This document shows positions 1 through 64,000 of a stretch of DNA of 64,000 bases, in pieces. Under the pieces are notes generated by a model that searched no databases, was not told where the DNA came from, and saw only the letters and a list, made by a program, of their open reading frames with translations. This DNA comes from Flavobacterium sp. CBA20B-1. GTDB taxonomy: Bacteria > Bacteroidota > Bacteroidia > Flavobacteriales > Flavobacteriaceae. Location of the stretch: the NCBI RefSeq assembly GCF_028473145.1, contig NZ_CP092370.1, forward strand, positions 1,054,001 to 1,118,000. The letters run 5' to 3'. Both the position numbers and the translations under genes were made by a program. Every line of letters starts with the position of its first letter. Positions within the stretch are counted from its first letter, which is position 1.

Positions 1-558
1 TCCTGTTCCGTGACCACCGCCTGTTCCGCCGCCAGAACCGCCATCGCCATAGTAGTTATTAGAATTTAACGACCCATCTCTTTTTCCTTTGTTTCCTGCA
101 ACGCCATCATTACCATCTCCACCCGATTTGTTCCCGTTTAAACTTGAAGCTGCATTTTTAACAAAGTCAGACACCTCTCGTTTTTTAGGTTGTTCTTTTG
201 TGGGAGTAGTTGTTGTTTTGGTTTTTTCTTTGGTAGTTGTTTTTTTTGTAACGGTAAAATCGCGCACGTCTTTTGTGTTTTCTTGAGCTAAAATTTCTTC
301 TTCAACTTCAGGTTCGCGAGCCGCTGCCGATTTTTTATTAGCATCGTTTACATTTAAAATTTCACTAGTAAAATCAGGTCCCATACCCAATTCGCTATCA
401 CCAAAGTTTATTTCAACTCCGCCACCGCCACCACCAGCTAATTCAGGTATAGCAACAGAATCGGCAAACCGAATGAATAGTAAAATCAACAGTAAAATAC
501 CAGCAACTGCGGTTGTGAATACCATTGATTTTTTTTCCTCTGAGGTAAAATGCATCAT
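1..558 (-). CDS. TonB-like energy-transducer protein, partial (C-terminus off the left edge)
   Basis: The frame is open from an ATG at 558 (a second ATG follows at 555) to the window edge, 186 codons. A charged N-terminus (MMHFTSEEKK) precedes one membrane segment at about residues 12-28 (VFTTAVAGILLLILLFI). A Gly-rich stretch with INFGDSELG follows, then a long Lys/Thr/Glu-rich spacer and more Gly-rich sequence. This inner-membrane anchor plus periplasmic linker is what flavobacterial TonB-like proteins near ExbB/ExbD look like; they pass proton-motive energy to outer-membrane receptors. The C-terminal TonB fold is not in view, so function rests on architecture. No ExbB/ExbD is visible here; they may lie to the left. 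Confidence 0.7.
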   Translation of the reverse strand, partial: MMHFTSEEKKSMVFTTAVAGILLLILLFIRFADSVAIPELAGGGGGGVEINFGDSELGMGPDFTSEILNVNDANKKSAAAREPEVEEEILAQENTKDVRDFTVTKKTTTKEKTKTTTTPTKEQPKKREVSDFVKNAASSLNGNKSGGDGNDGVAGNKGKRDGSLNSNNYYGDGGSGGGTGGGHGTG

Positions 559-628
559 AATTACTTTTAAAAGCTAAAATTTCAGGTAAATATACATTAT
601 ATTGTTTTTATTTTTAAACATTTATGCA

Positions 629-656
629 TAAAAAAAGCAAGTATTGCTACTTGCTT
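629..656 (-). terminator. Rho-independent terminator of the amino-acid dehydrogenase
   Basis: Inverted repeat AAGCAAGTA (635-643) / TACTTGCTT (648-656) with a 4-nt loop. On the minus strand the stem is followed by a run of T (the A-run at 629-636). It lies just past the stop of the gene ending at 682. Confidence 0.75.
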
Positions 657-681
657 CCTTATAAATTATTTTTTTCGTTGC

Positions 682-1908
682 TTATACCAATTGTTTTAAA
701 GCGGTTTCAAAAGCTGCTGCTGATATTCCGGTTGTAGATGGATTCAACGCATGTGCTTTTTCTAAAGCCTTTTTAATGATGTTTGATGTGTCTTCGAAAA
801 CCTTTGTATCGTTCATTTCAACTCTGCTTTCCATGAAATATGCAAAAACGCGTGCCATTCCGCAGTTTGAAATAAAATCTGGAATTAAACTAATTTTTGA
901 ATCAACATATTCCATAATTGGTCCAAAGAAAATTTCTTTATCTGCAAATGGTACGTTGGCTCCGCATGTAATCACTTCTAATCCAGTATTGATCATTGCA
1001 TCAACTTGTTCTTTTGTAATTAAACGCGATGCTGCACAAGGCGCAAATACTTCAGCACCCATACTCCAGATTTTTTCATTAATTTCAGAAAAAGGAATCA
1101 TGTTGTCTGCTATCAAAGTATTTCCGTTTTTGTTTAAGAATAAGGTTTTTATTTCTTCAAACGAATAGCCTTCCGGATTCATAATTCCGCCATCGCGGTC
1201 AATGATACCTACAACTTTTGCACCCATTTGTGCAAAATAGTAAGCAGCTGCTGCACCTACATTTCCAAAACCTTGAACAATTACTCTTTTTCCGGCCACA
1301 TTTCCACCGTAAATATTATAGTAATGATTTACAGCTTCTGCAACACCATAACCAGTAATTAAATCGGCTACTTTTATTTTTTTCGATGCATCTGGAGTGT
1401 AATTTGTATCTACCACTTCCATTAAAACACCATGGCGCAATTGCCCAATTCTATTGATTTTTTCAGCTTCTGTGGGTTTAAAATGCCCGTTAAAAACACC
1501 TTCTTGCGGATGCCACAAACCGCAATCTTCCGTCATTGGGATTACTTCGTGAATTTCATCTACATTCAAATCGCCACCTGTTCCGTAATAATTTTTCAAC
1601 AAAGGAAAAACCGCTTTGTACCAACGTTTTAAAACGCCTTCTTTACGTGGATCTGCAGGATCGAAATTAATACCCGATTTTGCACCACCGATAGCCGGAC
1701 CGGCAACAGTAAATTTTACTTCCATAGTTTTTGCTAAAGACAAAACCTCGTTCATATCTAAACCTTTACGCATGCGTGTACCACCACCGGCAGCACCACC
1801 GCGCAATGAATTAATTACTGTCCATCCTTCTGCTTCGGTTTCGGCATCAGACCAATGAAAAACTACTTCTGGTTTTTTATCTTCGAATTTCTTTAATAAA
1901 TCCTTCAT
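682..1908 (-). CDS. Glu/Leu/Phe/Val dehydrogenase
   Basis: 408 residues, the usual length for the family. It catalyses NAD(P)-linked oxidative deamination of an amino acid (or the reverse amination) in the cytoplasm. The N-terminal substrate domain contains GGAKSGI at 74-80, in which Lys77 is the expected catalytic lysine, and GTGGDLNVDE at 109-118. The Rossmann domain has the dinucleotide motif VQGFGNVGAAAA at about 211-222. Early GGAAGGGTRM is also typical. Glutamate versus leucine specificity cannot be fixed from motifs; the short form recalls the leucine dehydrogenase side of the family. It is transcribed alone, with a promoter at 1936-1967 and a terminator at 629-656. Confidence 0.9.
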   Translation of the reverse strand: MKDLLKKFEDKKPEVVFHWSDAETEAEGWTVINSLRGGAAGGGTRMRKGLDMNEVLSLAKTMEVKFTVAGPAIGGAKSGINFDPADPRKEGVLKRWYKAVFPLLKNYYGTGGDLNVDEIHEVIPMTEDCGLWHPQEGVFNGHFKPTEAEKINRIGQLRHGVLMEVVDTNYTPDASKKIKVADLITGYGVAEAVNHYYNIYGGNVAGKRVIVQGFGNVGAAAAYYFAQMGAKVVGIIDRDGGIMNPEGYSFEEIKTLFLNKNGNTLIADNMIPFSEINEKIWSMGAEVFAPCAASRLITKEQVDAMINTGLEVITCGANVPFADKEIFFGPIMEYVDSKISLIPDFISNCGMARVFAYFMESRVEMNDTKVFEDTSNIIKKALEKAHALNPSTTGISAAAFETALKQLV

Positions 1909-1935
1909 TATATTGATTACTTTTTATTTTCTCTA

Positions 1936-1967
1936 CAAATATAATTCATTACAAATCAATTTAGCAA
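1936..1967 (-). promoter_or_regulatory. Bacteroidota-type promoter of the amino-acid dehydrogenase
   Basis: On the minus strand TATATTTG (1936-1943) matches the -7 consensus TAnnTTTG. TTG (1965-1967) lies 21 nt upstream as the -33 element. The -33 element overlaps the 3' end of anmK. Confidence 0.5.
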
Positions 1968-3049
1968 TTAGTTGGCAATAATTCCTGATTAAAAACCACA
2001 CCTGCACAATGATCATGCGCTGCTCCTGTTACGCTGCTCAGCACATTTGGAACGTTTGTAATGCGCAATACACCCAAAAAGGCAAAAACAATGGCTTCTT
2101 TAAATTCTATCAGTTCTTTAGACCCTAAAACAACGGTTGTATGAGGTGCGTAAATTTTTAATCTATTAATAAGATGTTCGTTAAAAGCACCGCCACCAGT
2201 TACCAATAATTTTGCATTTTCTTTTGTAAGGATTAATGCAATTTGATACGCAATATGTTCTGTTACCGTTGCCAAATGATCTTGTGCGGTTAACTGATAT
2301 TTTTCAATTAAAGGCAGATATATCGCATGCACTTGTTCTATCCCTAACGATTTGGGTCCTTGTTGATTATAAAACGACAAATTGTTCAATTCATTAAACA
2401 AATCGTCATTTATAGTTCCAGATGCTGCAAAATTTCCGCTTTCATCAAACTCTTTCCCTAATTTTTTTGCAAAATGATTCAACAAGGTGTTCACCGGACA
2501 AATATCGAATGCTATGCGTTTTCCCTCTTGTTCAAAAGATATATTTGAAAAGCCACCTAAATTCAAGCAATAATCATATTCCGAGAAAAGCAACCGATCG
2601 CCCATAGGAACCAATGGCGCTCCTTGCCCACCCAATTGCACATCTTGCACCCGAAAATCACAAACAAAAGGCAACGACAATAAATCGGTAATCAAAGGTA
2701 AGTTACCTATTTGTAGCGTGATGCCCTTCTCGGGCTGATGCAAAACCGTGTGACCGTGCGATGAAATAAAATCCAGATCATTCAAATTATTATCCCTAAT
2801 AAAATCGGCTAAAAATCCACCTAAAAAATGCGTATATTCTATATTTAAAAGATGTAAATCTGCTTCAGAAAGATGAAGGGCGTTTTGCAACTTATCTTGC
2901 CAAACCTTTGCATATGCTATGGTTTCGGCAGCTATTAAACGGAAACTCCAATCGGCATTTTGCTTTGTGAATTCCACAACAGCACAGTCAATTCCGTCTA
3001 ACGAAGTACCCGACATTACACCAAGCACCTTAAATTTTTCTGTATTCAT
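1961..3049 (-). CDS. anmK: Anhydro-N-acetylmuramic acid kinase
   Basis: 362 residues. It phosphorylates and hydrolyses 1,6-anhydro-MurNAc to MurNAc-6-phosphate in peptidoglycan recycling. The N-terminal phosphate-binding motif GVMSGTSLDGID (about 10-21) is diagnostic. Also visible are LGGQGAPLVPMGD, the sugar-kinase segment CLNLGGFSNIS, and the C-terminal VTGGGAFN glycine motif of the ASKHA fold. Length matches the family. It is followed by the amino-acid dehydrogenase in the same direction, but that gene has its own promoter, so they are probably separate units. Divergent from the acyl-CoA dehydrogenase at 3142. Confidence 0.93.
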   Translation of the reverse strand: MNTEKFKVLGVMSGTSLDGIDCAVVEFTKQNADWSFRLIAAETIAYAKVWQDKLQNALHLSEADLHLLNIEYTHFLGGFLADFIRDNNLNDLDFISSHGHTVLHQPEKGITLQIGNLPLITDLLSLPFVCDFRVQDVQLGGQGAPLVPMGDRLLFSEYDYCLNLGGFSNISFEQEGKRIAFDICPVNTLLNHFAKKLGKEFDESGNFAASGTINDDLFNELNNLSFYNQQGPKSLGIEQVHAIYLPLIEKYQLTAQDHLATVTEHIAYQIALILTKENAKLLVTGGGAFNEHLINRLKIYAPHTTVVLGSKELIEFKEAIVFAFLGVLRITNVPNVLSSVTGAAHDHCAGVVFNQELLPTNC

Positions 3050-3070
3050 AAATTAAAAATAAATATAATT

Positions 3071-3102
3071 TTTGAAAAATTGGCAATATTCAATTATATT
3101 TG
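3071..3102 (+). promoter_or_regulatory. Bacteroidota-type promoter of the acyl-CoA dehydrogenase
   Basis: TTTG (3071-3074), 20 nt spacer, TATATTTG (3095-3102). This fits the TTTG / TAnnTTTG consensus of the Bacteroidota housekeeping sigma factor with near-ideal spacing. The expected transcript start is near 3109, giving about a 33-nt leader. Confidence 0.6.
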
Positions 3103-3141
3103 ATGCGGAAATTAAATATGTTTATTAAAACAAAAATATAG

Positions 3142-4281
3142 ATGGATTTTAAATTAACTGAAGAGCAATTAATGATTCAACAAGCTGCTCGTGATTTCGC
3201 TCAAACTGAATTATTACCTGGAGTTATTGAACGTGACGAGCACTCAAAATTTCCTGCTGAAGCAGTAAAAAAAATGGGTGAGCTTGGTTTTTTAGGAATG
3301 ATGGTTGATCCAAAATATGGCGGTGCTGGTTTAGACAGTGTTTCGTATGTTTTGGCAATGGAAGAAATTGCTAAAGTTGATGCATCGGCAGCAGTGGTTA
3401 TGTCTGTTAACAACTCGTTGGTTTGTGCAGGTATGGAAAAATACTGTTCTGAAGAGCAAAAACAAAAATATTTGGTGCCATTGGCATCAGGTGAAGTAAT
3501 TGGTGCTTTTTGTTTATCGGAGCCAGAAGCTGGATCTGATGCTACCTCACAAAAAACAACAGCTGTTGACATGGGCGACCATTATTTGCTGAACGGTACA
3601 AAAAACTGGATCACAAACGGCGGAACAGCTTCTACTTATTTGGTGATTGCACACACACATCCTGAAAAAGGACATAAAGGAATCAACGCTTTTATTGTTG
3701 AAAAAGGATGGCCAGGTTTTGAAATTGGTCCAAAAGAAAAGAAAATGGGTATTCGTGGAAGCGACACACATTCTTTAATGTTTACTGATGTGAAAGTTCC
3801 GAAAGAAAACAGAATTGGCGAAGACGGTTTTGGTTTTGCTTTTGCAATGAACGTTTTAAACGGCGGACGTATTGGTATTGCATCGCAAGCTTTAGGTATT
3901 GCGCAAGGTGCTTACGAATTGTCTTTAAAATATGCTAAAGAGCGTAAAGCATTTAAAACCGAAATCATTAACCACCAAGCAATTGCTTTTAAATTGGCAG
4001 ATATGGCGGTAAACATTACAGCAGCACGCATGTTGTGTTTGAAAGCTGCAGCTGAAAAAGACAACGGCGAAGATATTTCTATTTCTGGTGCTATGGCAAA
4101 ATTGTTTGCATCACAAACAGCAATGGATACAACGGTGGAAGCAGTTCAAATTCACGGTGGTAACGGTTATGTAAGTGAATACCATGTAGAACGCATGATG
4201 CGCGATGCAAAAATCACACAGATTTACGAAGGAACTTCAGAAATCCAAAAAATTGTAATTTCAAGAGGAATTGCTAAATAA
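3142..4281 (+). CDS. Short-chain acyl-CoA dehydrogenase
   Basis: 379 residues, the typical length of a butyryl-CoA-dehydrogenase-type enzyme. It introduces an alpha-beta double bond into acyl-CoA with FAD and passes electrons to ETF. Visible signatures: AFCLSEPEAGSDA and YLLNGTKNWITNGG (FAD-binding middle domain), GGRIGIASQALGIAQGAYE, and C-terminal QIYEGTSEIQK, where Glu363 is the expected catalytic base. It is monocistronic between its own promoter and a terminator. Exact chain-length specificity cannot be read from sequence. Confidence 0.92.
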   Translation: MDFKLTEEQLMIQQAARDFAQTELLPGVIERDEHSKFPAEAVKKMGELGFLGMMVDPKYGGAGLDSVSYVLAMEEIAKVDASAAVVMSVNNSLVCAGMEKYCSEEQKQKYLVPLASGEVIGAFCLSEPEAGSDATSQKTTAVDMGDHYLLNGTKNWITNGGTASTYLVIAHTHPEKGHKGINAFIVEKGWPGFEIGPKEKKMGIRGSDTHSLMFTDVKVPKENRIGEDGFGFAFAMNVLNGGRIGIASQALGIAQGAYELSLKYAKERKAFKTEIINHQAIAFKLADMAVNITAARMLCLKAAAEKDNGEDISISGAMAKLFASQTAMDTTVEAVQIHGGNGYVSEYHVERMMRDAKITQIYEGTSEIQKIVISRGIAK

Positions 4282-4300
4282 GCAACCTTAAATATATTGT

Positions 4301-4334
4301 AAAAAAGGCTATCGTTTCGATAGTCTTTTTTATT
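4301..4334 (+). terminator. Rho-independent terminator of the acyl-CoA dehydrogenase
   Basis: Stem GGCTATCG / CGATAGTC around a TTT loop (one G-T pair), flanked by an A-run on the left and TTTTTTATTTTT on the right. Confidence 0.7.
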
Positions 4335-4353
4335 TTTATAAAAAATTTGCCCA

Positions 4354-6816
4354 ATGACCACCGAACAAACCCTAAAAATCAAGCTAACGCTTGGATATAT
4401 TTTGTTGATTTCGATATTTTCTGTCTCGATTCTTTATATTCTTAACGAGGTTAAAAACTTGAACGTTTCTAAAGACGATATTCTTTCAGAGAATACAAAA
4501 GTGATCCAATTAGGAACCATTGTAAGTGATTTATACGCTACGGAAAACACTGGTAGATTGGCATTGCTTTCCTACAGCAAAACAGATGCTGCCAAATACC
4601 ACACGCAATTAGATTCGCTTATACAAAATATTGAAATGTTTAAACAAAACAACGTTCAAGATGAAAGCTTGCATCAAAAGCTAGATACGATTATTGATTT
4701 AATCAACCTTAAAAGTTTAACTTTTGATCAGGTTTTAGATGTGCAGTCGAAATATGCCCAGTTTAATGTATATGAAAATGCACTATCTGAAATTAAACAA
4801 ATTCAAAAGCTAAAAGAAGAACAAACCATTAAAATTGATACCACTGTTGAACGACCTAATTTTTGGTCGCGCTTAAAAAACCGCTTTAAAGACAACGAAA
4901 AAGTGATAAAAGAAGTGCTTGTTGAAGAAAACGACAAACTGGCACAACAGCAAATAGAGCATCAAAGGAAAATAAACGCAGCCACAGAATCGGTACTTGA
5001 CAAGGCAAAAAAAGAAGAAAACAAACTGCTGAAACAGTATTATTTAAAAGAAGAATTGCTCATAAAACGCAACAAAAAACTCACCGAAGAATTGCGCGAA
5101 ATTTTGAACCAGGTAGAAAAAATCATTATTCAAAATTCGTCGATAAATTATGAATCTTCGAAGGAAAAAATAGACGCTGTTAGCAACAACATTGCAAAGA
5201 TTGGAATTGTAATTTCGATAGTGGCCTTGGTTTTTGGATTTATTATATTGATTGATTTGAACAAATCGGCACGCAACAAGCAAAAATTAGAAAAGCTGAA
5301 TGGCGATATGCAAGATTTAATCAAGCAAAAAAGTTTTTTTATGGCCACTATTTCACACGATATGGTGTCGCCCATTAATTCGCTATTGGGATTTTCGGCT
5401 TTATTGCAAAATTCATTAAAAACCCCTAAACAAAAAGAATTTCTTAAAAACATTATTCATTCCACTAAATACATCAAAAAAATGGTGGACGATTTATCGC
5501 TTTTTTCCAATTTGGAATTCAACAAAATAAAGTTAAAGAAAGGGAAATTTAATTTCAATGAATTGCTTCAAAACATTTGTAACAACCTAAAAAACAGTGC
5601 CGAACGCAAAAAAATAGATTTAATTTTTAATATCGATGAGCAATTGAACACGGCTTTCTATTCCGATTCTTTTAGAATACAACAAATTCTCACCAATGTT
5701 ATTTCGAATGCTATAAAATTCACGCATCACGGCAGTGTAACTGTTGATGCCACCTTGGAAAACAATATTGCTAAATTTAAAATTACCGATACTGGAATTG
5801 GTATAAAAACCGAAAACAAAGACGATTTGTTTGTAGAATTTATGCAAGCCCATGACAATTCAGAGAACAATTACGGCGGTTCTGGCTTGGGGTTAAACAT
5901 CACCAAACGCTTGGTAAACTTGCTAAAAGGGGCTATTTCGTTTGAAAGCGAGTATAATAAAGGAACCGTTTTTTATATTGATATTCCTTTGGAATTGTTT
6001 GAAGAAAGTAAAGAAGTGAAAACCGTTAACGAGATTGAATACGACAATGCCAAAAAATTAGAAAATAAAAAGATTTTAGTGATTGATGACGATCCGCTGC
6101 AGTTAAAATTAATCGAAGAGATTTTCAGCAATAAAGTGAAAAAACTCACTACGATTGAAAACGGAAAATTGGCTAAAAAAATATTACAAGAAGAACAATA
6201 TCAGTTGATAATAACCGATATGCAAATGCCTTTTTACAGCGGCATTAAAGTGATTGAAGATATTCGCTCGTTAGAAAATTATAAAGATATTCCTGTGATT
6301 GCGCTTACTGGAAAAATTGATTTTGACGAACATGAATATCAAAAACTGGGTTTTAATTTTTACATGAAAAAACCTTTAAATATCAACACGCTTTATAATG
6401 TGATTTATAAAATGTTGCGTATTAAAAATAAACGTTCACAGACTGTTACCAACAAAAATTCTTCTACGATGACCTTAAAAAACGAGTTGTTTGATTTAAC
6501 GGATTTATTTACGCTGTTAGAAAACGACAAAAACGCTGCCCAACAAATTCTAAATGCCTTTTTTGAAAGTTATAAAACCGATATAGAGAAGATTCAACGT
6601 GCTTTTGAAGCAAGTGATTTAGAAACGGTGAAACTAACTGCTCACAAAATGCTGCCTATGTTTAGGCAATTAAAAATAGCACAAATTGTAAACCGTCTTC
6701 TTCTTTTAGAGCAAAAAACGGAGGAATTATCGATTGATGAAATGGCCAATCAAATTGAAGCGATTCGGACTGAAACGCCTGCTATTTTAAATGAAATTGC
6801 AGCGGTTATTGCTTAA
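4354..6816 (+). CDS. Hybrid sensor histidine kinase with receiver and HPt domains
   Basis: 820 residues, inner membrane. TM1 at about 13-30; an extracytoplasmic, partly coiled-coil sensor region to about 280; TM2 at about 282-300. The HisKA segment FFMATISHDMVSP carries the phospho-acceptor His335. The HATPase domain follows with N box (ISNAIKFTH), G1 DTGIGI and G2 GGSGLGL. A receiver domain (ILVIDDDPLQ) has phospho-acceptor Asp622 in ITDMQMP and the conserved Lys in YMKKPL. The C-terminal HPt domain has His764 in LTAHKML. All relay residues are present, so an internal His-Asp-His phosphorelay is expected. No response regulator with an output domain is adjacent, so the final target and the signal are unknown. 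Confidence 0.92.
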   Translation: MTTEQTLKIKLTLGYILLISIFSVSILYILNEVKNLNVSKDDILSENTKVIQLGTIVSDLYATENTGRLALLSYSKTDAAKYHTQLDSLIQNIEMFKQNNVQDESLHQKLDTIIDLINLKSLTFDQVLDVQSKYAQFNVYENALSEIKQIQKLKEEQTIKIDTTVERPNFWSRLKNRFKDNEKVIKEVLVEENDKLAQQQIEHQRKINAATESVLDKAKKEENKLLKQYYLKEELLIKRNKKLTEELREILNQVEKIIIQNSSINYESSKEKIDAVSNNIAKIGIVISIVALVFGFIILIDLNKSARNKQKLEKLNGDMQDLIKQKSFFMATISHDMVSPINSLLGFSALLQNSLKTPKQKEFLKNIIHSTKYIKKMVDDLSLFSNLEFNKIKLKKGKFNFNELLQNICNNLKNSAERKKIDLIFNIDEQLNTAFYSDSFRIQQILTNVISNAIKFTHHGSVTVDATLENNIAKFKITDTGIGIKTENKDDLFVEFMQAHDNSENNYGGSGLGLNITKRLVNLLKGAISFESEYNKGTVFYIDIPLELFEESKEVKTVNEIEYDNAKKLENKKILVIDDDPLQLKLIEEIFSNKVKKLTTIENGKLAKKILQEEQYQLIITDMQMPFYSGIKVIEDIRSLENYKDIPVIALTGKIDFDEHEYQKLGFNFYMKKPLNINTLYNVIYKMLRIKNKRSQTVTNKNSSTMTLKNELFDLTDLFTLLENDKNAAQQILNAFFESYKTDIEKIQRAFEASDLETVKLTAHKMLPMFRQLKIAQIVNRLLLLEQKTEELSIDEMANQIEAIRTETPAILNEIAAVIA

Positions 6817-6882
6817 TGATGGTGGTTTTAAAAGATTTTTATGTGGTTTAAATTTTAACAGTTTATTGTTCTAAAAATAAGT

Positions 6883-6890
6883 TACATTTG
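6883..6890 (+). promoter_or_regulatory. -7 box ahead of the 37-residue membrane protein
   Basis: TACATTTG matches TAnnTTTG exactly and sits 18 nt upstream of the ATG at 6909. A TTG occurs at 6866-6868, but the 14-nt spacing is shorter than usual. It supports the small gene having its own transcript. Confidence 0.4.
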
Positions 6891-6908
6891 TTCTTTTAAT
6901 TTGAAATT

Positions 6909-7022
6909 ATGCAATACGTATATTTAGCTATGGCGGCGATTGTGCTGGTTTTATTTGGCTACAAAAAACTTACTGCTGCTAAAAAAACAGATGAATATCT
7001 TCCGAAGAACGAGAAGAAATAA
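6909..7022 (+). CDS. 37-residue single-pass membrane microprotein
   Basis: ATG at 6909, TAA at 7020-7022, 37 codons. Residues about 3-17 (YVYLAMAAIVLVLFG) form one membrane segment, followed by a Lys-rich hydrophilic tail ending in PKNEKK. That gives a short N-terminus, one helix and a basic cytoplasmic tail. It is bracketed by its own -7 box and a strong terminator, which argues that it is a real gene. I do not recognise a family. It follows the histidine kinase on the same strand with a 92-nt gap, so a functional link is possible but not shown. Confidence 0.6.
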   Translation: MQYVYLAMAAIVLVLFGYKKLTAAKKTDEYLPKNEKK

Positions 7023-7046
7023 ATATTTTTTAGCAAATATTGGTAT

Positions 7047-7086
7047 AACCTTGAAATGTTTCATCTATTTCAAGGTTTTCTTTTTT
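7047..7086 (+). terminator. Strong Rho-independent terminator after the microprotein
   Basis: Perfect 11-bp stem AACCTTGAAAT (7047-7057) / ATTTCAAGGTT (7067-7077), 9-nt loop, then a T-rich tail. Confidence 0.85.
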
Positions 7087-7121
7087 TCTGAATTGTTTCT
7101 TTGTACTGGGGATTTGCAATA

Positions 7122-7206
7122 GGGATTGAGCGATTGTTGGAGCTCTTTGTTTTTTGCAAAAAAACAAAAGCGACTCGCGAAAGCCCGGCCCTGGAAGGGA
7201 TTGCCC
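7122..7206. repeat. Intergenic palindromic repeat, GGGATTG...GCCCGGCCC type
   Basis: The stretch begins GGGATTGAGCGATTG, contains the self-complementary core TTTGTTTTTT-GC-AAAAAAACAAA (about 7146-7168), and ends GCGAAAGCCCGGCCCTGGAAGGGATTGCCC. It is locally much more GC-rich than its surroundings. I recall similar GGGATTG / GCCCGGCCC sequences scattered between genes in flavobacterial genomes. I see no second copy in this window, so the dispersed-repeat status comes from memory. Confidence 0.45.
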
Positions 7207-7225
7207 TAATTATTATCATAAAAAA

Positions 7226-7250
7226 AATCCATCGGTGTTAAGGATGGATT
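7226..7250 (-). terminator. Rho-independent terminator of the outer-membrane barrel gene
   Basis: Stem AATCCATC (7226-7233) / GATGGATT (7243-7250). On the minus strand it is followed by a T-run (A-run at 7221-7227). It lies 16 nt past the stop at 7266. Confidence 0.75.
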
Positions 7251-7265
7251 TCTGAAGGTTTTTTG

Positions 7266-7883
7266 TTATTGTTTTTTAAAGCGGTATTGTACGCCTAGAC
7301 CAACGTTTAAGTAGCTTCCTGATCCTTGATTTATAGCTGAACCATCAAAACCGTAATCTTGGCTGAATTGGTTTACGAAAGTGGCATCGATAAATACGGC
7401 AAATTGTGAATTGAAGTTGTATTTTGGCATGATTCCGATTTGTGCAACTCCTACCATGTCTTTTCCGCTTCCTTGCTCGCTTTTTCCTGATGTGGCACCA
7501 AAACCGGCGTGTGCGGTTACGTCAAAGGGTTGCATCATTCCGTTTACAGCTGTAAAAATGTTGTAGGTAGCTTCTAAGGTTAATTTACTGTAGCTTACAC
7601 CTAAATTGTCGAAATCTTTGTGCTTAAAGTTGGAGTTTGCAAATGTTCCGCGAACGCCCCACACCTCGTCTATATGGTAAGTTAGACCTGCTTGGATAAA
7701 GTTGAACCCGCTGTAGTCGCTGGTTGTTATTCCTTCGTTTGGACTTAAAGCGTTGTTTAAACCGTACTGGGCTTCGATGCTTAGGTTGTCGAAAACGCTA
7801 ACAGGTGCATTTGACTGTGCATTGACCTGACTTACAGCCAAAAGGCATGTTGCTATTAAAACACTTTTAAATGTCTTTTTCAT
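7266..7883 (-). CDS. Small outer-membrane beta-barrel protein
   Basis: 205 residues. The signal peptide ends near residue 23 (LLAVSQVNAQS). The mature part alternates polar and aromatic residues as in an 8-strand barrel (LSIEAQYGLN, FIQAGLTYHI, LTLEATYNIF, YLNVGLGVQYRFKKQ). The last strand ends in an aromatic-basic tail, as expected for Bam-assembled barrels. Compatible with the OmpA/OmpW-like porin-family barrels; no ligand or pore function can be read. A terminator follows directly, so it is probably monocistronic. Confidence 0.75.
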   Translation of the reverse strand: MKKTFKSVLIATCLLAVSQVNAQSNAPVSVFDNLSIEAQYGLNNALSPNEGITTSDYSGFNFIQAGLTYHIDEVWGVRGTFANSNFKHKDFDNLGVSYSKLTLEATYNIFTAVNGMMQPFDVTAHAGFGATSGKSEQGSGKDMVGVAQIGIMPKYNFNSQFAVFIDATFVNQFSQDYGFDGSAINQGSGSYLNVGLGVQYRFKKQ

Positions 7884-8055
7884 AAAATTTTGTTTTGTTT
7901 TTGTTTTAAAACGTGCAATTTACGGTTTTAGTATAAACAATTATAATTTTTTTGATGGATATTTGTTGTTTTTTTAGCGAATATGTAATTGCGGTTTTTT
8001 AAAACTTCCCAACTTTTGTGATGGTTTATGGTTAATAAAAAAACTATTTAGTGTG

Positions 8056-10431
8056 TTAATAATCTTCAGACAACTCCACTTTTGTACCATCTTCACGCGT
8101 TATAGATGCTGATATTTTAGTGATTTTGAATTGTTCATCTTCGATTTTTTTAATTTCTTTTACGTCGTTGAAGATAGATGTCACTGTTTCTAAATCTTTT
8201 TTAATTTGTTTTAACTTTTCTATTTCTTTTTTTCGCTCGTTTAGCTTTTGTTTACGTTCGGCAAGCAATTCCTTTTTTCTGTTAATTAGGGCTTCCCTTT
8301 TTTGTTGCGCTTGTTTATTTGCATTTGAAAAATTTGTACGTTTCTGCTCTTGCTCAGCCTTCAGCTCTTCTGCTCTTTTTTTTAACTTCTCAAAAAACTC
8401 TCTTCCTCCTCTATTGCTAACCTTTAAAGAATCTTTCTTCTTAGCTTTTGTTGTAATTACCATTACAGCTTCTTTAGTTGTAGCAGCGTATTTTTCTTTA
8501 GATTTTTGATCTTTTAAAACATCAATACGTTCAATATCGTTTGGATCAATTTTTCTGAAGTCATCTTCAATTACAATTTTTCCGTCAATAACATAAACTA
8601 CATTACTAGTAACAAACCTAATAGATCCAACTGTTGATTTCTCATCGTTTGCATCTTCAACTTTTAAAATTTTACCACTAGCATCTTTATAAACAGTTCG
8701 TTTAGTGTTATTACCTTCTCCGTTTTTTGATATAGTATAAATTTCTTCAACTGTTCTATGTTGTGATGGATTATAGGGTCTGGTTACATTAACTGTTGAA
8801 TAGTCATATATACTGCTAGATAAACGTAAAGGTTCGCTAGACACCTCGTTGTTCGCAATAATTTTTGCTTTGGTTGGTTCCCCTTTAATAATTACTGTTT
8901 TACCTTGTTTCAATGAATTATTTACAAACTTTGATTTCTTGTAAGAAGGCATAACAAACTTATATTTTTGCGGTGTTTGCGATATGATAATTTGTTCTTC
9001 TTTTTTAGTTGACAATAACAGCGTCATTCTTTTTTTTGCATTTGGATCAACATTCCAACTCATAGATTGAATTTTACTATTATCAAAATTTTTAAGTTGT
9101 TTTTTACTAAAAGCAACGCCATCAATAATTACAGGGAATTTTGACACAACTTCATCAAAAACTTGTCTGTTGGTTTTTAGAGTTTCTGCATTAAATGACA
9201 CCTCTTCTTCTTTCAAAATGATTTCATTATATTCTACTTTATCTGAGACTACATCTAAGGTATATCCACTACCCTTTTTATAAATATGAAGTTTAAAAGG
9301 TTCAAAAGGTTTACCATTTTCAGCTGAATATCTTCCGAATATAATTGGATGCTCCTTAACATACGATATTTTAATATCTGTTAAATCACCATCTTTATTT
9401 CGTTTTAAATCGTAGAAATTAACTTCGAAGTCGATTTCTTTTAGTAATTTTTTTGTCACACTTTCATAGTATTCATCGTCATATTTACTATGAATCTGAA
9501 TGTAAAAAGAATCTTCTAACGTGTCACCTTCAGAAACTTCCTGCACTTCAATAGTTTCTTTTACCTGCGCTACCGTTTCTACCTGAAACAAAGCAAAAAA
9601 GGCAATCAAAGCAGGTGTTGCTAATAAAAATTTTAATTTTTTCATATTGGTTGATTTTTTAGAGTTTAGCTGTAAAATGCGACTTTTTATTTCGCTTGTA
9701 CTGTACGAATTTGCAAATTGAATGGTTTTTTGTGCCTGAAACAGCAAAAGATTTTTCTGATACAAAACAGGTTCGGTTTTTTGAACCATTTGCGCATCAA
9801 CTATAAATTCTAAATTGCTGTTTATGTGGCGTTGTAGAATTTTTATTAACGGATTGAACCAGAAAACCGCAGCAACCATTTCAACTAAAATAAGATCAAA
9901 GGTGTGTTTTTGGTTTAGGTGGATGCTTTCATGGTCTAGAATCAGTTGGTGATTTTGCCATTGAAAAAAGTTTTCTGGCACCACAATCCATTTGTAAAAC
10001 GAATAAACTGTTTCGGTGTTTGTGTTTATTTTTATGTTTGAATCGCCTAAATTTGGTAGTTTTTTTATGGAGCGATACAATTTCGCAATCGCAAACATTT
10101 TTCTGAATATTAATACAACACTTATAAAAAGAAGTACGAAAACGGCACTTTGTTGCAAATCGATTGCTTCTAAAAACGACGGTTCTTCAACTACTTCATT
10201 AATTATTACATTTGTACTATCACTCACATAATATTCCACAGGAATTGGATCCACCCATACCGTTTTTGTGAATGATATAAAAGGAGCGATTGCCGAAACA
10301 ATAATTGATCCAATTAAATACCAACGGTTTAACTGGTAAAAAGTTTCCCGTTTTAAAAAAATCAGATAAAAAAGTCCGAAAAAAACAAGCAGCAGATTTG
10401 CTTTTAATAAGTATTCAAGGAACGGATGCAT
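8056..10431 (-). CDS. M56-family (BlaR1/MecR1-like) membrane metallopeptidase with TonB-plug-like C-terminal region
   Basis: 791 residues. An N-terminal block of membrane helices is followed by the zinc-peptidase motif HESIH (His167, Glu168, His171) in LDHESIHLNQKH, as in BlaR1/MecR1 antirepressors. A further helix near 265-290 precedes a long extracytoplasmic part. There a small domain (about residues 305-370, with FYDLKRNKDGDLTDIKI) resembles the two exported proteins at 21284-22410. A plug-like segment (VVYVIDGKIV..DPNDIERIDVLKD..VMVITTK) comes next, and then a Lys/Glu-rich coiled coil (about 680-770). It lies 3 bp downstream of the BlaI-type repressor gene, so they form one operon. In the family, signal sensing activates the protease and leads to BlaI cleavage; the signal here is unknown. 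Confidence 0.85.
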   Translation of the reverse strand: MHPFLEYLLKANLLLVFFGLFYLIFLKRETFYQLNRWYLIGSIIVSAIAPFISFTKTVWVDPIPVEYYVSDSTNVIINEVVEEPSFLEAIDLQQSAVFVLLFISVVLIFRKMFAIAKLYRSIKKLPNLGDSNIKINTNTETVYSFYKWIVVPENFFQWQNHQLILDHESIHLNQKHTFDLILVEMVAAVFWFNPLIKILQRHINSNLEFIVDAQMVQKTEPVLYQKNLLLFQAQKTIQFANSYSTSEIKSRILQLNSKKSTNMKKLKFLLATPALIAFFALFQVETVAQVKETIEVQEVSEGDTLEDSFYIQIHSKYDDEYYESVTKKLLKEIDFEVNFYDLKRNKDGDLTDIKISYVKEHPIIFGRYSAENGKPFEPFKLHIYKKGSGYTLDVVSDKVEYNEIILKEEEVSFNAETLKTNRQVFDEVVSKFPVIIDGVAFSKKQLKNFDNSKIQSMSWNVDPNAKKRMTLLLSTKKEEQIIISQTPQKYKFVMPSYKKSKFVNNSLKQGKTVIIKGEPTKAKIIANNEVSSEPLRLSSSIYDYSTVNVTRPYNPSQHRTVEEIYTISKNGEGNNTKRTVYKDASGKILKVEDANDEKSTVGSIRFVTSNVVYVIDGKIVIEDDFRKIDPNDIERIDVLKDQKSKEKYAATTKEAVMVITTKAKKKDSLKVSNRGGREFFEKLKKRAEELKAEQEQKRTNFSNANKQAQQKREALINRKKELLAERKQKLNERKKEIEKLKQIKKDLETVTSIFNDVKEIKKIEDEQFKITKISASITREDGTKVELSEDY

Positions 10432-10434
10432 AGG

Positions 10435-10800
10435 CTAATTTTTTTGATTGTCTTCAATAATCTTCATTAGTTCATCGATTTCTGTTGGTGTTAATTTCTC
10501 TTCTTTAACGAAATAGTTTACCATATTTGAAACCGAATTGCCAAAATATTTTTTAATAGAATCTTTCACAAAAACCCCACGATAAGCTTCTAAACTAACC
10601 AGTGGATAATATTGATGCGATTTTCCATAACTTTTATGTGCCAAAAAGCCCTTTTCTTCTAACAACCGCACAATGGTTGAAAGGGTGTTGTAATGCGGTT
10701 TTGGTTCAGGCATCTCGTCTAAAATATCGTTTACAAATACTTTTTTTAGTTGCCATATAATTTGCATGATTTCCTCTTCTTTATTGGTCAGTTTTTCCAT
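10435..10800 (-). CDS. BlaI/MecI/CopY-family transcriptional repressor
   Basis: 121 residues, standard length. The winged-helix N-terminus starts LTNKEEEIMQIIWQL and carries the recognition region HYNTLSTIVRLLEEKGFL; a C-terminal dimerisation helix follows. In the family it represses its own operon until cleaved through the M56 partner, here encoded 3 bp downstream. Three overlapping or adjacent dyads just upstream (10828-10883) are the likely operators. No beta-lactamase gene adjoins the operon, so the regulon may concern envelope stress rather than resistance. Confidence 0.9.
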   Translation of the reverse strand: MEKLTNKEEEIMQIIWQLKKVFVNDILDEMPEPKPHYNTLSTIVRLLEEKGFLAHKSYGKSHQYYPLVSLEAYRGVFVKDSIKKYFGNSVSNMVNYFVKEEKLTPTEIDELMKIIEDNQKN

Positions 10801-10827
10801 AATTCTAATTTTGATAATACAAATTTA

Positions 10828-10883
10828 AACTAAAATTTTAGTTACACAACTATTTTTTTAGTTTTTAAACTAATTTTTTAGTT
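10828..10883. promoter_or_regulatory. Cluster of three 16-bp operator dyads for the BlaI-type repressor
   Basis: AACTAAAATTTTAGTT (10828-10843) is a perfect palindrome. TTAGTTT-TT-AAACTAA (10858-10873) and AACTAA-TTTT-TTAGTT (10868-10883) are related dyads built from the same AACTAA/TTAGTT half-sites. Their centres are 30 and 10 bp apart, i.e. near whole helical turns. They sit 28-83 bp upstream of the repressor ATG, where autoregulatory operators of this family lie. Confidence 0.65.
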
Positions 10884-10909
10884 TTTTTTTTTTTGAATCA
10901 AATTAAAAA

Positions 10910-10936
10910 CCCCAAATTGCTGTTTGCAATTTGGGG
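10910..10936 (-). terminator. Rho-independent terminator of the M43 protease gene
   Basis: Perfect 11-bp stem CCCCAAATTGC / GCAATTTGGGG around TGTTT. The minus-strand transcript continues into TTTTTAATT. It could also stop transcripts arriving from the plus strand. Confidence 0.8.
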
Positions 10937-10962
10937 TAAAATTATATTTTTTTGAGGTTCAA

Positions 10963-12969
10963 CTATTTTTTAATAAATGTATGTGAAAAATTATTTATTT
11001 TTAAAATATACGTTCCTGATGAAAGTTCAGAAATATCTATAGACAAGTCTTCATCGTTAGCTTTTATACTTTTAATAAGCTGTCCCGCACTAGAATAAAT
11101 AGATATTGATTTTTCATCAAAATTGGTAGAATTAATATTTAGTACATTTTCAGCAGGGTTAGGATAGATATTATACTTTTCCTTTCCCAAATCTGCTGTT
11201 GAGAGGTATGATTCAAATATAACTCCATAATCTTCAATGTCGCCATATTTATAAGCTGTGCTACAATCAAGTTTTGAAGCAGTAATATTACTATTGTCAC
11301 TAATTATTCTCATTCGTAATATTTTACCTTTTATTACATTTGAAGGAGGAGTAAAAGTAAAAGTGTACATCATATTATTTACCATCGATGGCACTATTTG
11401 CTGAAAAATCAATTCGTATGTTTCAAATACTCCATTGTCATTATAATCAATATAACCATGCAAAATTTGATTAAAATAAACTTGATTACTAGTAACAATA
11501 ATTTCAATACTGTTCATTTTATCATAAGGTGCTTGTGTGATATGTGTACAACTATAATCTTTATAACCTAGATTAACACCTATTTCTGAAGTATTATATA
11601 TATTATAAAATCTTACGCTGTTAACTGAAACACGGGAGTATCCTACATTCAATGATGTGGGAGTACAATAACTGTTATTAGTATTAGCAACAATCTCTAC
11701 ATTTTTAGTTAAAGTACTTGCACCAATGTTGTTTTTTGCCGTTAAGGTAATACTGTAAGTACCTGCCTGATTTAAAGTGATCGTTGGATTTGGCTCTGTG
11801 GTTGTATATAATGTTTGTCCATTTTTGGTAATAACCCATTTGCTGGTGTAATTTGCTAAAGGGGTGTTGTTAAAAGTATTTAAAAAACAAGTTGAAGAAT
11901 TCTTTAAATTTATTGGTGTTCCAGCACAAAAAAATTGTTTATAATTTGAATTACTCTCATTTATATAAAATTGAGCTTGTGGTTTTTGTGTCATGGTGAA
12001 TACAGAATTATTAGCTGGTAAGTAGGATGATCTGTAAAAAGTCGTCGCACTTTGCATTCTTGTAATTTGCATAGGCGTAAATACATTACGATATGCAGCT
12101 CTTGCATAAGACATATAATTATGTTTATAAGTTGAATTGTTGTCTCCTGAGCAAATATTTGGTGCATTTAAAACTAAATCATCGGCATGATTAAGAGAGT
12201 GAGGTGGTGTATCTGATATGCAATCGCCATCTGCGCCACAGCCATTTACTTGCGCTGGGCAGTTTGTTCCTGTTGATCCTTGAAAGGTGTGCATTAAATT
12301 TAAACTATGTCCTAATTCATGTGTAAATACTGGATTATTTTCAAAAATTAGATACTGATAATATATAAACGTACCATCGTGTGTTGTACCATGCTCTGTT
12401 GGGTAATACGCATAACCACCTACACCTGGCACTGCTGTAATTTTATTTACAACCCAAATGTTATAGTATTGTGTTGAATTCCAGTTAGATAAACTTCTTA
12501 TCGTAGCTGCATCTACACCATTATCTGTAGTTCTATAGGCATTTCCATATTCAACATAATTTTGATTACTGCCAAAATTCACTCTATTGATACCGTTAGA
12601 ACAGGAGCCGTCTGGTGCTTTTGTAGCTAAAACAAATTGGATACTTGTATTACTATTGTTTGGATGATTGTGGTTGTTTTTAAAATTGTTATTTAGACGT
12701 TCTAAGGCTTTGTACACCTCAATATCTGCAATATTTGAACCATAACCAAGAGGCTCACCAATATGTATGATATGGAAAACGACAGGTATATAATATGTTA
12801 CCGGATTTTTTGATTGCAATTGCAGCTTACTTTGATAAAATTTCTCAAAATCGCTATCATAATTTTCTTCAACAGTATATATTGTTCCACAAGAATCTAA
12901 AGTATTTTCTGATTGGGCTTTAACAAAAATAGTAAAAAAAAGCAGCGCTAAAGTAAGTAGTTCTTTCAT
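10963..12969 (-). CDS. Secreted M43 (pappalysin-like) zinc metalloprotease with T9SS sorting domain
   Basis: 668 residues. The signal peptide is at 1-18 (LALLFFTIFVKAQS). The catalytic domain contains HELGHSLNLMH, giving zinc ligands His217, His221 and His227 and general base Glu218. The downstream YMSYA gives the Met-turn of metzincins. A PKD-like module (about 375-425, ITLNQAGTYSITLTAKNN), a GEVED-like region (YGDIEDYGV) and a C-terminal type A sorting domain (NIYPNPAENVLNI to the end) follow. It is therefore exported by Sec, then by the type IX system, and attached to the surface or released. Substrate unknown. Monocistronic with its own terminator. Confidence 0.9.
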   Translation of the reverse strand: MKELLTLALLFFTIFVKAQSENTLDSCGTIYTVEENYDSDFEKFYQSKLQLQSKNPVTYYIPVVFHIIHIGEPLGYGSNIADIEVYKALERLNNNFKNNHNHPNNSNTSIQFVLATKAPDGSCSNGINRVNFGSNQNYVEYGNAYRTTDNGVDAATIRSLSNWNSTQYYNIWVVNKITAVPGVGGYAYYPTEHGTTHDGTFIYYQYLIFENNPVFTHELGHSLNLMHTFQGSTGTNCPAQVNGCGADGDCISDTPPHSLNHADDLVLNAPNICSGDNNSTYKHNYMSYARAAYRNVFTPMQITRMQSATTFYRSSYLPANNSVFTMTQKPQAQFYINESNSNYKQFFCAGTPINLKNSSTCFLNTFNNTPLANYTSKWVITKNGQTLYTTTEPNPTITLNQAGTYSITLTAKNNIGASTLTKNVEIVANTNNSYCTPTSLNVGYSRVSVNSVRFYNIYNTSEIGVNLGYKDYSCTHITQAPYDKMNSIEIIVTSNQVYFNQILHGYIDYNDNGVFETYELIFQQIVPSMVNNMMYTFTFTPPSNVIKGKILRMRIISDNSNITASKLDCSTAYKYGDIEDYGVIFESYLSTADLGKEKYNIYPNPAENVLNINSTNFDEKSISIYSSAGQLIKSIKANDEDLSIDISELSSGTYILKINNFSHTFIKK

Positions 12970-13076
12970 GAATGGTTGTTTTATTCAAAAATATATAAAA
13001 TATTATAACTTTCGTTCTTTTTTATAAAAATCATGTTTTTAATTCACAGAGTGCCAGCAGTAAACATCCAAAATTG

Positions 13077-13084
13077 TACCTTTG
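13077..13084 (+). promoter_or_regulatory. -7 box of the large GAF-type gene
   Basis: TACCTTTG matches TAnnTTTG and lies 15 nt before the ATG at 13100. No clear TTG is seen at the -33 position. Confidence 0.35.
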
Positions 13085-13099
13085 TGAAAAGTTTTTTCT

Positions 13100-15490
13100 A
13101 TGAGCGAAGAGTTGAATTTAGGTCTTGATTATTTCAACGAAAGTCCGTTGTATTCTGTTATTTCTTTTCATAAAGTGATTGATGCTTTGCAGGAAATTGC
13201 AAAAGAAACCGAAACGCCTTATCGCGCTATTTATGCTCAATCATTACTAGAAGATGTTGCAAAAGTACCTCAACTATATACCGGAATTACCTCTAAAAAA
13301 GAGATTTACGATAATTTACCTTTGATTCATAACTTATTAGCAGACCTTTTTCCTACTGCTTTAACGCACAATGAAATAAAGGCGGTGAGTTTGCCATTGC
13401 AAAATTTCAATTTTAATTTCACACAGCGTTTTCAAAAAATAATTAACGAAGCGGGTGAAGCTTTTGAAATTAATTTTCGCGAATTTAATAGCGATGAATA
13501 CTATATTTTTAGCTGCTGTATTATTCTAAACAGTTGGTATGGCGAAAATTTCGATGTTTCAAGACCAATGTTTTACGATATACCTGATAAAAACGGCGTT
13601 ATTAAGCATTACAGAATCACACTAAATGTAGATTTTACCGAATTAATTCCAACGGAAAAGGCGCAGGAAATTACCTCAGAAGATATTAAAATACTCAAAC
13701 GCAATTACAATAATATCGCGATTTGGAAAGAAAAATTTCCAATTAACAGTTGGATTTTGAAAGGATTTGGTATCATCACGCTAACCGATGTAACCACCGA
13801 AAACACTATATCAAACATTAAAACAAATCTTTTAAAACCCGGTCAGGAAGGCATGAGTATTACGGCGGGAAAGGAAATTTTTCAATCTATTTTTAAACAA
13901 AAAGATATTGATTATGGGATTTTCTTTGTAAACGACATCCATTTTGACTTTATCGATTTGCCGCTGGCAGCCGATTTTAAAAGTGTTTTTAAACTTCCTA
14001 AAAACACTCCAAAAGACATTGTTACTGCTGCAAAAAAGTTTTTTAAACAATTTAACAATGCGATTAATTATTACTGTGTAACCGACATTTTAGAACTGTA
14101 TCACCAAAAAGATTGGTTGCCTTATTTAAAATATTTGGAATCAAAAAACATTCGCAGTTTTATCCTAGCTCCCATAAAAAAAACCGATGCTTATCAGGCA
14201 TATATAGAACTCACAAGCGGCACTCCTTTTGCCTTGCACACAGTAAATGCAAATAAGTTAAACGATGTAATGCCACTTATCAACGACACGTTTGTTAAAT
14301 ATCAAATCGATGTGAAAAATGAACTTGATGCGATCATTCAGCGCGAATACACCAATTTTCACCCAAGCGTAAACTGGAAGTTTGAAGAACAAGCAAAAAA
14401 CTATTATTTTGCAAAAACACACAATAAAGAAGCCGTTTTAAAAGAAATTGTTTTTGATGCTATTTATCCGTTATATGGTGAAACCGATATTCAATCATCA
14501 ACCAAACTACGGAACAAAGCCATGCTTGCAGATTTGCGCAAGCAATTAAAAGAAATTTTGAAAGTGCTTGAAGCCATTAAACCCATTGAAAATTCCATAT
14601 TATTTCAGCAACGAATCAACGAAATTGCTTATTTTCAAAATCAATTAAAAACGCATCATTTTGTAGCAGAAAGCCAAATTTATCGCTACATAACCGATAC
14701 CATTCACCCTCTTTTTAAACAATTAGGCGAAAAAGACGAATTTAGCGCAATTATTGAAAAGTATAAAGAGCATTTAGATGAAAAACATGAGCTTTTTTGG
14801 CATCAACGCAAAAAATACGAACTGGCTTTACAGACTGTAAACAAGCAACTTACCGACATTTTAGATAGTGAACAAATTGCGGCACAAAAATTATATCCCC
14901 ATTATTTTGAACGTTTTAGAACAGATGGTGTGGAACACAATTTGTTTATTGGCAACAGCATCACACCTACACAAATTTATGACATTATGTACCTGCACAA
15001 TTTGCGCTTATGGCAATTGCAAGTTATGTGCAAAGCTGTGGTGATGCATCAGTATTTAAAGCCTCAGTTACATTTTGATATGCAATTAACCAGTTTAATT
15101 TTAGCATACAATGAACCTATCTCGATTAAATTTAGAATGGATGAAAAAAGGTTTGATGTGGAAAGCAATGACGATGTTCGGTTTGAACTTATTAAAAAAC
15201 GCTTGGCAAAAGCTTTGATTAAAAACACCCAAGAACGCTTGGTACAATCCAATCAACTAAGCATTGTTTATCTAAGCGATGCAGACAAAATTGACTATCT
15301 AAGTTATATCGATTTTTTAAAAAACAAACAATATCTTATTGGCGAAACCGAATTTATTACTGTTGAAGATTTGCAAGGCATCACCGATTTGAAAGCATTG
15401 CGGGTGTGCATCAATAAAGATTTTAACTCAGCTGATTTTAAAGTGTTCACCTATACCGATTATGTAGATTATTTAACTAAATCCGTATAA
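13100..15490 (+). CDS. Large cytoplasmic protein, probably GAF-domain type
   Basis: 796 residues without signal peptide or membrane segments. I associate proteins of this length and N-terminus with entries called GAF domain-containing protein in flavobacteria, but I see no short motif that proves a GAF fold. The sequence is rich in amphipathic helices, with a helix-rich stretch at about 470-600. Its stop lies inside the end of the opposite-strand HD-PycTM gene (14-nt tail-to-tail overlap). No nucleotidyl-cyclase motifs were seen, so it is not an obvious partner cyclase for that effector-like protein. Function unknown. Confidence 0.6.
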   Translation: MSEELNLGLDYFNESPLYSVISFHKVIDALQEIAKETETPYRAIYAQSLLEDVAKVPQLYTGITSKKEIYDNLPLIHNLLADLFPTALTHNEIKAVSLPLQNFNFNFTQRFQKIINEAGEAFEINFREFNSDEYYIFSCCIILNSWYGENFDVSRPMFYDIPDKNGVIKHYRITLNVDFTELIPTEKAQEITSEDIKILKRNYNNIAIWKEKFPINSWILKGFGIITLTDVTTENTISNIKTNLLKPGQEGMSITAGKEIFQSIFKQKDIDYGIFFVNDIHFDFIDLPLAADFKSVFKLPKNTPKDIVTAAKKFFKQFNNAINYYCVTDILELYHQKDWLPYLKYLESKNIRSFILAPIKKTDAYQAYIELTSGTPFALHTVNANKLNDVMPLINDTFVKYQIDVKNELDAIIQREYTNFHPSVNWKFEEQAKNYYFAKTHNKEAVLKEIVFDAIYPLYGETDIQSSTKLRNKAMLADLRKQLKEILKVLEAIKPIENSILFQQRINEIAYFQNQLKTHHFVAESQIYRYITDTIHPLFKQLGEKDEFSAIIEKYKEHLDEKHELFWHQRKKYELALQTVNKQLTDILDSEQIAAQKLYPHYFERFRTDGVEHNLFIGNSITPTQIYDIMYLHNLRLWQLQVMCKAVVMHQYLKPQLHFDMQLTSLILAYNEPISIKFRMDEKRFDVESNDDVRFELIKKRLAKALIKNTQERLVQSNQLSIVYLSDADKIDYLSYIDFLKNKQYLIGETEFITVEDLQGITDLKALRVCINKDFNSADFKVFTYTDYVDYLTKSV

Positions 15491-16658
15491 AAGCAAAACA
15501 AAATGCGGCTACCGAAATTATAATTCCATACATAAAAACCGTGTAGGCTATACTCAATCGTTTGTATTTTTTATTTAAAACCAAACCTAAAAAATACAAA
15601 TCTTTGATGAGTGTATCATATAAATAATCGCGATCTTTCATTAAATCGTTCATCGCCTCGTTAAAATCGGTCAATTGCAATTGATGAAAATTTCCAAAGA
15701 ACAAAATATTCGCCTTGCGCTGTTCAATATCTGCTTTGCTAATGGTATTTGAACTCACTTTTGGTTTTGTTGCCAAAATGGTATAAACAATTGTTACCAC
15801 ACTAAAAATCAACAATATAAAAGTAGGAATTATTAAATGTGCATTACTTGGACTGTCTAATTTTGGTATAATTACCGTTAGCGATATGGTGATTAGTATA
15901 GAATTTACAGACAACAAAATATTGGCTTTGCTGTCTGCAATGGCGCTTAATTGGGTGTGGTTGTTCAAAGTTACACGAAACAAGGTATCTATACCACGTT
16001 CTGGTCGCTCTAGTTTTTCTAACTTCTTTGCTTTTAACTCTTTGCTTTTGCCTTTTTTATTGCTCTTTAATTTTTCAAGGTTTTCACGGATTTTTGAAAG
16101 ATTCTTTTCTTTTTTAGGCTGCCAATTTTGTTTGGCATAATCGGTAAAAAAATAATGTTTTTGGGTTAGAAAAATTAAATTTTCATTGCACCAATCCACT
16201 TCTGCAATTTGTTTGTCGCAGGTTTTCTCAATTTCAACTTTTAGCAATTCTGCCAATTCACTGTAATTATCTAGCGTAAAATGATAAAAATCGGCATCTT
16301 TCATGCACATTTCTAATAAATTCTCAGGAAAATGAGCACATTTTGTAGCTAAAATAAGGCTACACACTTTCTTTGCATCTACTGTTTCAAATTGATGTTC
16401 CGCAAGAAAATCTTTAAAAATAGCACAACTTTTTTCTTCGTGATTTTCGCATCCATCCACATAGCCCGAATCGTGAAACCAAGCAGCAAGTCTCAATGCA
16501 GTGGCATCGGGCTCTAAAATAGGCATGCCACTGATCAACTCATTTACAGCTGTCACCACTCGCAAAGTATGCAAATAATCATGATACATATATTCAGAAG
16601 ATAGTTTATCTTTGAACAGCTTAAAAATATATGATTCGGCTTTTAATAAAAGTTCCAT
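15477..16658 (-). CDS. HD-domain phosphohydrolase fused to a PycTM-type membrane module
   Basis: 393 residues from the ATG at 16658; an upstream ATG at 16703 would overlap the start of the divergent lipoprotein and is less likely. The N-terminal HD domain has YHDYLH (His26, His30), AAWFHDSGY (His62-Asp63) and a later MKDADFYHF. A Lys/Glu-rich linker (about 185-215) follows. The C-terminal part starts near LFRVTLNNHTQLSAIADSKA and holds membrane helices (NILLSVNSILITISLTVI, IIPTFILLIFSVVTIVYTIL, a last one at the C-terminus). This matches the Pycsar-effector transmembrane family. In Pycsar defence such modules respond to cCMP or cUMP. No cyclase lies next to it here, so a housekeeping signalling role is as likely as defence. 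Confidence 0.75.
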   Translation of the reverse strand: MELLLKAESYIFKLFKDKLSSEYMYHDYLHTLRVVTAVNELISGMPILEPDATALRLAAWFHDSGYVDGCENHEEKSCAIFKDFLAEHQFETVDAKKVCSLILATKCAHFPENLLEMCMKDADFYHFTLDNYSELAELLKVEIEKTCDKQIAEVDWCNENLIFLTQKHYFFTDYAKQNWQPKKEKNLSKIRENLEKLKSNKKGKSKELKAKKLEKLERPERGIDTLFRVTLNNHTQLSAIADSKANILLSVNSILITISLTVIIPKLDSPSNAHLIIPTFILLIFSVVTIVYTILATKPKVSSNTISKADIEQRKANILFFGNFHQLQLTDFNEAMNDLMKDRDYLYDTLIKDLYFLGLVLNKKYKRLSIAYTVFMYGIIISVAAFCFAFIRI

Positions 16659-16683
16659 TGAGGTTTTTTTACAAATTAAAATT

Positions 16684-19600
16684 ATGAAATTTAACTTACA
16701 CATTGCAAAGATATCTGCTTTTGTTTTTATCTTTTTTTTGCTGAATGCTTGTGCATCATTTCATGAACAAGTGGGTAAGGAATTTTCGCGCGATATGATT
16801 ACTAACGATGGCAAAGGTAATTTATTGCATGAAATTGTTGTTGTGGGCGATGCAGGAAATGCCAATGAACCAAAATCACAGCAATTATTGCAAACAGTTG
16901 AAGCTTATTTAAAACAGGAAAACAACCCGAAAACCTTGCTTTTTATGGGCGATAACATTTATCCTTTGGGAATGCCAAAACCGATAGATAAAAACCGGGA
17001 AATGGCCGAAGAAAAATTAGATGCACAAATCAATTTGGCGGCATTTGTAAACGGGCAAACAATTTTTTTGGCTGGAAACCACGATTGGTACCACGGACTT
17101 GATGGCTTAATGGAACAAAAAGAATATGTTGAAAAAAAATTGGGTAAAAACGCTTTTCTTCCAAAAAAATATGAAGCAATTGATGCGGTTGAAATCAATG
17201 ATCAACTTATTATTATCACCATTGACAGTGAATGGTTTATTCAAAATTGGGACAAATATCCCAATATAAACGAAGAAAGTGCCGTTAAAACGCGTGAAGA
17301 TTTTTTTGAAGAATTTCGAAGTTTAATCAATAAAAATCAAAACAAAGTTACCGTAGTAGCCATCCACCACCCTATTTTGACAAATGGAACACACGGAGGC
17401 TTTTTTTCTGCCCGTAATCATCTTTTTCCTTATAAAAAAGTGCCAATGCCGGTTTTAGGAAGTATTGCAAACTACCTTCGAAAAACATCGGGTGCAAGTC
17501 CGGCAGATACGCAACACACCTACTACAGAATGATGATTGATCGCTTAAAAACGCTTACAAAAGATAAAGAGCAAGTGGTTTTTGTTTCGGGTCATGAACA
17601 CAATTTGCAGTATATCGAAAATGATGGTATTAAACAACTCATCAGCGGTGCCGGATCAAAAACCGAAGAAGCACGAAGCGTGCAACCAACAAGTTATTCC
17701 ATCGGAAGTTTGGGGTTTGCTACTTTAAAAATTTACAAAGACAATCACGTAGATGTGTTTCTTCATAAAATGACCGAATTGGGTGAGGAAGTTGTTTTCA
17801 AGAAAACCATTATGTGTCCGGATGATTACGAGGCAAATTTTCCTGAAGTCACCGAAAAAACAATCATGGCATCGGTTTATCCATTAGAAGCTACAAAAAA
17901 ATCAAACACCTATAAATTTCTTTTTGGCAATCATTACCGAAGCATTTACGGAACCAAAGTAAACGCTAATGTGGCTAATTTGGAAACGCTATACGGTGGT
18001 TTAAAACCTGTAATTTCAGGTGGTGGCAATCAATCAATGTCGTTATGGTTAGAAGATAAAAACGGAAAACAATTTGTAATGCGGGGCTTGCGCAAAAGTT
18101 CCAAACAGTTTTTACAGTCGGCCATTTTTAAAGACACTTATATTGAAGATCAATTAGACGACACTTTTGTATTAACCTTTATCGATGATTATTACACCAC
18201 TTCTCACCCCTACACGGCATTTATCTTAGGCCAATTGTCTGATGCAGTGCAATTGTATCACACCAATCCAAAGCTTTATTTCGTTCCCAAACAAAATGCA
18301 CTGGGCAAATACAATGCTACCTATGGAAACGAATTGTATATGATTGAAGAACGCCCACACAAATCGCAGGCAGATGTTCCTTCTTTGGGAAAAGGAGCAG
18401 ATATCATCAGCACCCAAGAATTGCTTGTGAATTTGGAAAAAGATGCAAAATATAAAGTTGATACTAAAATGTATCTACGCGCCCGAATGTTTGATTTTTT
18501 AATTGGCGATTGGGACAGACATGCCGATCAGTGGCGTTGGGTGGAGCAAAAAACCGACCACGAAGTGATTTATCAGCCTATTCCAAGAGACCGCGACCAG
18601 GCTTTTGCAAAAATCGATGGAAAATTGCTCATGCTTGCAAATAAATTGAATCCGTTGCGCCACATGCAACATTTTAAAGGCAATTATGGCAAACCACGAT
18701 GGATTACCAAGTCGGCTTTTCCGCTGGATAAAGTTTTTCTTCAAAACACCACCTTACAAGATTGGCAACAAAGCGCCGAAGAAGTGGTAAAAGGCATGAA
18801 TGATCAAGTGATTGAAGACGCTTTTAACAGCTTGCCTAAGGAAATTCGCAACCAATACAGTGATGAAATCATTGAAATTTTAAAAGAACGCCGATCAAAA
18901 TTAGTTGCTTTTTCGGATAAATATTACAAAGAATTGTTTAAATACGGCGTTGTAACCGGAACCAATAAAAAGGATTCATTGGTTATAAACACTTCAAAAG
19001 ACAAAGTAGCAATTGATCATTACCGCACCAAAAAATCTACCGATACATTGATGCATTCTTATACCTATTATCCAAAAACTACAAAAGAAATCTGGGTGTA
19101 TGGTTTAGATGGTGATGATGCTATCAAAGTAACCGGAGAAAAATCATCTATTCGCTTAAAATTAGTCGGCGGAAAAAACCATGATGTGTATCAAATCAAT
19201 TCAAAAACAAACACTAAAATATTCGATTATGCATCAAAACCAATTACAATCGAAGAAAAAGGAAATGCACGAGTGGTGTTGCGCGATCAGTACAATTTGA
19301 ATCAATATGATTACCGCAAAGCACCTTTAAATATTTTAGCCATTTTGCCGGATGCTGGTTACAACCGCGACAACGGAGTGATGTTGGGCTTAAACGGAAC
19401 TTACACTATTAGAAAATTCAACCAAAACCCCTATTCGCAAAAGCATCAACTGCGTATTAAATTTAATTTTGCCACATCAGGAATTTTTGCTGCTTATAAA
19501 GGCAGTTTTAAAGATTATTCCAACACAGGCTATTGGAATATAGAGGCATTGGCTACTTCATCAAACTTTACCAGAAACTTTTTTGGATTTGATAATTTTG

Positions 19601-20376
19601 CAACCTATAATAAAGATGCTTTTAGAGATAATTATTACCGAGTTCGAACTTCGCAAATGGAACTAAAACCGGCTTACGAATGGAAAGGCCGCAACGGAAG
19701 TTCGCTTTTAATTGGTGCAACGTATGAATCTGTTAAAATCGAAGAAACCAATAACCGCTTAATTGATGAGCAACTGCTTATTAATCTATTTGATACCTAC
19801 ACCCGAACCGATTTTGTGGGAACACGCATTAAATACCAGTTCGAGAATTACGACAACACGCAAGAACCTACGGTTGGATTAGGATTTATGCTGCTGTTTG
19901 GAAACCGTTTCTTTGTGGAAGATTTTAGTAAAACACATCAGTATTTAAACACCAAATTAAATTTTGTAACGCCAATTTCGAACAATAAAAAACTTACATG
20001 GTCTTCTACTTATACCTTAGAGAAAGTTTTTGGAAACGATTATAAATTTTACCAAGCTGCTACTTTGGGTGCGAATAATGGTTTACGAGGTTACCGCCAG
20101 CAAAGGTTTATGGGCGATACATCGTTTGTAACCAGCCAAGATATTCGTTATAAAATGAAACACATCACCAATGGCATATTGCCGTTGAGTTATGGATTAT
20201 ATGCCGGATACGACCTGGGCAAGGTATGGAATAAATGGGATCCAAACAATAAATGGTACCACAGTTATGGCGGCGGTTTATGGTTAAATGCCTTAGATTC
20301 TTTTACGGCCTACGGAGGTATTTTTACCAGCAAAGAAAACAGTTTAGTGAGTTTTGGTATTGGTTTTACTTTTTAG
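16684..20376 (+). CDS. Lipoprotein metallophosphoesterase fused to an outer-membrane beta-barrel
   Basis: 1230 residues from the ATG at 16684, chosen because it starts a lipoprotein signal peptide with lipobox LLNAC (Cys about 22); 16612 is in frame but gives none. The N-terminal calcineurin-like phosphoesterase (about 45-400) has all core motifs: VVGDAGN, FMGDNIYP, AGNHDW, AIHHPI and SGHEHNLQY. A middle domain (about 425-800) contains PRDRDQAFAKIDG and GDWDRHADQW. The C-terminal ~300 residues look like a BamA/TamA-type surface-antigen barrel (GLRGYRQQRF, closing GIGFTF). It is probably an outer-membrane-anchored phosphatase; substrate unknown. Its stop overlaps that of the next, opposite gene. 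Confidence 0.85.
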   Translation: MKFNLHIAKISAFVFIFFLLNACASFHEQVGKEFSRDMITNDGKGNLLHEIVVVGDAGNANEPKSQQLLQTVEAYLKQENNPKTLLFMGDNIYPLGMPKPIDKNREMAEEKLDAQINLAAFVNGQTIFLAGNHDWYHGLDGLMEQKEYVEKKLGKNAFLPKKYEAIDAVEINDQLIIITIDSEWFIQNWDKYPNINEESAVKTREDFFEEFRSLINKNQNKVTVVAIHHPILTNGTHGGFFSARNHLFPYKKVPMPVLGSIANYLRKTSGASPADTQHTYYRMMIDRLKTLTKDKEQVVFVSGHEHNLQYIENDGIKQLISGAGSKTEEARSVQPTSYSIGSLGFATLKIYKDNHVDVFLHKMTELGEEVVFKKTIMCPDDYEANFPEVTEKTIMASVYPLEATKKSNTYKFLFGNHYRSIYGTKVNANVANLETLYGGLKPVISGGGNQSMSLWLEDKNGKQFVMRGLRKSSKQFLQSAIFKDTYIEDQLDDTFVLTFIDDYYTTSHPYTAFILGQLSDAVQLYHTNPKLYFVPKQNALGKYNATYGNELYMIEERPHKSQADVPSLGKGADIISTQELLVNLEKDAKYKVDTKMYLRARMFDFLIGDWDRHADQWRWVEQKTDHEVIYQPIPRDRDQAFAKIDGKLLMLANKLNPLRHMQHFKGNYGKPRWITKSAFPLDKVFLQNTTLQDWQQSAEEVVKGMNDQVIEDAFNSLPKEIRNQYSDEIIEILKERRSKLVAFSDKYYKELFKYGVVTGTNKKDSLVINTSKDKVAIDHYRTKKSTDTLMHSYTYYPKTTKEIWVYGLDGDDAIKVTGEKSSIRLKLVGGKNHDVYQINSKTNTKIFDYASKPITIEEKGNARVVLRDQYNLNQYDYRKAPLNILAILPDAGYNRDNGVMLGLNGTYTIRKFNQNPYSQKHQLRIKFNFATSGIFAAYKGSFKDYSNTGYWNIEALATSSNFTRNFFGFDNFATYNKDAFRDNYYRVRTSQMELKPAYEWKGRNGSSLLIGATYESVKIEETNNRLIDEQLLINLFDTYTRTDFVGTRIKYQFENYDNTQEPTVGLGFMLLFGNRFFVEDFSKTHQYLNTKLNFVTPISNNKKLTWSSTYTLEKVFGNDYKFYQAATLGANNGLRGYRQQRFMGDTSFVTSQDIRYKMKHITNGILPLSYGLYAGYDLGKVWNKWDPNNKWYHSYGGGLWLNALDSFTAYGGIFTSKENSLVSFGIGFTF

Positions 20377-21239
20377 TTTAATTGCAATGCAAAAACTTTT
20401 CCTCCGTCTTTACCTTTTTCCTTTTCATCTGCCACAAAAAGCTCTTGGTTATTTTTATAAGTTATCGCTTCTTTTTGCGAATAATGCCCCAATTCCTTTA
20501 TCGTAATATTTTCTTGATTGAAAGAAGCATCGTTTTCAAATGGAATCAAGAGCACCTTATCGTGCGTTAACAATGCTATTTGGTTGCCGTTTTTGTTCAT
20601 TGCCGCACCTGTGATAGCACAGCTTTTAAAATTTTCGCAGGTTTTTAAAACTGCTATTTTCTGAGCTTTGAAATTTCCTGCCTTATTCGGAATTTTATAA
20701 ACAAAAAAAGATCCATCAAATCCTTTTGCTCTGTTTTTGGTAAACAAATAAAATGCATCGGTAGTGGTTACAAAGGCTTCACAATCGTACCACAAATTAC
20801 TTTTCTTCGGTGGAAAATCCGTTTGATCTTCATAATAAAAAGTAGTTTCTTGAACCACATCAACCGTTTTTAAATGCAGCTGTGAGGCATCAATCTTTAG
20901 AATACGCAAGTCTTTACGATTGTTTTCGTTATTTCCAAAGTTGCCAATATAAATATTTCCAAAACCGTCTTGCGATAAATCTTCCCAATCCGTATTCTTT
21001 TGATCATTCACAAAAACCGAATGTTTAAAAGTTCCATCAACCGAATATACATACAATTCCGGTGGATTGCCTTTATCTTGCAACATCCACAATTGCTGAG
21101 TTGGTTCTTGATAAATCATTCCTGATATTTCTGTATGTTTTTTATACAATGAAAAAACCTCTTTCAATTGATGCTCTTGCGATTTGGAGGAACACGCATA
21201 CAGTAACGAAATACCAAAAAACACGATATATTTTTTCAT
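20373..21239 (-). CDS. Putative beta-propeller lipoprotein
   Basis: 288 residues. The lipoprotein signal peptide has lipobox LLYAC (Cys16). The mature sequence has repeated four-strand-like units (ISGMIYQEPTQQLWML, GFGNIYIGNFGNN, YDCEAFVTTTDAFYLFTK, KEAITYKNNQELFVADE), consistent with a small beta-propeller of the SdiA-regulated/NHL type. No catalytic motif. It converges on the phosphoesterase-barrel gene with overlapping stop codons (20373-20376), which leaves no room for a terminator between them. Function unknown. Confidence 0.6.
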   Translation of the reverse strand: MKKYIVFFGISLLYACSSKSQEHQLKEVFSLYKKHTEISGMIYQEPTQQLWMLQDKGNPPELYVYSVDGTFKHSVFVNDQKNTDWEDLSQDGFGNIYIGNFGNNENNRKDLRILKIDASQLHLKTVDVVQETTFYYEDQTDFPPKKSNLWYDCEAFVTTTDAFYLFTKNRAKGFDGSFFVYKIPNKAGNFKAQKIAVLKTCENFKSCAITGAAMNKNGNQIALLTHDKVLLIPFENDASFNQENITIKELGHYSQKEAITYKNNQELFVADEKEKGKDGGKVFALQLN

Positions 21240-21251
21240 TTGGTGGTTTAT

Positions 21252-21274
21252 AAAAAAAGGCTTTAAAAGCCTTT
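21252..21274 (-). terminator. Terminator of the 153-residue exported protein gene
   Basis: Stem AAAGGCTT / AAGCCTTT (21256-21274), followed on the minus strand by a T-run (A-run at 21252-21258). Confidence 0.7.
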
Positions 21275-21283
21275 CTTGTTCAG

Positions 21284-21745
21284 TTATATAATTTCATAAT
21301 CAATATTCTCGGAAAATGCTGCTCTATTATTTTTATTATTTTTAATAGAAAAACGCTTCGATTCTTTTCCTTGTCTTTTATCTTGAAAAAACGAAATGCC
21401 AAATGGCAAAAGTTTTAAATCGTCGGTTCCAAAAGTTAAAGTTTCCCATTTCCCGTTACTCAAATACATAAGCTCTATGTACTCTAATCGATTCTGGTTG
21501 AATTTTTCGTTTACAAATGAAATTTTAATTCCATGGTTTTCGGCTAGCTGCTCAATCTCTTTTAAATCGTTTAGTGACGAGCTTCCCGAAACTTTTATCA
21601 AACCTGTACTACTGCCAGTAAGTTCATAAGTAACCGCATAATTATTAGGCAGTTTCTTTTCGGTTTCTTCTACTTTCGCATAAGATTCTTGTGCACTTGC
21701 AAAGAAACCCATCAACCCAATAATACTACAAACAATTTTTTTCAT
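21284..21745 (-). CDS. Exported protein of unknown function, paralogous to the next gene upstream
   Basis: 153 residues with a signal peptide (LMGFFASAQES). The core shares a pattern with the neighbour at 21787: LNDLKEIEQLAENHGIKISF here, LKDLKEIEEMLQKNYNIHVTF there, each followed by a strand with I-E-L-M or I-R-M-Q-L and a Gly turn. That implies a beta-alpha-beta unit. A similar unit occurs in the M56 peptidase at 8056. C-terminal half basic and variable. A terminator follows at once. No known function. Confidence 0.6.
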   Translation of the reverse strand: MKKIVCSIIGLMGFFASAQESYAKVEETEKKLPNNYAVTYELTGSSTGLIKVSGSSSLNDLKEIEQLAENHGIKISFVNEKFNQNRLEYIELMYLSNGKWETLTFGTDDLKLLPFGISFFQDKRQGKESKRFSIKNNKNNRAAFSENIDYEII

Positions 21746-21786
21746 TTTTATATTTTTCTAATTGTAACGAAAAAAGTGATTGTTTA

Positions 21787-22410
21787 TTATAATTCCTTTT
21801 TAATTTGTTTTTCATTTTGCTCTGCAGGCACCTCTAAGAATTGCTTGGCTTCTTCTCTAAAATCTTTGAAAAATTCTTGGAATCTTTCTTGCGAGGCCTG
21901 CATTTGCTGATACATTTGTTCAAATTCTTCACTGAAATTTGAAAATTCGGATTGGAAATCGAATGTTTTTTCTGATAAAGAATCAAATGCTGAAAATGGA
22001 TTTTTAGACAAACTATTTAGACCCATTTTTGCTGAATTAGTAGCGAGTTGCACATCGTATTTATCACCCTGAATTTTGGTAATGCGTATAGCAAACGGGT
22101 CAATAGCTCGATCCGAATTTTTAATTGATCTCATAAACGATTGATTTCCGTTTATGAGTTGCATGCGTATAGCAACTATTTTATCATCAATTGTCTTTAC
22201 ATTTTCAAATGTTACATGTATGTTGTAGTTTTTTTGCAACATTTCTTCAATTTCTTTAAGATCTTTTAGCGTGGTATCTGCATTAATTTCTACAGAAAAT
22301 GTTGTTTGAACACTGTCAACAGTATGTGCAGATTGCGTTTCTTGGGCAAAACCAATGCCACTAAACATAAAAAATGCAACGAACAACCAATAAATTTTAA
22401 AATTTTTCAT
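21787..22410 (-). CDS. Exported protein with a DLKEIEE-type domain and acidic coiled tail
   Basis: 207 residues. The signal peptide ends near GIGFAQ. The domain at about 35-115 contains TTLKDLKEIEEMLQK, VTFENVKTIDDKIVAIRM and a Gly turn, and is similar to the downstream gene product and to a segment of the M56 peptidase. The C-terminal part (about 130-200) is an amphipathic, Phe/Glu/Gln-rich helix (FSEEFEQMYQQMQ, FQEFFKDFREEA). It is in the same direction as the 153-residue gene with a 41-nt gap, so an operon is likely. Function unknown. Confidence 0.6.
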   Translation of the reverse strand: MKNFKIYWLFVAFFMFSGIGFAQETQSAHTVDSVQTTFSVEINADTTLKDLKEIEEMLQKNYNIHVTFENVKTIDDKIVAIRMQLINGNQSFMRSIKNSDRAIDPFAIRITKIQGDKYDVQLATNSAKMGLNSLSKNPFSAFDSLSEKTFDFQSEFSNFSEEFEQMYQQMQASQERFQEFFKDFREEAKQFLEVPAEQNEKQIKKEL

Positions 22411-22469
22411 TTCAATTCTTATTTAAAGAGTTAAACAAAATAAATAGTAAATTTGAATAAAAAAATAAC

Positions 22470-23054
22470 ATGCGAAATTTACTGATTTTTTTTCTTTTAT
22501 GCAGCAATTTAACTTTTTCTCAACAATCTGAAAAGGAAGTGCTTGCTTATCAAAAGGCACTCAACGAATCATATCTTAATCCAGAAACAACTCCTTTAAA
22601 AACAGATGAGTTGAAGGATTTTAAAGGTTTAAATTTCTATCCATATAATAAAAAATTTGTAGTTAAGGCCCGATTAGAACGTTTAAAAAAGCAAACTGTT
22701 TTTAAAATGCCAACTTCTGGAAAATACACTCCAAATTACAAACGTTTTGGAATTTTACATTTCACGATTGATGATGTAAATTATCAATTAGAAGTGTATC
22801 AAAATATGGAACTTATAAAGCGAAAAGGCTTCAAAAAACACTTGTTTCTGCCTTTTATCGATGAAACCAGTGGAAATGAAACCTACGGAGCCGGACGTTA
22901 TTTAGATATTGAAATTCCTGATGGAAACGAAATTGTACTTGATTTTAATAAAGCCTATCATCCATATTGTGCTTATACTATTGGTTATTCATGCCCAATA
23001 ACGCCCGATGTGAACTTTTTGAATACCGCAATTACGGCAGGTGTAAAATTCTAG
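22470..23054 (+). CDS. DUF1684-family exported protein
   Basis: 194 residues with a signal peptide (FFLLCSNLTFSQQ). The family signature is clear: an N-terminal YQKALNESYLNPETTPL, a middle DDVNYQLEVYQN, then TYGAGRYLDIEIPDG, DFNKAYHPYCAY and CPITPDVNFLNTAITAGVKF at the C-terminus. The conserved AYHPYCAY...CP segment suggests a metal or cofactor site, but no activity is established. It is divergent from 22410 (59-nt gap) and 3 nt before the TatD gene, hence probably co-transcribed with it. Confidence 0.85.
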   Translation: MRNLLIFFLLCSNLTFSQQSEKEVLAYQKALNESYLNPETTPLKTDELKDFKGLNFYPYNKKFVVKARLERLKKQTVFKMPTSGKYTPNYKRFGILHFTIDDVNYQLEVYQNMELIKRKGFKKHLFLPFIDETSGNETYGAGRYLDIEIPDGNEIVLDFNKAYHPYCAYTIGYSCPITPDVNFLNTAITAGVKF

Positions 23055-23057
23055 CTC

Positions 23058-23693
23058 ATGTATTACAATATTCACACCCACCATTTTTCAAACAATAATG
23101 AAATTGTAGAATTAGTAAATCAATATCCAAACGAAATAAATACAGAATTACCGCATTTCACGGTAGGTATTCATCCATGGTATATCAATGAAGAAAACTT
23201 TTTGAATGACATGGCAGCAATTGAGCATGCGATACATCTTCCCAATTTTAAAGCAATTGGCGAATGCGGTTTAGACAAACGGATTGCAACATCGATTGAA
23301 ATTCAGAAAAAAATAGTGATTCCGCAATTGCTTTTGGCGGAAAAACATAAAAAACCAGTAATTTTGCACTGCGTTGCTGCCTATCAAGAAATCATTGAGA
23401 TTAAAAAAGAATTAAAACTAACTATTCCTATGATTATTCATGGCTTTTCAAAAAACAGTCAAGTAGCTGAAAGTTTAGTTAACAATGGGTTTTATTTATC
23501 GTTTGGAAAATATTTGTTACAAAACCCCGACTTGGAAATGGTGCTGAAAATCATTCCGCTCAATCGGCTTTTTTTGGAAACAGATATGATTGATCAAACA
23601 ATTTTTGAAGTGTATAGCAAAGCAAAAAGTGTTTTAAATATCAATTTAGAACCTATAATTGCAGAAAATTATAACCGAGTTTTTAACCAGTAA
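23058..23693 (+). CDS. TatD-family metal-dependent hydrolase
   Basis: 211 residues, somewhat shorter than the usual ~255. Metal-site motifs are present: NIHTHH near the start, IGECGLDK with the conserved Glu, VILHCV, IIHGFS, and LLETDM-like LFLETDM (Asp) near the C-terminus. Family members are 3'-5' exonucleases or deoxyribonucleases and quality-control hydrolases in the cytoplasm. It starts 3 nt after the DUF1684 gene and is 49 nt before tcdA, so the three may share a transcript. Confidence 0.85.
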   Translation: MYYNIHTHHFSNNNEIVELVNQYPNEINTELPHFTVGIHPWYINEENFLNDMAAIEHAIHLPNFKAIGECGLDKRIATSIEIQKKIVIPQLLLAEKHKKPVILHCVAAYQEIIEIKKELKLTIPMIIHGFSKNSQVAESLVNNGFYLSFGKYLLQNPDLEMVLKIIPLNRLFLETDMIDQTIFEVYSKAKSVLNINLEPIIAENYNRVFNQ

Positions 23694-23742
23694 AACGGAA
23701 TCGATTTTTCGATCGAAGAAATTTTACACAATTTATTTTTAG

Positions 23743-24471
23743 ATGGCTGTTTGGCAAGAAAGAGCAGAATTATTATTTAAACCAGAAGGAATTGAAGCTT
23801 TGCAAAAAGCAAATGTATTAATTGTTGGCTTAGGAGGTGTTGGATCGTTTGCAGCAGAATTTATAGTGCGTGCAGGTGTTGGAAATGTAACTATTGTGGA
23901 TGGCGACACGGTAGATATCACTAATATAAACCGACAATTACCAGCTTTGCACAGCACGGTTAGTCAACCAAAAGTAGAGATTGTGGGCAACCGCTTAATG
24001 GATATAAATCCGAAATTAAATTTAACACGTATTCAAGAATTTGTATCTCCCGAACGTGCTCATGAAATTGTAACTTCCGAATACGATTACGTTTTAGATT
24101 GTATTGACAGTATCACGCCAAAATTGCACTTAATTGTAGCCGCAAAAAAAGCACGTGTAAAAGTAATTTCAAACATGGGAGCCGGTGGAAAAATGCTTGC
24201 CAGCAAAGTGGTTGTTAAAGATATTAGCAAAACCGATGTGTGTCCTTTGGCAAAAGTAGTGCGTAAACGCTTGCGAAAAATGGGCGTTAAAAGTGGAGTG
24301 AAAGCCGTTTTTTCTTTAGAAAAACCTGATGAAAGCAGTTTAAAAATGACCGACGGAACCAACTTTAAAAAATCATTTTTTGGTACCAATAGTTGGATGC
24401 CGGGCTTGTTTGGACTTCACAGCGCCGAAACCGTGATTAGACATTTATTGACTACAAAAACGGAGGTGTAA
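23743..24471 (+). CDS. tcdA: tRNA threonylcarbamoyladenosine dehydratase
   Basis: 242 residues. E1-like fold: ATP/nucleotide motif GLGGVGSFAAEFIVRAGVG, then IVDGDTVDITNINRQLPAL with the conserved Asn-x-Asn-Arg-Gln, DCIDSITPK, and SNMGAGGKMLASKV. This pattern separates TcdA from ThiF/MoeB. It converts t6A37 to cyclic t6A in tRNAs reading ANN codons. Last gene of the 22470 cluster, closed by a bidirectional terminator. Confidence 0.9.
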   Translation: MAVWQERAELLFKPEGIEALQKANVLIVGLGGVGSFAAEFIVRAGVGNVTIVDGDTVDITNINRQLPALHSTVSQPKVEIVGNRLMDINPKLNLTRIQEFVSPERAHEIVTSEYDYVLDCIDSITPKLHLIVAAKKARVKVISNMGAGGKMLASKVVVKDISKTDVCPLAKVVRKRLRKMGVKSGVKAVFSLEKPDESSLKMTDGTNFKKSFFGTNSWMPGLFGLHSAETVIRHLLTTKTEV

Positions 24472-24496
24472 AAAAATACTCTTCCAGCATTATATA

Positions 24497-24532
24497 AAAA
24501 GCCGTTTCACTCTTTTGTTTGAAACGGCTTTT
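24497..24532. terminator. Bidirectional terminator between tcdA and the pseudouridine synthase
   Basis: Stem AAAAGCCGTTTCA (24497-24509) / TGAAACGGCTTTT (24520-24532), perfect over 13 bp, with A/T runs on both sides. It serves two converging genes. Confidence 0.85.
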
Positions 24533-24535
24533 CAT

Positions 24536-25444
24536 TTATTTTATATTTTTAAGATTTATGACTTCTTGTTCGGTAAGAAAACGCCATTGTCCGCGGGCAA
24601 TACCCCATTTGGTTAATCCGGCATACATCACACGGTCTAATTTTATCACGTTGTAGCCCAATTTTTCAAAAACAGCACGAACCACTTTTACGTTTGATGT
24701 TTTTACTTTTATGCCTACTTCGCTTTTTGGTTGATTTTCAACATACGAAATTTCTTCCACCCAAACTTTATGTTCGTTGATATAAACACCTGTTTGAATT
24801 TTCTCTAAATCGTCGTATTTTAAGTTTTTATCTAACGAAACCTGATACAATTTTGAAGAGTGTTGTGCGGCATTTGTAAATTTCTGAATCATTTCGTTGT
24901 CGTTTGTAAACAACAATAGCCCCACTGTGCTTTTATCCATTCTGCCCACTGGTTTTAAGATCGATGTGGAAGCATTGCGAACCAAATCATACACGCTAGA
25001 AACATTTTCATCGTCTGAGGTAGAAAAACCTTTCGGCTTGTTCAATAAAACATATACTTTTTTCTCTGGGTTTAATAAAACGCCGTCAAAAACCACTTTA
25101 TCGGTTGGTTTTACTTTGTAGCCCATTTCGGTGATAACCTCTCCATTTACGGTGACGTTACCCGATTGAATGTACAAGTCTGCATCACGACGTGAACACA
25201 CACCTGAATTGGACACATATTTGTTTAAACGTATGGTATCGTCTATAACAGTTGTAGTTTTTAAGGCTTTTGAAGGCTTGTCGTTGGTCCATTTTTTAAA
25301 CGGTTTGTCGTCTTTTTTAAATGGTTTACCAAATTTTGAACCCGATGCCGACCCACCTTGTTTGCTTTTATCGTAAGATCCCTTTTTAGAAAAAGAAGAT
25401 TTTTTATTATTTTTATTGCCGTTATTTCCGCCTTGCGTATTCAT
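24536..25444 (-). CDS. rRNA pseudouridine synthase, RsuA/RluB family
   Basis: 302 residues. A low-complexity, basic N-terminal extension (about 1-65, Lys/Gly/Ser/Asn-rich) precedes an S4 RNA-binding domain (IRLNKYVSNSGVCSRRDAD...VTVNGEVI). The catalytic domain has LLNKPKGFSTS and the signature GRMDKSTVGLLLFTND with the catalytic Asp. It isomerises uridine in large- or small-subunit rRNA. The basic tail is common in Bacteroidota homologues. An upstream -7 box on the minus strand (25459-25466) indicates transcription from just ahead of the ATG. Confidence 0.9.
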   Translation of the reverse strand: MNTQGGNNGNKNNKKSSFSKKGSYDKSKQGGSASGSKFGKPFKKDDKPFKKWTNDKPSKALKTTTVIDDTIRLNKYVSNSGVCSRRDADLYIQSGNVTVNGEVITEMGYKVKPTDKVVFDGVLLNPEKKVYVLLNKPKGFSTSDDENVSSVYDLVRNASTSILKPVGRMDKSTVGLLLFTNDNEMIQKFTNAAQHSSKLYQVSLDKNLKYDDLEKIQTGVYINEHKVWVEEISYVENQPKSEVGIKVKTSNVKVVRAVFEKLGYNVIKLDRVMYAGLTKWGIARGQWRFLTEQEVINLKNIK

Positions 25445-25458
25445 TAAAAAAATTTTTA

Positions 25459-25466
25459 CAAAGATA
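25459..25466 (-). promoter_or_regulatory. -7 box of the pseudouridine synthase gene
   Basis: TATCTTTG on the minus strand, an exact TAnnTTTG match 14 nt ahead of the ATG at 25444. Confidence 0.4.
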
Positions 25467-25514
25467 CGAGAATATTTAGCATCTTTACCATAAGTTTTAA
25501 ATTGTAAAAACGTT

Positions 25515-25985
25515 ATGAAAAATAAATGGGTTATCCTTGTTTTAATTCAGGCAATTATTAGTTTGGTTGCCGGAATTTTATTGTCGAAAATGTCAATTAT
25601 TGGCCGCATTGGCGTGTCAACTGTTTATACCGAATATGCTTTTATGAAACATTGGTATAAAGGTTTTGCTGCGGTTTTTGTGATTCAACTGCTTTTAATC
25701 TCTATTCTGTGGATTGTGAAACGCACCACCACTTTTAAAAACTTTAGCATTGTAAATTTAGTTTTTATCATTTTGGGGTTAATCGGTCTTATCTATACTT
25801 TTTACGATTTCACATCAACCAGCCATCAGTATATGAACAGTCAGTTTCATGCAGGCGGCTACTTGTTTTGGGCGGGATGGTTTGTAACATGTATCTTTTT
25901 CTTTTTTGCCCGTGTGAAGCCAAAACCCGTGCTTACACCAACAAATACAGCAGAAGTTACCAATAGTGATGACTTAAATTTATAG
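25515..25985 (+). CDS. Four-helix integral membrane protein, unknown function
   Basis: 156 residues. Four hydrophobic segments at about 5-25, 50-68, 75-100 and 112-130 (for example WVILVLIQAIISLVAGILL and GYLFWAGWFVTCIFFFFARV), then a short polar C-terminal tail. No family motif recognised. 52 nt before another small membrane protein on the same strand; the two may be co-transcribed. Confidence 0.6.
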   Translation: MKNKWVILVLIQAIISLVAGILLSKMSIIGRIGVSTVYTEYAFMKHWYKGFAAVFVIQLLLISILWIVKRTTTFKNFSIVNLVFIILGLIGLIYTFYDFTSTSHQYMNSQFHAGGYLFWAGWFVTCIFFFFARVKPKPVLTPTNTAEVTNSDDLNL

Positions 25986-26037
25986 TAGCGCATACTATTT
26001 TTCCTAAATATTGCGTTGGTATTTAAAACCCTAGTTT

Positions 26038-26409
26038 ATGAAAAATAGTATTTCGTTTCTTTCAAATTTTGTAGAATATCTATTGATAATTGCTGTGCTT
26101 ATTTATTGGCATGGAACATCAAACCTATTAAATCCATTTGCGATTGGGTTATTGGCTGTTCTCGTTTTTCAACTTTTTATTAAAAACAATGTTGTAGGTG
26201 TATTGATAGCTAGTACACTGATTTTGTTGTCTATGTATATGCTTTTGGCTCTTTTTTCAGAAGTAAATGAATTTGAAAGTTTTAACAGCGAAGCACAAAG
26301 ATTGCTGTTTATTGGACTTGCTTATTTTTTAGGAACAATCATTGTTGCAATTTTAATGATATGGAAATATCTCGTTAGATCAAATCCTAAAGCAATTGTT
26401 TATAAATAA
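26038..26409 (+). CDS. Small integral membrane protein, unknown function
   Basis: 123 residues, about four hydrophobic segments (YLLIIAVLIYW, PFAIGLLAVLVFQLFI, VVGVLIASTLILLSMYMLLALF, LLFIGLAYFLGTIIVAILMIW) and a short basic tail. No recognised family. Its 3' end overlaps the 3' end of the UbiA gene on the other strand by 10 nt. Confidence 0.55.
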   Translation: MKNSISFLSNFVEYLLIIAVLIYWHGTSNLLNPFAIGLLAVLVFQLFIKNNVVGVLIASTLILLSMYMLLALFSEVNEFESFNSEAQRLLFIGLAYFLGTIIVAILMIWKYLVRSNPKAIVYK

Positions 26410-27326
26410 GGCACTACGAGGTTTTTCCCATGGATGATTACATTTGGATCGATCAAAACAATGGAAAGCACTCCTAAAAGAATAATGAGTTTTAATAAAA
26501 TATGCAGTTTTTTGTATTCGATTTGTGTTGATGCTTGATATAAAAATATTAAAAACGCCAGCAACAACCCACTGCTTACATAAAAATAGTATTGCATATA
26601 ACCTATTTTATAGTAAGCAATTAGCGCAAATGCAGGTACTAAAGTTAGCAAAACCAAAAAAGTAATTAAACTTTTTGAGACTTTGCTTCCAAAACGTACC
26701 GGTATGGTTTGATAATTATTAGCAAAATCACCTTTTAAATTTTCTAAATCTTTTACCGATTCTTTAATAAAAAGAATTAAATAGAGATAAAAGCCATGGG
26801 CGAAAATGCCCCAACTAAAATTTTGAAAGTGCATTAAAATCCCAAAAAATGGAATTAAAACCAAGAGCGATGCCGTGATATTTCCCACGATTGGGAATCT
26901 TTTCAACTTGTGTGAATAAAACCATAACAGGAAAATATAAACAGCATAGAAAAATGCAGCCCGCCACGAAACCAACCAAGCAATGGCAACACTTAAAAAA
27001 TTTAAGAAAAAATAAACCCGAAGCTGAGTGGTTTTACTAATTTTTTTATCCAGTATTGATTTATAAGGTCGGTTGATAAGATCTTTTTCGGTATCGTAAA
27101 AATTATTGATGATGTATCCAGATGCAATTGCAAGCGAACTACTGAAAATGATTAAAAACAAGCCACCGTCTGTTAAAACAGTAATGGCTCTCGATTGAGA
27201 GCCAAAAATAAAGATTGCCGATAAGTATTGTGCCAACACTACAACAGCTATATTGTATCCACGAACAACCGAAAAGAAACTTAGAAATTTTAATAATGTT
27301 CTTTTGAGTTTTCGTTTTTGTATCAT
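26400..27326 (-). CDS. UbiA-family prenyltransferase (geranylgeranylglycerol-phosphate geranylgeranyltransferase type)
   Basis: 308 residues, eight or nine membrane helices. The first polyprenyl-diphosphate/Mg site is NNFYDTEKDLINRP, and a second acidic site is seen as KESVKDLENLKGD. Enzymes of this clade are annotated as geranylgeranylglycerol-phosphate geranylgeranyltransferases in flavobacteria, although the real acceptor in these bacteria is uncertain. It lies 2 nt after the mevalonate kinase gene in the same direction, which couples isoprenoid precursor synthesis to a prenyl transfer step. Confidence 0.8.
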   Translation of the reverse strand: MIQKRKLKRTLLKFLSFFSVVRGYNIAVVVLAQYLSAIFIFGSQSRAITVLTDGGLFLIIFSSSLAIASGYIINNFYDTEKDLINRPYKSILDKKISKTTQLRVYFFLNFLSVAIAWLVSWRAAFFYAVYIFLLWFYSHKLKRFPIVGNITASLLVLIPFFGILMHFQNFSWGIFAHGFYLYLILFIKESVKDLENLKGDFANNYQTIPVRFGSKVSKSLITFLVLLTLVPAFALIAYYKIGYMQYYFYVSSGLLLAFLIFLYQASTQIEYKKLHILLKLIILLGVLSIVLIDPNVIIHGKNLVVPYL

Positions 27327-27328
27327 TT

Positions 27329-28273
27329 TTAAAACTTGTAAACCAATTCTAATTTATAATCTTTTAACGCTTCCTTAGCTTTATCATAATCAGGTGCAAA
27401 ACCTAAAATGTAGCCTCCTCCACCCGATCCGCACAACTTTAAATAATAATCATTGCTATCAATTCCTTGTTGCCAAATGTGGTGAAATTTTTCAGGAATC
27501 ATTGGTTTAAAGTGGCTCAATGCAATCTTAGAAAGCTCTTTAGTGTTTTGGTACAAGGTCTTAAAATCGCCTTTCAAAAAGTTTTCAACAGCCGCATCGG
27601 TATATTTTGCAAACTGTGATTTCATCATATTTCTAAAACCTTCATTTTTAAGGTTATCCATAAAAATAGTGACCATTGGTGCGGTTTCGCCAACCATTTC
27701 AGAATCAATTAAAAACACAGCGCCTTTTCCTTCTTCTTTTTGCGATGGAATGCCAGTAGGTTCGATGTGATCTTTTGAATTGATTAAAATAGGTAAACTT
27801 AAATAACTGTTTAAAGGATCTAATCCGGAAGATGTGCCATGGAAGAACGATTCCATTCTACCGAAAATCTTCTTCAACACAAGTAATTTTTCTCGATTTA
27901 AATTCTCTAAAACAGTGATTTTATCGGTTGCATATTTATCGTAAATCGCAGCTACTAAAGCACCGCTGCTTCCTACGCCGTATCCTTGTGGAATACTGGA
28001 ATCGAAATACATTCCAGCTTCTACATCTTTGTTTAAAGCTTCCATATCAAACTTTACCAACTCTGGCTCGTTTACCATTAACTGGTTTAAGTAGGTTGCA
28101 AATGCTTTTAAACTTTTGTTCGATTTTTGCGTAATCTCGGTTTGATTTTCATCAATCTTCAACGCTCCGTTATAAAAATTATACGGAATTGCTAAGCCTT
28201 TAGAATCTTTAATAATTCCGTATTCGCCAAACAATAAGATCTTTGAGTAAAACAACGGACCTTTCATAATCAT
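27329..28273 (-). CDS. Mevalonate kinase
   Basis: 314 residues, a GHMP kinase; an in-frame ATG two codons in (28267) is an equally good start. N-terminal SKILLFGEYGII, then the ATP-binding motif PQGYGVGSSGALVAAI, a Ser/Gly-rich FHGTSSGLDPLNSY (catalytic Asp region), and the C-terminal KLCGSGGGGYILGF. It phosphorylates mevalonate in the mevalonate route to IPP. HMG-CoA reductase and a second GHMP kinase lie 4-7 kb to the right, on the same strand. It overlaps no promoter-rich gap to ubiA and is surely co-transcribed with it. Confidence 0.85.
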   Translation of the reverse strand: MIMKGPLFYSKILLFGEYGIIKDSKGLAIPYNFYNGALKIDENQTEITQKSNKSLKAFATYLNQLMVNEPELVKFDMEALNKDVEAGMYFDSSIPQGYGVGSSGALVAAIYDKYATDKITVLENLNREKLLVLKKIFGRMESFFHGTSSGLDPLNSYLSLPILINSKDHIEPTGIPSQKEEGKGAVFLIDSEMVGETAPMVTIFMDNLKNEGFRNMMKSQFAKYTDAAVENFLKGDFKTLYQNTKELSKIALSHFKPMIPEKFHHIWQQGIDSNDYYLKLCGSGGGGYILGFAPDYDKAKEALKDYKLELVYKF

Positions 28274-28320
28274 TCTATTTTGTAAAACAAATGTACAAAT
28301 TTAATTAATAAGTTGGTTAA

Positions 28321-28665
28321 TTATTTATGAATTCCGTACACACAATGTCGGCAGCCGTTTTGGCAACACCTTCCTTTTAAATAATGATAGGTCTCGGTAA
28401 ACACAAACAAGCCATTTTCTATGTAAAAATGCAAACCTTCCACCAACTCTGTTGGACGTTTTGGAAACTTATTGGTCAATGAAAACTTTGTGAGTTCATC
28501 GAACTTTTTTAGGCAGTCGTTACATAAACAATCGTGCTGTGTTTTTTCATATAAAAACGCAACAGTTTCATCTAAAAGCTCCACTTTTTGGCAATCGCAG
28601 TTTGCAATATCATCTACATTACAAGTGATGGTTTTGTGGCAATGGGTGCAGTTTTCGGTTTTCAA
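28321..28665 (-). CDS. Cysteine-rich CWC-type protein fused to a DUF5522-like tail
   Basis: 114 residues with 14 cysteines. The N-terminal half has paired Cys motifs CTHCHKTITC and CDCQK, then CLCNDCLKKF, as in the cysteine-rich CWC family. The C-terminal half (LVEGLHFYIENGLFVFTETYHYLKGRCCQNGCRHCVYG) carries the CCxNGCRHCxY signature of DUF5522. I remember these as two separate small proteins, so this may be a fusion. Probably metal binding, likely Zn or an iron-sulfur site; function unknown. Same strand as mevalonate kinase, 47 nt upstream. Confidence 0.7.
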   Translation of the reverse strand: MKTENCTHCHKTITCNVDDIANCDCQKVELLDETVAFLYEKTQHDCLCNDCLKKFDELTKFSLTNKFPKRPTELVEGLHFYIENGLFVFTETYHYLKGRCCQNGCRHCVYGIHK

Positions 28666-28779
28666 TAGATTAATTTTTAAAAGCTGTAATTGTTTAATAC
28701 CTATGAGGTTTTGATAGCTTGTACCGTTTCAATCGTTATTTAAAATACACAAAAAAATGTTTTTAAACAAGGTTAAACT

Positions 28780-30843
28780 TTACTTCTTAATCCCCTCCAA
28801 ATCTAACAAGAAAGCAAATTCTTTAGCCACTTCCTTTAAAGCTTCAAAACGCCCAGATGCACCGCCGTGGCCGGCATCCATATTGGTGTCTAAAAACAAT
28901 AATTTTTTGTTGGTTCGCAGCGTTCGCAGTTTTGCAATCCATTTTGCTGGTTCCCAATACTGCACTTGCGAATCGTGGAAACCTGTGGAAATATATAAAT
29001 TCGGATAATCTTGCGCTTTTACGTTATCATATGGCGAATAGGATTTCATATACTCATAATATTCTTTTTCGTTGGGGTTTCCCCATTCATCGTATTCCCC
29101 AGTAGTCAACGGAATGGAATCATCAAGCATCGTCGTAACTACATCAACAAACGGAACCTGAGCAATCACACCATTGTACAATTCAGGTGCTTCGTTTAAA
29201 ACAACTCCCATTAACAAACCACCGGCAGATCCGCCTTCGGCATACAAATGTTGAGGCGATGTATATTTTTGATCAATTAAAAACTTTGAACAATCAATAA
29301 AGTCGGTAAACGTGTTTTTCTTTTTAAGCAGTTTTCCGTTTTCGTACCATTCTCTGCCTAAATCTTCACCTCCACGAATGTGTGCAATGGCGTAGATGAA
29401 TCCACGGTCTAATAAACTTAAACGAACGGTTGAGAAATAAGGTTCCATGGTTGAACCGTACGAACCATAAGCGTATTGCAGCAGCGGGTTTTTTCCGTCT
29501 TTCTTCAAATCTTTTTTGTAAACCAAAGAAATTGGAATTTTAGTACCATCGGCAGCCGTTGCCCAAACGCGTTCTTCGGAATAATTGTCTTTATTGAATG
29601 TTCCGCCTAAAACTTCTTGTTCTTTTTTAACCGTTTTTTCTTTGGTACGCATGTTAAAATCGATTACTGAAGAAGGTGTTGCCAACGATTGGTAGCCAAA
29701 GCGAAGAATTTCTGTATCAAAATCAACATTTGTAGTTGTATAAACGGTGAAGGTTTCGCTGTCAAAAGGCAAATAATAAACGCCATCGGGGTTTTGCCAA
29801 GGCATTATTTTTATTTGTGACAACCCATTAAATCGTTCAGAAACCACTAAATAATCTTTAAAAATATCGATTCCTTCTAGCAATACTTCTTTGCGATGCG
29901 GTATTAAATCTTTCCAATTTTCTTTGATGGTAGCTGTTTCGGGCGTAATCATCAACTTGAAATTGGTAGCATTGTCTTTATTGGTAACGATATAGAAATG
30001 ATCGTTGTAATGCGAAATCGAGTATTCCAATCCGCGCGTACGTTTCTGAAAAACCCGAAAATCTCCGTTGGGGTTTGCCGCTTCTAAAATCTGATATTCA
30101 GATGTAAGAGTGCTTTCAGAAGCAATAATTAAGTATTTACGCGACTTTGATCGATATACATAAGTAGAAAAAGTTTCGTCTTTTTCATTAAAGATTAGTT
30201 CATCTTGTGCCACATTGGTTCCTAAAGTATGTTTAAAAATACGGTCGGCACGCAAGGTTTGTTCATCTTTACGCGAATAAAACAACGATTTGTTATCGGC
30301 AGCCCATGTGCTTCCACCTGTTGTTTTTTCTATTTTGGTAGGCAAAATTACACCTGTTTCCAAATTTTTAATCTGTATGGTATATTCTCGGCGCGAAACG
30401 GTATCCACTCCAAAAGCAGCAAATTTATTATCGTCGCTAATATTTAATCCACCTAATTGAAAATAAGCATGCCCTTTTGCCAGTTCGTTGCAATCAAACA
30501 TGATTTCTTCTGGTGCATCTAAAGTGCCTTTTTTTCTTGAATAAATAGGGTACCCCTTGTCTTTTTCAAAACGCGTTATGTACCAATATCCATTTTTAAA
30601 ATACGGAACAGAAGCATCATCTTCTTTAATACGGCTTTTCATTTCTTCGAACAAATCTTTCTGAAAATCTTTGGTATGCGCCGTCATTTCATTGTAATAA
30701 GCGTTTTCTGCTTCCAAATAAGCAATCACTTCTTGGTCTTCGCGCTGGTTTAACCAATAGTAATTATCTGTGCGAACATCGCCGTGTTTTTCTAAATTGG
30801 TAGGGTTTATCTTGGCAATTGGTTCTTTTATAGTGTTTTTCAT
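28780..30843 (-). CDS. Oligopeptidase B-type prolyl oligopeptidase (S9A)
   Basis: 687 residues from the ATG at 30843. The ATG at 30864 lies at or before the transcript start predicted from the -7 box at 30869-30876, so I prefer the inner start. The N-terminal beta-propeller begins PIAKINPTNLEKHGDVRTDNYYWLN. The alpha/beta-hydrolase domain holds the nucleophile Ser in EGGSAGGLLMG (residue 539), the Asp region TGFHDSQVQYWEPAKW and the catalytic His in DAGHGGASGR. No signal peptide, hence cytoplasmic. It cleaves short peptides after basic residues if it is a true OpdB. Confidence 0.9.
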   Translation of the reverse strand: MKNTIKEPIAKINPTNLEKHGDVRTDNYYWLNQREDQEVIAYLEAENAYYNEMTAHTKDFQKDLFEEMKSRIKEDDASVPYFKNGYWYITRFEKDKGYPIYSRKKGTLDAPEEIMFDCNELAKGHAYFQLGGLNISDDNKFAAFGVDTVSRREYTIQIKNLETGVILPTKIEKTTGGSTWAADNKSLFYSRKDEQTLRADRIFKHTLGTNVAQDELIFNEKDETFSTYVYRSKSRKYLIIASESTLTSEYQILEAANPNGDFRVFQKRTRGLEYSISHYNDHFYIVTNKDNATNFKLMITPETATIKENWKDLIPHRKEVLLEGIDIFKDYLVVSERFNGLSQIKIMPWQNPDGVYYLPFDSETFTVYTTTNVDFDTEILRFGYQSLATPSSVIDFNMRTKEKTVKKEQEVLGGTFNKDNYSEERVWATAADGTKIPISLVYKKDLKKDGKNPLLQYAYGSYGSTMEPYFSTVRLSLLDRGFIYAIAHIRGGEDLGREWYENGKLLKKKNTFTDFIDCSKFLIDQKYTSPQHLYAEGGSAGGLLMGVVLNEAPELYNGVIAQVPFVDVVTTMLDDSIPLTTGEYDEWGNPNEKEYYEYMKSYSPYDNVKAQDYPNLYISTGFHDSQVQYWEPAKWIAKLRTLRTNKKLLFLDTNMDAGHGGASGRFEALKEVAKEFAFLLDLEGIKK

Positions 30844-30868
30844 TTTATCTTTGTTGTTGAACATGCTG

Positions 30869-30876
30869 CAAAAATA
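30869..30876 (-). promoter_or_regulatory. -7 box of the oligopeptidase B gene
   Basis: TATTTTTG on the minus strand, followed by C as in the extended consensus TAnnTTTGC. It predicts a transcript start near 30862 and so decides the start codon at 30843. Confidence 0.45.
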
Positions 30877-30947
30877 CTACAAAAAGCCAGCATAAAAATA
30901 CTTGAGTGTTTCATAAATTTATAATTAATGATTTCGGTTGAATTTAA

Positions 30948-30955
30948 TACTTTTG
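30948..30955 (+). promoter_or_regulatory. -7 box of the ybaB-type gene
   Basis: TACTTTTG, an exact TAnnTTTG match 23 nt ahead of the ATG at 30979. No -33 TTG at normal spacing. Confidence 0.35.
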
Positions 30956-30978
30956 TACTAAATATTAAAATTTAAGAT

Positions 30979-31302
30979 ATGTTTGGAGATTTAATGGGTA
31001 TGATGGGAAAATTACAGGAAGCCCAGAAAAAAGTAGAAGAAACAAAACAACGTTTAAATACGGTTTTGATTGATGAACAATCGGCCGACGGATTATTGAA
31101 GGTTACTGTCACAGCAAACCGACAAATTAGAACCATAGATATCAATGATGAATTGTTAAGCGATAAAGAACAACTAGAAGATTATTTGATTTTAACGTTG
31201 AATAAGGCATTAGAAAAAGCCGGAGCAATTAATGAAGCCGAACTTGCTGCTGCTGCAAAAGACGGAATGCCAAATATTCCAGGAATGGATTTATTTAAGT
31301 AG
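30979..31302 (+). CDS. YbaB/EbfC-family nucleoid-associated protein
   Basis: 107 residues, family length. N-terminal [24 protein letters not shown] helix, central strands with [23 protein letters not shown], and the C-terminal [33 protein letters not shown]. It binds DNA as a dimer and is usually a minor nucleoid protein. Its stop is 1 nt from the start of the DUF4369-like lipoprotein, so they are co-transcribed. Confidence 0.9.
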
Positions 31303-31303
31303 A

Positions 31304-32008
31304 ATGGAAAAGTTATTTTTACTACTAATAAGTGTGGCTGCGATGGTTTCGTGTAGCGACAAAAAAGCGGGAAACACACACATAACCGGCGAAATAAAAG
31401 GATTGAAACAAGGAACTTTGTACGTGCAGCAATTAAAAGACAGTATGTTGATAACGCTAGACAGTGTGGTGTTGAAAGGAACTTCTACTTTTGAAACATC
31501 ATTTGATTTGCAAGAACCCGAAGTTTTATATTTGGGATTAAACCGTGGAACGACACAGTCTATGGACAACCTGATTTTGTTTTTTGCCGAACCAGGAGAT
31601 TTAAAAATTAATAGTTCGTTAGATAATTTCTCAAGCGGAGCAGTAGTTGAGGGTTCTAAAAACCAAGATTTATATTCAAAATACTTAGAAACAAGAGCTA
31701 TTTATACCAACAAACAAATCGATTTGGTTCGATCTATTATTTTGGCTCAACAAAACCAGCAAACAGCTAAAGCAGATAGTTTAGAAAATGTATTGAACCG
31801 CACCAAACGCAGGTATTATTGGAATGCAGTGAATTTTGCACTGAAAAATAATAAAAACGAAGTAGCTCCGTACATTACATTGACCGATGTTGCCACTATG
31901 AACAATAACCATTTAGATACTATTTACAACAACCTATCCCCACACGTAGCAAAAAGTAAATACGGCGTTATTCTTAAAAATTATTTGGAATTGGTTGATA
32001 AACAGTGA
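31304..32008 (+). CDS. DUF4369-type lipoprotein
   Basis: 234 residues from the ATG at 31304. An in-frame ATG at 31232 lies inside ybaB and would hide the lipoprotein signal. The signal MEKLFLLLISVAAMVSC puts the lipobox Cys near residue 17. The mature N-terminus reads HITGEIKGLKQGTLYVQQLKDS...LDSVVLKGTSTFE, the beta-sandwich pattern of DUF4369 modules that precede thioredoxin domains in Bacteroidota. Here no CxxC thioredoxin domain follows; the C-terminal half is helical. Function unknown. Confidence 0.75.
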   Translation: MEKLFLLLISVAAMVSCSDKKAGNTHITGEIKGLKQGTLYVQQLKDSMLITLDSVVLKGTSTFETSFDLQEPEVLYLGLNRGTTQSMDNLILFFAEPGDLKINSSLDNFSSGAVVEGSKNQDLYSKYLETRAIYTNKQIDLVRSIILAQQNQQTAKADSLENVLNRTKRRYYWNAVNFALKNNKNEVAPYITLTDVATMNNNHLDTIYNNLSPHVAKSKYGVILKNYLELVDKQ

Positions 32009-32024
32009 ATTGATTTATTGAATT

Positions 32025-32555
32025 ATGAAAATAATATTTTTATTTAGTGCTTTATTTTTCCTTGTTATAAGTTGTAATAAAGTCGAAAATAAACCTGTTG
32101 AAGATTATAAAGTAATTGAAACAGATCATTTTATAATTAAAAGTAAGTATGATTTGAAAGTTAACAAGGAATTAATACCTAATTCGTTATTAAAGCAAAT
32201 CAACTTCAAAGATTCTTTAAGTTACTTATATTTGTATGTTACAAACGATGATTTTAGAATTGATGTTTATGACGAAATATTTATTGATGATGAAGAAAAG
32301 TTTCAAGAAATAGATAGAAAGCACTCGAAAATATTTAATGTAGATACACCAACAGTTTATAATGATACTGTAATTAATTCTTATAAAGCGAAATCTTCTG
32401 AATTAAAGATTGATAAAGATTTAATATATTATAATGTCAGGTTGTTTAATAACAAAGATTGTTATATTCTATCATTAAGTACAAAGGAAAATAAGATTAA
32501 AGAGCATAAGAAAGTTTTTCTTGAAATATTAGAAGGAACAACCATAAAACAATAA
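32025..32555 (+). CDS. Lipoprotein of unknown function
   Basis: 176 residues. Lipobox VISC at about residues 14-17. The mature part is Asp/Lys/Ile-rich with alternating strands (DHFIIKSKYDLKVNKEL, YLYLYVTNDDFRIDVYDEIF, LIYYNVRLFNNKDCYILSLSTKEN). No family recognised. It is AT-richer than its neighbours and lies 16 nt after the DUF4369-like gene, so it may be an accessory addition to that operon. Confidence 0.5.
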   Translation: MKIIFLFSALFFLVISCNKVENKPVEDYKVIETDHFIIKSKYDLKVNKELIPNSLLKQINFKDSLSYLYLYVTNDDFRIDVYDEIFIDDEEKFQEIDRKHSKIFNVDTPTVYNDTVINSYKAKSSELKIDKDLIYYNVRLFNNKDCYILSLSTKENKIKEHKKVFLEILEGTTIKQ

Positions 32556-32684
32556 GATTAAATTAAATATTCATAAAGTTTGTCATGCTGAAAGCAACTT
32601 AAAACGAATTTAGATTTTTAATGGCATAACGATTAATAATTATCAGAAAACTGCTAAAAAATCTGTATGAATTGATGCTTCAAT

Positions 32685-33593
32685 TTAACCACCCAAAATC
32701 ATATCACTATAAGCAATAATCGTTTCGTATCCTTTATTTTTAAAATATTCTGTAGGATTTTGTTCTGATGCAACCATAACAAAATCGCCACCCCAGCCGC
32801 CAAGGCTTTTTACCAACCCGTTAAAATTTGGAAACAATTCTTTTTGAATTGTTGGTGTTTCTAAAATCTCGCCGAGATTTTGTTCATATTTTTTTAAGAA
32901 ATTAATAAAAAACTGTAAATCTTGAATCTGTAATAATTCATTGGTCATTTGTGAAACCTGTTGTATTTCTGCTGATAAATTCTTTTGCTTTTTTCTGAAA
33001 TTAGCAATAGCATCTTTACTGTCGCGCTTTTTATTCAGATACACAAAATAAATATGCTCTTTAAAATTCGGATTGAAAGTTACCTGTTCAACAATAGGTT
33101 CATTATTTACAACCTGATACGTTACAGGCGTGTTGTTTTGTGCACAAGCGATATCGAACCCACTGCCACCAAACGATTTTTGTAGCAATTCAAAAGCATC
33201 AATTTGAAACCATTGTGCAATATTATTTATTAAAGTAGATGATGTTCCCAAGCCCCAATTCCGTGGAAATGTCAGTTTCGTTTCAACTAAAAAGCCGTTA
33301 TTTTCTAATATGGTAGGATTCATTAAATGTGCCTGATGCAGAATATCAATCAGGGTGTTTCGCACTTTGTCATCGCTGGATTGATTATTTGATAAAATAT
33401 CGTTTACAGCAATTTCATCGTAATACCAAACCGAGCCATCAGCATCATAACTTTTCCAGCTTAAGGTTTTTGTCTTTAAAGGAAAAACATGTAGATATTG
33501 ACCAAACTTTGTGGGCAATGCAAAAACCTTTGCGCCTTCTAACACATAATATTCGCCTAAAATAAAGAGTTTACCGTTGCTGTAAAATTCCAT
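32685..33593 (-). CDS. GHMP kinase of the GYDIA type, putative phosphomevalonate kinase step
   Basis: 302 residues. N-terminal SNGKLFILGEYYVLEGAKVFALPTKFG; ATP-binding loop FPRNWGLGTSSTLINNIAQW; GGSGFDIACAQ, the variant of the GYDIA signature; and C-terminal KSLGGWGGDFVMVAS. Flavobacteria encode this protein beside HMG-CoA reductase, which fits a phosphomevalonate kinase-like role in the mevalonate pathway, but the substrate is inferred. A small lipoprotein gene (33622) separates it from HMG-CoA reductase. Confidence 0.8.
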   Translation of the reverse strand: MEFYSNGKLFILGEYYVLEGAKVFALPTKFGQYLHVFPLKTKTLSWKSYDADGSVWYYDEIAVNDILSNNQSSDDKVRNTLIDILHQAHLMNPTILENNGFLVETKLTFPRNWGLGTSSTLINNIAQWFQIDAFELLQKSFGGSGFDIACAQNNTPVTYQVVNNEPIVEQVTFNPNFKEHIYFVYLNKKRDSKDAIANFRKKQKNLSAEIQQVSQMTNELLQIQDLQFFINFLKKYEQNLGEILETPTIQKELFPNFNGLVKSLGGWGGDFVMVASEQNPTEYFKNKGYETIIAYSDMILGG

Positions 33594-33621
33594 AATTATT
33601 TTTACTTATAAAAAAATCGGT

Positions 33622-34056
33622 TTATATTGGATCTAAATCAATCCAAGTCAACCATTTATTACCAATACCAAATACATGAATAGGATTTAAATCTTCATAA
33701 TAACCTTTTTGAGTTTTAATAGAGTCACAACTTGTCCATTCTAAATATTGAGTACCAACTGAAGTTGACCATTTCTTTTGATATTCAACTTTTTGGCAGT
33801 TAAGATTATTTGTGACAATTATGTAAATAACATTCTCTTTATGTAATCTATTATAAATTGATTGGTTTAAATCTGTAACTTTAATTAAAGTTTCCAATTT
33901 TTGATTAACAATCTCATCCTTTAATATATCTTCTGTCAAATCGTTCCAATTTCCTATATTCTTTTCAAAATCTTCAATACTAGATAAAACTCTTTCATTT
34001 CTATTAGAACAAGATAGAAAAATAAAGGATATGAAAATTAAATAAATATTCTTCAT
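33622..34056 (-). CDS. Small lipoprotein inserted between isoprenoid genes, unknown function
   Basis: 144 residues. Lipobox FLSC at about residues 13-16. Mature part: an acidic helix (SSIEDFEKNIGNWNDLTEDIL), then strands with VIYIIVTNNLNCQKVEYQKKW and a Trp-rich C-terminus (GIGNKWLTWIDLDPI). No family recognised. It is visibly AT-richer than the flanking GHMP kinase and HMG-CoA reductase genes and breaks their expected adjacency, suggesting a later insertion. Confidence 0.5.
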   Translation of the reverse strand: MKNIYLIFISFIFLSCSNRNERVLSSIEDFEKNIGNWNDLTEDILKDEIVNQKLETLIKVTDLNQSIYNRLHKENVIYIIVTNNLNCQKVEYQKKWSTSVGTQYLEWTSCDSIKTQKGYYEDLNPIHVFGIGNKWLTWIDLDPI

Positions 34057-34112
34057 GGGAGATTATAAACTTTGAAGTACAATTAAATTACTTTCGTAAA
34101 CCCTCAATAAAA

Positions 34113-35405
34113 TCAACAACAGCACTGTGCGAAACCGTTTTTTTCTGCGAAATGCTGTAAAACTGCCGCTTTTTCATCAGCCGAAGCATTCATTTGATTC
34201 AAAATATTCATTAAGTGCATTTTCATGTGTCCTTTTTGAATACCCGTTGTTGTTAATGATTTTATGGCCGCAAAATTTTGTGCCAAACCAGCAACGGCAA
34301 TAATTTGCATAAGTTCGTTGGCATCGGGTTTTTCCAACAACTGCAAAGCGAATTTTACCATGGGGTGCAAGTTTGTTAATCCGCCTACAGTTCCCAACGC
34401 CAACGGAAGATCCATCCAAAAACGGAATTCATCACCAACAATTTCGGCATGAGAAAGCGATGTATATTTTCCATCTTTTGCAGCAAAAGCATGCACGCCG
34501 GCTTCAATTGCTCTAAAATCGTTACCTGTAGCCAAAACCACCGCATCTACTCCATTCATAATTCCTTTGTTATGAGTTACGGCACGATACGTTTCTATTT
34601 CGGCAATGCGAACCGCCTGCACAAATTTCTCGGCAAACTCTTGCGGATTTTCTATTTCTTTTGATTTTAAATCGGAAATTTTACAAGAAACCTCAGCACG
34701 AACCAAACAATTGGGAACGTAGTTCGATAAGATCGACATTACAATCTGCAACGATTCTTTTTCTTCGGTAGAAAACAAATCAAAATTGGAAACTTCTTCA
34801 CGCAACACATTTGCAAATTCTTCTAAGCACGAGTTAATGAAATTAGCACCCATGCTGTCTTTTGTATCAAACGTAGCGTGTAGTTGGTAGTAATTTTCAA
34901 GTTCTAACGTTTTGTCAATCAACTCAATATTTAAAATACCGCCGCCACGTTTTTCCATGTTTTTGGTAATTGCTGCAGTTCGCGTTCTAAAAATAGGTTG
35001 CACTTTTTCGATAAATTGAACTAATTTTTCGCCAGAACCAGCAAACATAAAATGCACGTTTCCAATTTTTTCGGTAGATAGAACAGTTGCTTTAAAACCG
35101 CCGCGTTTACTCCAAAATTTCGCCGCATTTGCTGCCGCTGCAACCACCGAACTTTCTTCAATAACCATTGGCAGCGCGTAAGTTTTGCTGTTAATTACAA
35201 AATTGGGCGCAATACCCATTGGCAAATAAAAATTGGTAATGGTGTTTTCTATAAACTCATCGTGCAGTTTTTGCAGTTCGTTGTTGCTATTCCAGTACGA
35301 TTGTAACAATTGAACCACCGTTTGGTCGTTATTAAAATAAGTTTCAACCAGCCAGTTTATTTTTTGCTCTTTTGTAAGTTTAGAAAAACCGTTAACGATA
35401 TTCAT
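34113..35405 (-). CDS. Hydroxymethylglutaryl-CoA reductase, class II type
   Basis: 430 residues from the ATG at 35405. The ATG at 35423 overlaps the predicted -7 box at 35421-35428 and is rejected as start. Motifs: EESSVVAAAANAAKFW (catalytic Glu), DSMGANFINS (the DAMGxN motif), ATGNDFRAIEAG, and LGTVGGLT. Length and motif spelling fit the class II (bacterial, Pseudomonas-like) enzymes. In this setting, with mevalonate kinase and a second GHMP kinase, it makes mevalonate for isoprenoids rather than degrading it. The last residues are Cys-rich (CCC). Confidence 0.9.
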   Translation of the reverse strand: MNIVNGFSKLTKEQKINWLVETYFNNDQTVVQLLQSYWNSNNELQKLHDEFIENTITNFYLPMGIAPNFVINSKTYALPMVIEESSVVAAAANAAKFWSKRGGFKATVLSTEKIGNVHFMFAGSGEKLVQFIEKVQPIFRTRTAAITKNMEKRGGGILNIELIDKTLELENYYQLHATFDTKDSMGANFINSCLEEFANVLREEVSNFDLFSTEEKESLQIVMSILSNYVPNCLVRAEVSCKISDLKSKEIENPQEFAEKFVQAVRIAEIETYRAVTHNKGIMNGVDAVVLATGNDFRAIEAGVHAFAAKDGKYTSLSHAEIVGDEFRFWMDLPLALGTVGGLTNLHPMVKFALQLLEKPDANELMQIIAVAGLAQNFAAIKSLTTTGIQKGHMKMHLMNILNQMNASADEKAAVLQHFAEKNGFAQCCC

Positions 35406-35420
35406 GAGAAATTTTTTTTG

Positions 35421-35428
35421 CAAAGATA
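35421..35428 (-). promoter_or_regulatory. -7 box of HMG-CoA reductase
   Basis: TATCTTTG (then C) on the minus strand, an exact match to TAnnTTTG. It lies 15 nt before the ATG at 35405 and overlaps the alternative ATG at 35423. Confidence 0.45.
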
Positions 35429-35554
35429 CATTTTTTTGGTTTTGGGTTTTAGATTTTGATTTGCCAGAGGCTTTTTTGCCACAGATGCACAGATTTTTTA
35501 TCAGAAAGGATAGATTTGTATATTTGAGAGTTAATAGTAAATTAATAAATTAAA

Positions 35555-36052
35555 ATGGCAGCAATTAAAAATTCAATTTTAGCAGGAATATTCTTTGGTG
35601 TTTCAATGGGAATTGTATTTAGTCTAATTTATGAAAGTAAATATGGAATTGTTTCAGGAATAGTATCTGGTTCATTCTTTGGAATTGCAATATATCTCTT
35701 CGTAAATTCTAAAACAGTAAAAAATCAAACTCAAATTAAAAATATTGAAGGACAAGAAATTATTTACTCAGGCGGTGCGAACCATTTCGTAAATAATGAG
35801 GCTGTTGGAGGCAAATTGTACTTATTGACAAATCGTGTTCAATTTAAATCTCATAATTTCAATATCCAAAACCATAGCCAAATTATTTTATTAAAAGATA
35901 TTAAAGAAATTGGCTTTTGTTACACTTTAGGTATCATTCCAAACGGACTTTTTCTAAGAACAGATAATGGAATTGAAAAATTTGTTGTGAACAATAGAAA
36001 GATTTGGAAAGATAAGATCGAAATTCAAAAACGAAATATTTCTAGTAATTAA
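35555..36052 (+). CDS. Membrane protein with a GRAM/PH-like cytoplasmic domain
   Basis: 165 residues. Two N-terminal membrane helices (about 6-26 and 31-50), then a PH-like domain with GGKLYLLTNRVQFKSHNFN, ILLKDIKEIGF and GLFLRTDNGIEKFVV. The L-x-LT-x-R-x-x-F pattern followed by an I-x-L-x-x-I strand is typical of GRAM/PH-like bacterial domains that bind membranes. Lone gene between HMG-CoA reductase and the peptidase. Role unknown. Confidence 0.6.
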   Translation: MAAIKNSILAGIFFGVSMGIVFSLIYESKYGIVSGIVSGSFFGIAIYLFVNSKTVKNQTQIKNIEGQEIIYSGGANHFVNNEAVGGKLYLLTNRVQFKSHNFNIQNHSQIILLKDIKEIGFCYTLGIIPNGLFLRTDNGIEKFVVNNRKIWKDKIEIQKRNISSN

Positions 36053-36162
36053 TCTTGATTTATAGTTCCTGAAATAATTAAAAAAACAATTTCTAAATCT
36101 AATCAACCCAAAAAATAAAAAAAAGAAGTAATTTGCTCCTTTTTAATTTTCAGCTTTATTTT

Positions 36163-38334
36163 ATGAAGAAAATTTTACTGCCGCTTACACTTATTGCAGC
36201 ACCAATTACAACGATACAGGCGCAACAACAAATTGAAGTTGCTCAAATTTGGAACGGAACTTTTAGAACCAACCAACTAAATGCTTTAAATACGCTACAT
36301 ACAAAAAACCAATACAGCGTTTTGGATTATAACCGAAATACGGGTACGTTTACGATCGATGCGTTTGATTTTACTACGTTAGAAAAAGTGCAAACCTTAT
36401 TTTCTACTGCCGATTTTCCGGAAATCAATCAAATTTCAGATTATTCCATCAATATAACCGACGATAAAATATTAATTGCAACGGACTACACTCCTATTTA
36501 CCGTCATTCGTTTACATCGGTTTATTATTTGTTCGATATCGCTTCAAAATCACTTGTAAAAGTAAGCGACAACGCCATTCAAGAACCTTTGTTGAACAAA
36601 AACGGATCGAAAATAGCCTATGCGTTTGAAAACAATTTGTATGTTTTTGATGTGGCTACTAAAAAAACGACACAGATTACTAAAGACGGTGAGAAAAACA
36701 CCATTATAAACGGTATTACCGATTGGGTTTACGAAGAAGAATTTGCCTTTGTACGCGCGTTTGATTGGAATGCCGATGGAACAAAATTGGCATATATTCG
36801 TTTTGATGAAAGCGAAGTGCCTGTGTTCTCTATGGATGTTTATGGCGAAAGTTTGTATCCGCAGCAACAGGTTTTCAAATATCCAAAAGCGGGCGAAAAC
36901 AATTCAAAAGTAAGCTTGCATTTGTACGATGTTTCAAAAGCATCTACTCAAAACGTAACTTTAAATGCCGAAACTGCTTATTATATTCCACGCATAAAAT
37001 TTACCAATAATACCAATGTTTTAAGTGTTCAAACCCTGAACCGCCATCAAAACCAGTTGAATTTATTGTTTGTTGATGCCAATTCGGGTAAAACATCGAC
37101 CATTCTTACCGAAAAAGACAAAGCGTATGTGGATATTACCGATAATTTGACTTTTTTAAACGACAACAGTTTCATTTGGACCAGCGAAAAAGACGGTTAC
37201 AACCATATTTATCATTACAATAACGACGGATCGCTAAAAAAACAGGTAACCAACGGAAATTGGGAGGTTACCAATTATTACGGTTACAACAAAAGCAATG
37301 AAACCATTTATTATCAATCGGTTGAAAACGGTTCTACAAAACGCGATGTGTACAGCATTCAGCTCAACGGATCTGGTAAAAAACAATTGTCAAGCCAAAG
37401 CGGAACCAATAGCGCTACTTTTAGTCCCGATTTTAAGTATTTTATCAACAATCATTCGTCAAGCACCAAAGCACCTTCTTACACACTTGTTGATGCATCG
37501 ACCGGAAAAAACGTAAAAGAAATTTTAAATAATGCGGCTTTAGAAGACAAACTGAAAAAGTTCGATCTTCCTAAAAAAGAATTTACCACTTTTAAAAACG
37601 AGGTTGGAAACGATTTAAACGGATACATGATTAAACCAAAAAATTTCGATACTAAAAAGAAATATCCGGTATTACTATATCAATATTCAGGACCAGGTTC
37701 GCAGGAAGTTGCCGATTCATGGCACGATTTAAACGATTACTGGCACATGATGCTTGCCCAAAAAGGATACATTGTGGTGTGCGTTGATGGGCGTGGAACG
37801 GGTTTTAAAGGAGCCAATTTTAAAAAGGTAACGCAGAAAGAATTAGGTAAATTTGAAGTTGAAGATCAGATTTTTGTTGCAAAACAACTGGCAAAAGAAT
37901 CGTTTGTTGATGCCAACAGAATAGGAATTTGGGGTTGGAGTTTTGGTGGATTTATGAGCAGTAACGCACTTTTCCAAGCAAACGATGTGTTTAAAACTGC
38001 CATTGCAGTTGCTCCGGTAACATCGTGGCGTTTTTACGATTCGGTTTACACAGAGCGTTTTATGACTACACCGCAAGAAAATGCATCGGGTTACGACAAC
38101 AATTCGCCAATTACACATGCCGATAAATTAAAAGGAAATTTTTTATTGATTCACGGAACAGCAGACGATAATGTACACGTGCAAAACAGTATGCTTTTAA
38201 TCAACAAACTGGTTGCATTGAACAAAAATTTCGACTGGTTGATTTATCCCGATAAAAATCACGGTATTTATGGTGGCAAAACCCGCGAACAATTATATAC
38301 AAAAATGACCGATTACATTTTAGAGAAATTGTAG
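36163..38334 (+). CDS. Dipeptidyl peptidase IV-like S9 peptidase
   Basis: 723 residues from the ATG at 36163, which begins a signal peptide (LLPLTLIAAPITTIQAQQQ); the in-frame ATG at 36133 precedes it without improving it. An N-terminal eight-blade propeller (for example NGITDWVYEEEFAFVRAFDWNADG with the DPP-IV double-Glu EE motif) precedes the alpha/beta hydrolase. Catalytic residues: Ser593 in WGWSFGG, Asp in HGTADDNVH and His in KNHGIYGG. It is exported, releases X-Pro type dipeptides, and directly precedes three peptide transporters. Confidence 0.9.
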   Translation: MKKILLPLTLIAAPITTIQAQQQIEVAQIWNGTFRTNQLNALNTLHTKNQYSVLDYNRNTGTFTIDAFDFTTLEKVQTLFSTADFPEINQISDYSINITDDKILIATDYTPIYRHSFTSVYYLFDIASKSLVKVSDNAIQEPLLNKNGSKIAYAFENNLYVFDVATKKTTQITKDGEKNTIINGITDWVYEEEFAFVRAFDWNADGTKLAYIRFDESEVPVFSMDVYGESLYPQQQVFKYPKAGENNSKVSLHLYDVSKASTQNVTLNAETAYYIPRIKFTNNTNVLSVQTLNRHQNQLNLLFVDANSGKTSTILTEKDKAYVDITDNLTFLNDNSFIWTSEKDGYNHIYHYNNDGSLKKQVTNGNWEVTNYYGYNKSNETIYYQSVENGSTKRDVYSIQLNGSGKKQLSSQSGTNSATFSPDFKYFINNHSSSTKAPSYTLVDASTGKNVKEILNNAALEDKLKKFDLPKKEFTTFKNEVGNDLNGYMIKPKNFDTKKKYPVLLYQYSGPGSQEVADSWHDLNDYWHMMLAQKGYIVVCVDGRGTGFKGANFKKVTQKELGKFEVEDQIFVAKQLAKESFVDANRIGIWGWSFGGFMSSNALFQANDVFKTAIAVAPVTSWRFYDSVYTERFMTTPQENASGYDNNSPITHADKLKGNFLLIHGTADDNVHVQNSMLLINKLVALNKNFDWLIYPDKNHGIYGGKTREQLYTKMTDYILEKL

Positions 38335-38387
38335 TTCAAAAAATTTAACTTATTTTTACGAAATAAAATTACAAAACGCAACATATA

Positions 38388-39980
38388 ATGAATAATACAA
38401 ACGATTTAGAATTAACTAAACATCTTGAAAGACAAGGAGCCGACACAAAAACGGTTTTGGGTCATCCTGCTTCACTTTTTGTCCTTTTCTTTACGGAAAT
38501 GTGGGAACGATTCAGCTACTACGGTATGCGAGCATTATTAACACTTTTTTTAGTTAGCACTTTAGCCTCAGGCGGTTGGGAATGGACCCGAGAGGATGCG
38601 ATGACTCTTTACGGATGGTACACCGGTTTGGTTTATCTTACTCCTCTTATTGGTGGAATGATTGCTGATAAATTAACAGGAGCTAAAAAAGCTATTGTTT
38701 GGGGTGCTTTAATTATGACTTTAGGTCATGCATCAATGGCGTTAGAAGGTTTTAGTCCGAACTTTTTCTATTTGGGACTTGCATTAATGATTTTAGGTAA
38801 TGGAATGTTTAAACCAAATATTTCATCAATGGTTGGAAACCTATACCCTGATACAAGTGCTAAGAAAGATGCTGGTTATACCATTTTTTATATGGGAATT
38901 AACGCTGGGGCATTTTTAGGAATGTTACTATGCGGTTATATAGGTGAAAAGGTAGGATGGCACTATGGTTTTGGTTTAGCAGGTGTATTCATGTTTTTTG
39001 GTATGTTACAGTTCTACTTTGCCCAAAAAGTATTTGGTATAAATGGTGAAAGTCCTAAAAATACTCAAGAATTTCACAATAAAAAAATTGCAAATAACGA
39101 AGAGCAAGCTGAAGTTGAAACTCCTTCAAATGTAGTAAGAGACCGATTAATTGTAGTCGCTGTTTTAATGTTGGCAAGTATTGTATTTTTCCTTGCTTTT
39201 GAACAAGCTGGTGGTTCCATGTCGATCTTTGCACTTGATTATACACAACGCGTTTTAGATGGCAATGCTGCCATTACTTTTAAATGGATTGATGCTATAT
39301 TAACCATAGTACCAATTGCTATTGTAACAATAGTTCTTGTAAACCTTGCCAAAAAATTATTCAAAGAATATCCTTTAACAATTATTTTTACTGCAATATC
39401 GTTTATTATAATTTGGGGATTAGGTTTATGGAAAGTTTCCCGAGAGTTTGGTTCATTAGAAACAGAAGTTGCAGCTTCATGGTTTCAAATACTTAACTCA
39501 TTCTTCATTATTACATTAGCATCTGTTTTTAGTAAATTTTGGGAAAAAATTTGGAATCCTTCAGGCCCCATAAAGTTTGCAATAGGGCTTATTTTGGTAG
39601 GTATAGGTTTTGCTGCCTTAGCTTATGGTGCAAGTTCAATACCTCAAGGCGCAAAAACTGCTTCTGTAAGCATGATTTGGCTAATTATAGCTTATTTCTT
39701 TCACACAACAGGTGAATTATGTTTATCTCCTGTAGGGCTATCATATGTAAGCAAATTATCTCCGAAAAAATTACTTGGATTACTATTCGGCTTTTGGTTC
39801 GGAGCATCAGCAATTGCAAACTTTATTGCAGGTATGCTTGGATCAACAATTGATAAAATCACAACCGAACATTCTATGTCGTATTTCTTTATGATATTTG
39901 CTATCATACCAGGTGCAACAGCTTTAATTCTAATTTTACTAAACCCTATATTAAAGAAAAAAATGCACGGCATTAATTAA
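38388..39980 (+). CDS. POT/PTR-family proton-coupled peptide transporter 1
   Basis: 530 residues, 12-14 membrane helices. Family signatures: FFTEMWERFSYYGMRALLTLFL (ExxER-type motif of TM1), NGMFKPNISSMVG, FYMGINAGAFLG and FHTTGELCLSPVGLSYVSKL. It imports di- and tripeptides with protons. First of three tandem homologues after the DPP-IV-like gene, closed by its own terminator at 40004-40030. Confidence 0.93.
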   Translation: MNNTNDLELTKHLERQGADTKTVLGHPASLFVLFFTEMWERFSYYGMRALLTLFLVSTLASGGWEWTREDAMTLYGWYTGLVYLTPLIGGMIADKLTGAKKAIVWGALIMTLGHASMALEGFSPNFFYLGLALMILGNGMFKPNISSMVGNLYPDTSAKKDAGYTIFYMGINAGAFLGMLLCGYIGEKVGWHYGFGLAGVFMFFGMLQFYFAQKVFGINGESPKNTQEFHNKKIANNEEQAEVETPSNVVRDRLIVVAVLMLASIVFFLAFEQAGGSMSIFALDYTQRVLDGNAAITFKWIDAILTIVPIAIVTIVLVNLAKKLFKEYPLTIIFTAISFIIIWGLGLWKVSREFGSLETEVAASWFQILNSFFIITLASVFSKFWEKIWNPSGPIKFAIGLILVGIGFAALAYGASSIPQGAKTASVSMIWLIIAYFFHTTGELCLSPVGLSYVSKLSPKKLLGLLFGFWFGASAIANFIAGMLGSTIDKITTEHSMSYFFMIFAIIPGATALILILLNPILKKKMHGIN

Positions 39981-40003
39981 TCGTATATAAAAAACATATA
40001 TTC

Positions 40004-40032
40004 AAAAAGCGACTTTTTTAGTCGCTTTTTTT
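40004..40032 (+). terminator. Rho-independent terminator after peptide transporter 1
   Basis: Stem AAAAAGCGAC (40004-40013) / GTCGCTTTTT (40021-40030) with a 7-nt loop and a T-run. Confidence 0.8.
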
Positions 40033-40086
40033 GTGCATCATTTTAAATATTTTACTTTATTTGTAAGATTAAAAATTTGTTAATTT

Positions 40087-41742
40087 ATGTCAGATAATTC
40101 AAAATCATTTTTTCAAACTATAAAATCCTTAAATAGAAACTTTTGGTTAGCAAGTAATATGGAGCTCTTTGAACGCTGGGCTTGGTATGGAATGTTCAAT
40201 ATATTGGGGTTATACTTGGTTGGATCTACAGATGATCAGGGTTTAGGCTTTAATCATATCCAAAAAGGAAGTATTATTGGAGATGTTACAGCAATTCTTT
40301 ATTTACTTCCTATTTTTTTTGGTGTAATTGCCGATAGAATCGGTTATAAACTTTCTCTAGTAATATCCTATGTAATAATGATTTTAGGTTATTATTTAAT
40401 GGGTGAAGTAAACACTTATTGGAGTGTATATATGATTTTTCTATTTCTTGCAATTGGAGCCGCCTTTTTTAAACCTGTTGCCTCTGCAATTGTAGCTAGA
40501 AACACCGATGAATCTACTGGAACAATTGGTTTTGGAATTTTTTATATGATGGTGAATATTGGTGGGTTTGTTGGTCCTTTTATGTCTTCTACATTAAGAA
40601 ATGCATATAGTTATAAAATAATTTTTATTCAAGCTGCAATTGTAATAACGATTAACTTATTAATTGTTCTGTTTTTATTTAAAGAACCAAAAAGAGAAAA
40701 ACCAAAAGATTCAATAGGTAAAGCTATTGGTGATTCGTTGAAAGGAATTTTAGAAGCACTAAAGGATAAACGCTTAAGCATCCTACTTTTATTAATGGTT
40801 GGTTTTTGGGTAATGTTTAACCAATTATTTTATACTTTACCTAATTTTATTGATGATTGGGTAAATTCAAGTGCAATTAGTAATTGGATTATTGAAAATA
40901 TTCCTTTTTTGAAACAATCGTTCGTTAATGAAAACAACGGACAAATTAACCCAGAACAATTTACTAATTTGGATGCGTTAATGATTATTTTCTTTCAAAT
41001 TCCAATTTCATATTTTGTTACTAAAATGCGTCACATTAATGCGGTGATTAGAGGTGCAATTGTTGCTACAATAGGTGTAGGATTAACATTTTACTCTGGC
41101 AACGTTTGGTTTACCATTATTGGAACCGCAATTTTTGCTATGGGTGAAATGATGAGCAGCCCAACCGTATCTTCATTTATCGCTTTAATCACCCCAAAAG
41201 GAAAAGAAGGTTTGTATCAAGGTACTTATTTTCTTCCACAAGCGGCAAGTAACTTTTTATCAGGAATTATTGCCGGAAGTTTGTATCAATCATGGTCGGA
41301 TAAATTATCCTTGTTGAAAAAAGAAATGGCAGGCCGAAACATTCAAATGCCCGAAGTGGTCACCAAAGAACAATTTATTGAAGGAGGTTCCAAAGCATTA
41401 AATATGTCTATTGGCGATTTTGAAAAACACTTTCATCTAAAAGCCGAAACCATTGATTGGGCGGTTGTGAAACAATCATTCACCGATTTAGCGGCATCAA
41501 AGAATATAAATATCAGCGAAATACACTTTCCTTTTTCTAAAAACGAATATTTTGCATTGGCAGAACAAAAGTTAGGCATGACACATTGGGACATGACCAA
41601 TATGCTTTGGGAAACATACAACCCCAATAAAATTTGGTGGGTGATTGTGGGAATTGGTTTATTTTCAATTGTTTCCTTATCAATTTATGACCGATTCATC
41701 ATTAAACCTTTAGAAAACCGACAAAGAGCACTTAAAAACTAA
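40087..41742 (+). CDS. POT-family transporter 2, divergent
   Basis: 551 residues. The TM1 motif is altered (NMELFERWAWYGMFNILGLYL), but AAFFKPVASAIVARN, GIFYMMVNIGGFVG and GEMMSSPTVSSFIA keep the POT pattern. It has two longer soluble insertions: about 265-300, and about 410-495 with many charged residues (SLLKKEMAGRN..., IGDFEKHFHLK). It is clearly more diverged from copies 1 and 3 than those are from each other, so substrate range may differ. Confidence 0.88.
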   Translation: MSDNSKSFFQTIKSLNRNFWLASNMELFERWAWYGMFNILGLYLVGSTDDQGLGFNHIQKGSIIGDVTAILYLLPIFFGVIADRIGYKLSLVISYVIMILGYYLMGEVNTYWSVYMIFLFLAIGAAFFKPVASAIVARNTDESTGTIGFGIFYMMVNIGGFVGPFMSSTLRNAYSYKIIFIQAAIVITINLLIVLFLFKEPKREKPKDSIGKAIGDSLKGILEALKDKRLSILLLLMVGFWVMFNQLFYTLPNFIDDWVNSSAISNWIIENIPFLKQSFVNENNGQINPEQFTNLDALMIIFFQIPISYFVTKMRHINAVIRGAIVATIGVGLTFYSGNVWFTIIGTAIFAMGEMMSSPTVSSFIALITPKGKEGLYQGTYFLPQAASNFLSGIIAGSLYQSWSDKLSLLKKEMAGRNIQMPEVVTKEQFIEGGSKALNMSIGDFEKHFHLKAETIDWAVVKQSFTDLAASKNINISEIHFPFSKNEYFALAEQKLGMTHWDMTNMLWETYNPNKIWWVIVGIGLFSIVSLSIYDRFIIKPLENRQRALKN

Positions 41743-41826
41743 AACATATTTTTTTTTACGAATGCGTAATAAATTAAATAATTTAAGTAACTTTCCAACT
41801 TTAATAAAAACAATAAAACAATATTA

Positions 41827-43635
41827 ATGGCAACAGAAACAGCTAATCCAGATTTTTTTAAATCGAATGTTTTAGGGCATCCTGCCGGATTATTCGTCCT
41901 TTTCTTTACCGAAATGTGGGAACGTTTTTCATTTTATGGAATGAGGGTACTACTCGTTCTATTTTTAACTGCTGCATTAACTGGTAATAATCCAGGTATG
42001 GGCTGGACAGCAGAGCATGCAGGTGCTTTATACTCAACCTATGCAATGCTACTTTACATTACCCCTATTTTTGGCGGAATTATCGCTGATAGATTTATAG
42101 GTTACCGTTGGGCAGTCGTAATAGGCTCCATTGTAATGACAATGGGACATGTTATTATGTTTTTTGATTCTGAAGTAGCATTATACTTTGGTTTATTATG
42201 CTTGGTAATTGGTACCGGATTTTTTAAACCAAACATGACTTCTATCCTATCCGAAATGTATAAAGCATTCCCTGAAAAGAAAGACGGCGCTTATACCATC
42301 TTCTATATGGGTGTAAATGCAGGTGCGTTTTTTGGAATGATGCTTTGCGGTTATTTGGCAAGAGAAATGGGTTGGCATTACGGCTTTGGTTTAGCTGCTG
42401 TTTTTATGGGATTAGGTACTTTACAATTTTGGTTGGCAAAACCATTATTTGGAAATATTGGCGATGTTCCTAAAAAAGAGGCTAACAAAACATCTGTAGT
42501 AGATTTAAACAAAAAAGAAGGTGAATCTGATAATGACTATGTAGAAAGAGTTAAGGACAGCAGAAGAAATCCTTTCACTACATTAGATTATGTTTTAATA
42601 GGTTTTACTACAATTGTGGGATTATTATTTGCATTTGATGCACCTTTATATGTTATTGGAGGTATTGATTTCTTACCAAGTTTTGATTTATCTTCAATAG
42701 GTTTAGATACAGTTCGCGGTATGTATCTGTTGGTAATTCTTGGATTGATTATATTCATAGGGTTAATTATATCTCGTCTTGTACGCTATGAAAAAGTAAT
42801 TCGCGATCGAATGATAGCTGTAATTATCTTTGCCTTCTTTACCATCTTTTTCTGGATGAGTTTTGAACAAGCGGCATCCTCATTAGTACTTTTTGCTCGT
42901 GACAGTGTTGATCGCTCATTAGAAGGAACATCTTTGACTATTTTTAACATCGTTAATACTTTATTAACTGTTGTGCCATTATTGTTTATTTCATGGGTGC
43001 TTTTCTTATTAGCAAAACAAACTTGGAATAGAGCAGCTATTACAAATATCGTACTAATTGTAACTTTTCTAGGTGTTTGGGCTGTTGCAATTTGGATGCT
43101 TGGTAATGAATTTACTAAAGATGCTTCCGAAATTGACCCTACTTGGTTCTCTATTCTAAATTCATTCTTTATCATTGCTTTTGCATCATCGGTATCAAAA
43201 ATATGGGATTCTAAATTCAACCCTCCAGCAGCTGTTAAATACGGAATGGGCTTAATTATCATGGCAATTGGTTTTGGTCTATTAGCTTATGGTGCTCATG
43301 GTATTACAGAAGGAATTAAAGTAAGTATGATTTGGTTAATCTTAGCTTATCTCTTCCATACATTGGGTGAGCTGTGTTTATCACCGGTAGGTTTATCGTA
43401 TGTTTCTAAATTGGTACCTGCCCGAATGATTGCCTTTATGTTTGGTATGTGGTATTTAGCAATTGCAATTGGTAATAAATTAGCAGCCTTACTAGGTGGT
43501 CAGATAGACAATATCACTAAAGAATATTCGTTATCAACTTTCTTCCTTATTTTTACAATTGTTCCAATTGTAGCAGGATTAATAGTGATGTCGTTAAATC
43601 CATTACTTAAAAAATTAATGCACGGTGTGAAATAG
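41827..43635 (+). CDS. POT/PTR-family proton-coupled peptide transporter 3
   Basis: 602 residues. Strong similarity to copy 1: GHPAGLFVLFFTEMWERFSFYGMRVLLVLFL, GTGFFKPNMTSILSEMY, FYMGVNAGAFFGMMLCGY and FHTLGELCLSPVGLSYVSKL. An insertion of about 60 residues near 215-275 separates the two six-helix halves. It ends LLKKLMHGVK, close to the LKKKMHGIN of copy 1, supporting a tandem duplication. Closed by a terminator. Confidence 0.93.
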   Translation: MATETANPDFFKSNVLGHPAGLFVLFFTEMWERFSFYGMRVLLVLFLTAALTGNNPGMGWTAEHAGALYSTYAMLLYITPIFGGIIADRFIGYRWAVVIGSIVMTMGHVIMFFDSEVALYFGLLCLVIGTGFFKPNMTSILSEMYKAFPEKKDGAYTIFYMGVNAGAFFGMMLCGYLAREMGWHYGFGLAAVFMGLGTLQFWLAKPLFGNIGDVPKKEANKTSVVDLNKKEGESDNDYVERVKDSRRNPFTTLDYVLIGFTTIVGLLFAFDAPLYVIGGIDFLPSFDLSSIGLDTVRGMYLLVILGLIIFIGLIISRLVRYEKVIRDRMIAVIIFAFFTIFFWMSFEQAASSLVLFARDSVDRSLEGTSLTIFNIVNTLLTVVPLLFISWVLFLLAKQTWNRAAITNIVLIVTFLGVWAVAIWMLGNEFTKDASEIDPTWFSILNSFFIIAFASSVSKIWDSKFNPPAAVKYGMGLIIMAIGFGLLAYGAHGITEGIKVSMIWLILAYLFHTLGELCLSPVGLSYVSKLVPARMIAFMFGMWYLAIAIGNKLAALLGGQIDNITKEYSLSTFFLIFTIVPIVAGLIVMSLNPLLKKLMHGVK

Positions 43636-43655
43636 GCACACTTTTTGAAAATAAC

Positions 43656-43692
43656 AAATCCGGTAGTTTTTATGAACTATCGGATTTTTTTT
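43656..43692 (+). terminator. Rho-independent terminator after peptide transporter 3
   Basis: 13-bp stem AAATCCGGTAGTT (43656-43668) / AACTATCGGATTT (43675-43687), one mismatch, followed by a long T-run. Confidence 0.85.
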
Positions 43693-43718
43693 TATATTTA
43701 CATTCAAATTTTATAACA

Positions 43719-44174
43719 ATGAGAAAAAGCATTCTACTAGTTTTATTTACAATGACTTGTTTTTTAAGTCAGGCACAAGAAATTAAATGGATGAGCATGA
43801 AAGATGCTCTGGCTGCACAGAAAAAAAATAAGAAACCTATTTTTATTGATGCATACACTGTGTGGTGTGGTCCATGCAAAATGTTAGATAAAAACACATT
43901 TTCCGATCCAAAAGTTGCTAAAACAATCAACGAAAAGTTCAACCCTGTAAAATTTAACGCCGAAGGAAACGAAGAAATTCAATTTGGGGGTAAATTATTT
44001 AAGAATCCAGGTTATCAAGAAGCTCGAAAAAACTCTAGAAACGGATTGCATGAATTTGCACAATTTATTGGTGTTCAAGCTTATCCTGATATGATTATTT
44101 TGGATAAAGACGGAAAAAAAATTAAGGACATTTTGGGTTATCGTACCCCAGATCAGTTATTGTCTGAGTTATAA
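43719..44174 (+). CDS. Exported thioredoxin-fold protein
   Basis: 151 residues. Signal peptide LLVLFTMTCFLSQAQ. Active site WCGPC with Cys50 and Cys53, preceded by KKPIFIDAYTVW; the cis-Pro loop is AYPDMIILDKDGK. It is a periplasmic thiol-disulfide oxidoreductase, probably a reductase given the thioredoxin-like CGPC. A short helical insert (GGKLFKNPGYQEARKN) sits between the motifs. The 3' end overlaps the comEC gene on the other strand by 22 nt. Confidence 0.85.
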   Translation: MRKSILLVLFTMTCFLSQAQEIKWMSMKDALAAQKKNKKPIFIDAYTVWCGPCKMLDKNTFSDPKVAKTINEKFNPVKFNAEGNEEIQFGGKLFKNPGYQEARKNSRNGLHEFAQFIGVQAYPDMIILDKDGKKIKDILGYRTPDQLLSEL

Positions 44175-46153
44175 TTTATATTAAAACTTCCCTTGTTGCG
44201 CATATCGTGGTAAGGGATTTTTATTTTCTTCAAATACGCAGCATATTCTTCGTTTAAATAGGCATAATTGCTGCTGTGCAAAATTACTTGTTTTGGTTGG
44301 GTATAATCAATTAATCGCTCTATGTTTACTTTGGCGTTCTGATACAAAACCAAATAATCTATTTTTTTATTGGGATAAACCGCTAAACTGTCAACAATAA
44401 GCCAACTTTTGTTGTTGATTGTAAAACTATTGCTCAATGAGTCTATTTTCTTTTGCTTGATTCCATTGTGCAGCAAATAGTTCTTAATACTGGAGTGGAC
44501 AATTGGTGAAGCATTTCCGATTTGTGCTACACAAGTTCCTGATCTATTCAAAAAAATCACATTTGTTCGATCTGCAACCAATACCAATTCACTTGTCGAA
44601 TTGTTTCTATATACCTTTTGAATACTTGCTAGTTGAAAACTAATAAGCAAACACATAGACAATAAAATCTTTCGATTTTCTTTCTTTTGGAAATACCAAA
44701 AAACGCTCATGACAAACAAGAATGCTGTGATAGCCTGCAAACTGCTGAAATGTACATCGAATGCTTTCATTGGAAATAAAGTATTGAGTTTTGCCAATGT
44801 ATCAAAACACAAATTGCTTGCAAATTCCAACACAATCGTTCCATAGCTAGCGGTTTTCAACCAAATAAAACTGACAATTAGTTGCACAAACCACGAGGTC
44901 AACAAAGCGGTTGCAATTGGCACAGCTATTAAATTGCCCAATAAAAACAAAATAGGCACTTGGTTAAAATAGTACACACTTATGGGCAAAATACCTAATT
45001 GTGCCACCAAAGATATACCGATTAACTGTGTAAAATAATTGATGATGGGGTTATTAAATGTGAAAAAACGCTGTATAACCGGAAAGCAAAAAATAATTGA
45101 GAAAACAGCCGCATAACTTAACTGAAATCCAATATCAAACAAGTAATTAGGCGCTACCAACAAAATCAACAGCATACTGCTTGCTAAAATGTTGTAAGTG
45201 ATAACCCTTCGCTCAAAAACAGTACCAAATAGCACTAAAATACACATAAGCGATGCCCGTACCACCGACCCTGCAAGACCCGCCATGAAACTAAACATAA
45301 TTAAAAACAGCACTAAAACCATCAGAATTAGTTTTGCTGGAACGCGCATTTGTTTTAAGATGTAATTTAACGTGGAAAACAAAATAAGCACATGCAAGCC
45401 CGAAACTGCTAAGATATGCATGATACCAAAATCTTTGAATTGGTTTTGCAAATTGGTGTCTAAATTATTTTTAACACCAAAAAGCAATGCTTCTATAAAA
45501 CCTTTTGTTTGATCAGCATAACCCATTTTAGAAAACTGTTCCATTAAAAGGCTTCTAAAGTCGGCTATTTTTGAAATTACAGAATGCTCCTTTCTTATCA
45601 AAACTGCCGGATAATAAGAAGCTATTTGGTAATGAATATTTTTTTGTTTCAGATAGTTTTTATAATCAAAATCATAGGGATTTCTAGGGTATGGCACTTC
45701 TTTTATAGAGCCTACAATTTTGTAAACTTCACCCACTTTTGGCGTTTTTTGTTTGTTGGAAAATGTAACCAATACAGTAGGTTGCTGCGGGTGTGAAATT
45801 AAATCGGCATATATACGATGCGAATAAGAATTTGATTTTAATACACGAATTGTTTTTACTGTAAATTCCGTTTCATTTAATTGTTGCACCTCGATTTTCT
45901 TATTTGCCAAACGATGAAATGTAAAACCCAAGGCTATAAAAAGGCTACATACCGCAATAAGTGTAAAAAAATTATAGTTTTTATGGAAGCCTTTATTGTA
46001 TTGCATCAAAATAAAGAACCCAAATAGCAACAAAGCAATTACTCCAAAAATCAAGGCAAACTGAATCGATAGCCCAGTATATAAGCTACAAAAAATCCCA
46101 CTAACATATGAAAATGTAATGGGATAAATTGGATATTTCATTACTTTATTCAT
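44153..46153 (-). CDS. ComEC/Rec2-family DNA-uptake channel protein
   Basis: 666 residues (or start at the ATG at 46141). N-terminal helices and a soluble OB-like region (about 90-190), then the competence core with ILAVSGLHVLILF (conserved SGLH), AGLAGSVVRASLMCIL and PNYLFDIGFQLSYAAVFSI, in about ten helices. The family protein moves one DNA strand across the inner membrane. The C-terminal soluble part lacks a clear metallo-beta-lactamase HxHxDH motif and looks like a degenerate version. Whether the host is competent cannot be told from this. Confidence 0.88.
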   Translation of the reverse strand: MNKVMKYPIYPITFSYVSGIFCSLYTGLSIQFALIFGVIALLLFGFFILMQYNKGFHKNYNFFTLIAVCSLFIALGFTFHRLANKKIEVQQLNETEFTVKTIRVLKSNSYSHRIYADLISHPQQPTVLVTFSNKQKTPKVGEVYKIVGSIKEVPYPRNPYDFDYKNYLKQKNIHYQIASYYPAVLIRKEHSVISKIADFRSLLMEQFSKMGYADQTKGFIEALLFGVKNNLDTNLQNQFKDFGIMHILAVSGLHVLILFSTLNYILKQMRVPAKLILMVLVLFLIMFSFMAGLAGSVVRASLMCILVLFGTVFERRVITYNILASSMLLILLVAPNYLFDIGFQLSYAAVFSIIFCFPVIQRFFTFNNPIINYFTQLIGISLVAQLGILPISVYYFNQVPILFLLGNLIAVPIATALLTSWFVQLIVSFIWLKTASYGTIVLEFASNLCFDTLAKLNTLFPMKAFDVHFSSLQAITAFLFVMSVFWYFQKKENRKILLSMCLLISFQLASIQKVYRNNSTSELVLVADRTNVIFLNRSGTCVAQIGNASPIVHSSIKNYLLHNGIKQKKIDSLSNSFTINNKSWLIVDSLAVYPNKKIDYLVLYQNAKVNIERLIDYTQPKQVILHSSNYAYLNEEYAAYLKKIKIPYHDMRNKGSFNINYNSDNN

Positions 46154-46192
46154 TAAAATAAAGATATGAAAAAATGAATATTAAATAACTAA

Positions 46193-46801
46193 CTATAATA
46201 CTTGTCTGTCGTACACACGGTTTATTTGCACAAACCCTCTGCTGTAATAGGCTTCTTTTGTTGAATTGATAGAAACACCTTTTGAAGTAGCCGAGTGAAT
46301 GAATTTAATATCATCACCGTTTACTTCGATTACAATACCTACGTGATTTATTACGCGAGATCCTCCGTTTTTAAAGAAGATTAAATCGCCTGGTTTTGCT
46401 TCTGAAGCTGCCACACGCTCACCGCGCGATGCCATTTCTCTGGAAGTTCTTGGAAGGTTGATGTTGAACTGATCGAATGCAGATTTAACAAACCCCGAGC
46501 AATCCATACCCGAGCGTGACATGCCGCCCCATTGGTATCTGATTCCTTGATAATCATTTGCCACATTGAGCAATTGTTCTGTTAAATAGCAATACTTATT
46601 TTTTTCAACTTTTTTTGATGGTTTATCTAACTCATCATCAATTGCGTTCATTTTTTTATTAATGTTTGCAATTGTAGCTTCTTCTTTTGCTTTTTGTGAT
46701 GTTGTGGTCACAGTAGTGGTTTTTTTAGCTGTTTGAGCCGATACCTCTGTGGTTAAACATACAGCAATCAACGTTGCGAACGTTAAAGCCAAATTTTTCA
46801 T
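46193..46801 (-). CDS. C40 (NlpC/P60) peptidoglycan peptidase
   Basis: 202 residues with a signal peptide (LIAVCLTTEVSAQ) and a Thr/Lys-rich linker. Catalytic Cys101 is in GMDCSGFVKSAF, His153 in INHVGIVIE, and His169 in KFIHSATSKGV is the third polar residue. Also RTSREMASRGERV and KPGDLIFF, common in family members. A periplasmic cell-wall D,L-endopeptidase. Same strand as comEC, 40 nt upstream. Confidence 0.9.
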   Translation of the reverse strand: MKNLALTFATLIAVCLTTEVSAQTAKKTTTVTTTSQKAKEEATIANINKKMNAIDDELDKPSKKVEKNKYCYLTEQLLNVANDYQGIRYQWGGMSRSGMDCSGFVKSAFDQFNINLPRTSREMASRGERVAASEAKPGDLIFFKNGGSRVINHVGIVIEVNGDDIKFIHSATSKGVSINSTKEAYYSRGFVQINRVYDRQVL

Positions 46802-46881
46802 TAATTAATATTTTGAAATAGAATTTATAATCTTTGCTTTGGTGTATCACAAATATAGGCGATTTAATTTTCTTAACCTTC

Positions 46882-48000
46882 TTAAACAACTCTTAAAGTT
46901 TTCTTAATTATGTTGATAACTCGCTCACTTGCACCACCCCCTCCTAATCTTTCACTTAATTCACGGTACTTTGCAAGCATTTCATCTCTTTTAGGATTGT
47001 TAATAACTTTATCAAATTCTTTTTTTATGGTAGCTGTATTGCAGTTGTTTTGAATCAATTCGGTAACAATTTCCTCATCCATAATTAAATTTACCAACGA
47101 AATATATTTCAATTTAATAATTCGCTTTGCAATTTGGTACGATAGTTCATTTCCTTTGTAAACCACTACTTGCGGTACATGAAACAAAGCAGTTTCTAAA
47201 GTGGCTGTACCCGAAGTTACCAAGGCTGCATAGGCATAGTTCAGTAAATTATAAGTATCGTTTAAAATAAGTTTTACGTTTTCTTGATTAATAAACCGCT
47301 TGTAAAATTCGATACTTAAACTTGGCGCACCCGCAATCACAAATTGAAACTGAGGATAATCATTTACAATACGCAACATTTCAATAAGCAAGCGCGAAAT
47401 TTCTTGTGTTCTACTTCCGGGTAATAAAGCAATGATTGGGCGATTGTCTAACTGATGTTTTGCTCGAAAATCTATCGCTTCATTTTTTTTAAATTGCTCA
47501 ATAGCATCTAAAAGCGGATGCCCCACATAATGCACCTTATATTGATGTCTTTGTTCGTAAAAATCTTTTTCAAAAGGCAAAATAGTGTACATGTGGTCCA
47601 CATCGCGTTTTATTGCTTTAATTCGGTTTTCTTTCCATGCCCAAATTTGGGGAGAAATATAATAATGAGTGCTGAAACCTTGCTTTTTTGCCCATTTTGC
47701 AATACGCATATTAAACCCTGGATAATCAATAAAAATAAGCACATCGGGTTTAAAAGTGGCAATATCTTTTTTGCAAAGCGCAATATTTTTCAGAATGGTT
47801 CTTAAATTAGCCAGCACTTCTGCAAAGCCCATAAAAGCCAAATCTTTGTAATGTTTCACCAAAGTGCCACCTACTTGTTGCATTAAATCGCCGCCCCAAA
47901 AACGTACTTCGGCATTGGGTTCTGCTTTGTAAAGGGCTTTCATTAAATTGGCACCATGCAAATCGCCCGATGCTTCGCCTGCAATAATATAATATTTCAT
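46882..48000 (-). CDS. lpxB: Lipid-A-disaccharide synthase
   Basis: 372 residues. N-terminal YYIIAGEASGDLHGANLMKAL is diagnostic; also FIDYPGFNMRIAKWAKK, YYISPQIWAWKENRIK, LPFEKDFY, GHPLLD, LLPGSRTQEI, and TSGTATLETALFHVPQVVVYK. It joins two acylated glucosamine units in lipid A synthesis at the inner membrane. Its ATG overlaps the stop of the small membrane protein gene upstream (TAATG), so translation is coupled. Confidence 0.95.
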   Translation of the reverse strand: MKYYIIAGEASGDLHGANLMKALYKAEPNAEVRFWGGDLMQQVGGTLVKHYKDLAFMGFAEVLANLRTILKNIALCKKDIATFKPDVLIFIDYPGFNMRIAKWAKKQGFSTHYYISPQIWAWKENRIKAIKRDVDHMYTILPFEKDFYEQRHQYKVHYVGHPLLDAIEQFKKNEAIDFRAKHQLDNRPIIALLPGSRTQEISRLLIEMLRIVNDYPQFQFVIAGAPSLSIEFYKRFINQENVKLILNDTYNLLNYAYAALVTSGTATLETALFHVPQVVVYKGNELSYQIAKRIIKLKYISLVNLIMDEEIVTELIQNNCNTATIKKEFDKVINNPKRDEMLAKYRELSERLGGGGASERVINIIKKTLRVV

Positions 48001-48275
48001 TACCCTAAAATAATATAGAAACCTATTATAATGAATGAAAAAATCACACCTCGAGCACTAAAATAGTTTTCCCGATTCAGAAAAAAGTAAAAAAGGGCAA
48101 TATTGGGTATCGATCCTAAAGAAAATGCTTTAGAAGCTACACTACTCATGCTAAAAATCACCATTTCTTGCAACGGATTCATCCCTGTAAATAAGCGAAA
48201 TAGAATGCATCCAAAAACGAACGAAAGCAGCAATGCTACAAATGTTCCCAATAAAAATTTTAAAAACTTATTCAT
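48000..48275 (-). CDS. 91-residue membrane protein between surE and lpxB
   Basis: Start set at the ATG at 48275, which overlaps the surE stop in a TAATG junction; a longer frame to 48371 runs inside surE and has no membrane logic. Two or three helices: KFLKFLLGTFVALLLSFVFGCILF, NIALFYFFLN and the C-terminal VIFSFIIIGFYIILG. Its own stop overlaps the lpxB ATG, also as TAATG. I know unnamed membrane proteins at this place in flavobacteria, but no function. Confidence 0.75.
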   Translation of the reverse strand: MNKFLKFLLGTFVALLLSFVFGCILFRLFTGMNPLQEMVIFSMSSVASKAFSLGSIPNIALFYFFLNRENYFSARGVIFSFIIIGFYIILG

Positions 48276-49042
48276 TATAATTCCCATGTGTTTAGTTGCT
48301 GCATGGCGTGGTATGCAGTTAAATCGTATTGTATAGGCACCACCGCAATGTATCCGTTTGCCAACGCCCATTCATCTGTATCATTGCCTTTGTCGTGGTT
48401 TACAAATGTGCCGGTGAGCCAATAATATTTTTTTCCGTGCGGATTAACGCGTTCATCAAACTTTTCTACCCAAGTAGCTTTTGCTTGTCGGCAAATTTTT
48501 ATGCCTTTAATGTTCTTTTCTGCCAATTTAGGAAAGTTCACATTTAAAACCACACCTTCTGGCAAACCATTCTTAATGGTTTCTTCGGTGATTTGTTTCA
48601 CAAATTTCTTAATAGGCTCAAAATCGGCATTCCAACTAAAATCGCCTAACGAAAACCCAATGGCTGGAACACCACTCATACCTGCCTCTACCGCAGCAGA
48701 CATGGTTCCAGAATAAATCACGTTCGACGCCGAATTGGATCCATGATTGATTCCTGAAACACAAATGTCGGGTTTTGCTTTGATGATTTGGTCTATCGCA
48801 ATTTTCACACAATCAACCGGAGTTCCTGAACAAGCAAATTCTTTAATTCCGTCTTTATCAATATAAACCTGTTCCAAAAAAAGGGTGTTATTTACGGTAA
48901 TGGCATGTCCCATCCCAGATTGCGGACTGTCTGGTGCTACTACAATCACTTGCCCAATTTCTTTCATAACACTGATTAGGGTGCGAATGCCCGGAGCGGT
49001 TATTCCATCATCGTTTGTAACTAAAATCAACGGCTTTTTCAT
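48275..49042 (-). CDS. surE: 5'/3'-nucleotidase SurE
   Basis: 255 residues. Metal motif ILVTNDDGITAPG (Asp11, Asp12), APDSPQSGMGHAIT, CSGTPVDCVKIA, SGINHGSNSASNVIYSGTMSAAVEAG. It dephosphorylates nucleoside 5'- and 3'-monophosphates and helps in stationary-phase survival. First gene of a three-gene operon with the small membrane protein and lpxB, linked by two one-base stop/start overlaps. Confidence 0.95.
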   Translation of the reverse strand: MKKPLILVTNDDGITAPGIRTLISVMKEIGQVIVVAPDSPQSGMGHAITVNNTLFLEQVYIDKDGIKEFACSGTPVDCVKIAIDQIIKAKPDICVSGINHGSNSASNVIYSGTMSAAVEAGMSGVPAIGFSLGDFSWNADFEPIKKFVKQITEETIKNGLPEGVVLNVNFPKLAEKNIKGIKICRQAKATWVEKFDERVNPHGKKYYWLTGTFVNHDKGNDTDEWALANGYIAVVPIQYDLTAYHAMQQLNTWEL

Positions 49043-49244
49043 TGGATTGATAATTTGCTTTGTTGGTTGTTAAAATCCTTCTCAATTAATTCTTGTAAAA
49101 GTAATCATTTTAATCAAAAATCCGTGCATAATACCAAAGGGCGTATAATTGTTAACAAAATTTTATTTAAGCTTTAGTAGTTTTTATACACAGATTTTAT
49201 TTACTTTAGTTGAAAATTTATTGATGACTGCTATTTGGCAATTT

Positions 49245-51338
49245 ATGAAAAGAAATTATAAAGTATTAATACTTGTTGTGGCGCTGGCTGCAGCACTATG
49301 GAGTTTTATGCCTTCTAAAAAGGCAAATACGCCTGATCCGGAAAAAGAAGCGTTTTTAATGGGAGTTTTGAATTTTGTGTTGACCAATGCACACTACCAC
49401 CCTGCCGATTTGAACAATGCCTTTTCTGAAAAGGTTTACAATAATTATTTAAAAGTAATCGACGGTAATAAACGCTACCTTCTTCAAAGTGATATCGATG
49501 GTTTTGAGAAATACAAAAACGATTTAGACGACCAGTTTAAAGAACAGCGCATTACTTTTTTCAACGAAAGTTATCCGGTTTTTCAATCGCGCATAAAAGA
49601 AGCTAAAATCTATTACAAAGAAATCTTATCCAAACCATTAGATTTCACCGTAACAGAATCTATCGATATCGATTATGAAAAACAACCGTTTGCAAAAACC
49701 AAAGAAGAGCTTAAAGAACGCTGGCGCAAACAGTTAAAACTAAATGTTTTATCGAGCATTGAAGACAAAATGAAGCTTCAAGAAAACGATTCTATTGGCA
49801 AAGAACCAAATAAAAACTTTGCCGAATTGGAAAAAGAATCGCGTGAAACAACTTTAAAATCACTGAACGAATTTTTTGAATTTTTCGAAGAGATTTCTCG
49901 TGAAGAATGGTTGTCGGTCTATATCAATACCATTTTAGAGCAATTTGATCCGCATACGAACTATCTGGCTCCGGATGATAAAAAGAAGTTCGACGAAAGT
50001 ATGGCAGGTTCTATGGAAGGAATTGGTGCACAGCTTCGCAAAAAAGATCAAAATACCGAAATTACCGAAATAATTCCGGGAGGTCCTGCAATGCGACAAG
50101 GCGAATTGGAAAATGGCGATATTATTTTAAAAGTAGCCCAAGGCGATGAAGAACCGGTAGATATTACCGGAATGCGTTTAGACAAAGTGGTTAAAATGAT
50201 CAAGGGCAAAAAAGGCACAGTGGTAAAATTAACCGTGAAAAAAGTAGATGGCAACGTAAAGGTAATTGCGATTGTTCGTGATAAATTCGAAATTGAAGAC
50301 ACTTTTGCAAAATCATCGGTTATTGAAACACCCGAAGGTAAATACGGAATGATTCATCTGCCTAAATTTTATATCAATTTTGAAAATAAAGAAAACCGCG
50401 ATGCTTTTAAAGATGTTGCCAAGGAACTGGATTATTTAAAAGAACAAAAAGTGGAAGGAATCATTATCGATTTAAGAAACAACGGTGGTGGTTCGCTACA
50501 AACGGTGGTTGATATGTTTGGCTTGTTTATTCCGCAAGGACCGGTCGTGCAGGTAAAAGCAAAATCTGGCGAAAGCGATGTGCTCTACGACCGTGACAAC
50601 AAAACACAATGGACTGGCCCGTTGGTGGTTTTAATCAATAATTACTCGGCATCGGCTTCTGAAATTTTCGCAGCTGCCATTCAAGATTATAACCGCGGAT
50701 TGATTTTGGGTTCTAAACATTCATTTGGCAAAGGAACTGTTCAAAATTTATTAGATTTAAACCGATTTGGCAACAAGAAAATTGGCGATTTGGGTGCCAT
50801 GAAATTCACAAGTCAAAAGTTTTATCGCGTAAACGGCGGATCTACCCAATTACAAGGTGTGGAAAGCGATATTATTTTACCAGACCGTTTCTTGTATGTG
50901 GATACAGGCGAACGCGATAACGACAATGCCATGGAATGGGATAAAATTGCAAAAGCAAAATACACTATTTTTGACTATAAATTTGCGCCGGTGATTGATA
51001 GAAGCAAAAAACGAATTGCAGCAAACAAAGAATTTAAACTGATTGACGAAAGCGCTAAATGGGTTAAAGCACAACAGGAAGACAATACGTTTCCGCTGAA
51101 ATATGAAGATTATTTAGAAAAATCGAAACAATTAGAAGAGCATTCTAAAAAATTCAATGCCTTGAAAGACTATAAAAACAGTTTAATCTTTAAATCGTTG
51201 CCCCACGAAGAAGCGTTGGTTAAAAACGATAGCGTGTTGCAAAACAAACGCAAGCGTTGGTTTAAAAACTTAAACAACGATGTGTATGTAGAAGAAGCTG
51301 TAAATGTTTTAAATGATATAAAGACTCTTAAAAAATAA
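49245..51338 (+). CDS. Carboxy-terminal processing protease (S41, Prc type)
   Basis: 697 residues from the ATG at 49245. The in-frame ATG at 49149 would add 32 residues without improving the signal anchor MKRNYKVLILVVALAAALWSF. Long N-terminal helical domain, PDZ domain at about 260-345 (EIIPGGPAMRQGELENGDIILKVA), then the S41 core: GIIIDLRNNGGGSLQ, INNYSASASEIFAAAIQDYNRG (Ser470 is the likely nucleophile) and SFGKGTVQNL (catalytic Lys). C-terminal helical DUF3340-like extension. A periplasmic tail-specific protease. The permease gene starts 6 nt later. Confidence 0.92.
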   Translation: MKRNYKVLILVVALAAALWSFMPSKKANTPDPEKEAFLMGVLNFVLTNAHYHPADLNNAFSEKVYNNYLKVIDGNKRYLLQSDIDGFEKYKNDLDDQFKEQRITFFNESYPVFQSRIKEAKIYYKEILSKPLDFTVTESIDIDYEKQPFAKTKEELKERWRKQLKLNVLSSIEDKMKLQENDSIGKEPNKNFAELEKESRETTLKSLNEFFEFFEEISREEWLSVYINTILEQFDPHTNYLAPDDKKKFDESMAGSMEGIGAQLRKKDQNTEITEIIPGGPAMRQGELENGDIILKVAQGDEEPVDITGMRLDKVVKMIKGKKGTVVKLTVKKVDGNVKVIAIVRDKFEIEDTFAKSSVIETPEGKYGMIHLPKFYINFENKENRDAFKDVAKELDYLKEQKVEGIIIDLRNNGGGSLQTVVDMFGLFIPQGPVVQVKAKSGESDVLYDRDNKTQWTGPLVVLINNYSASASEIFAAAIQDYNRGLILGSKHSFGKGTVQNLLDLNRFGNKKIGDLGAMKFTSQKFYRVNGGSTQLQGVESDIILPDRFLYVDTGERDNDNAMEWDKIAKAKYTIFDYKFAPVIDRSKKRIAANKEFKLIDESAKWVKAQQEDNTFPLKYEDYLEKSKQLEEHSKKFNALKDYKNSLIFKSLPHEEALVKNDSVLQNKRKRWFKNLNNDVYVEEAVNVLNDIKTLKK

Positions 51339-51344
51339 CGCAAA

Positions 51345-52448
51345 GTGTTTAAAAAATTTGTTGCGGCAAATAAAAAAGCGCTCCAAAAATTCAAACGAAA
51401 TTCTTGGGGCGTTTTTTCATTAGCCTTTATCGTAATTTTAACGTTCATAGCCCTTTTTGCGTATGTGATTGCACCCGACAACACCATAAATGCAAACAAT
51501 GGCGATGTGTCAATCAGTACCCAAAAACCGGGTTTCACCGTGCAAATCATCAACATTCCACTGCAAAAAACTGCCAAAACATCGGTATTTGATTTTTTTA
51601 CCGGCAAAGCCATAAAAGAGCAGTTTATCCCCATACTGTCGTATCAATTTAAAGGCGATACGCTTTATTACAATGAATTTTCGATCGATCCTGCCACCTC
51701 TCAAACAAAGTATATACTCACAAACCACTTCCCTACAACCAATCATCAATTGATTGAAGAAAACCATATTCAAACCAAAAAATATTGGCTGGGTACCGAT
51801 AACCAAGGACGCGATTATTTAAGCAGATTGCTTGTTGGCGCACGTGTTTCATTGGCAATTGGTTTTGTAGCCGTTTTTATTTCCTTGATTATTGGCATTT
51901 CATTGGGAGCTGTTGCAGGCTATTTCGGTGGAAAAAACGATGCCTTTATTCTATGGTTAATCAACGTAATCTGGTCTATCCCTACCCTTTTGTTGGTTAT
52001 TGCCATTACATTGGCCCTTGGCAAAGGATTTTGGCAAGTTTTTATTGCTGTTGGTTTAACCATGTGGGTAGAAGTAGCCCGAGTGGTTCGCGGGCAAGTA
52101 ATGAGCGTAAAACAAATGCAGTATGTAACCGCAGCACGTGCGCTGGGTTTCTCTGACATGCGCATTATTTTTAAACACATTATTCCCAACATCATGGCAC
52201 CGGTTATTGTGATTTCGGCAGCCAATTTTGCATCGGCAATTCTGGTAGAAAGTGGTTTAAGCTTTTTAGGTTTGGGTGCACAAGTACCCGTGCCAAGTTG
52301 GGGCGGCATGATTAAAGAACACTATAACTACATTATTTTGGGTAAACCACATTTAGCATTGATCCCCGGATTGGCAATGTGTATGGTGGTTGTTGCTTTT
52401 ATGATGATTGGCAACGCACTGCGCGATGCATTGGATGTGAAGGGGTAG
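51345..52448 (+). CDS. Oligopeptide/dipeptide ABC transporter permease (OppC/DppC type)
   Basis: 367 residues with a GTG start at 51345, 6 nt after the protease stop. The N-terminal OppC-N helix (KFKRNSWGVFSLAFIVILTFIALFAYVIAP) is followed by an unusually long periplasmic segment (about 45-150). Then HIQTKKYWLGTDNQGRDYLSRLLVGARVS, five more helices, and the EAA loop AARALGFSDMRIIFKHIIPN that contacts the ATPase. C-terminal VESGLSFLGLGAQVPVPSWG. No ATPase or binding protein adjoins it; downstream DNA is decayed. Confidence 0.9.
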   Translation: MFKKFVAANKKALQKFKRNSWGVFSLAFIVILTFIALFAYVIAPDNTINANNGDVSISTQKPGFTVQIINIPLQKTAKTSVFDFFTGKAIKEQFIPILSYQFKGDTLYYNEFSIDPATSQTKYILTNHFPTTNHQLIEENHIQTKKYWLGTDNQGRDYLSRLLVGARVSLAIGFVAVFISLIIGISLGAVAGYFGGKNDAFILWLINVIWSIPTLLLVIAITLALGKGFWQVFIAVGLTMWVEVARVVRGQVMSVKQMQYVTAARALGFSDMRIIFKHIIPNIMAPVIVISAANFASAILVESGLSFLGLGAQVPVPSWGGMIKEHYNYIILGKPHLALIPGLAMCMVVVAFMMIGNALRDALDVKG

Positions 52449-52459
52449 GTTTTTATTAT

Positions 52460-52480
52460 CACGGATTACAAATCCGCGCC
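52460..52480 (-). repeat. REP-like palindrome upstream of the transposase remnant
   Basis: Stem CGGATT (52462-52467) / AATCCG (52471-52476). On the minus strand it reads CGCGGATTTGTAATCCGTG, nearly the same as the plus-strand copies at 52786-52808. Confidence 0.65.
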
Positions 52481-52496
52481 ATCTGGGAACTCTTAT

Positions 52497-52811
52497 TAGG
52501 AGATTTTAAGAGGTTTACAAGTAGAAACGTAATAAAAGCAATACAAGAAAATCCGAGAGAAAGCAGAAAAGAGTTTTTGTTAGACTATTTTAAGAAAGAA
52601 GCCGAAAAACGTACTAATACAACCAATTATCAATTTTGTAGGCAAGACAATAAACCAATTGAATTATGGAGTAATAAAGTAATTCAACAAAAAAATAGAT
52701 TACATACATAATAATCCGGTTGAAGAAGGAATCGTTTTTAGACCCGAAGATTTTAAATATAGTAGCGCTCCAGATTATACCCGATCGCGCGGATTTGCAA
52801 TCCGTGCGTAA
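52497..52811 (+). pseudogene. REP-associated tyrosine transposase (RAYT, IS200-like Y1) remnant, truncated and frameshifted
   Basis: Only the C-terminal third survives. From 52497 it reads GDFKRFTSRNVIKAIQ, then RESRKEFLLDYFKKEAEK, NYQFCRQDNKPIELWSNKVIQQK. The run of seven A at 52689-52695 then breaks the frame: with six A it continues IDYIHNNPVEEGIVFRPEDFKYSSAPDY up to TAA at 52809. IELWS...IDYIHNNPVEEG and YSSAxDY are signatures of Bacteroidota RAYT proteins. The N-terminal catalytic part (HUH and most of the domain) is missing, so it is inactive. It runs directly into a REP-like palindrome and is flanked by others. Confidence 0.8.
52780..52808 (+). repeat. REP-like palindrome, copy 2
   Basis: CCCGATCGCGCGGATTTGCAATCCGTGCG. 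Self-complementary GCGGATT-TGC-AATCCGTG core. The first 17 bases are repeated exactly at 52869-52885. Confidence 0.7.
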
Positions 52812-52868
52812 AAATTCATTGAATTGAAATAAAAATGTAGTATGTCAACAAAGTATAAAGCAACAGAA

Positions 52869-52929
52869 CCCGATCGCGCGGATTTAACTTCGTTCAGTCG
52901 GCTAAAGCCTCGAGTGCAATCCGTGCGTT
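52869..52929 (+). repeat. REP-like palindrome, copy 3, with expanded loop
   Basis: Begins with the same 17 bases as copy 2 (CCCGATCGCGCGGATTT) and ends GCAATCCGTGCGT like it. About 30 bases intervene in the loop, including the palindrome GGCTAAAGCC (52900-52909). Confidence 0.7.
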
Positions 52930-53033
52930 AAATAAATAAAGAAGTTCATTAAAGACAACAAAAAAAGGGCAAAACCTACCAACTCTAAGCAACAATAAAA
53001 AACAAAAGTAAGCTTTTAAAACAGCATGAATTT

Positions 53034-53928
53034 ATGAACAAAATTTTATCAATCATTTGCTTGGGCATTTACTTTTTATCTGTTCCATCATTTGCTCAAA
53101 AAAATATGGAACTTCAACAAGAGTTAAAAAATATTATTGCCACCAAAAATGCAACCATCGGTATTTCTATAAAAAACATAAAAAGTAAAGACTCTTTGAG
53201 CATTAACGGAAATTTGAATGGTTCTTTGATGAGTGTTTTTAAGTTTCATATTGCATTAGCTGTACTAAACTTGGTTGATGAAGGAAAATTGTCTTTAAAC
53301 CAGAAAATCTATATTAAACAAGAAGATTTACATGAAAACACATGGAGCCCAATTCGCGACGATTATCCGAATGGAAATATGCTTTTAACATTAGACCAAT
53401 TATTAAAATATACGGTTTCGCATAGCGACAACAATGGTTGTGACATTCTTTTAGAATTGATTGGAGGTACAGAAACGGTTCAACAATTTATTAATCAACA
53501 AGGCATCAATGATTTTACTATAAAAGTTAAATGAACAAGGAATGCAAACATGGCAAAACGCATATATCATCACTTCTACACCCTTGGCAACAACAGATTT
53601 ATTGGAAAAGTTTCACACAGGAAAAATTTTAAAAAAGAAAACAACTAAGTATCTTTATAAAATAATGGCTGAATGCTCTAGAGGAACAACGTGGATGAAA
53701 GCTGGGCTACCAAAAGGTACAGAACTGGCTCACAGAACCGGAATATCGTATACAAATCAAGAGCATTTAAGAGCGGCTATGAATGATGTGGGGATTTTTA
53801 AACTTCCGAATGACAATCATATCGTTCTTTCTGTTTACTTAAAAAATATTACGGAAGAGCGGGCTGTTACTGAAAAAATACTAGCAGACATTGCAAAAGC
53901 TACTTGGAATTATTACACCAAAAAATAA
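53034..53928 (+). pseudogene. Class A (subclass A2-like) beta-lactamase, broken by a +1 frameshift
   Basis: The signal peptide ends near SVPSFAQ. Frame 1 (53034-53534, 166 residues) holds SVFK (Ser67, Lys70), SDN (131-133) and the A2-like surroundings LMSVFKFHIALAVL, TWSPIRDDYPNG and HSDNNGCDILLELIGG. The next codon is a TGA at 53532. Removing one A from AAA at 53529-53531 restores VNEQGMQTWQN, with the expected Omega-loop Glu, and the frame runs to 53928, giving 297 residues, the normal length. The KTG box is HRTG. All active-site boxes are thus present but split over two frames. As sequenced, no active enzyme is made, barring a sequencing error. Confidence 0.85.
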
Positions 53929-54030
53929 AAATTATCTACAAATAGGCATCATTCGTTCTGAAGTTTGTGTTTTGAATCTTCCAATATCTTAAAACCTTAC
54001 TCACATCTAATAGTAAAAAAAATCACATTT

Positions 54031-54885
54031 CTACTGAATCACAAACTGCTTTAAATCGTGGCGGTCGCCTTTAAAAATATTCAAATCTACTTTGGTTTCA
54101 ATGCCGTTTACGGTGCCTTTATCGGTAAACTGCCAAAAATGCCAATCGTCGTTCATTTTTTCGCTGAACAAACTGTATTTGGCTATCCAAATTTTATATT
54201 CCGGGAAGTGTTCTTTTAAATGATGTTCGTAAAAATTAGCACCCGAATAAATAATGGGTTTTACGCCGTAATGCTTTTCAACAATAAGCAACCAATTTTT
54301 CAAGCCCTCGCGCATTTTTTCTTTGGATTGTTCTTTTGGAAGTTCCTCAATATCCAACACCGGAAAAAAATCTCCTGGTTCTAACTGGGTGTTTTTTATA
54401 AAATTTTGGGCTTGTTGCGTGCTGTTTTCATCAGGGCGGTAGTAATGATAAGCACCGCGAACCAATAATCTACTTTTGGCTTTTTTCCAATTGTACGTAA
54501 ACTTGGTATCAACACCATCGATTCCCATGGTAGATCTTAAAAAAACATAATCAACCGCAAATTTTCCATACAGTGAATCAATTTCTTTCCAATCGATCTC
54601 ATATTGATAATGCGATACATCGAACCCAAATAAACAATCGCTGTGTTTGTCTAAAATTTCTATGGCGCAGATGTCATGAACGGTAACTTCTTTGCTGTCT
54701 TCTTTCTTAAAAATTCGTTCATACAAATCTGTCACAAAATAGCCAATTCCGTCGCGGTAATGAAAAACCAAAAACAGCAACATAAGTAAAGTGTATGCTA
54801 AAACATGCCACTTCCAACGCGGTGTTTTTTTGCGTTTTCGGGTTGTTTTCTTACGCACGTATTTTTTAGGTTTTGCAGCTGTCAT
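54031..54885 (-). CDS. GH25-family lysozyme with membrane anchor
   Basis: 284 residues. Basic N-terminus (KPKKYVRKKTTRKRKKTPRWKW), one membrane segment (about 27-42), then the GH25 barrel: FGFDVSHYQYEIDW (first catalytic Asp), VFLRSTMG, VRGAYHYYRP, FFPVLDIEE (Asp-x-Glu catalytic pair), PIIYSGANFYEHHL, IWIAKYS, WHFWQFTDKGTVNGI. It cleaves the MurNAc-GlcNAc bond of peptidoglycan in the periplasm. Signal-anchor topology suggests a membrane-bound cell-wall enzyme. Single gene. Confidence 0.9.
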   Translation of the reverse strand: MTAAKPKKYVRKKTTRKRKKTPRWKWHVLAYTLLMLLFLVFHYRDGIGYFVTDLYERIFKKEDSKEVTVHDICAIEILDKHSDCLFGFDVSHYQYEIDWKEIDSLYGKFAVDYVFLRSTMGIDGVDTKFTYNWKKAKSRLLVRGAYHYYRPDENSTQQAQNFIKNTQLEPGDFFPVLDIEELPKEQSKEKMREGLKNWLLIVEKHYGVKPIIYSGANFYEHHLKEHFPEYKIWIAKYSLFSEKMNDDWHFWQFTDKGTVNGIETKVDLNIFKGDRHDLKQFVIQ

Positions 54886-54948
54886 TTAGAATGTTTATGC
54901 TGCAAATTACGTTTATATTTTTTAAACAAGCAACTGCTTTTCAGGGAA

Positions 54949-56160
54949 CTATTTTATGCGGTTGAATCCAAATAGGCGTGCACGGTCATCGGGTTTTCCA
55001 CTGATTAAATTGGCAATTACTTGTGCGGCAATCATACTAAAAGTGATGCCATTTCCGCCATAACCCAAAGCAAAATACATGTTGGGTTTACCCGGATACA
55101 AGCCAATATACGGCAATCCATCTTTAGTAGCGCTAAAAGTTCCTGCCCACGACATATCGGTTACAAACGGAATTTCAGGAAACATTTTTTGAAACTTTTT
55201 TTCTAAAATCTGTGTTTTTTTAGTAAGCACTTTGTCTCTTTTTTCAGGATTGTTGTAAGCTTCGTCTTCTCCCCCAACAATAATGCGGTTATCGGCTGTG
55301 GTTCGCACATATAAGTAAGGTGTTTTGGTTTCCCAAATTAAAGCGCGTTTTTTCCAAATGAAAGAGGCGTCAACCGGATGTGAAACAATTGCAAAGGTGG
55401 ACAATAAATCCATTACCTTTTTGGGTAGAAAAGTACCGGCTTCATATCCGGCGGCAATCACCACATTTTTGCAGTTAATGATGTTTCCGTTTTCAGTAAC
55501 CAATTCATAACCGTTTTTGGTTTCGTTATAATCAGAAATTAAAGTGTGGGAGTATAACTGAAGTTCATTATTCTGCAAATGATGATCTAAGAGATATGTT
55601 GCGGCCTTGTAACAATCTACCTGAGCCGAAGTTTCGTTGTACAAAGCAGCCAAGGCATCAACACCTAAATGGTTTTTTAATGGCTCTTTTTCCAAAAATG
55701 TTACCGGCAACCCAGCTTCTTTTCTTACTTGAAATTCTTTTTGTAATAGTTTTTTTCCTTTTTGGTTAGATGCTAAAAGATAAGTGGGCACGCGTTCAAA
55801 ATCGGGATCTTTTCCTATTGATTTAAAAACATTTTCAATATCTGTGATAGATTGTAAACAGTATTTATAAGCATCTTCTGCATCTTTTTTTCCTACTTTT
55901 TCAATTAAATCACACAAGGGTTCATCTATTTCATATTGCAGTTGCGAAGTTGATGCGGCTGTGCTTCCCGTTGCAATTGTTCGTTTATCAATCACCACGC
56001 AATCTATTCCCAAACTGCAAAGCGAATGAGCCACCAATGCGCCTGTGATTCCTGAACCAATAATTACTGTATGGGTTTCTATATTGGTTTTTAATGGCTT
56101 ATAATAATTGTATAATGGGTTTAAAACCACCCAAAAAGGCATTCCGGAATGTAGATCCAT
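54949..56160 (-). CDS. FAD-dependent oxidoreductase of the DAO family
   Basis: 403 residues. The ADP-binding fold TVIIGSGITGALVAHSLCSLGIDCVVIDK lies about 30 residues in, not at the very N-terminus. Then TAASTSQLQYEIDEPL, CKNVVIAAGYEAG, NRIIVGGEDE and the C-terminal YFALGYGGNGITFSMIAAQVIANLISG. Related enzymes oxidise amino acids or amines such as gamma-glutamylputrescine. The C-terminal Rieske domain found in some relatives is absent. Substrate unknown. 20 nt after the M15-like peptidase gene's stop in the same direction. Confidence 0.82.
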   Translation of the reverse strand: MDLHSGMPFWVVLNPLYNYYKPLKTNIETHTVIIGSGITGALVAHSLCSLGIDCVVIDKRTIATGSTAASTSQLQYEIDEPLCDLIEKVGKKDAEDAYKYCLQSITDIENVFKSIGKDPDFERVPTYLLASNQKGKKLLQKEFQVRKEAGLPVTFLEKEPLKNHLGVDALAALYNETSAQVDCYKAATYLLDHHLQNNELQLYSHTLISDYNETKNGYELVTENGNIINCKNVVIAAGYEAGTFLPKKVMDLLSTFAIVSHPVDASFIWKKRALIWETKTPYLYVRTTADNRIIVGGEDEAYNNPEKRDKVLTKKTQILEKKFQKMFPEIPFVTDMSWAGTFSATKDGLPYIGLYPGKPNMYFALGYGGNGITFSMIAAQVIANLISGKPDDRARLFGFNRIK

Positions 56161-56179
56161 ACTAATTGTTTTTTACAGA

Positions 56180-56746
56180 TTATCTAAAAATGATATGAAA
56201 ACAACGAGATTGGCGTTCTTTCACAAAATATATTTTTCCCTGTGACTGGTATTTTTTTAATACCGTTTCTAAATGTTTTTCTAATTTAGAATTGCTTCCT
56301 AAATGATGATTGAACCGCACATACGAAATATCAATTGCCCCACCAAAAGAATGTGAGCTATCGTTTGAAGATGCATTGGAATTTACACGTCGCAATCTTT
56401 TTTGATCGGCTTCGGTACGCGTTAAAGAAGTCACCACAAAAAAGTTTTGTCCGGCAGCTTTCACAAAATCGCGCGCCAATGCGTTTAAAACTGTTCTTCC
56501 TTTAGGCACCAAATAAGCATGACTGTGGGTTAATTTATCAATACGATAGCCGTAACCACGCTGTTTTATCGCTACCAATTTGCCTTGCTTCACCAATTTG
56601 TTTAAGTGTGTTTTATCTTTAACCAAGCCCACGTTGTGACTTTTTGCAGCATTCAAATGCGTAAGATATTCTTTTGAAGGTTTGGTTTGTGCTGTTGCAA
56701 TAAAAGAACACAGCAATAAAAACAGGACAAATTTTATACGATACAT
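56180..56746 (-). CDS. DUF5715/M15-like exported peptidase
   Basis: 188 residues from the ATG at 56746, which starts the signal peptide FVLFLLLCSFIATAQ; the in-frame ATG at 56803 gives no better signal. The core has VVTSLTRTEADQKRLRRVN and NDSSHSFGGAIDIS (His and Asp zinc ligands as in D-Ala-D-Ala carboxypeptidase-like folds), closing with RQSRCFHIIFR (third ligand His). Predicted zinc peptidase acting on peptidoglycan peptides, consistent with the nearby lysozyme; activity not proven. Confidence 0.75.
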   Translation of the reverse strand: MYRIKFVLFLLLCSFIATAQTKPSKEYLTHLNAAKSHNVGLVKDKTHLNKLVKQGKLVAIKQRGYGYRIDKLTHSHAYLVPKGRTVLNALARDFVKAAGQNFFVVTSLTRTEADQKRLRRVNSNASSNDSSHSFGGAIDISYVRFNHHLGSNSKLEKHLETVLKKYQSQGKIYFVKERQSRCFHIIFR

Positions 56747-56808
56747 GAAGGGCTTAGTTTTGCACAAAAATAGTACTAATAATATGCTATCACAACAAAA
56801 CAAATCAA

Positions 56809-57627
56809 TTATTTTGCTATTTTATAATGATATACTTCTGTTAAAAAAGTCTTCTTACGATCGGCAGGTAAATTCTCAATCGATTTTAAAAGGATTTTTT
56901 TACAGGCAATGGCAAAATCGGTATGAAAAATCATCAGATAATAGCTATTAAAATAAATTTCATTGATTGATAAGCTGGATAAATACTTAAATAAAAACTC
57001 TTCTATAATTTCATTTTTGTCTTCTCCATTGTCAATCTCGATATTATAGCTTAAAAATTTAAAAACCGTATTTACATGAAAAACATATTCATCAATCACG
57101 TGCTCATCAAAATATATTTGCTTTTCGTGCACAAACAAGTCGCTTAATTGTAAATTTTTTATGGTGTGATGTGATGCTTTAAAATCCATAATTCCTACAA
57201 AAACGTTAGAAACTTGGTATTTCAATTTCATTAAATCACCTTGATTTTGTGGTTCGATATAATCTCCATTGTAGGCTATTTTTTTATTGGAATTATTTTC
57301 CAGTTTAAACTTTTTCAAGCTGTCAATCAGATAGATAAAATAAGGTTCTAACGATTGACGGATGTTTATTTTTACTTGAAGTTTCAAAATTTCATTTTGG
57401 CGTTTGTTGAATTCATATTGAATATAAAAAGCCATAAAAGTAAAAACCACGCTGCAAATTCCAATAATTGGAGCAGTAGTTCCACCAATGGCATCACCTA
57501 ATTCATTTTTATCGGTTAAATCTATTATCCAACTTTTATGGGTAAACAAATAGGCTAAAAGCGGCACCACTACCACCATGATCAGCGCCATAACCAATCC
57601 CATAAAAACAACGCTTTTTTTCATCAT
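56809..57627 (-). CDS. Two-helix membrane protein, putative abortive-infection (AbiC-like) type
   Basis: 272 residues. TM1 at about 7-29; a short loop with LGDAIGGTTAPIIGICSVVFTFMAFYIQYEFNKRQNE forming TM2 at about 47-68; then a helical cytoplasmic domain with FKFLSYNIEI, FLFKYLSSLSINEIYFNSYY. The GDxxGGTxxPI motif in TM2 and the helical tail recall the putative phage abortive infection family. I cannot confirm this without a profile search. No restriction or toxin gene adjoins it. Confidence 0.5.
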   Translation of the reverse strand: MMKKSVVFMGLVMALIMVVVVPLLAYLFTHKSWIIDLTDKNELGDAIGGTTAPIIGICSVVFTFMAFYIQYEFNKRQNEILKLQVKINIRQSLEPYFIYLIDSLKKFKLENNSNKKIAYNGDYIEPQNQGDLMKLKYQVSNVFVGIMDFKASHHTIKNLQLSDLFVHEKQIYFDEHVIDEYVFHVNTVFKFLSYNIEIDNGEDKNEIIEEFLFKYLSSLSINEIYFNSYYLMIFHTDFAIACKKILLKSIENLPADRKKTFLTEVYHYKIAK

Positions 57628-57693
57628 TTATTTTTTATTAAAGATACATATAATATTGGTGAATTTGGTAGATGGTTGTGATTTGATGGGAAG

Positions 57694-57720
57694 CAAAAAA
57701 GGCAAAGAAAATTCTTCGCC
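57694..57720 (-). terminator. Terminator of the DoxX-like gene
   Basis: On the minus strand GGCGAAGAA / TTCTTTGCC pairs with one G-T, followed by TTTTTTGC. Confidence 0.6.
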
Positions 57721-57755
57721 CCTCAAAATTTAAAATGGTGTGGTTGCAATACGAC

Positions 57756-58127
57756 CTAACCCAACAAAGGTTTCAATTTATTTCCTTGGTCAATAAATAT
57801 CCAAATATTAATAAAAAATAAAATGCCTGCAATTGCCAAACCTTCGGGCGCAAATGTTGCGTTATGACAAAGAATACCAATCAAGACCGGAAAAATCATT
57901 AAAGCGCCTAACAATCTGGTTTTTGGTATCAACACCAACACACCACCTAATAGCTCAACAGCTCCCACCAACGGCAATAGCCATTTTAATGCAACCATTG
58001 CTTTTGCTATCTCTTGCATGGCGCTGTCCATCTCAGGTATTGGCATATAATGAACAAATTTATCCAGACCCGCGTTGGCAAACATCAATCCAAACAAAGC
58101 AAAAACTATATTCTTGAAAATTTTCAT
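57756..58127 (-). CDS. DoxX-family membrane protein
   Basis: 123 residues, four membrane helices. N-terminal NIVFALFGLMFANAGLDKFVHYM, the central LKWLLPLVGAVELLGGVLVLIPKTRLLGALMIFPVLIGILCHNATF, and a C-terminal helix match small DoxX/DoxD-like proteins. They act in thiol or redox-related membrane functions in other bacteria; the role here is unknown. It follows the VOC gene by 9 nt, so an operon is likely. Confidence 0.75.
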   Translation of the reverse strand: MKIFKNIVFALFGLMFANAGLDKFVHYMPIPEMDSAMQEIAKAMVALKWLLPLVGAVELLGGVLVLIPKTRLLGALMIFPVLIGILCHNATFAPEGLAIAGILFFINIWIFIDQGNKLKPLLG

Positions 58128-58136
58128 GTCTATTTA

Positions 58137-58526
58137 TTATTTCATTGAATACAAACCAATTGCATTGCCTTCTGTATCTGCTATAATAGCACAGAAACCA
58201 TAGGAACCAATTGAAAATTTAGGTTGATGAATAGCACCACCAGCGGCAACTACTCTGCTTTGTTCTACTGCACAATCTTCACAGCCAAAATAAACCAGCG
58301 TACTGTTTCCCCCGCATTTCATTCCATCCATTTTTACAAGCGCTCCAGATGCTCCTAAACCATCTTCGGAACCAGGAAAACACTTCATCTGCATGGAAAC
58401 ACCTTCAGGAGTATCCATATCTTCTAACTTTACGTTTAAAACCGTTTCGTAAAATTTCACTGCCCGTTCCATATCTTCTATATAGATTTCGAACCAAGCA
58501 ACTGGGTTGAATTTTTTACGTTCCAT
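58137..58526 (-). CDS. VOC-superfamily (glyoxalase-like) protein
   Basis: 129 residues from the ATG at 58526, chosen because MERKKFNPVAWFEIYIEDMERAVKFYETVL is the standard beginning; an ATG at 58580 would add an unrelated stretch. One beta-alpha-beta-beta-beta unit in each half; the second half has VYFGCEDCAVEQSRVVAAGGAIHQPKFSIGSYGFCAIIADTEGNAIGLYS. Metal-dependent isomerase, dioxygenase or binding roles all occur in this fold, so substrate is open. Confidence 0.82.
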   Translation of the reverse strand: MERKKFNPVAWFEIYIEDMERAVKFYETVLNVKLEDMDTPEGVSMQMKCFPGSEDGLGASGALVKMDGMKCGGNSTLVYFGCEDCAVEQSRVVAAGGAIHQPKFSIGSYGFCAIIADTEGNAIGLYSMK

Positions 58527-58613
58527 ATTTATCTGTTTATACCCAAAAGTACTTCGATAGCAGAACAATTCACTTGCCATAAGACAAGAAATTTATTTTA
58601 TTTTAAATTATTT

Positions 58614-59165
58614 TTAGGTATTATTTTCCCATTCCGATTTTAGCAAACTGTAGCAATGTGAATCTTCATAATTGCCATTAAATAAATAATCCTGACGCAA
58701 AACACCCTCTTTTACAAAGTTTAAACGTTGCAGTAATTTTAGCGATGGTGTGTTCCAATCTGAAATTAAAGCTTGTATTCTGTGTAAATTCATTTCGTTG
58801 AAACCATACGCAATCACTTTTGGCAAAGCTTCGCTCATAAAACCTTTTTCTTTGTAAGTATCGTTTCGCAATGCATAAAATACTTCTGCACGATGGTGTG
58901 TGGTATTCCAAGTGTGAAAGCCACATTCACCAATGGTCTTTTGGCTCGCTTTTTCTATCAACAAAAAGAAAAAATGAGACAAACGATGTGTTTCCATTCC
59001 TTTTTCGTGCATTTTTTTGTATTGATTAAATGCGCTTTCATCTACAATACCTAAAAAATCCATGATTTGCTCTTTTGTTTGCGTAGCAAATAAATTATTG
59101 ATGAATTGTGGAGAAATCCCTTTTAAAAGAAGTCGGTCTGTAGAGATTTCGGGTGTTGTGATCAT
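58614..59165 (-). CDS. GNAT-family N-acetyltransferase (RimJ/RimL-like)
   Basis: 183 residues. Begins STDRLLLKGISPQF; acetyl-CoA region EVFYALRNDTYKEKGFMSEALPKVIAYGFNEMNLHRIQALI; C-terminal PSLKLLQRLNFVKEGVLRQDYLFNG. This matches acetyltransferases acting on ribosomal-protein N-termini or small amines. Single gene before tRNA-Met. Confidence 0.88.
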   Translation of the reverse strand: MITTPEISTDRLLLKGISPQFINNLFATQTKEQIMDFLGIVDESAFNQYKKMHEKGMETHRLSHFFFLLIEKASQKTIGECGFHTWNTTHHRAEVFYALRNDTYKEKGFMSEALPKVIAYGFNEMNLHRIQALISDWNTPSLKLLQRLNFVKEGVLRQDYLFNGNYEDSHCYSLLKSEWENNT

Positions 59166-59206
59166 ACATTAATTTTCAACTAAAGTAAAAAAATTATGAG
59201 GAATAA

Positions 59207-59238
59207 AAAAAGAGAATCACTTTCGTAATTCTCTTTTT
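59207..59238 (-). terminator. Rho-independent terminator of tRNA-Met
   Basis: 11-bp stem AAAAAGAGAAT (59207-59217) / ATTCTCTTTTT (59228-59238), 2 nt beyond the tRNA, with a T-run on the minus strand. Confidence 0.8.
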
Positions 59239-59240
59239 AG

Positions 59241-59314
59241 TAGCGAAGACGGGAGTTGAACCCGTGACCTCAGGGTTATGAATCCTGCGCTCTAACCAAC
59301 TGAGCTACCTCGCC
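59241..59314 (-). tRNA. tRNA-Met (CAU), elongator type
   Basis: 74 nt on the minus strand. Acceptor GGCGAGG / CTTCGCT with two G-U pairs, D arm GCTCAGTTGGTTAGAGC, anticodon loop TTCATAA (anticodon CAT), T arm ACGGGTTCAACTCCCGT, discriminator A; CCA is not encoded. G1-U72 pairs, unlike an initiator tRNA with a mismatched 1-72. The CAT anticodon could also be tRNA-Ile2 after lysidine modification, but the GGATTCATAACCC anticodon arm is the usual tRNA-Met form in Bacteroidota. Confidence 0.88.
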
Positions 59315-59431
59315 GTTTGGTTTCTTATTTCGGTTGCAAATGTATAAATAATTTTAATGCCTGCAAAGAAAAATGAAACTAAAAAATCGCTTTTTTTTCA
59401 CAACTTTTCTACTGTTCTGTTTTTGAACAAC

Positions 59432-60157
59432 TTAATTCTCTTGTTTTATTGCTTTTCCTTCTCCGTTCTCGGTTACATTCACTGTTTTTGTGAAGCGATA
59501 GTACAAATTTCCACTACCACTTATCGTTCCATCAATTCCATTAACTGTGTTGGTATAAATATCGCCAGCACCTGTAGATGCTACTTCAGTAAAAAAGTTC
59601 GACAAATCTTTCATGTTTATTTCACCATTTCCTTTATGGTCTATTTTAACAGTGTTTGCATTCCCTTCCACCCGAATACTGCCTTCATTTTCGGTGTTTA
59701 AAATCAATTTTTCGGCTTTCACTCTTAAATCCATCGTTCCAGAACCAGCATTCGAAAGGGTTAATTCGCTTGATTCAATAGCTCCTAAATTGCTAATACT
59801 CCCTTTATCACCCATCATGGAAATTGCTTCTATATCTTTGCTTGTAAGAGTGATTTTTAATGGTTCTGTTTGGCTTATTACTACAAATCCAGGTTTGCGT
59901 TTTAAAGTCAACACCTGATTTTCCACTTTTACCTGAACCAAATGATGCAAATTACCGTCGCCAGATGTGCGGATGGTGTTTTTAAAAGGATTGTTTAGCA
60001 ATTCAACGGTTAAATCACCATCTATCACTACTTTGGTATATTTTTGCACCCGGCGATTTTTTTCTTGAACCACGCCGTTTCCTTTTATTTTTCGATCTTG
60101 AGCATAGCTTGTTACCGTTATCAACGATACAAAAAACAGTGCTAAAATTTTTTTCAT
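59432..60157 (-). CDS. GIN-domain (DUF2807) exported protein
   Basis: 241 residues from the ATG at 60157, which opens a signal peptide (LALFFVSLITVTSYAQ); 60211 is in frame but has no signal. The mature part is a right-handed beta-helix-like array: YTKVVIDGDLTVELLNN, GDGNLHHLVQVKVENQVLTLKRK, LTLSNAGSGTMDLRV, VKIDHKGNGEINMKDL, VASTGAGDIYTN. That is the head GIN pattern. Envelope protein, binding partner unknown. Paired with a second GIN gene at 60605 with a DUF1508 gene between. Confidence 0.88.
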   Translation of the reverse strand: MKKILALFFVSLITVTSYAQDRKIKGNGVVQEKNRRVQKYTKVVIDGDLTVELLNNPFKNTIRTSGDGNLHHLVQVKVENQVLTLKRKPGFVVISQTEPLKITLTSKDIEAISMMGDKGSISNLGAIESSELTLSNAGSGTMDLRVKAEKLILNTENEGSIRVEGNANTVKIDHKGNGEINMKDLSNFFTEVASTGAGDIYTNTVNGIDGTISGSGNLYYRFTKTVNVTENGEGKAIKQEN

Positions 60158-60176
60158 AATTAAAATATTTGTTAGG

Positions 60177-60536
60177 TTAGAATACTTCTTCTGGTAACAT
60201 TTCAAACACATCTTCGGTAAAATCTAATACTTCTGAGCGGATAAAATTGTTTTTTAAATCGTTCAATCCTTTTTCCATTAAAAGCGGCGTGGTAAACTTT
60301 CTACTTACGCCCAAAATATGGTCGTTTAGGTTTACTTTAAAAAACAATTTCCCCGAAGGTGTTTTGTAATGTATGAATTGAATAATTGTAAAATTTCTTT
60401 TTAATATATTGATTTCGCTTAAGCAATGCGCTTTTGAAGCATAGCTGTTGCTGGTAAAAACCACATTTCCTTTGCGGTTGTTATAGGTGTATTTATACGT
60501 GTTGTTTTCCTTTTTGCTAATTACTAATGTGCCCAT
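60177..60536 (-). CDS. DUF1508 (YegP-like) protein with two repeats
   Basis: 119 residues from the ATG at 60536 (MGTLVISKKENNTYKYTYNN); the ATG at 60557 is in frame. Repeat 1 at about 3-45 ends with SNSYASKAHCLSEINILKRN; repeat 2 at about 55-100 has PSGKLFFKVNLNDHILGVSRKFTTPLLMEKGLNDLKNNF. The two-repeat beta-beta-beta-alpha plan is that of YegP. Cytoplasmic; function unknown. 19 nt upstream of the GIN gene at 59432 in the same direction, so an operon. Confidence 0.75.
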   Translation of the reverse strand: MGTLVISKKENNTYKYTYNNRKGNVVFTSNSYASKAHCLSEINILKRNFTIIQFIHYKTPSGKLFFKVNLNDHILGVSRKFTTPLLMEKGLNDLKNNFIRSEVLDFTEDVFEMLPEEVF

Positions 60537-60604
60537 ATTTGTTTTTAATGCAAACAAATCTATTTATAAAATTACGGAAATGAAAATTGGTTTTGTTGTT
60601 TTTT

Positions 60605-61318
60605 TTAATAAGGATTTACACTTCCAATCCCCGATACTTTTTGTTTTATTTTTAATCCTTTGTGGTTTTTGTAATCTAAATTGCCCACTCCCGATATTTT
60701 AATATTTATTTCTTCCGAGCTGTTTACTTTGGCATTTCCTGCTCCTGAAATTTCTATGTCTGACAATTTATTGGTTAAATCTTCGGCAATCAAGTTTCCT
60801 GCTCCCGACATATTAGCCTTTAGCTCATTACTAATCCCACGCAAGCGAATATCGCCCGCACCCGTCACAAAAACCGCAGTGTTGTTATTGAATAACTTCA
60901 CATTTACTTCGCCGGCACCTGAAATGTGGAATTCAATATCATTTGTAAGAGTGATATTATTTGTTGCAATAGAGCCCGAACCTGCTATAACCATTTTTTG
61001 TAAATGGGGATTATTCATTTTTATAATCAATGGTGCTTTTTCACCTTGATAGGATATCGATTTTTTATTAGAAATACTTAATAAACTGCCTTTGTTTTCA
61101 ATGAGCAAATTTTCTACCAATGATTTATCTCCGGTGACTAACAACTCATTTGGAGCAACAGAGGTGTCTAGTTCGATACTTGCTGAAGAATTATTTACCA
61201 CACTTTCATAAGAAACCAATTGCTTCTTTTGATTAATGATTTCGCCAGAAAGTCCTATTTTCTTGGAACACGAGCATAAACAAAGGCTTAAAAATAGTAT
61301 GATTACCTGTTTTTTCAT
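60605..61318 (-). CDS. GIN-domain (DUF2807) lipoprotein
   Basis: 237 residues. Lipobox LCSC at about residues 14-17. Beta-helix repeats: ITLTNDIEFHISGAGEVNVKLF, VFVTGAGDIRLRGI, ANMSGAGNLIAEDL, IEISGAGNAKVNSS, IKISGVGNLDYKN. The SGAGN/GAGDI turns repeat every 20-22 residues. Tandem paralogue of the gene at 59432, but a lipoprotein instead of a Sec-cleaved protein. Function unknown. Confidence 0.87.
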   Translation of the reverse strand: MKKQVIILFLSLCLCSCSKKIGLSGEIINQKKQLVSYESVVNNSSASIELDTSVAPNELLVTGDKSLVENLLIENKGSLLSISNKKSISYQGEKAPLIIKMNNPHLQKMVIAGSGSIATNNITLTNDIEFHISGAGEVNVKLFNNNTAVFVTGAGDIRLRGISNELKANMSGAGNLIAEDLTNKLSDIEISGAGNAKVNSSEEINIKISGVGNLDYKNHKGLKIKQKVSGIGSVNPY

Positions 61319-61571
61319 ATCTTTTTTTGTTTAAAGCTACAAAAAACAATTTATATTTTGAAATTCTTGCCAAACAAAACCTCTTTCTTTTTTAATGGAT
61401 TCCTTATAATAAACTATCATAGAAAATTGGCTGTTCAATGATATCAAAACCTTACTAGAGCTTTATTGTGTTATAGAATGATTACAAATGAATAACTTTT
61501 TATTCGATACTCCACACTATTCATAGAAATCATGCAACTTATTAGATGATAAAAAAATAACCGATAAAATC
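61319..61571. other. Non-coding AT-rich stretch left of the IS element
   Basis: I see no gene, RNA or strong hairpin in these ~250 bases. They are the left flank of the IS982-family insertion and the likely upstream region of the GIN lipoprotein gene. Confidence 0.4.
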
Positions 61572-61579
61572 TATTTTTA

Positions 61580-62555
61580 ACCCCTGGTGCATTATTAAAC
61601 GAGATTAATTTTTAGGTTGTTAATATTTCTATTAAACACAAATTTATTCAAATATTGAATAGTTGTCAGTGTTGTAATTTTAGCCAGAATTCTTGTTTTA
61701 AATCCTTCAAAGGTCTTTGCGTAATTTCTTCTAATCATAAATTGGTCACACAATTGTGAGAACAGAGTTTCAATTCTTTTTCTATATTTTTTGAAATGAT
61801 AAAATTGAGGTTTATAACCTTTTTGATTTTTTCTTTTCGGAGTTTCTAATTGGATATTGACCTGGTTAAATAAATCAAGTTGAATGGTTTGTGAAAGATA
61901 ACCTTTATCTCCAAGTAAAACACAATCAGACATTTGCTTTCTTATATCCTGCAAATAATGAATATCGTGGACAGAGGCAGGAGATAAATCAAAACTTTGA
62001 AAAACACCAGAAATTGAGCAAACAGCGTGTAATTTATAGCCATAAAAATGTAAATTTTGTGAAGCACAAAATCCCTTGTTGGGAATGGCATAATCGACCT
62101 CCTTACATATTTTACTTCTGGAAGAACGTGTTATTTTACACACTTCCAAGGGCATACTATCGACCACAAAATAGTTTTCAAACTCATTAAATTTTTTTAC
62201 CATTTTCATTCTGATTTCTTCGATAAATGGAAATAATTTTCTTTTTCTTCTGTTGTAAACACTTCGCTCAATTTTAGATTCAATTTCAAAACCCTTAATT
62301 TCTCTAAATAGCTGATGTTCAGAATCAATCGATTTAAATTCTGACAAGATTATTAAACTAATTAATTCAATATCAGATAGTTTAGGCTTTATTGGTTTAA
62401 AATATAAATTCTCTTTTTCCGAAATTTTCCGCAATTCCTTCAAAATTAATTTGTAACTTGCTTCTAAGTTGCTCATGATTGTATTTGATTGTCAGTCAAT
62501 ACAATATACTACTTTTTTGTATCTTGAGCAACTTTTTATATAATGCACTACGGGT
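61580..62555 (-). mobile_element. Complete IS982-family insertion sequence
   Basis: 976 bp. Terminal inverted repeats ACCCCTGGTGCATTAT (61580-61595) and, read inward from the right, ACCCGTAGTGCATTAT (62540-62555), 14 of 16 identical. An exact 8-bp direct repeat TATTTTTA flanks it (61572-61579 and 62556-62563), the target-site duplication of one insertion event. It contains one intact transposase gene. Recent enough that both ends and the duplication are unchanged. Confidence 0.9.
61595..62476 (-). CDS. IS982-family transposase
   Basis: 293 residues, full length. N-terminal helical domain (SNLEASYKLILKELRKISE...KPKLSDIELISLIILSEF), then a DDE catalytic core: FVVDSMPLEVCK (first Asp), VLLGDKGYLSQ (second Asp), and KKYRKRIETLFSQL (Glu). 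GYKLHAVCS and RRNYAKTFEGFKTRI are typical of IS982/ISPg-type enzymes. The stop codon begins at the inner end of the left inverted repeat. Confidence 0.92.
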   Translation of the reverse strand: MSNLEASYKLILKELRKISEKENLYFKPIKPKLSDIELISLIILSEFKSIDSEHQLFREIKGFEIESKIERSVYNRRKRKLFPFIEEIRMKMVKKFNEFENYFVVDSMPLEVCKITRSSRSKICKEVDYAIPNKGFCASQNLHFYGYKLHAVCSISGVFQSFDLSPASVHDIHYLQDIRKQMSDCVLLGDKGYLSQTIQLDLFNQVNIQLETPKRKNQKGYKPQFYHFKKYRKRIETLFSQLCDQFMIRRNYAKTFEGFKTRILAKITTLTTIQYLNKFVFNRNINNLKINLV

Positions 62556-62649
62556 TATTTTTAGTAATTTAATCAGCAAATTCAAGCGTATATCTTCGTA
62601 AAATATACAATTAACAATCATCTATTTTATTAATTCACGTATGATGGAT

Positions 62650-62971
62650 GTAGTGCGATTTTTTGTTTAAATAAAGGCTTCGCTAGATTCTGTTCGTCGG
62701 TACAGACTTTTGCCGTTTACCCCGCCTGCCTGCTGGCTCATTCGCTAAAAATGTCCACTGGACATTTTCTTTACGCTCTGTGCTTTTAGTGCATACCTCA
62801 CGATAAACCACCTTGCCATGTACTAACGATTCGGATTGTTAGTCCGCTCGTAAGAGACTTGCACCCTCTGGAAAAATAACACCCCGAAAACTTGGTTCTT
62901 AATACTAAATTTTTATTTTTTAACTATTTGAAAAGCTTTCGGGGTGTGTCCTGCATATGCAGGGCACACAC
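62650..62971 (-). other. 5' portion of a group II intron (domain I remnant), minus strand
   Basis: Read on the minus strand from about 62971: GTGTG-type 5' end, a stem CACCCCGAAA / TTTCGGGGTG (62881-62890 and 62938-62947), GAGGGTGCAAGTCTC, ACGAGCGGACTAAC, CATGGCAAGGTGG, TCGTGAGGTATGCAC, a perfect 9-bp hairpin AAAATGTCC/GGACATTTT (62748-62768), and GTACCGACGAACAGAAT. GGTGCAAGTC, GTGAGG and GACGAACAGAA occur in that order in domain I of bacterial group II introns. No maturase gene or 3' domains follow; the left end is lost near 62650, about 90 bp from the IS. A 28-base near-perfect palindrome (62944-62971, core CCTGCATATGCAGG) lies at the 5' end. Confidence 0.55.
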
Positions 62972-63103
62972 AAGGTATTTATGAAATGGCGGCTAAAGTG
63001 CTAAAAACAAACGAAGTGCATTTAATGAGCTTCTGTGCTAACACGAAAGTTTCAGTTTCCAAAACCACCACTTCATAAATACCCGAACCGTTATGGGCAA
63101 GCT
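62972..63103 (+). repeat. attC-like imperfect palindrome, left core interrupted
   Basis: The left arm GGTATTTATGAAATGGCGG (62974-62992) pairs with CCACCACTTCATAAATACC (63065-63083), 17 of 19 positions. A ~72-base variable loop lies between. The right core GTTATGGGCAAGCT (63090-63103) follows. On the left the matching core (AGCTnGCCCAT) is absent and the group II intron 5' end stands instead. The large size, conserved stem and core next to a gene start resemble integron attC sites, although the core GTTATGGGC differs from the classic GTTRRRY. Confidence 0.55.
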
Positions 63104-63148
63104 AAAACGACAGAAACCTTAAATTAAACAATTCAAACAAATAGAAAA

Positions 63149-63751
63149 ATGAAAAAAACAACTACCAAAATTGCAGTCGGACTTTTTACTTTATTATCAA
63201 TCGGACTAACTTCTTGTTCTGAAAAAGAGCCAACCCGAGATGAAATTGTAAAGAAAAATGCGGAAGAGTATATTAAGTCAAAAATGAACGACCCTGAAAG
63301 TTATGAATTCGTAAAAATTGAATTGGTTGATTCCGTATTATATAGTGACAATATTGAATACAGAAAAGAAAATTTCAAGAGCGATATGGAATACGACCAA
63401 AGCTCACTAGAACGATTAGAGAGATACAATACTGAAATTCCATCTATGTATGACGAACAAGAAGTAAAAGAATTAAACTCTAAAATTGAAAAAAGTAAAA
63501 AAATACTAACTAAAATTGACTCATTAGAATCTGAACTTGGCGATAGAAAAAATGAAGTTGCATCATACACGTATATCTTTAGTTTTCGCGGTAATAATGC
63601 TTTAGGTGCAAAAATTTTAAATGAATATGCAGTACAAACCAACCCAGCACCTGAATATAAAATCATCAATATGACAGATGACAAAGACAAAATGTACCTT
63701 AACCCAAATGATTTTCCTGGATACAGAGAAATGATTGATAAAAATCTGTAA
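63149..63751 (+). CDS. Lipoprotein carried as a cassette between attC-like sites, unknown function
   Basis: 200 residues. Lipoprotein signal with lipobox LTSC (Cys about 23). Mature N-terminus is helical (TRDEIVKKNAEEYIKSKMNDPESYEFVKIELVDSVLYSDN); a central coiled coil (about 75-130, EQEVKELNSKIEKSKKILTKIDSLESEL) and a C-terminal strand-rich part (VASYTYIFSFRGNNALGAKILNEYAVQ) follow. The NDPESYEFV pattern occurs in many small Bacteroidota lipoproteins of unknown role. It begins 45 nt after the core GTTATGGGCAAGCT and ends 3 nt before the inverted core AGCTAGCCCATAA, the layout of an integron gene cassette. Confidence 0.7.
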   Translation: MKKTTTKIAVGLFTLLSIGLTSCSEKEPTRDEIVKKNAEEYIKSKMNDPESYEFVKIELVDSVLYSDNIEYRKENFKSDMEYDQSSLERLERYNTEIPSMYDEQEVKELNSKIEKSKKILTKIDSLESELGDRKNEVASYTYIFSFRGNNALGAKILNEYAVQTNPAPEYKIINMTDDKDKMYLNPNDFPGYREMIDKNL

Positions 63752-63754
63752 AAA

Positions 63755-63767
63755 AGCTAGCCCATAA
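63755..63767 (+). repeat. Left core of a second attC-like site, interrupted by an intron
   Basis: AGCTAGCCCATAA is the inverse of the core at 63091-63103 (AGCTTGCCCATAA when reversed), 12 of 13 identical. The remainder of this site is not found next to it; a group II intron 3' end begins here instead. Confidence 0.55.
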
Positions 63768-63853
63768 TCGATTAAACTGCCCTGCCAGAAACTAGCAGGG
63801 AGAGCCCCTCTCACACCACCGAGCGTCCGGGTCACGTACTCGGCGGTTCGCAA
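63768..63853 (-). other. 3' end of a group II intron (domains V and VI), minus strand; rest off the right edge
   Basis: Domain V candidate at 63815-63847: on the minus strand ACCGCCGAG pairs with CTCGGTGGT (one G-U), with an upper stem GTACG/CGGAC (one mismatch). The G-U replaces an A-C mismatch on the plus strand, so the RNA is read from the minus strand. GTGTGAGAGGGGCTC follows, then a domain VI hairpin CCCTGC/GCAGGG (63780-63785 with 63795-63800), and an end like TTTAATCGATT. The order and wording match the 3' ends of bacterial group II introns. Its maturase would be to the right, outside the window. Confidence 0.55.
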
Positions 63854-64000
63854 AATGATGTATTAAATTCGATGTAATATCCGTGTTTAATTTTTTGAAA
63901 AGAATTTTGAAAGTGAAATTTATTTCGTCCTTGCATAAAGCTATATACATTTTTTATTTATATTTTAGTGGTGCAGCGAGTGCATGGGTTTTGCAAAATC
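63854..64000. other. AT-rich stretch at the right edge, presumably intron interior
   Basis: No gene is recognisable. On the minus strand this leads into the domain V candidate and should be domain IV of the intron if that call is right. A GC-richer patch (GTGGTGCAGCGAGTGCATGGG) starts at about 63970. Confidence 0.35.

Follow-up and report, generated by a model that had tools for sequence, protein, structure and literature searches.

An integron-like cassette system in Flavobacterium sp. CBA20B-1 and its relatives, probably served by Xer-like tyrosine recombinases

The window, a stretch of 64,000 nucleotides (C1:1054001-1118000) in the 3.04-Mb genome of Flavobacterium sp. CBA20B-1, contains near its right end a one-gene cassette lying between two intron remnants. 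The features considered below are listed with their window positions or, outside the window, with C1 coordinates.

61595..62476, minus strand: DDE transposase gene of an insertion sequence, adjoining the intron remnant (Pfam DDE_Tnp_1, 5e-22)
62688..62969, minus strand: degraded 5' end of a group II intron, in pieces 62688-62718, 62721-62780 and 62785-62969
62970..63090, plus strand: attC-like recombination site, arms 62974-62992 and 63065-63083, matched by covariance model R1
63090..63103, plus strand: cassette 5' core GTTATGGGCAAGCT
63149..63751, plus strand: cassette gene, 200 aa, lipoprotein-like N-terminus
63755..63766, plus strand: 3' inverse core AGCTAGCCCATA, interrupted by the next intron
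63767..63866, minus strand: degraded 3' end of a group II intron, 83% identical to full-length introns
C1:1160504-1161568, minus strand: tyrosine recombinase, 355 aa, at an array end ~43 kb past the window

A first-pass annotation of the window had described a palindrome with a terminal core, a single lipoprotein gene and an inverse core beginning 3 nt past the stop codon of that gene. These elements were borne out: the 19-nt arms pair at 17 of 19 positions, the core is GTTATGGGCAAGCT, and the only gene of the cassette encodes a lipoprotein-like product, for which no Pfam family was found at E 0.001. The left edge of the palindrome does not belong to an R'' box of the site itself: the bases up to 62969 derive from a degraded group II intron, of which they form the 5' end. 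With the intron omitted, GTTATGGGCAAGCT pairs with its own inverse core at 13 of 14 positions (by eye). The attC-like site presumably ends at the crossover G^TT (63090/63091). The neighbouring insertion sequence has a 10-bp inverted repeat at 61553 and 62562. At 63959-64000, and onward in L031 960-1770, a degraded relative of the end of a gene-less cassette (CCGCCGCCGC/GTTACC) and a broken gene were noticed by eye 3' of the window cassette.

By fold energy alone the window palindrome is unremarkable (z -1.3 and -1.7), 19 of 200 shuffles of the top strand and 13 of 200 of the bottom strand being at least as stable. Within the window GTTATGGGC, with one mismatch permitted, had 14 matches versus 10.1 expected, which is chance level. 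Since its own fold is no better than that of these shuffles, the case for the window palindrome rests on its relatives. R1, derived from an alignment of 17 other sites, matches the window site at 62955-63105 with 65 bits (E 7e-12), and this family membership raises the palindrome above chance.

The window contains no integrase, as had been noted at first pass. The genome scan proposed there located one with an array ~43 kb past the window edge, among 11 Phage_integrase matches in the genome. Starting ~170 bp upstream of the integrase and divergent from it, the array extends on the plus strand to ~C1:1189.4k. Read by eye, it consists of ~13 cassettes, each starting with GTT and a core and ending with the reverse complement of that core, with a mismatch in some. 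Core and inverse core pairs recognized by eye include GTTACCTGC / GCAGGTAAC, GTTGCCCAC / GTGGGCAAC, GTTGTGTGC / GCACACAAC, GTTGTGGTGC / GCACCACAAC and GTTACCACC / GGTGGTAAC; a further pair, GTTATGGGC / GCCCATA[intron]AC, is broken by an intron (by eye). The cargo, with 10 proteins scanned, includes an HTH_3 antitoxin-like protein, two GmrSD-type genes, DUF4184, DUF1706, a dioxygenase and a glyoxalase, and two of the 10 were without a family. A gene-less cassette extending from G^ATGTAGCG to CGCCCCG^ occurs in four copies and four contexts in this array; two more arrays of the genome, at ~C1:1.752-1.772 Mb and 2.430-2.443 Mb, contain it as well.

Two full-length group II introns, assigned by group_II_RT_mat and D1D4 Rfam matches, interrupt the array next to the integrase. 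One of them encodes an intact reverse transcriptase of 431 aa. The second (L034 10199-11707, minus strand) has its reverse-transcriptase frame broken into two ORFs, one of 227 and one of 274 aa. With the introns omitted, the exon junctions read GCCCATA/ACAAGG and TGCACACA/ACAAGG (by eye), the bottom strand of which is ...CCTTGT/T..., that is, a TTGT/T point. Passages in PMC7923331 describe group IIC-attC introns as inserting at TTGT/T in R'', on the bottom strand and antisense to the cassettes, and both full-length introns are placed in this way. Unlike in that group, the sites occupied here differ from canonical attC, and the introns are typed only as group II. The 5' remnant in the window is 92-97% identical to the two full-length introns; the alignment of its last piece extends 7 bases into the exon, which by eye restarts at 62970. 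Each remnant retains one matching junction side, at the same site point as in the full-length introns, and the AGCTAGCCCATA side of the junction resembles that of the full-length copies. From their position at the TTGT/T point, group II introns, a second kind of element, thus appear to treat these sites as attC. The window cassette, its sites interrupted by intron remnants, is an outlier and a stranded member of the system.

Another element that appears to target the attC-like sites is ~2.4 kb long and present in the genome in three near-identical copies (L334 7105-9555 and 12098-14545; L335 6452-8780), which adjoin such sites or sit inside them. It carries a tyrosine recombinase and a second gene, IS91-type transposase-like by eye.

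The 17 aligned sites share a consensus structure of 19 pairs, 13 of which, in the L-box and the inner stem, show changes on both sides. The sites follow the canonical attC layout, a hairpin of R'', L'', L' and R' ending at GTT, and depart from the canonical R' consensus, GTTRRRY fitting only 13 of 157 cores. The core had been called unusual at first pass for its AT between GTT and GGGC; unusual it is, but the AT is not special, the bases after GTT being variable and cassette-specific, with pairing to the 3' inverse core of their own cassette as the main constraint on them.

In integrons the 5' core of a cassette matches the cassette's own inverse core, and this is likewise so here: most cassettes of the arrays open with GTT and a cassette-specific core and close with the reverse complement of that core, after which comes a hairpin with an L-box stem of its own. 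Cassettes were measured between consecutive sites (157 at 16 loci, with 24 matches lacking clear boundaries left out). All six bases after GTT matched the own inverse core in 119 of the 157, at least five in 132, and the mean was 5.29. With shuffled core partners the mean fell to 2.10 (maximum 2.39 over 200 shuffles), and the two halves of one palindrome match at a mean of 2.11 of 6 core bases. The largest array (G068) supplied 88 of the 157 cassettes, 83 of which reached at least 5/6; at the other loci together 49 of 69 did so. The script failed at L082 (0/7), at the own locus (0/2), at L080 and L089 (0/1 each) and at L092 (1/3), for which missed intermediate sites are a possible cause. By eye the own array pairs despite the script's 0/2, and the first L082 core meets an inverse core over 10 bases. 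Core pairing reaches position 14; position 11 is A in 152 of 157 cores and almost never has a pairing partner. Detection of cassettes by exact matches was dropped for this site-based pairing, control trinucleotides giving little contrast and TTG scoring as high as GTT.

Cassettes have a median length of ~650 bp and hold mostly one gene, in one orientation. The longest ORF was forward in 129 of 157 cassettes, reverse in 6 and absent (<50 aa) in 22, and a second ORF was present in 28. In the median the ORF starts 29 nt past the core and stops 16 nt before the end of the inverse core, with a coding fraction of 0.92. In the G068 array, 67 proteins yielded matches to 21 Pfam families, each family in a single member, so that at least 46 of the 67 are without a family.

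In DNA folding of the 132 matched cassettes, stability was higher for the rebuilt circle site than for its array counterpart in 127 cases (R-box pairs: 10.2 versus 3.2). The bottom strand was computed to be stabler than the top strand in 96 of the 132.

The recombinase gene stands at one end of its array. At type-A loci, to which the own locus belongs, all R1 matches (E <= 0.01) are divergent from the integrase; matches were present at 19 of 28 loci. At type-B loci the matches are all co-oriented with the integrase and downstream of it (6 of 6 loci). Several type-A loci without a match are cut by contig ends; three (L126, L130 and L134) had no R1 match in the ~18 kb upstream that was searched. 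The six type-B loci L089-L094, considered as negative controls, were rejected in that role, as they carry arrays and integrases. In the named collection, for which at least 80 loci were returned, 13 of the 49 loci scanned had profile matches. Eleven of these 13 were of the co-oriented arrangement, including those of Algibacter onchidii, Seonamhaeicola aphaedonensis and Flavobacterium aciduliphilum; one type-A locus was divergent, and Algoriphagus aestuarii had a single match upstream, on the opposite, unexpected strand.

An attI-like site, with a motif ~ TTGCGTATATTTACGA/GTT read by eye from type-A loci, lies between the integrase and the first cassette, also at a type-B locus. At 19 of 28 type-A loci the first core was found upstream of the integrase, 135-188 nt from its start, and an inverse core of at least 9 exact nt follows within 5 kb. 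The first core reads GAT instead of GTT at two loci, the own and L081. The consensus was scored on the same loci from which it was read, and the score of the own locus, 11, is within the shuffled range (up to 13).

Identical cassettes at attI and elsewhere have their breakpoints at GTT. At L090 an 849-bp cassette is present at attI and internally, the two copies being 100% identical and both bounded at GTT. L089 holds four copies of a 475-bp cassette, 99.8-100% identical, one of which adjoins the integrase. The cassette at attI of L077 (G201) is 97% identical to an internal cassette of G068, which belongs to a different genus. L127 and L128, from different families (G733 and G746), have 2.2 kb with integrase and attI in common (99.87%) and diverge within the first core; this may reflect recent horizontal transfer or contamination, which are indistinguishable here.

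In the AlphaFold model of the own integrase (mean pLDDT 84, residues 330-343 poor) the catalytic half is nearest, in sequence and fold, to XerA and archaeal Xer recombinases (4a8e, 5hxy), together with IntI4. Xer recombinases resolve chromosome dimers, as stated in PMC8138268; unlike them, the gene here adjoins cassette arrays. Residues 1-66 (C1:1161371-1161568, minus strand) are modelled with confidence as a beta-beta-alpha-beta-beta-alpha domain that bears a WS-x-W/Y motif and may resemble the HARP domain. A small N-terminal domain is carried by many of the integrases; it had no Pfam match in nine proteins, and the best PDB match, at E 0.2, was not significant. In a tree of 43 rows, from which the L101 ORF (a wrong gene) was left out, only IntI (100/99) and type A (93/94) are single clades and the Xer branches are long; the tree speaks neither for nor against an exclusive ancestor of types A, B and IntI.

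Full-length type-A relatives, 57-63% identical, were found in 12 further genomes among 249 Flavobacteriaceae, one of them with two internal stops. A second integrase group, 39-47% identical, occurs in other genomes, and 29 of the 249 genomes have a match overall at E <= 1e-70. Among 295 Bacteroidia genomes 16, the own included, have type-A relatives at E <= 1e-80, and one has a canonical IntI (TIGR02249 over cut-off); across the phylum canonical IntI was found in 84 of 296 genomes, only one of them labelled as of the same class. Of 14 array-bearing genomes chosen for a profile search, 12 had an integrase at E <= 1e-50 and two had none at that threshold. Plasmids held no close relative (96 records matched, all below 60% identity, the best near-full-length match at 41.8%), nor did viruses among the at least 80 loci listed, where segments reached up to 49%.

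R1 matched 220 of the 249 sampled Flavobacteriaceae genomes at E <= 0.001. It is not specific to the class: across the phylum it matched 120 of 296 genomes, including 75 from outside the class, some with canonical IntI. Around canonical IntI genes of the phylum, seven stretches of 20 kb were scanned with the site profile and had no match. A search for canonical attC sites found none in these seven stretches nor in six arrays of the own type, its filter being perhaps too strict. Similar arrays, divergent from short integrases of the same type on the same contig, were seen in another class of the phylum (L304, L305 and L313 of G292, G284 and G415); G284 has a canonical IntI too, on another contig. 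The integron-like system is widespread in flavobacteria and their relatives.

The suggestion that the window holds a cassette of a Bacteroidota integron-like system is thus supported: the palindrome is neither unique nor tied to the same gene everywhere, its family surrounds many different genes, and an integrase with an array is present in the same genome. In all likelihood we are dealing with an integron-like capture system in which a dedicated tyrosine recombinase of Xer/IntI type, devoid of the IntI-specific insertion, would serve the arrays, and the window cassette is one member. The recombinase would excise and insert cassettes as circles. One strand of the circle would fold, R'' pairing with R' over ~14 positions and L'' with L', and the folded circle would be joined at attI by the recombinase. 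In the array the R box is broken, because the R' there belongs to the next cassette, and the full site would exist in the circle only; insertion is therefore predicted to be easier than excision.

A rival reading, which we judge improbable, holds that the cassettes are units ending in short inverted sequences and swapped as double-stranded DNA by XerC/XerD or by the array recombinase, the hairpins being incidental. It would fit the closeness of the recombinase to XerA and the placing of every gene between inverted repeats. It leaves unexplained why L box and inner stem show compensatory changes between units, why the inverted core has a conserved non-pairing position, why cassettes share a single orientation, and why a dedicated recombinase and an attI-like motif stand at one end.

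That these are ordinary integrons, with IntI recombinases and standard attC sites that were overlooked, is slightly less probable still. The architecture is the same: an integrase at one end with an attI-like site, mostly one-gene cassettes in one orientation, gene-less cassettes, and hairpin sites with R and L boxes and a probable crossover at G^TT. IntI4 is among the nearest structures, R1 also matches genomes with canonical IntI, and the own integrase scores 223 bits (cut-off 220) with NF040815 ('site-specific tyrosine recombinase/integron integrase'). Against this, TIGR02249, which has a cut-off of 265 bits, gave 202 bits for the own integrase and 196-207 bits for five relatives, the matches being broken into pieces that skip the IntI insertion. 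The insertion is absent from all 45 aligned integrases (31 + 14) and present in eight canonical IntI compared with the 31; in the comparison of the own integrase with IntI4, 41 IntI4 residues remained unmatched. The rarity of GTTRRRY cores, the cassette-specific R-box pairing to ~14 positions and the extra N-terminal domain of many integrases likewise differ from integrons as known. A reading of the sites as structured repeats, be they terminators or intron targets, that are dispersed between genes and play no part in recombination would suit the intron insertions and the unremarkable fold energy of the single palindrome, and is hardly credible given the self-matched cores, the identical cassettes at attI and internally, and the integrase at the array end.

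At the level of sequence the capture system proposed here behaves like an integron, yet its recombinases fall outside IntI and its sites outside the canonical attC consensus. We infer recombination, and with it what seems to be an integron run by Xer-like, non-IntI integrases. More tentatively, and with somewhat less than even confidence, these may form a second lineage of integrons: Xer-like recombinases devoid of the IntI insertion would recombine cassettes as folded single strands, possibly with the N-terminal domain in its stead, and the cassette-specific R box would be a self-key; since this key is complete only in the free circle, capture would be favoured over loss.

The extra domain in the catalytic part of IntI is given in PMC9024848 as a distinguishing mark of integron integrases, and PMC8138268 states that it is essential for integron function, though incompletely conserved. 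In Bacteroidetes proper one complete integron, in Salinibacter ruber, is named in the account of IntegronFinder 2.0 (PMC9024848), and Bacteroidota are mentioned among integron-bearing phyla, without detail, in PMC9668308. A search of the literature outside subscription papers and preprints found no description of integrons in Flavobacteriaceae. A recombinase without the supposedly integron-defining domain may explain why such systems have rarely been reported in flavobacteria and their relatives. If it is true that recombinases lacking the extra domain run integrons, the requirement for this domain becomes directly testable, and a large cassette repertoire, with sites in most of the Flavobacteriaceae genomes sampled, would come into view.
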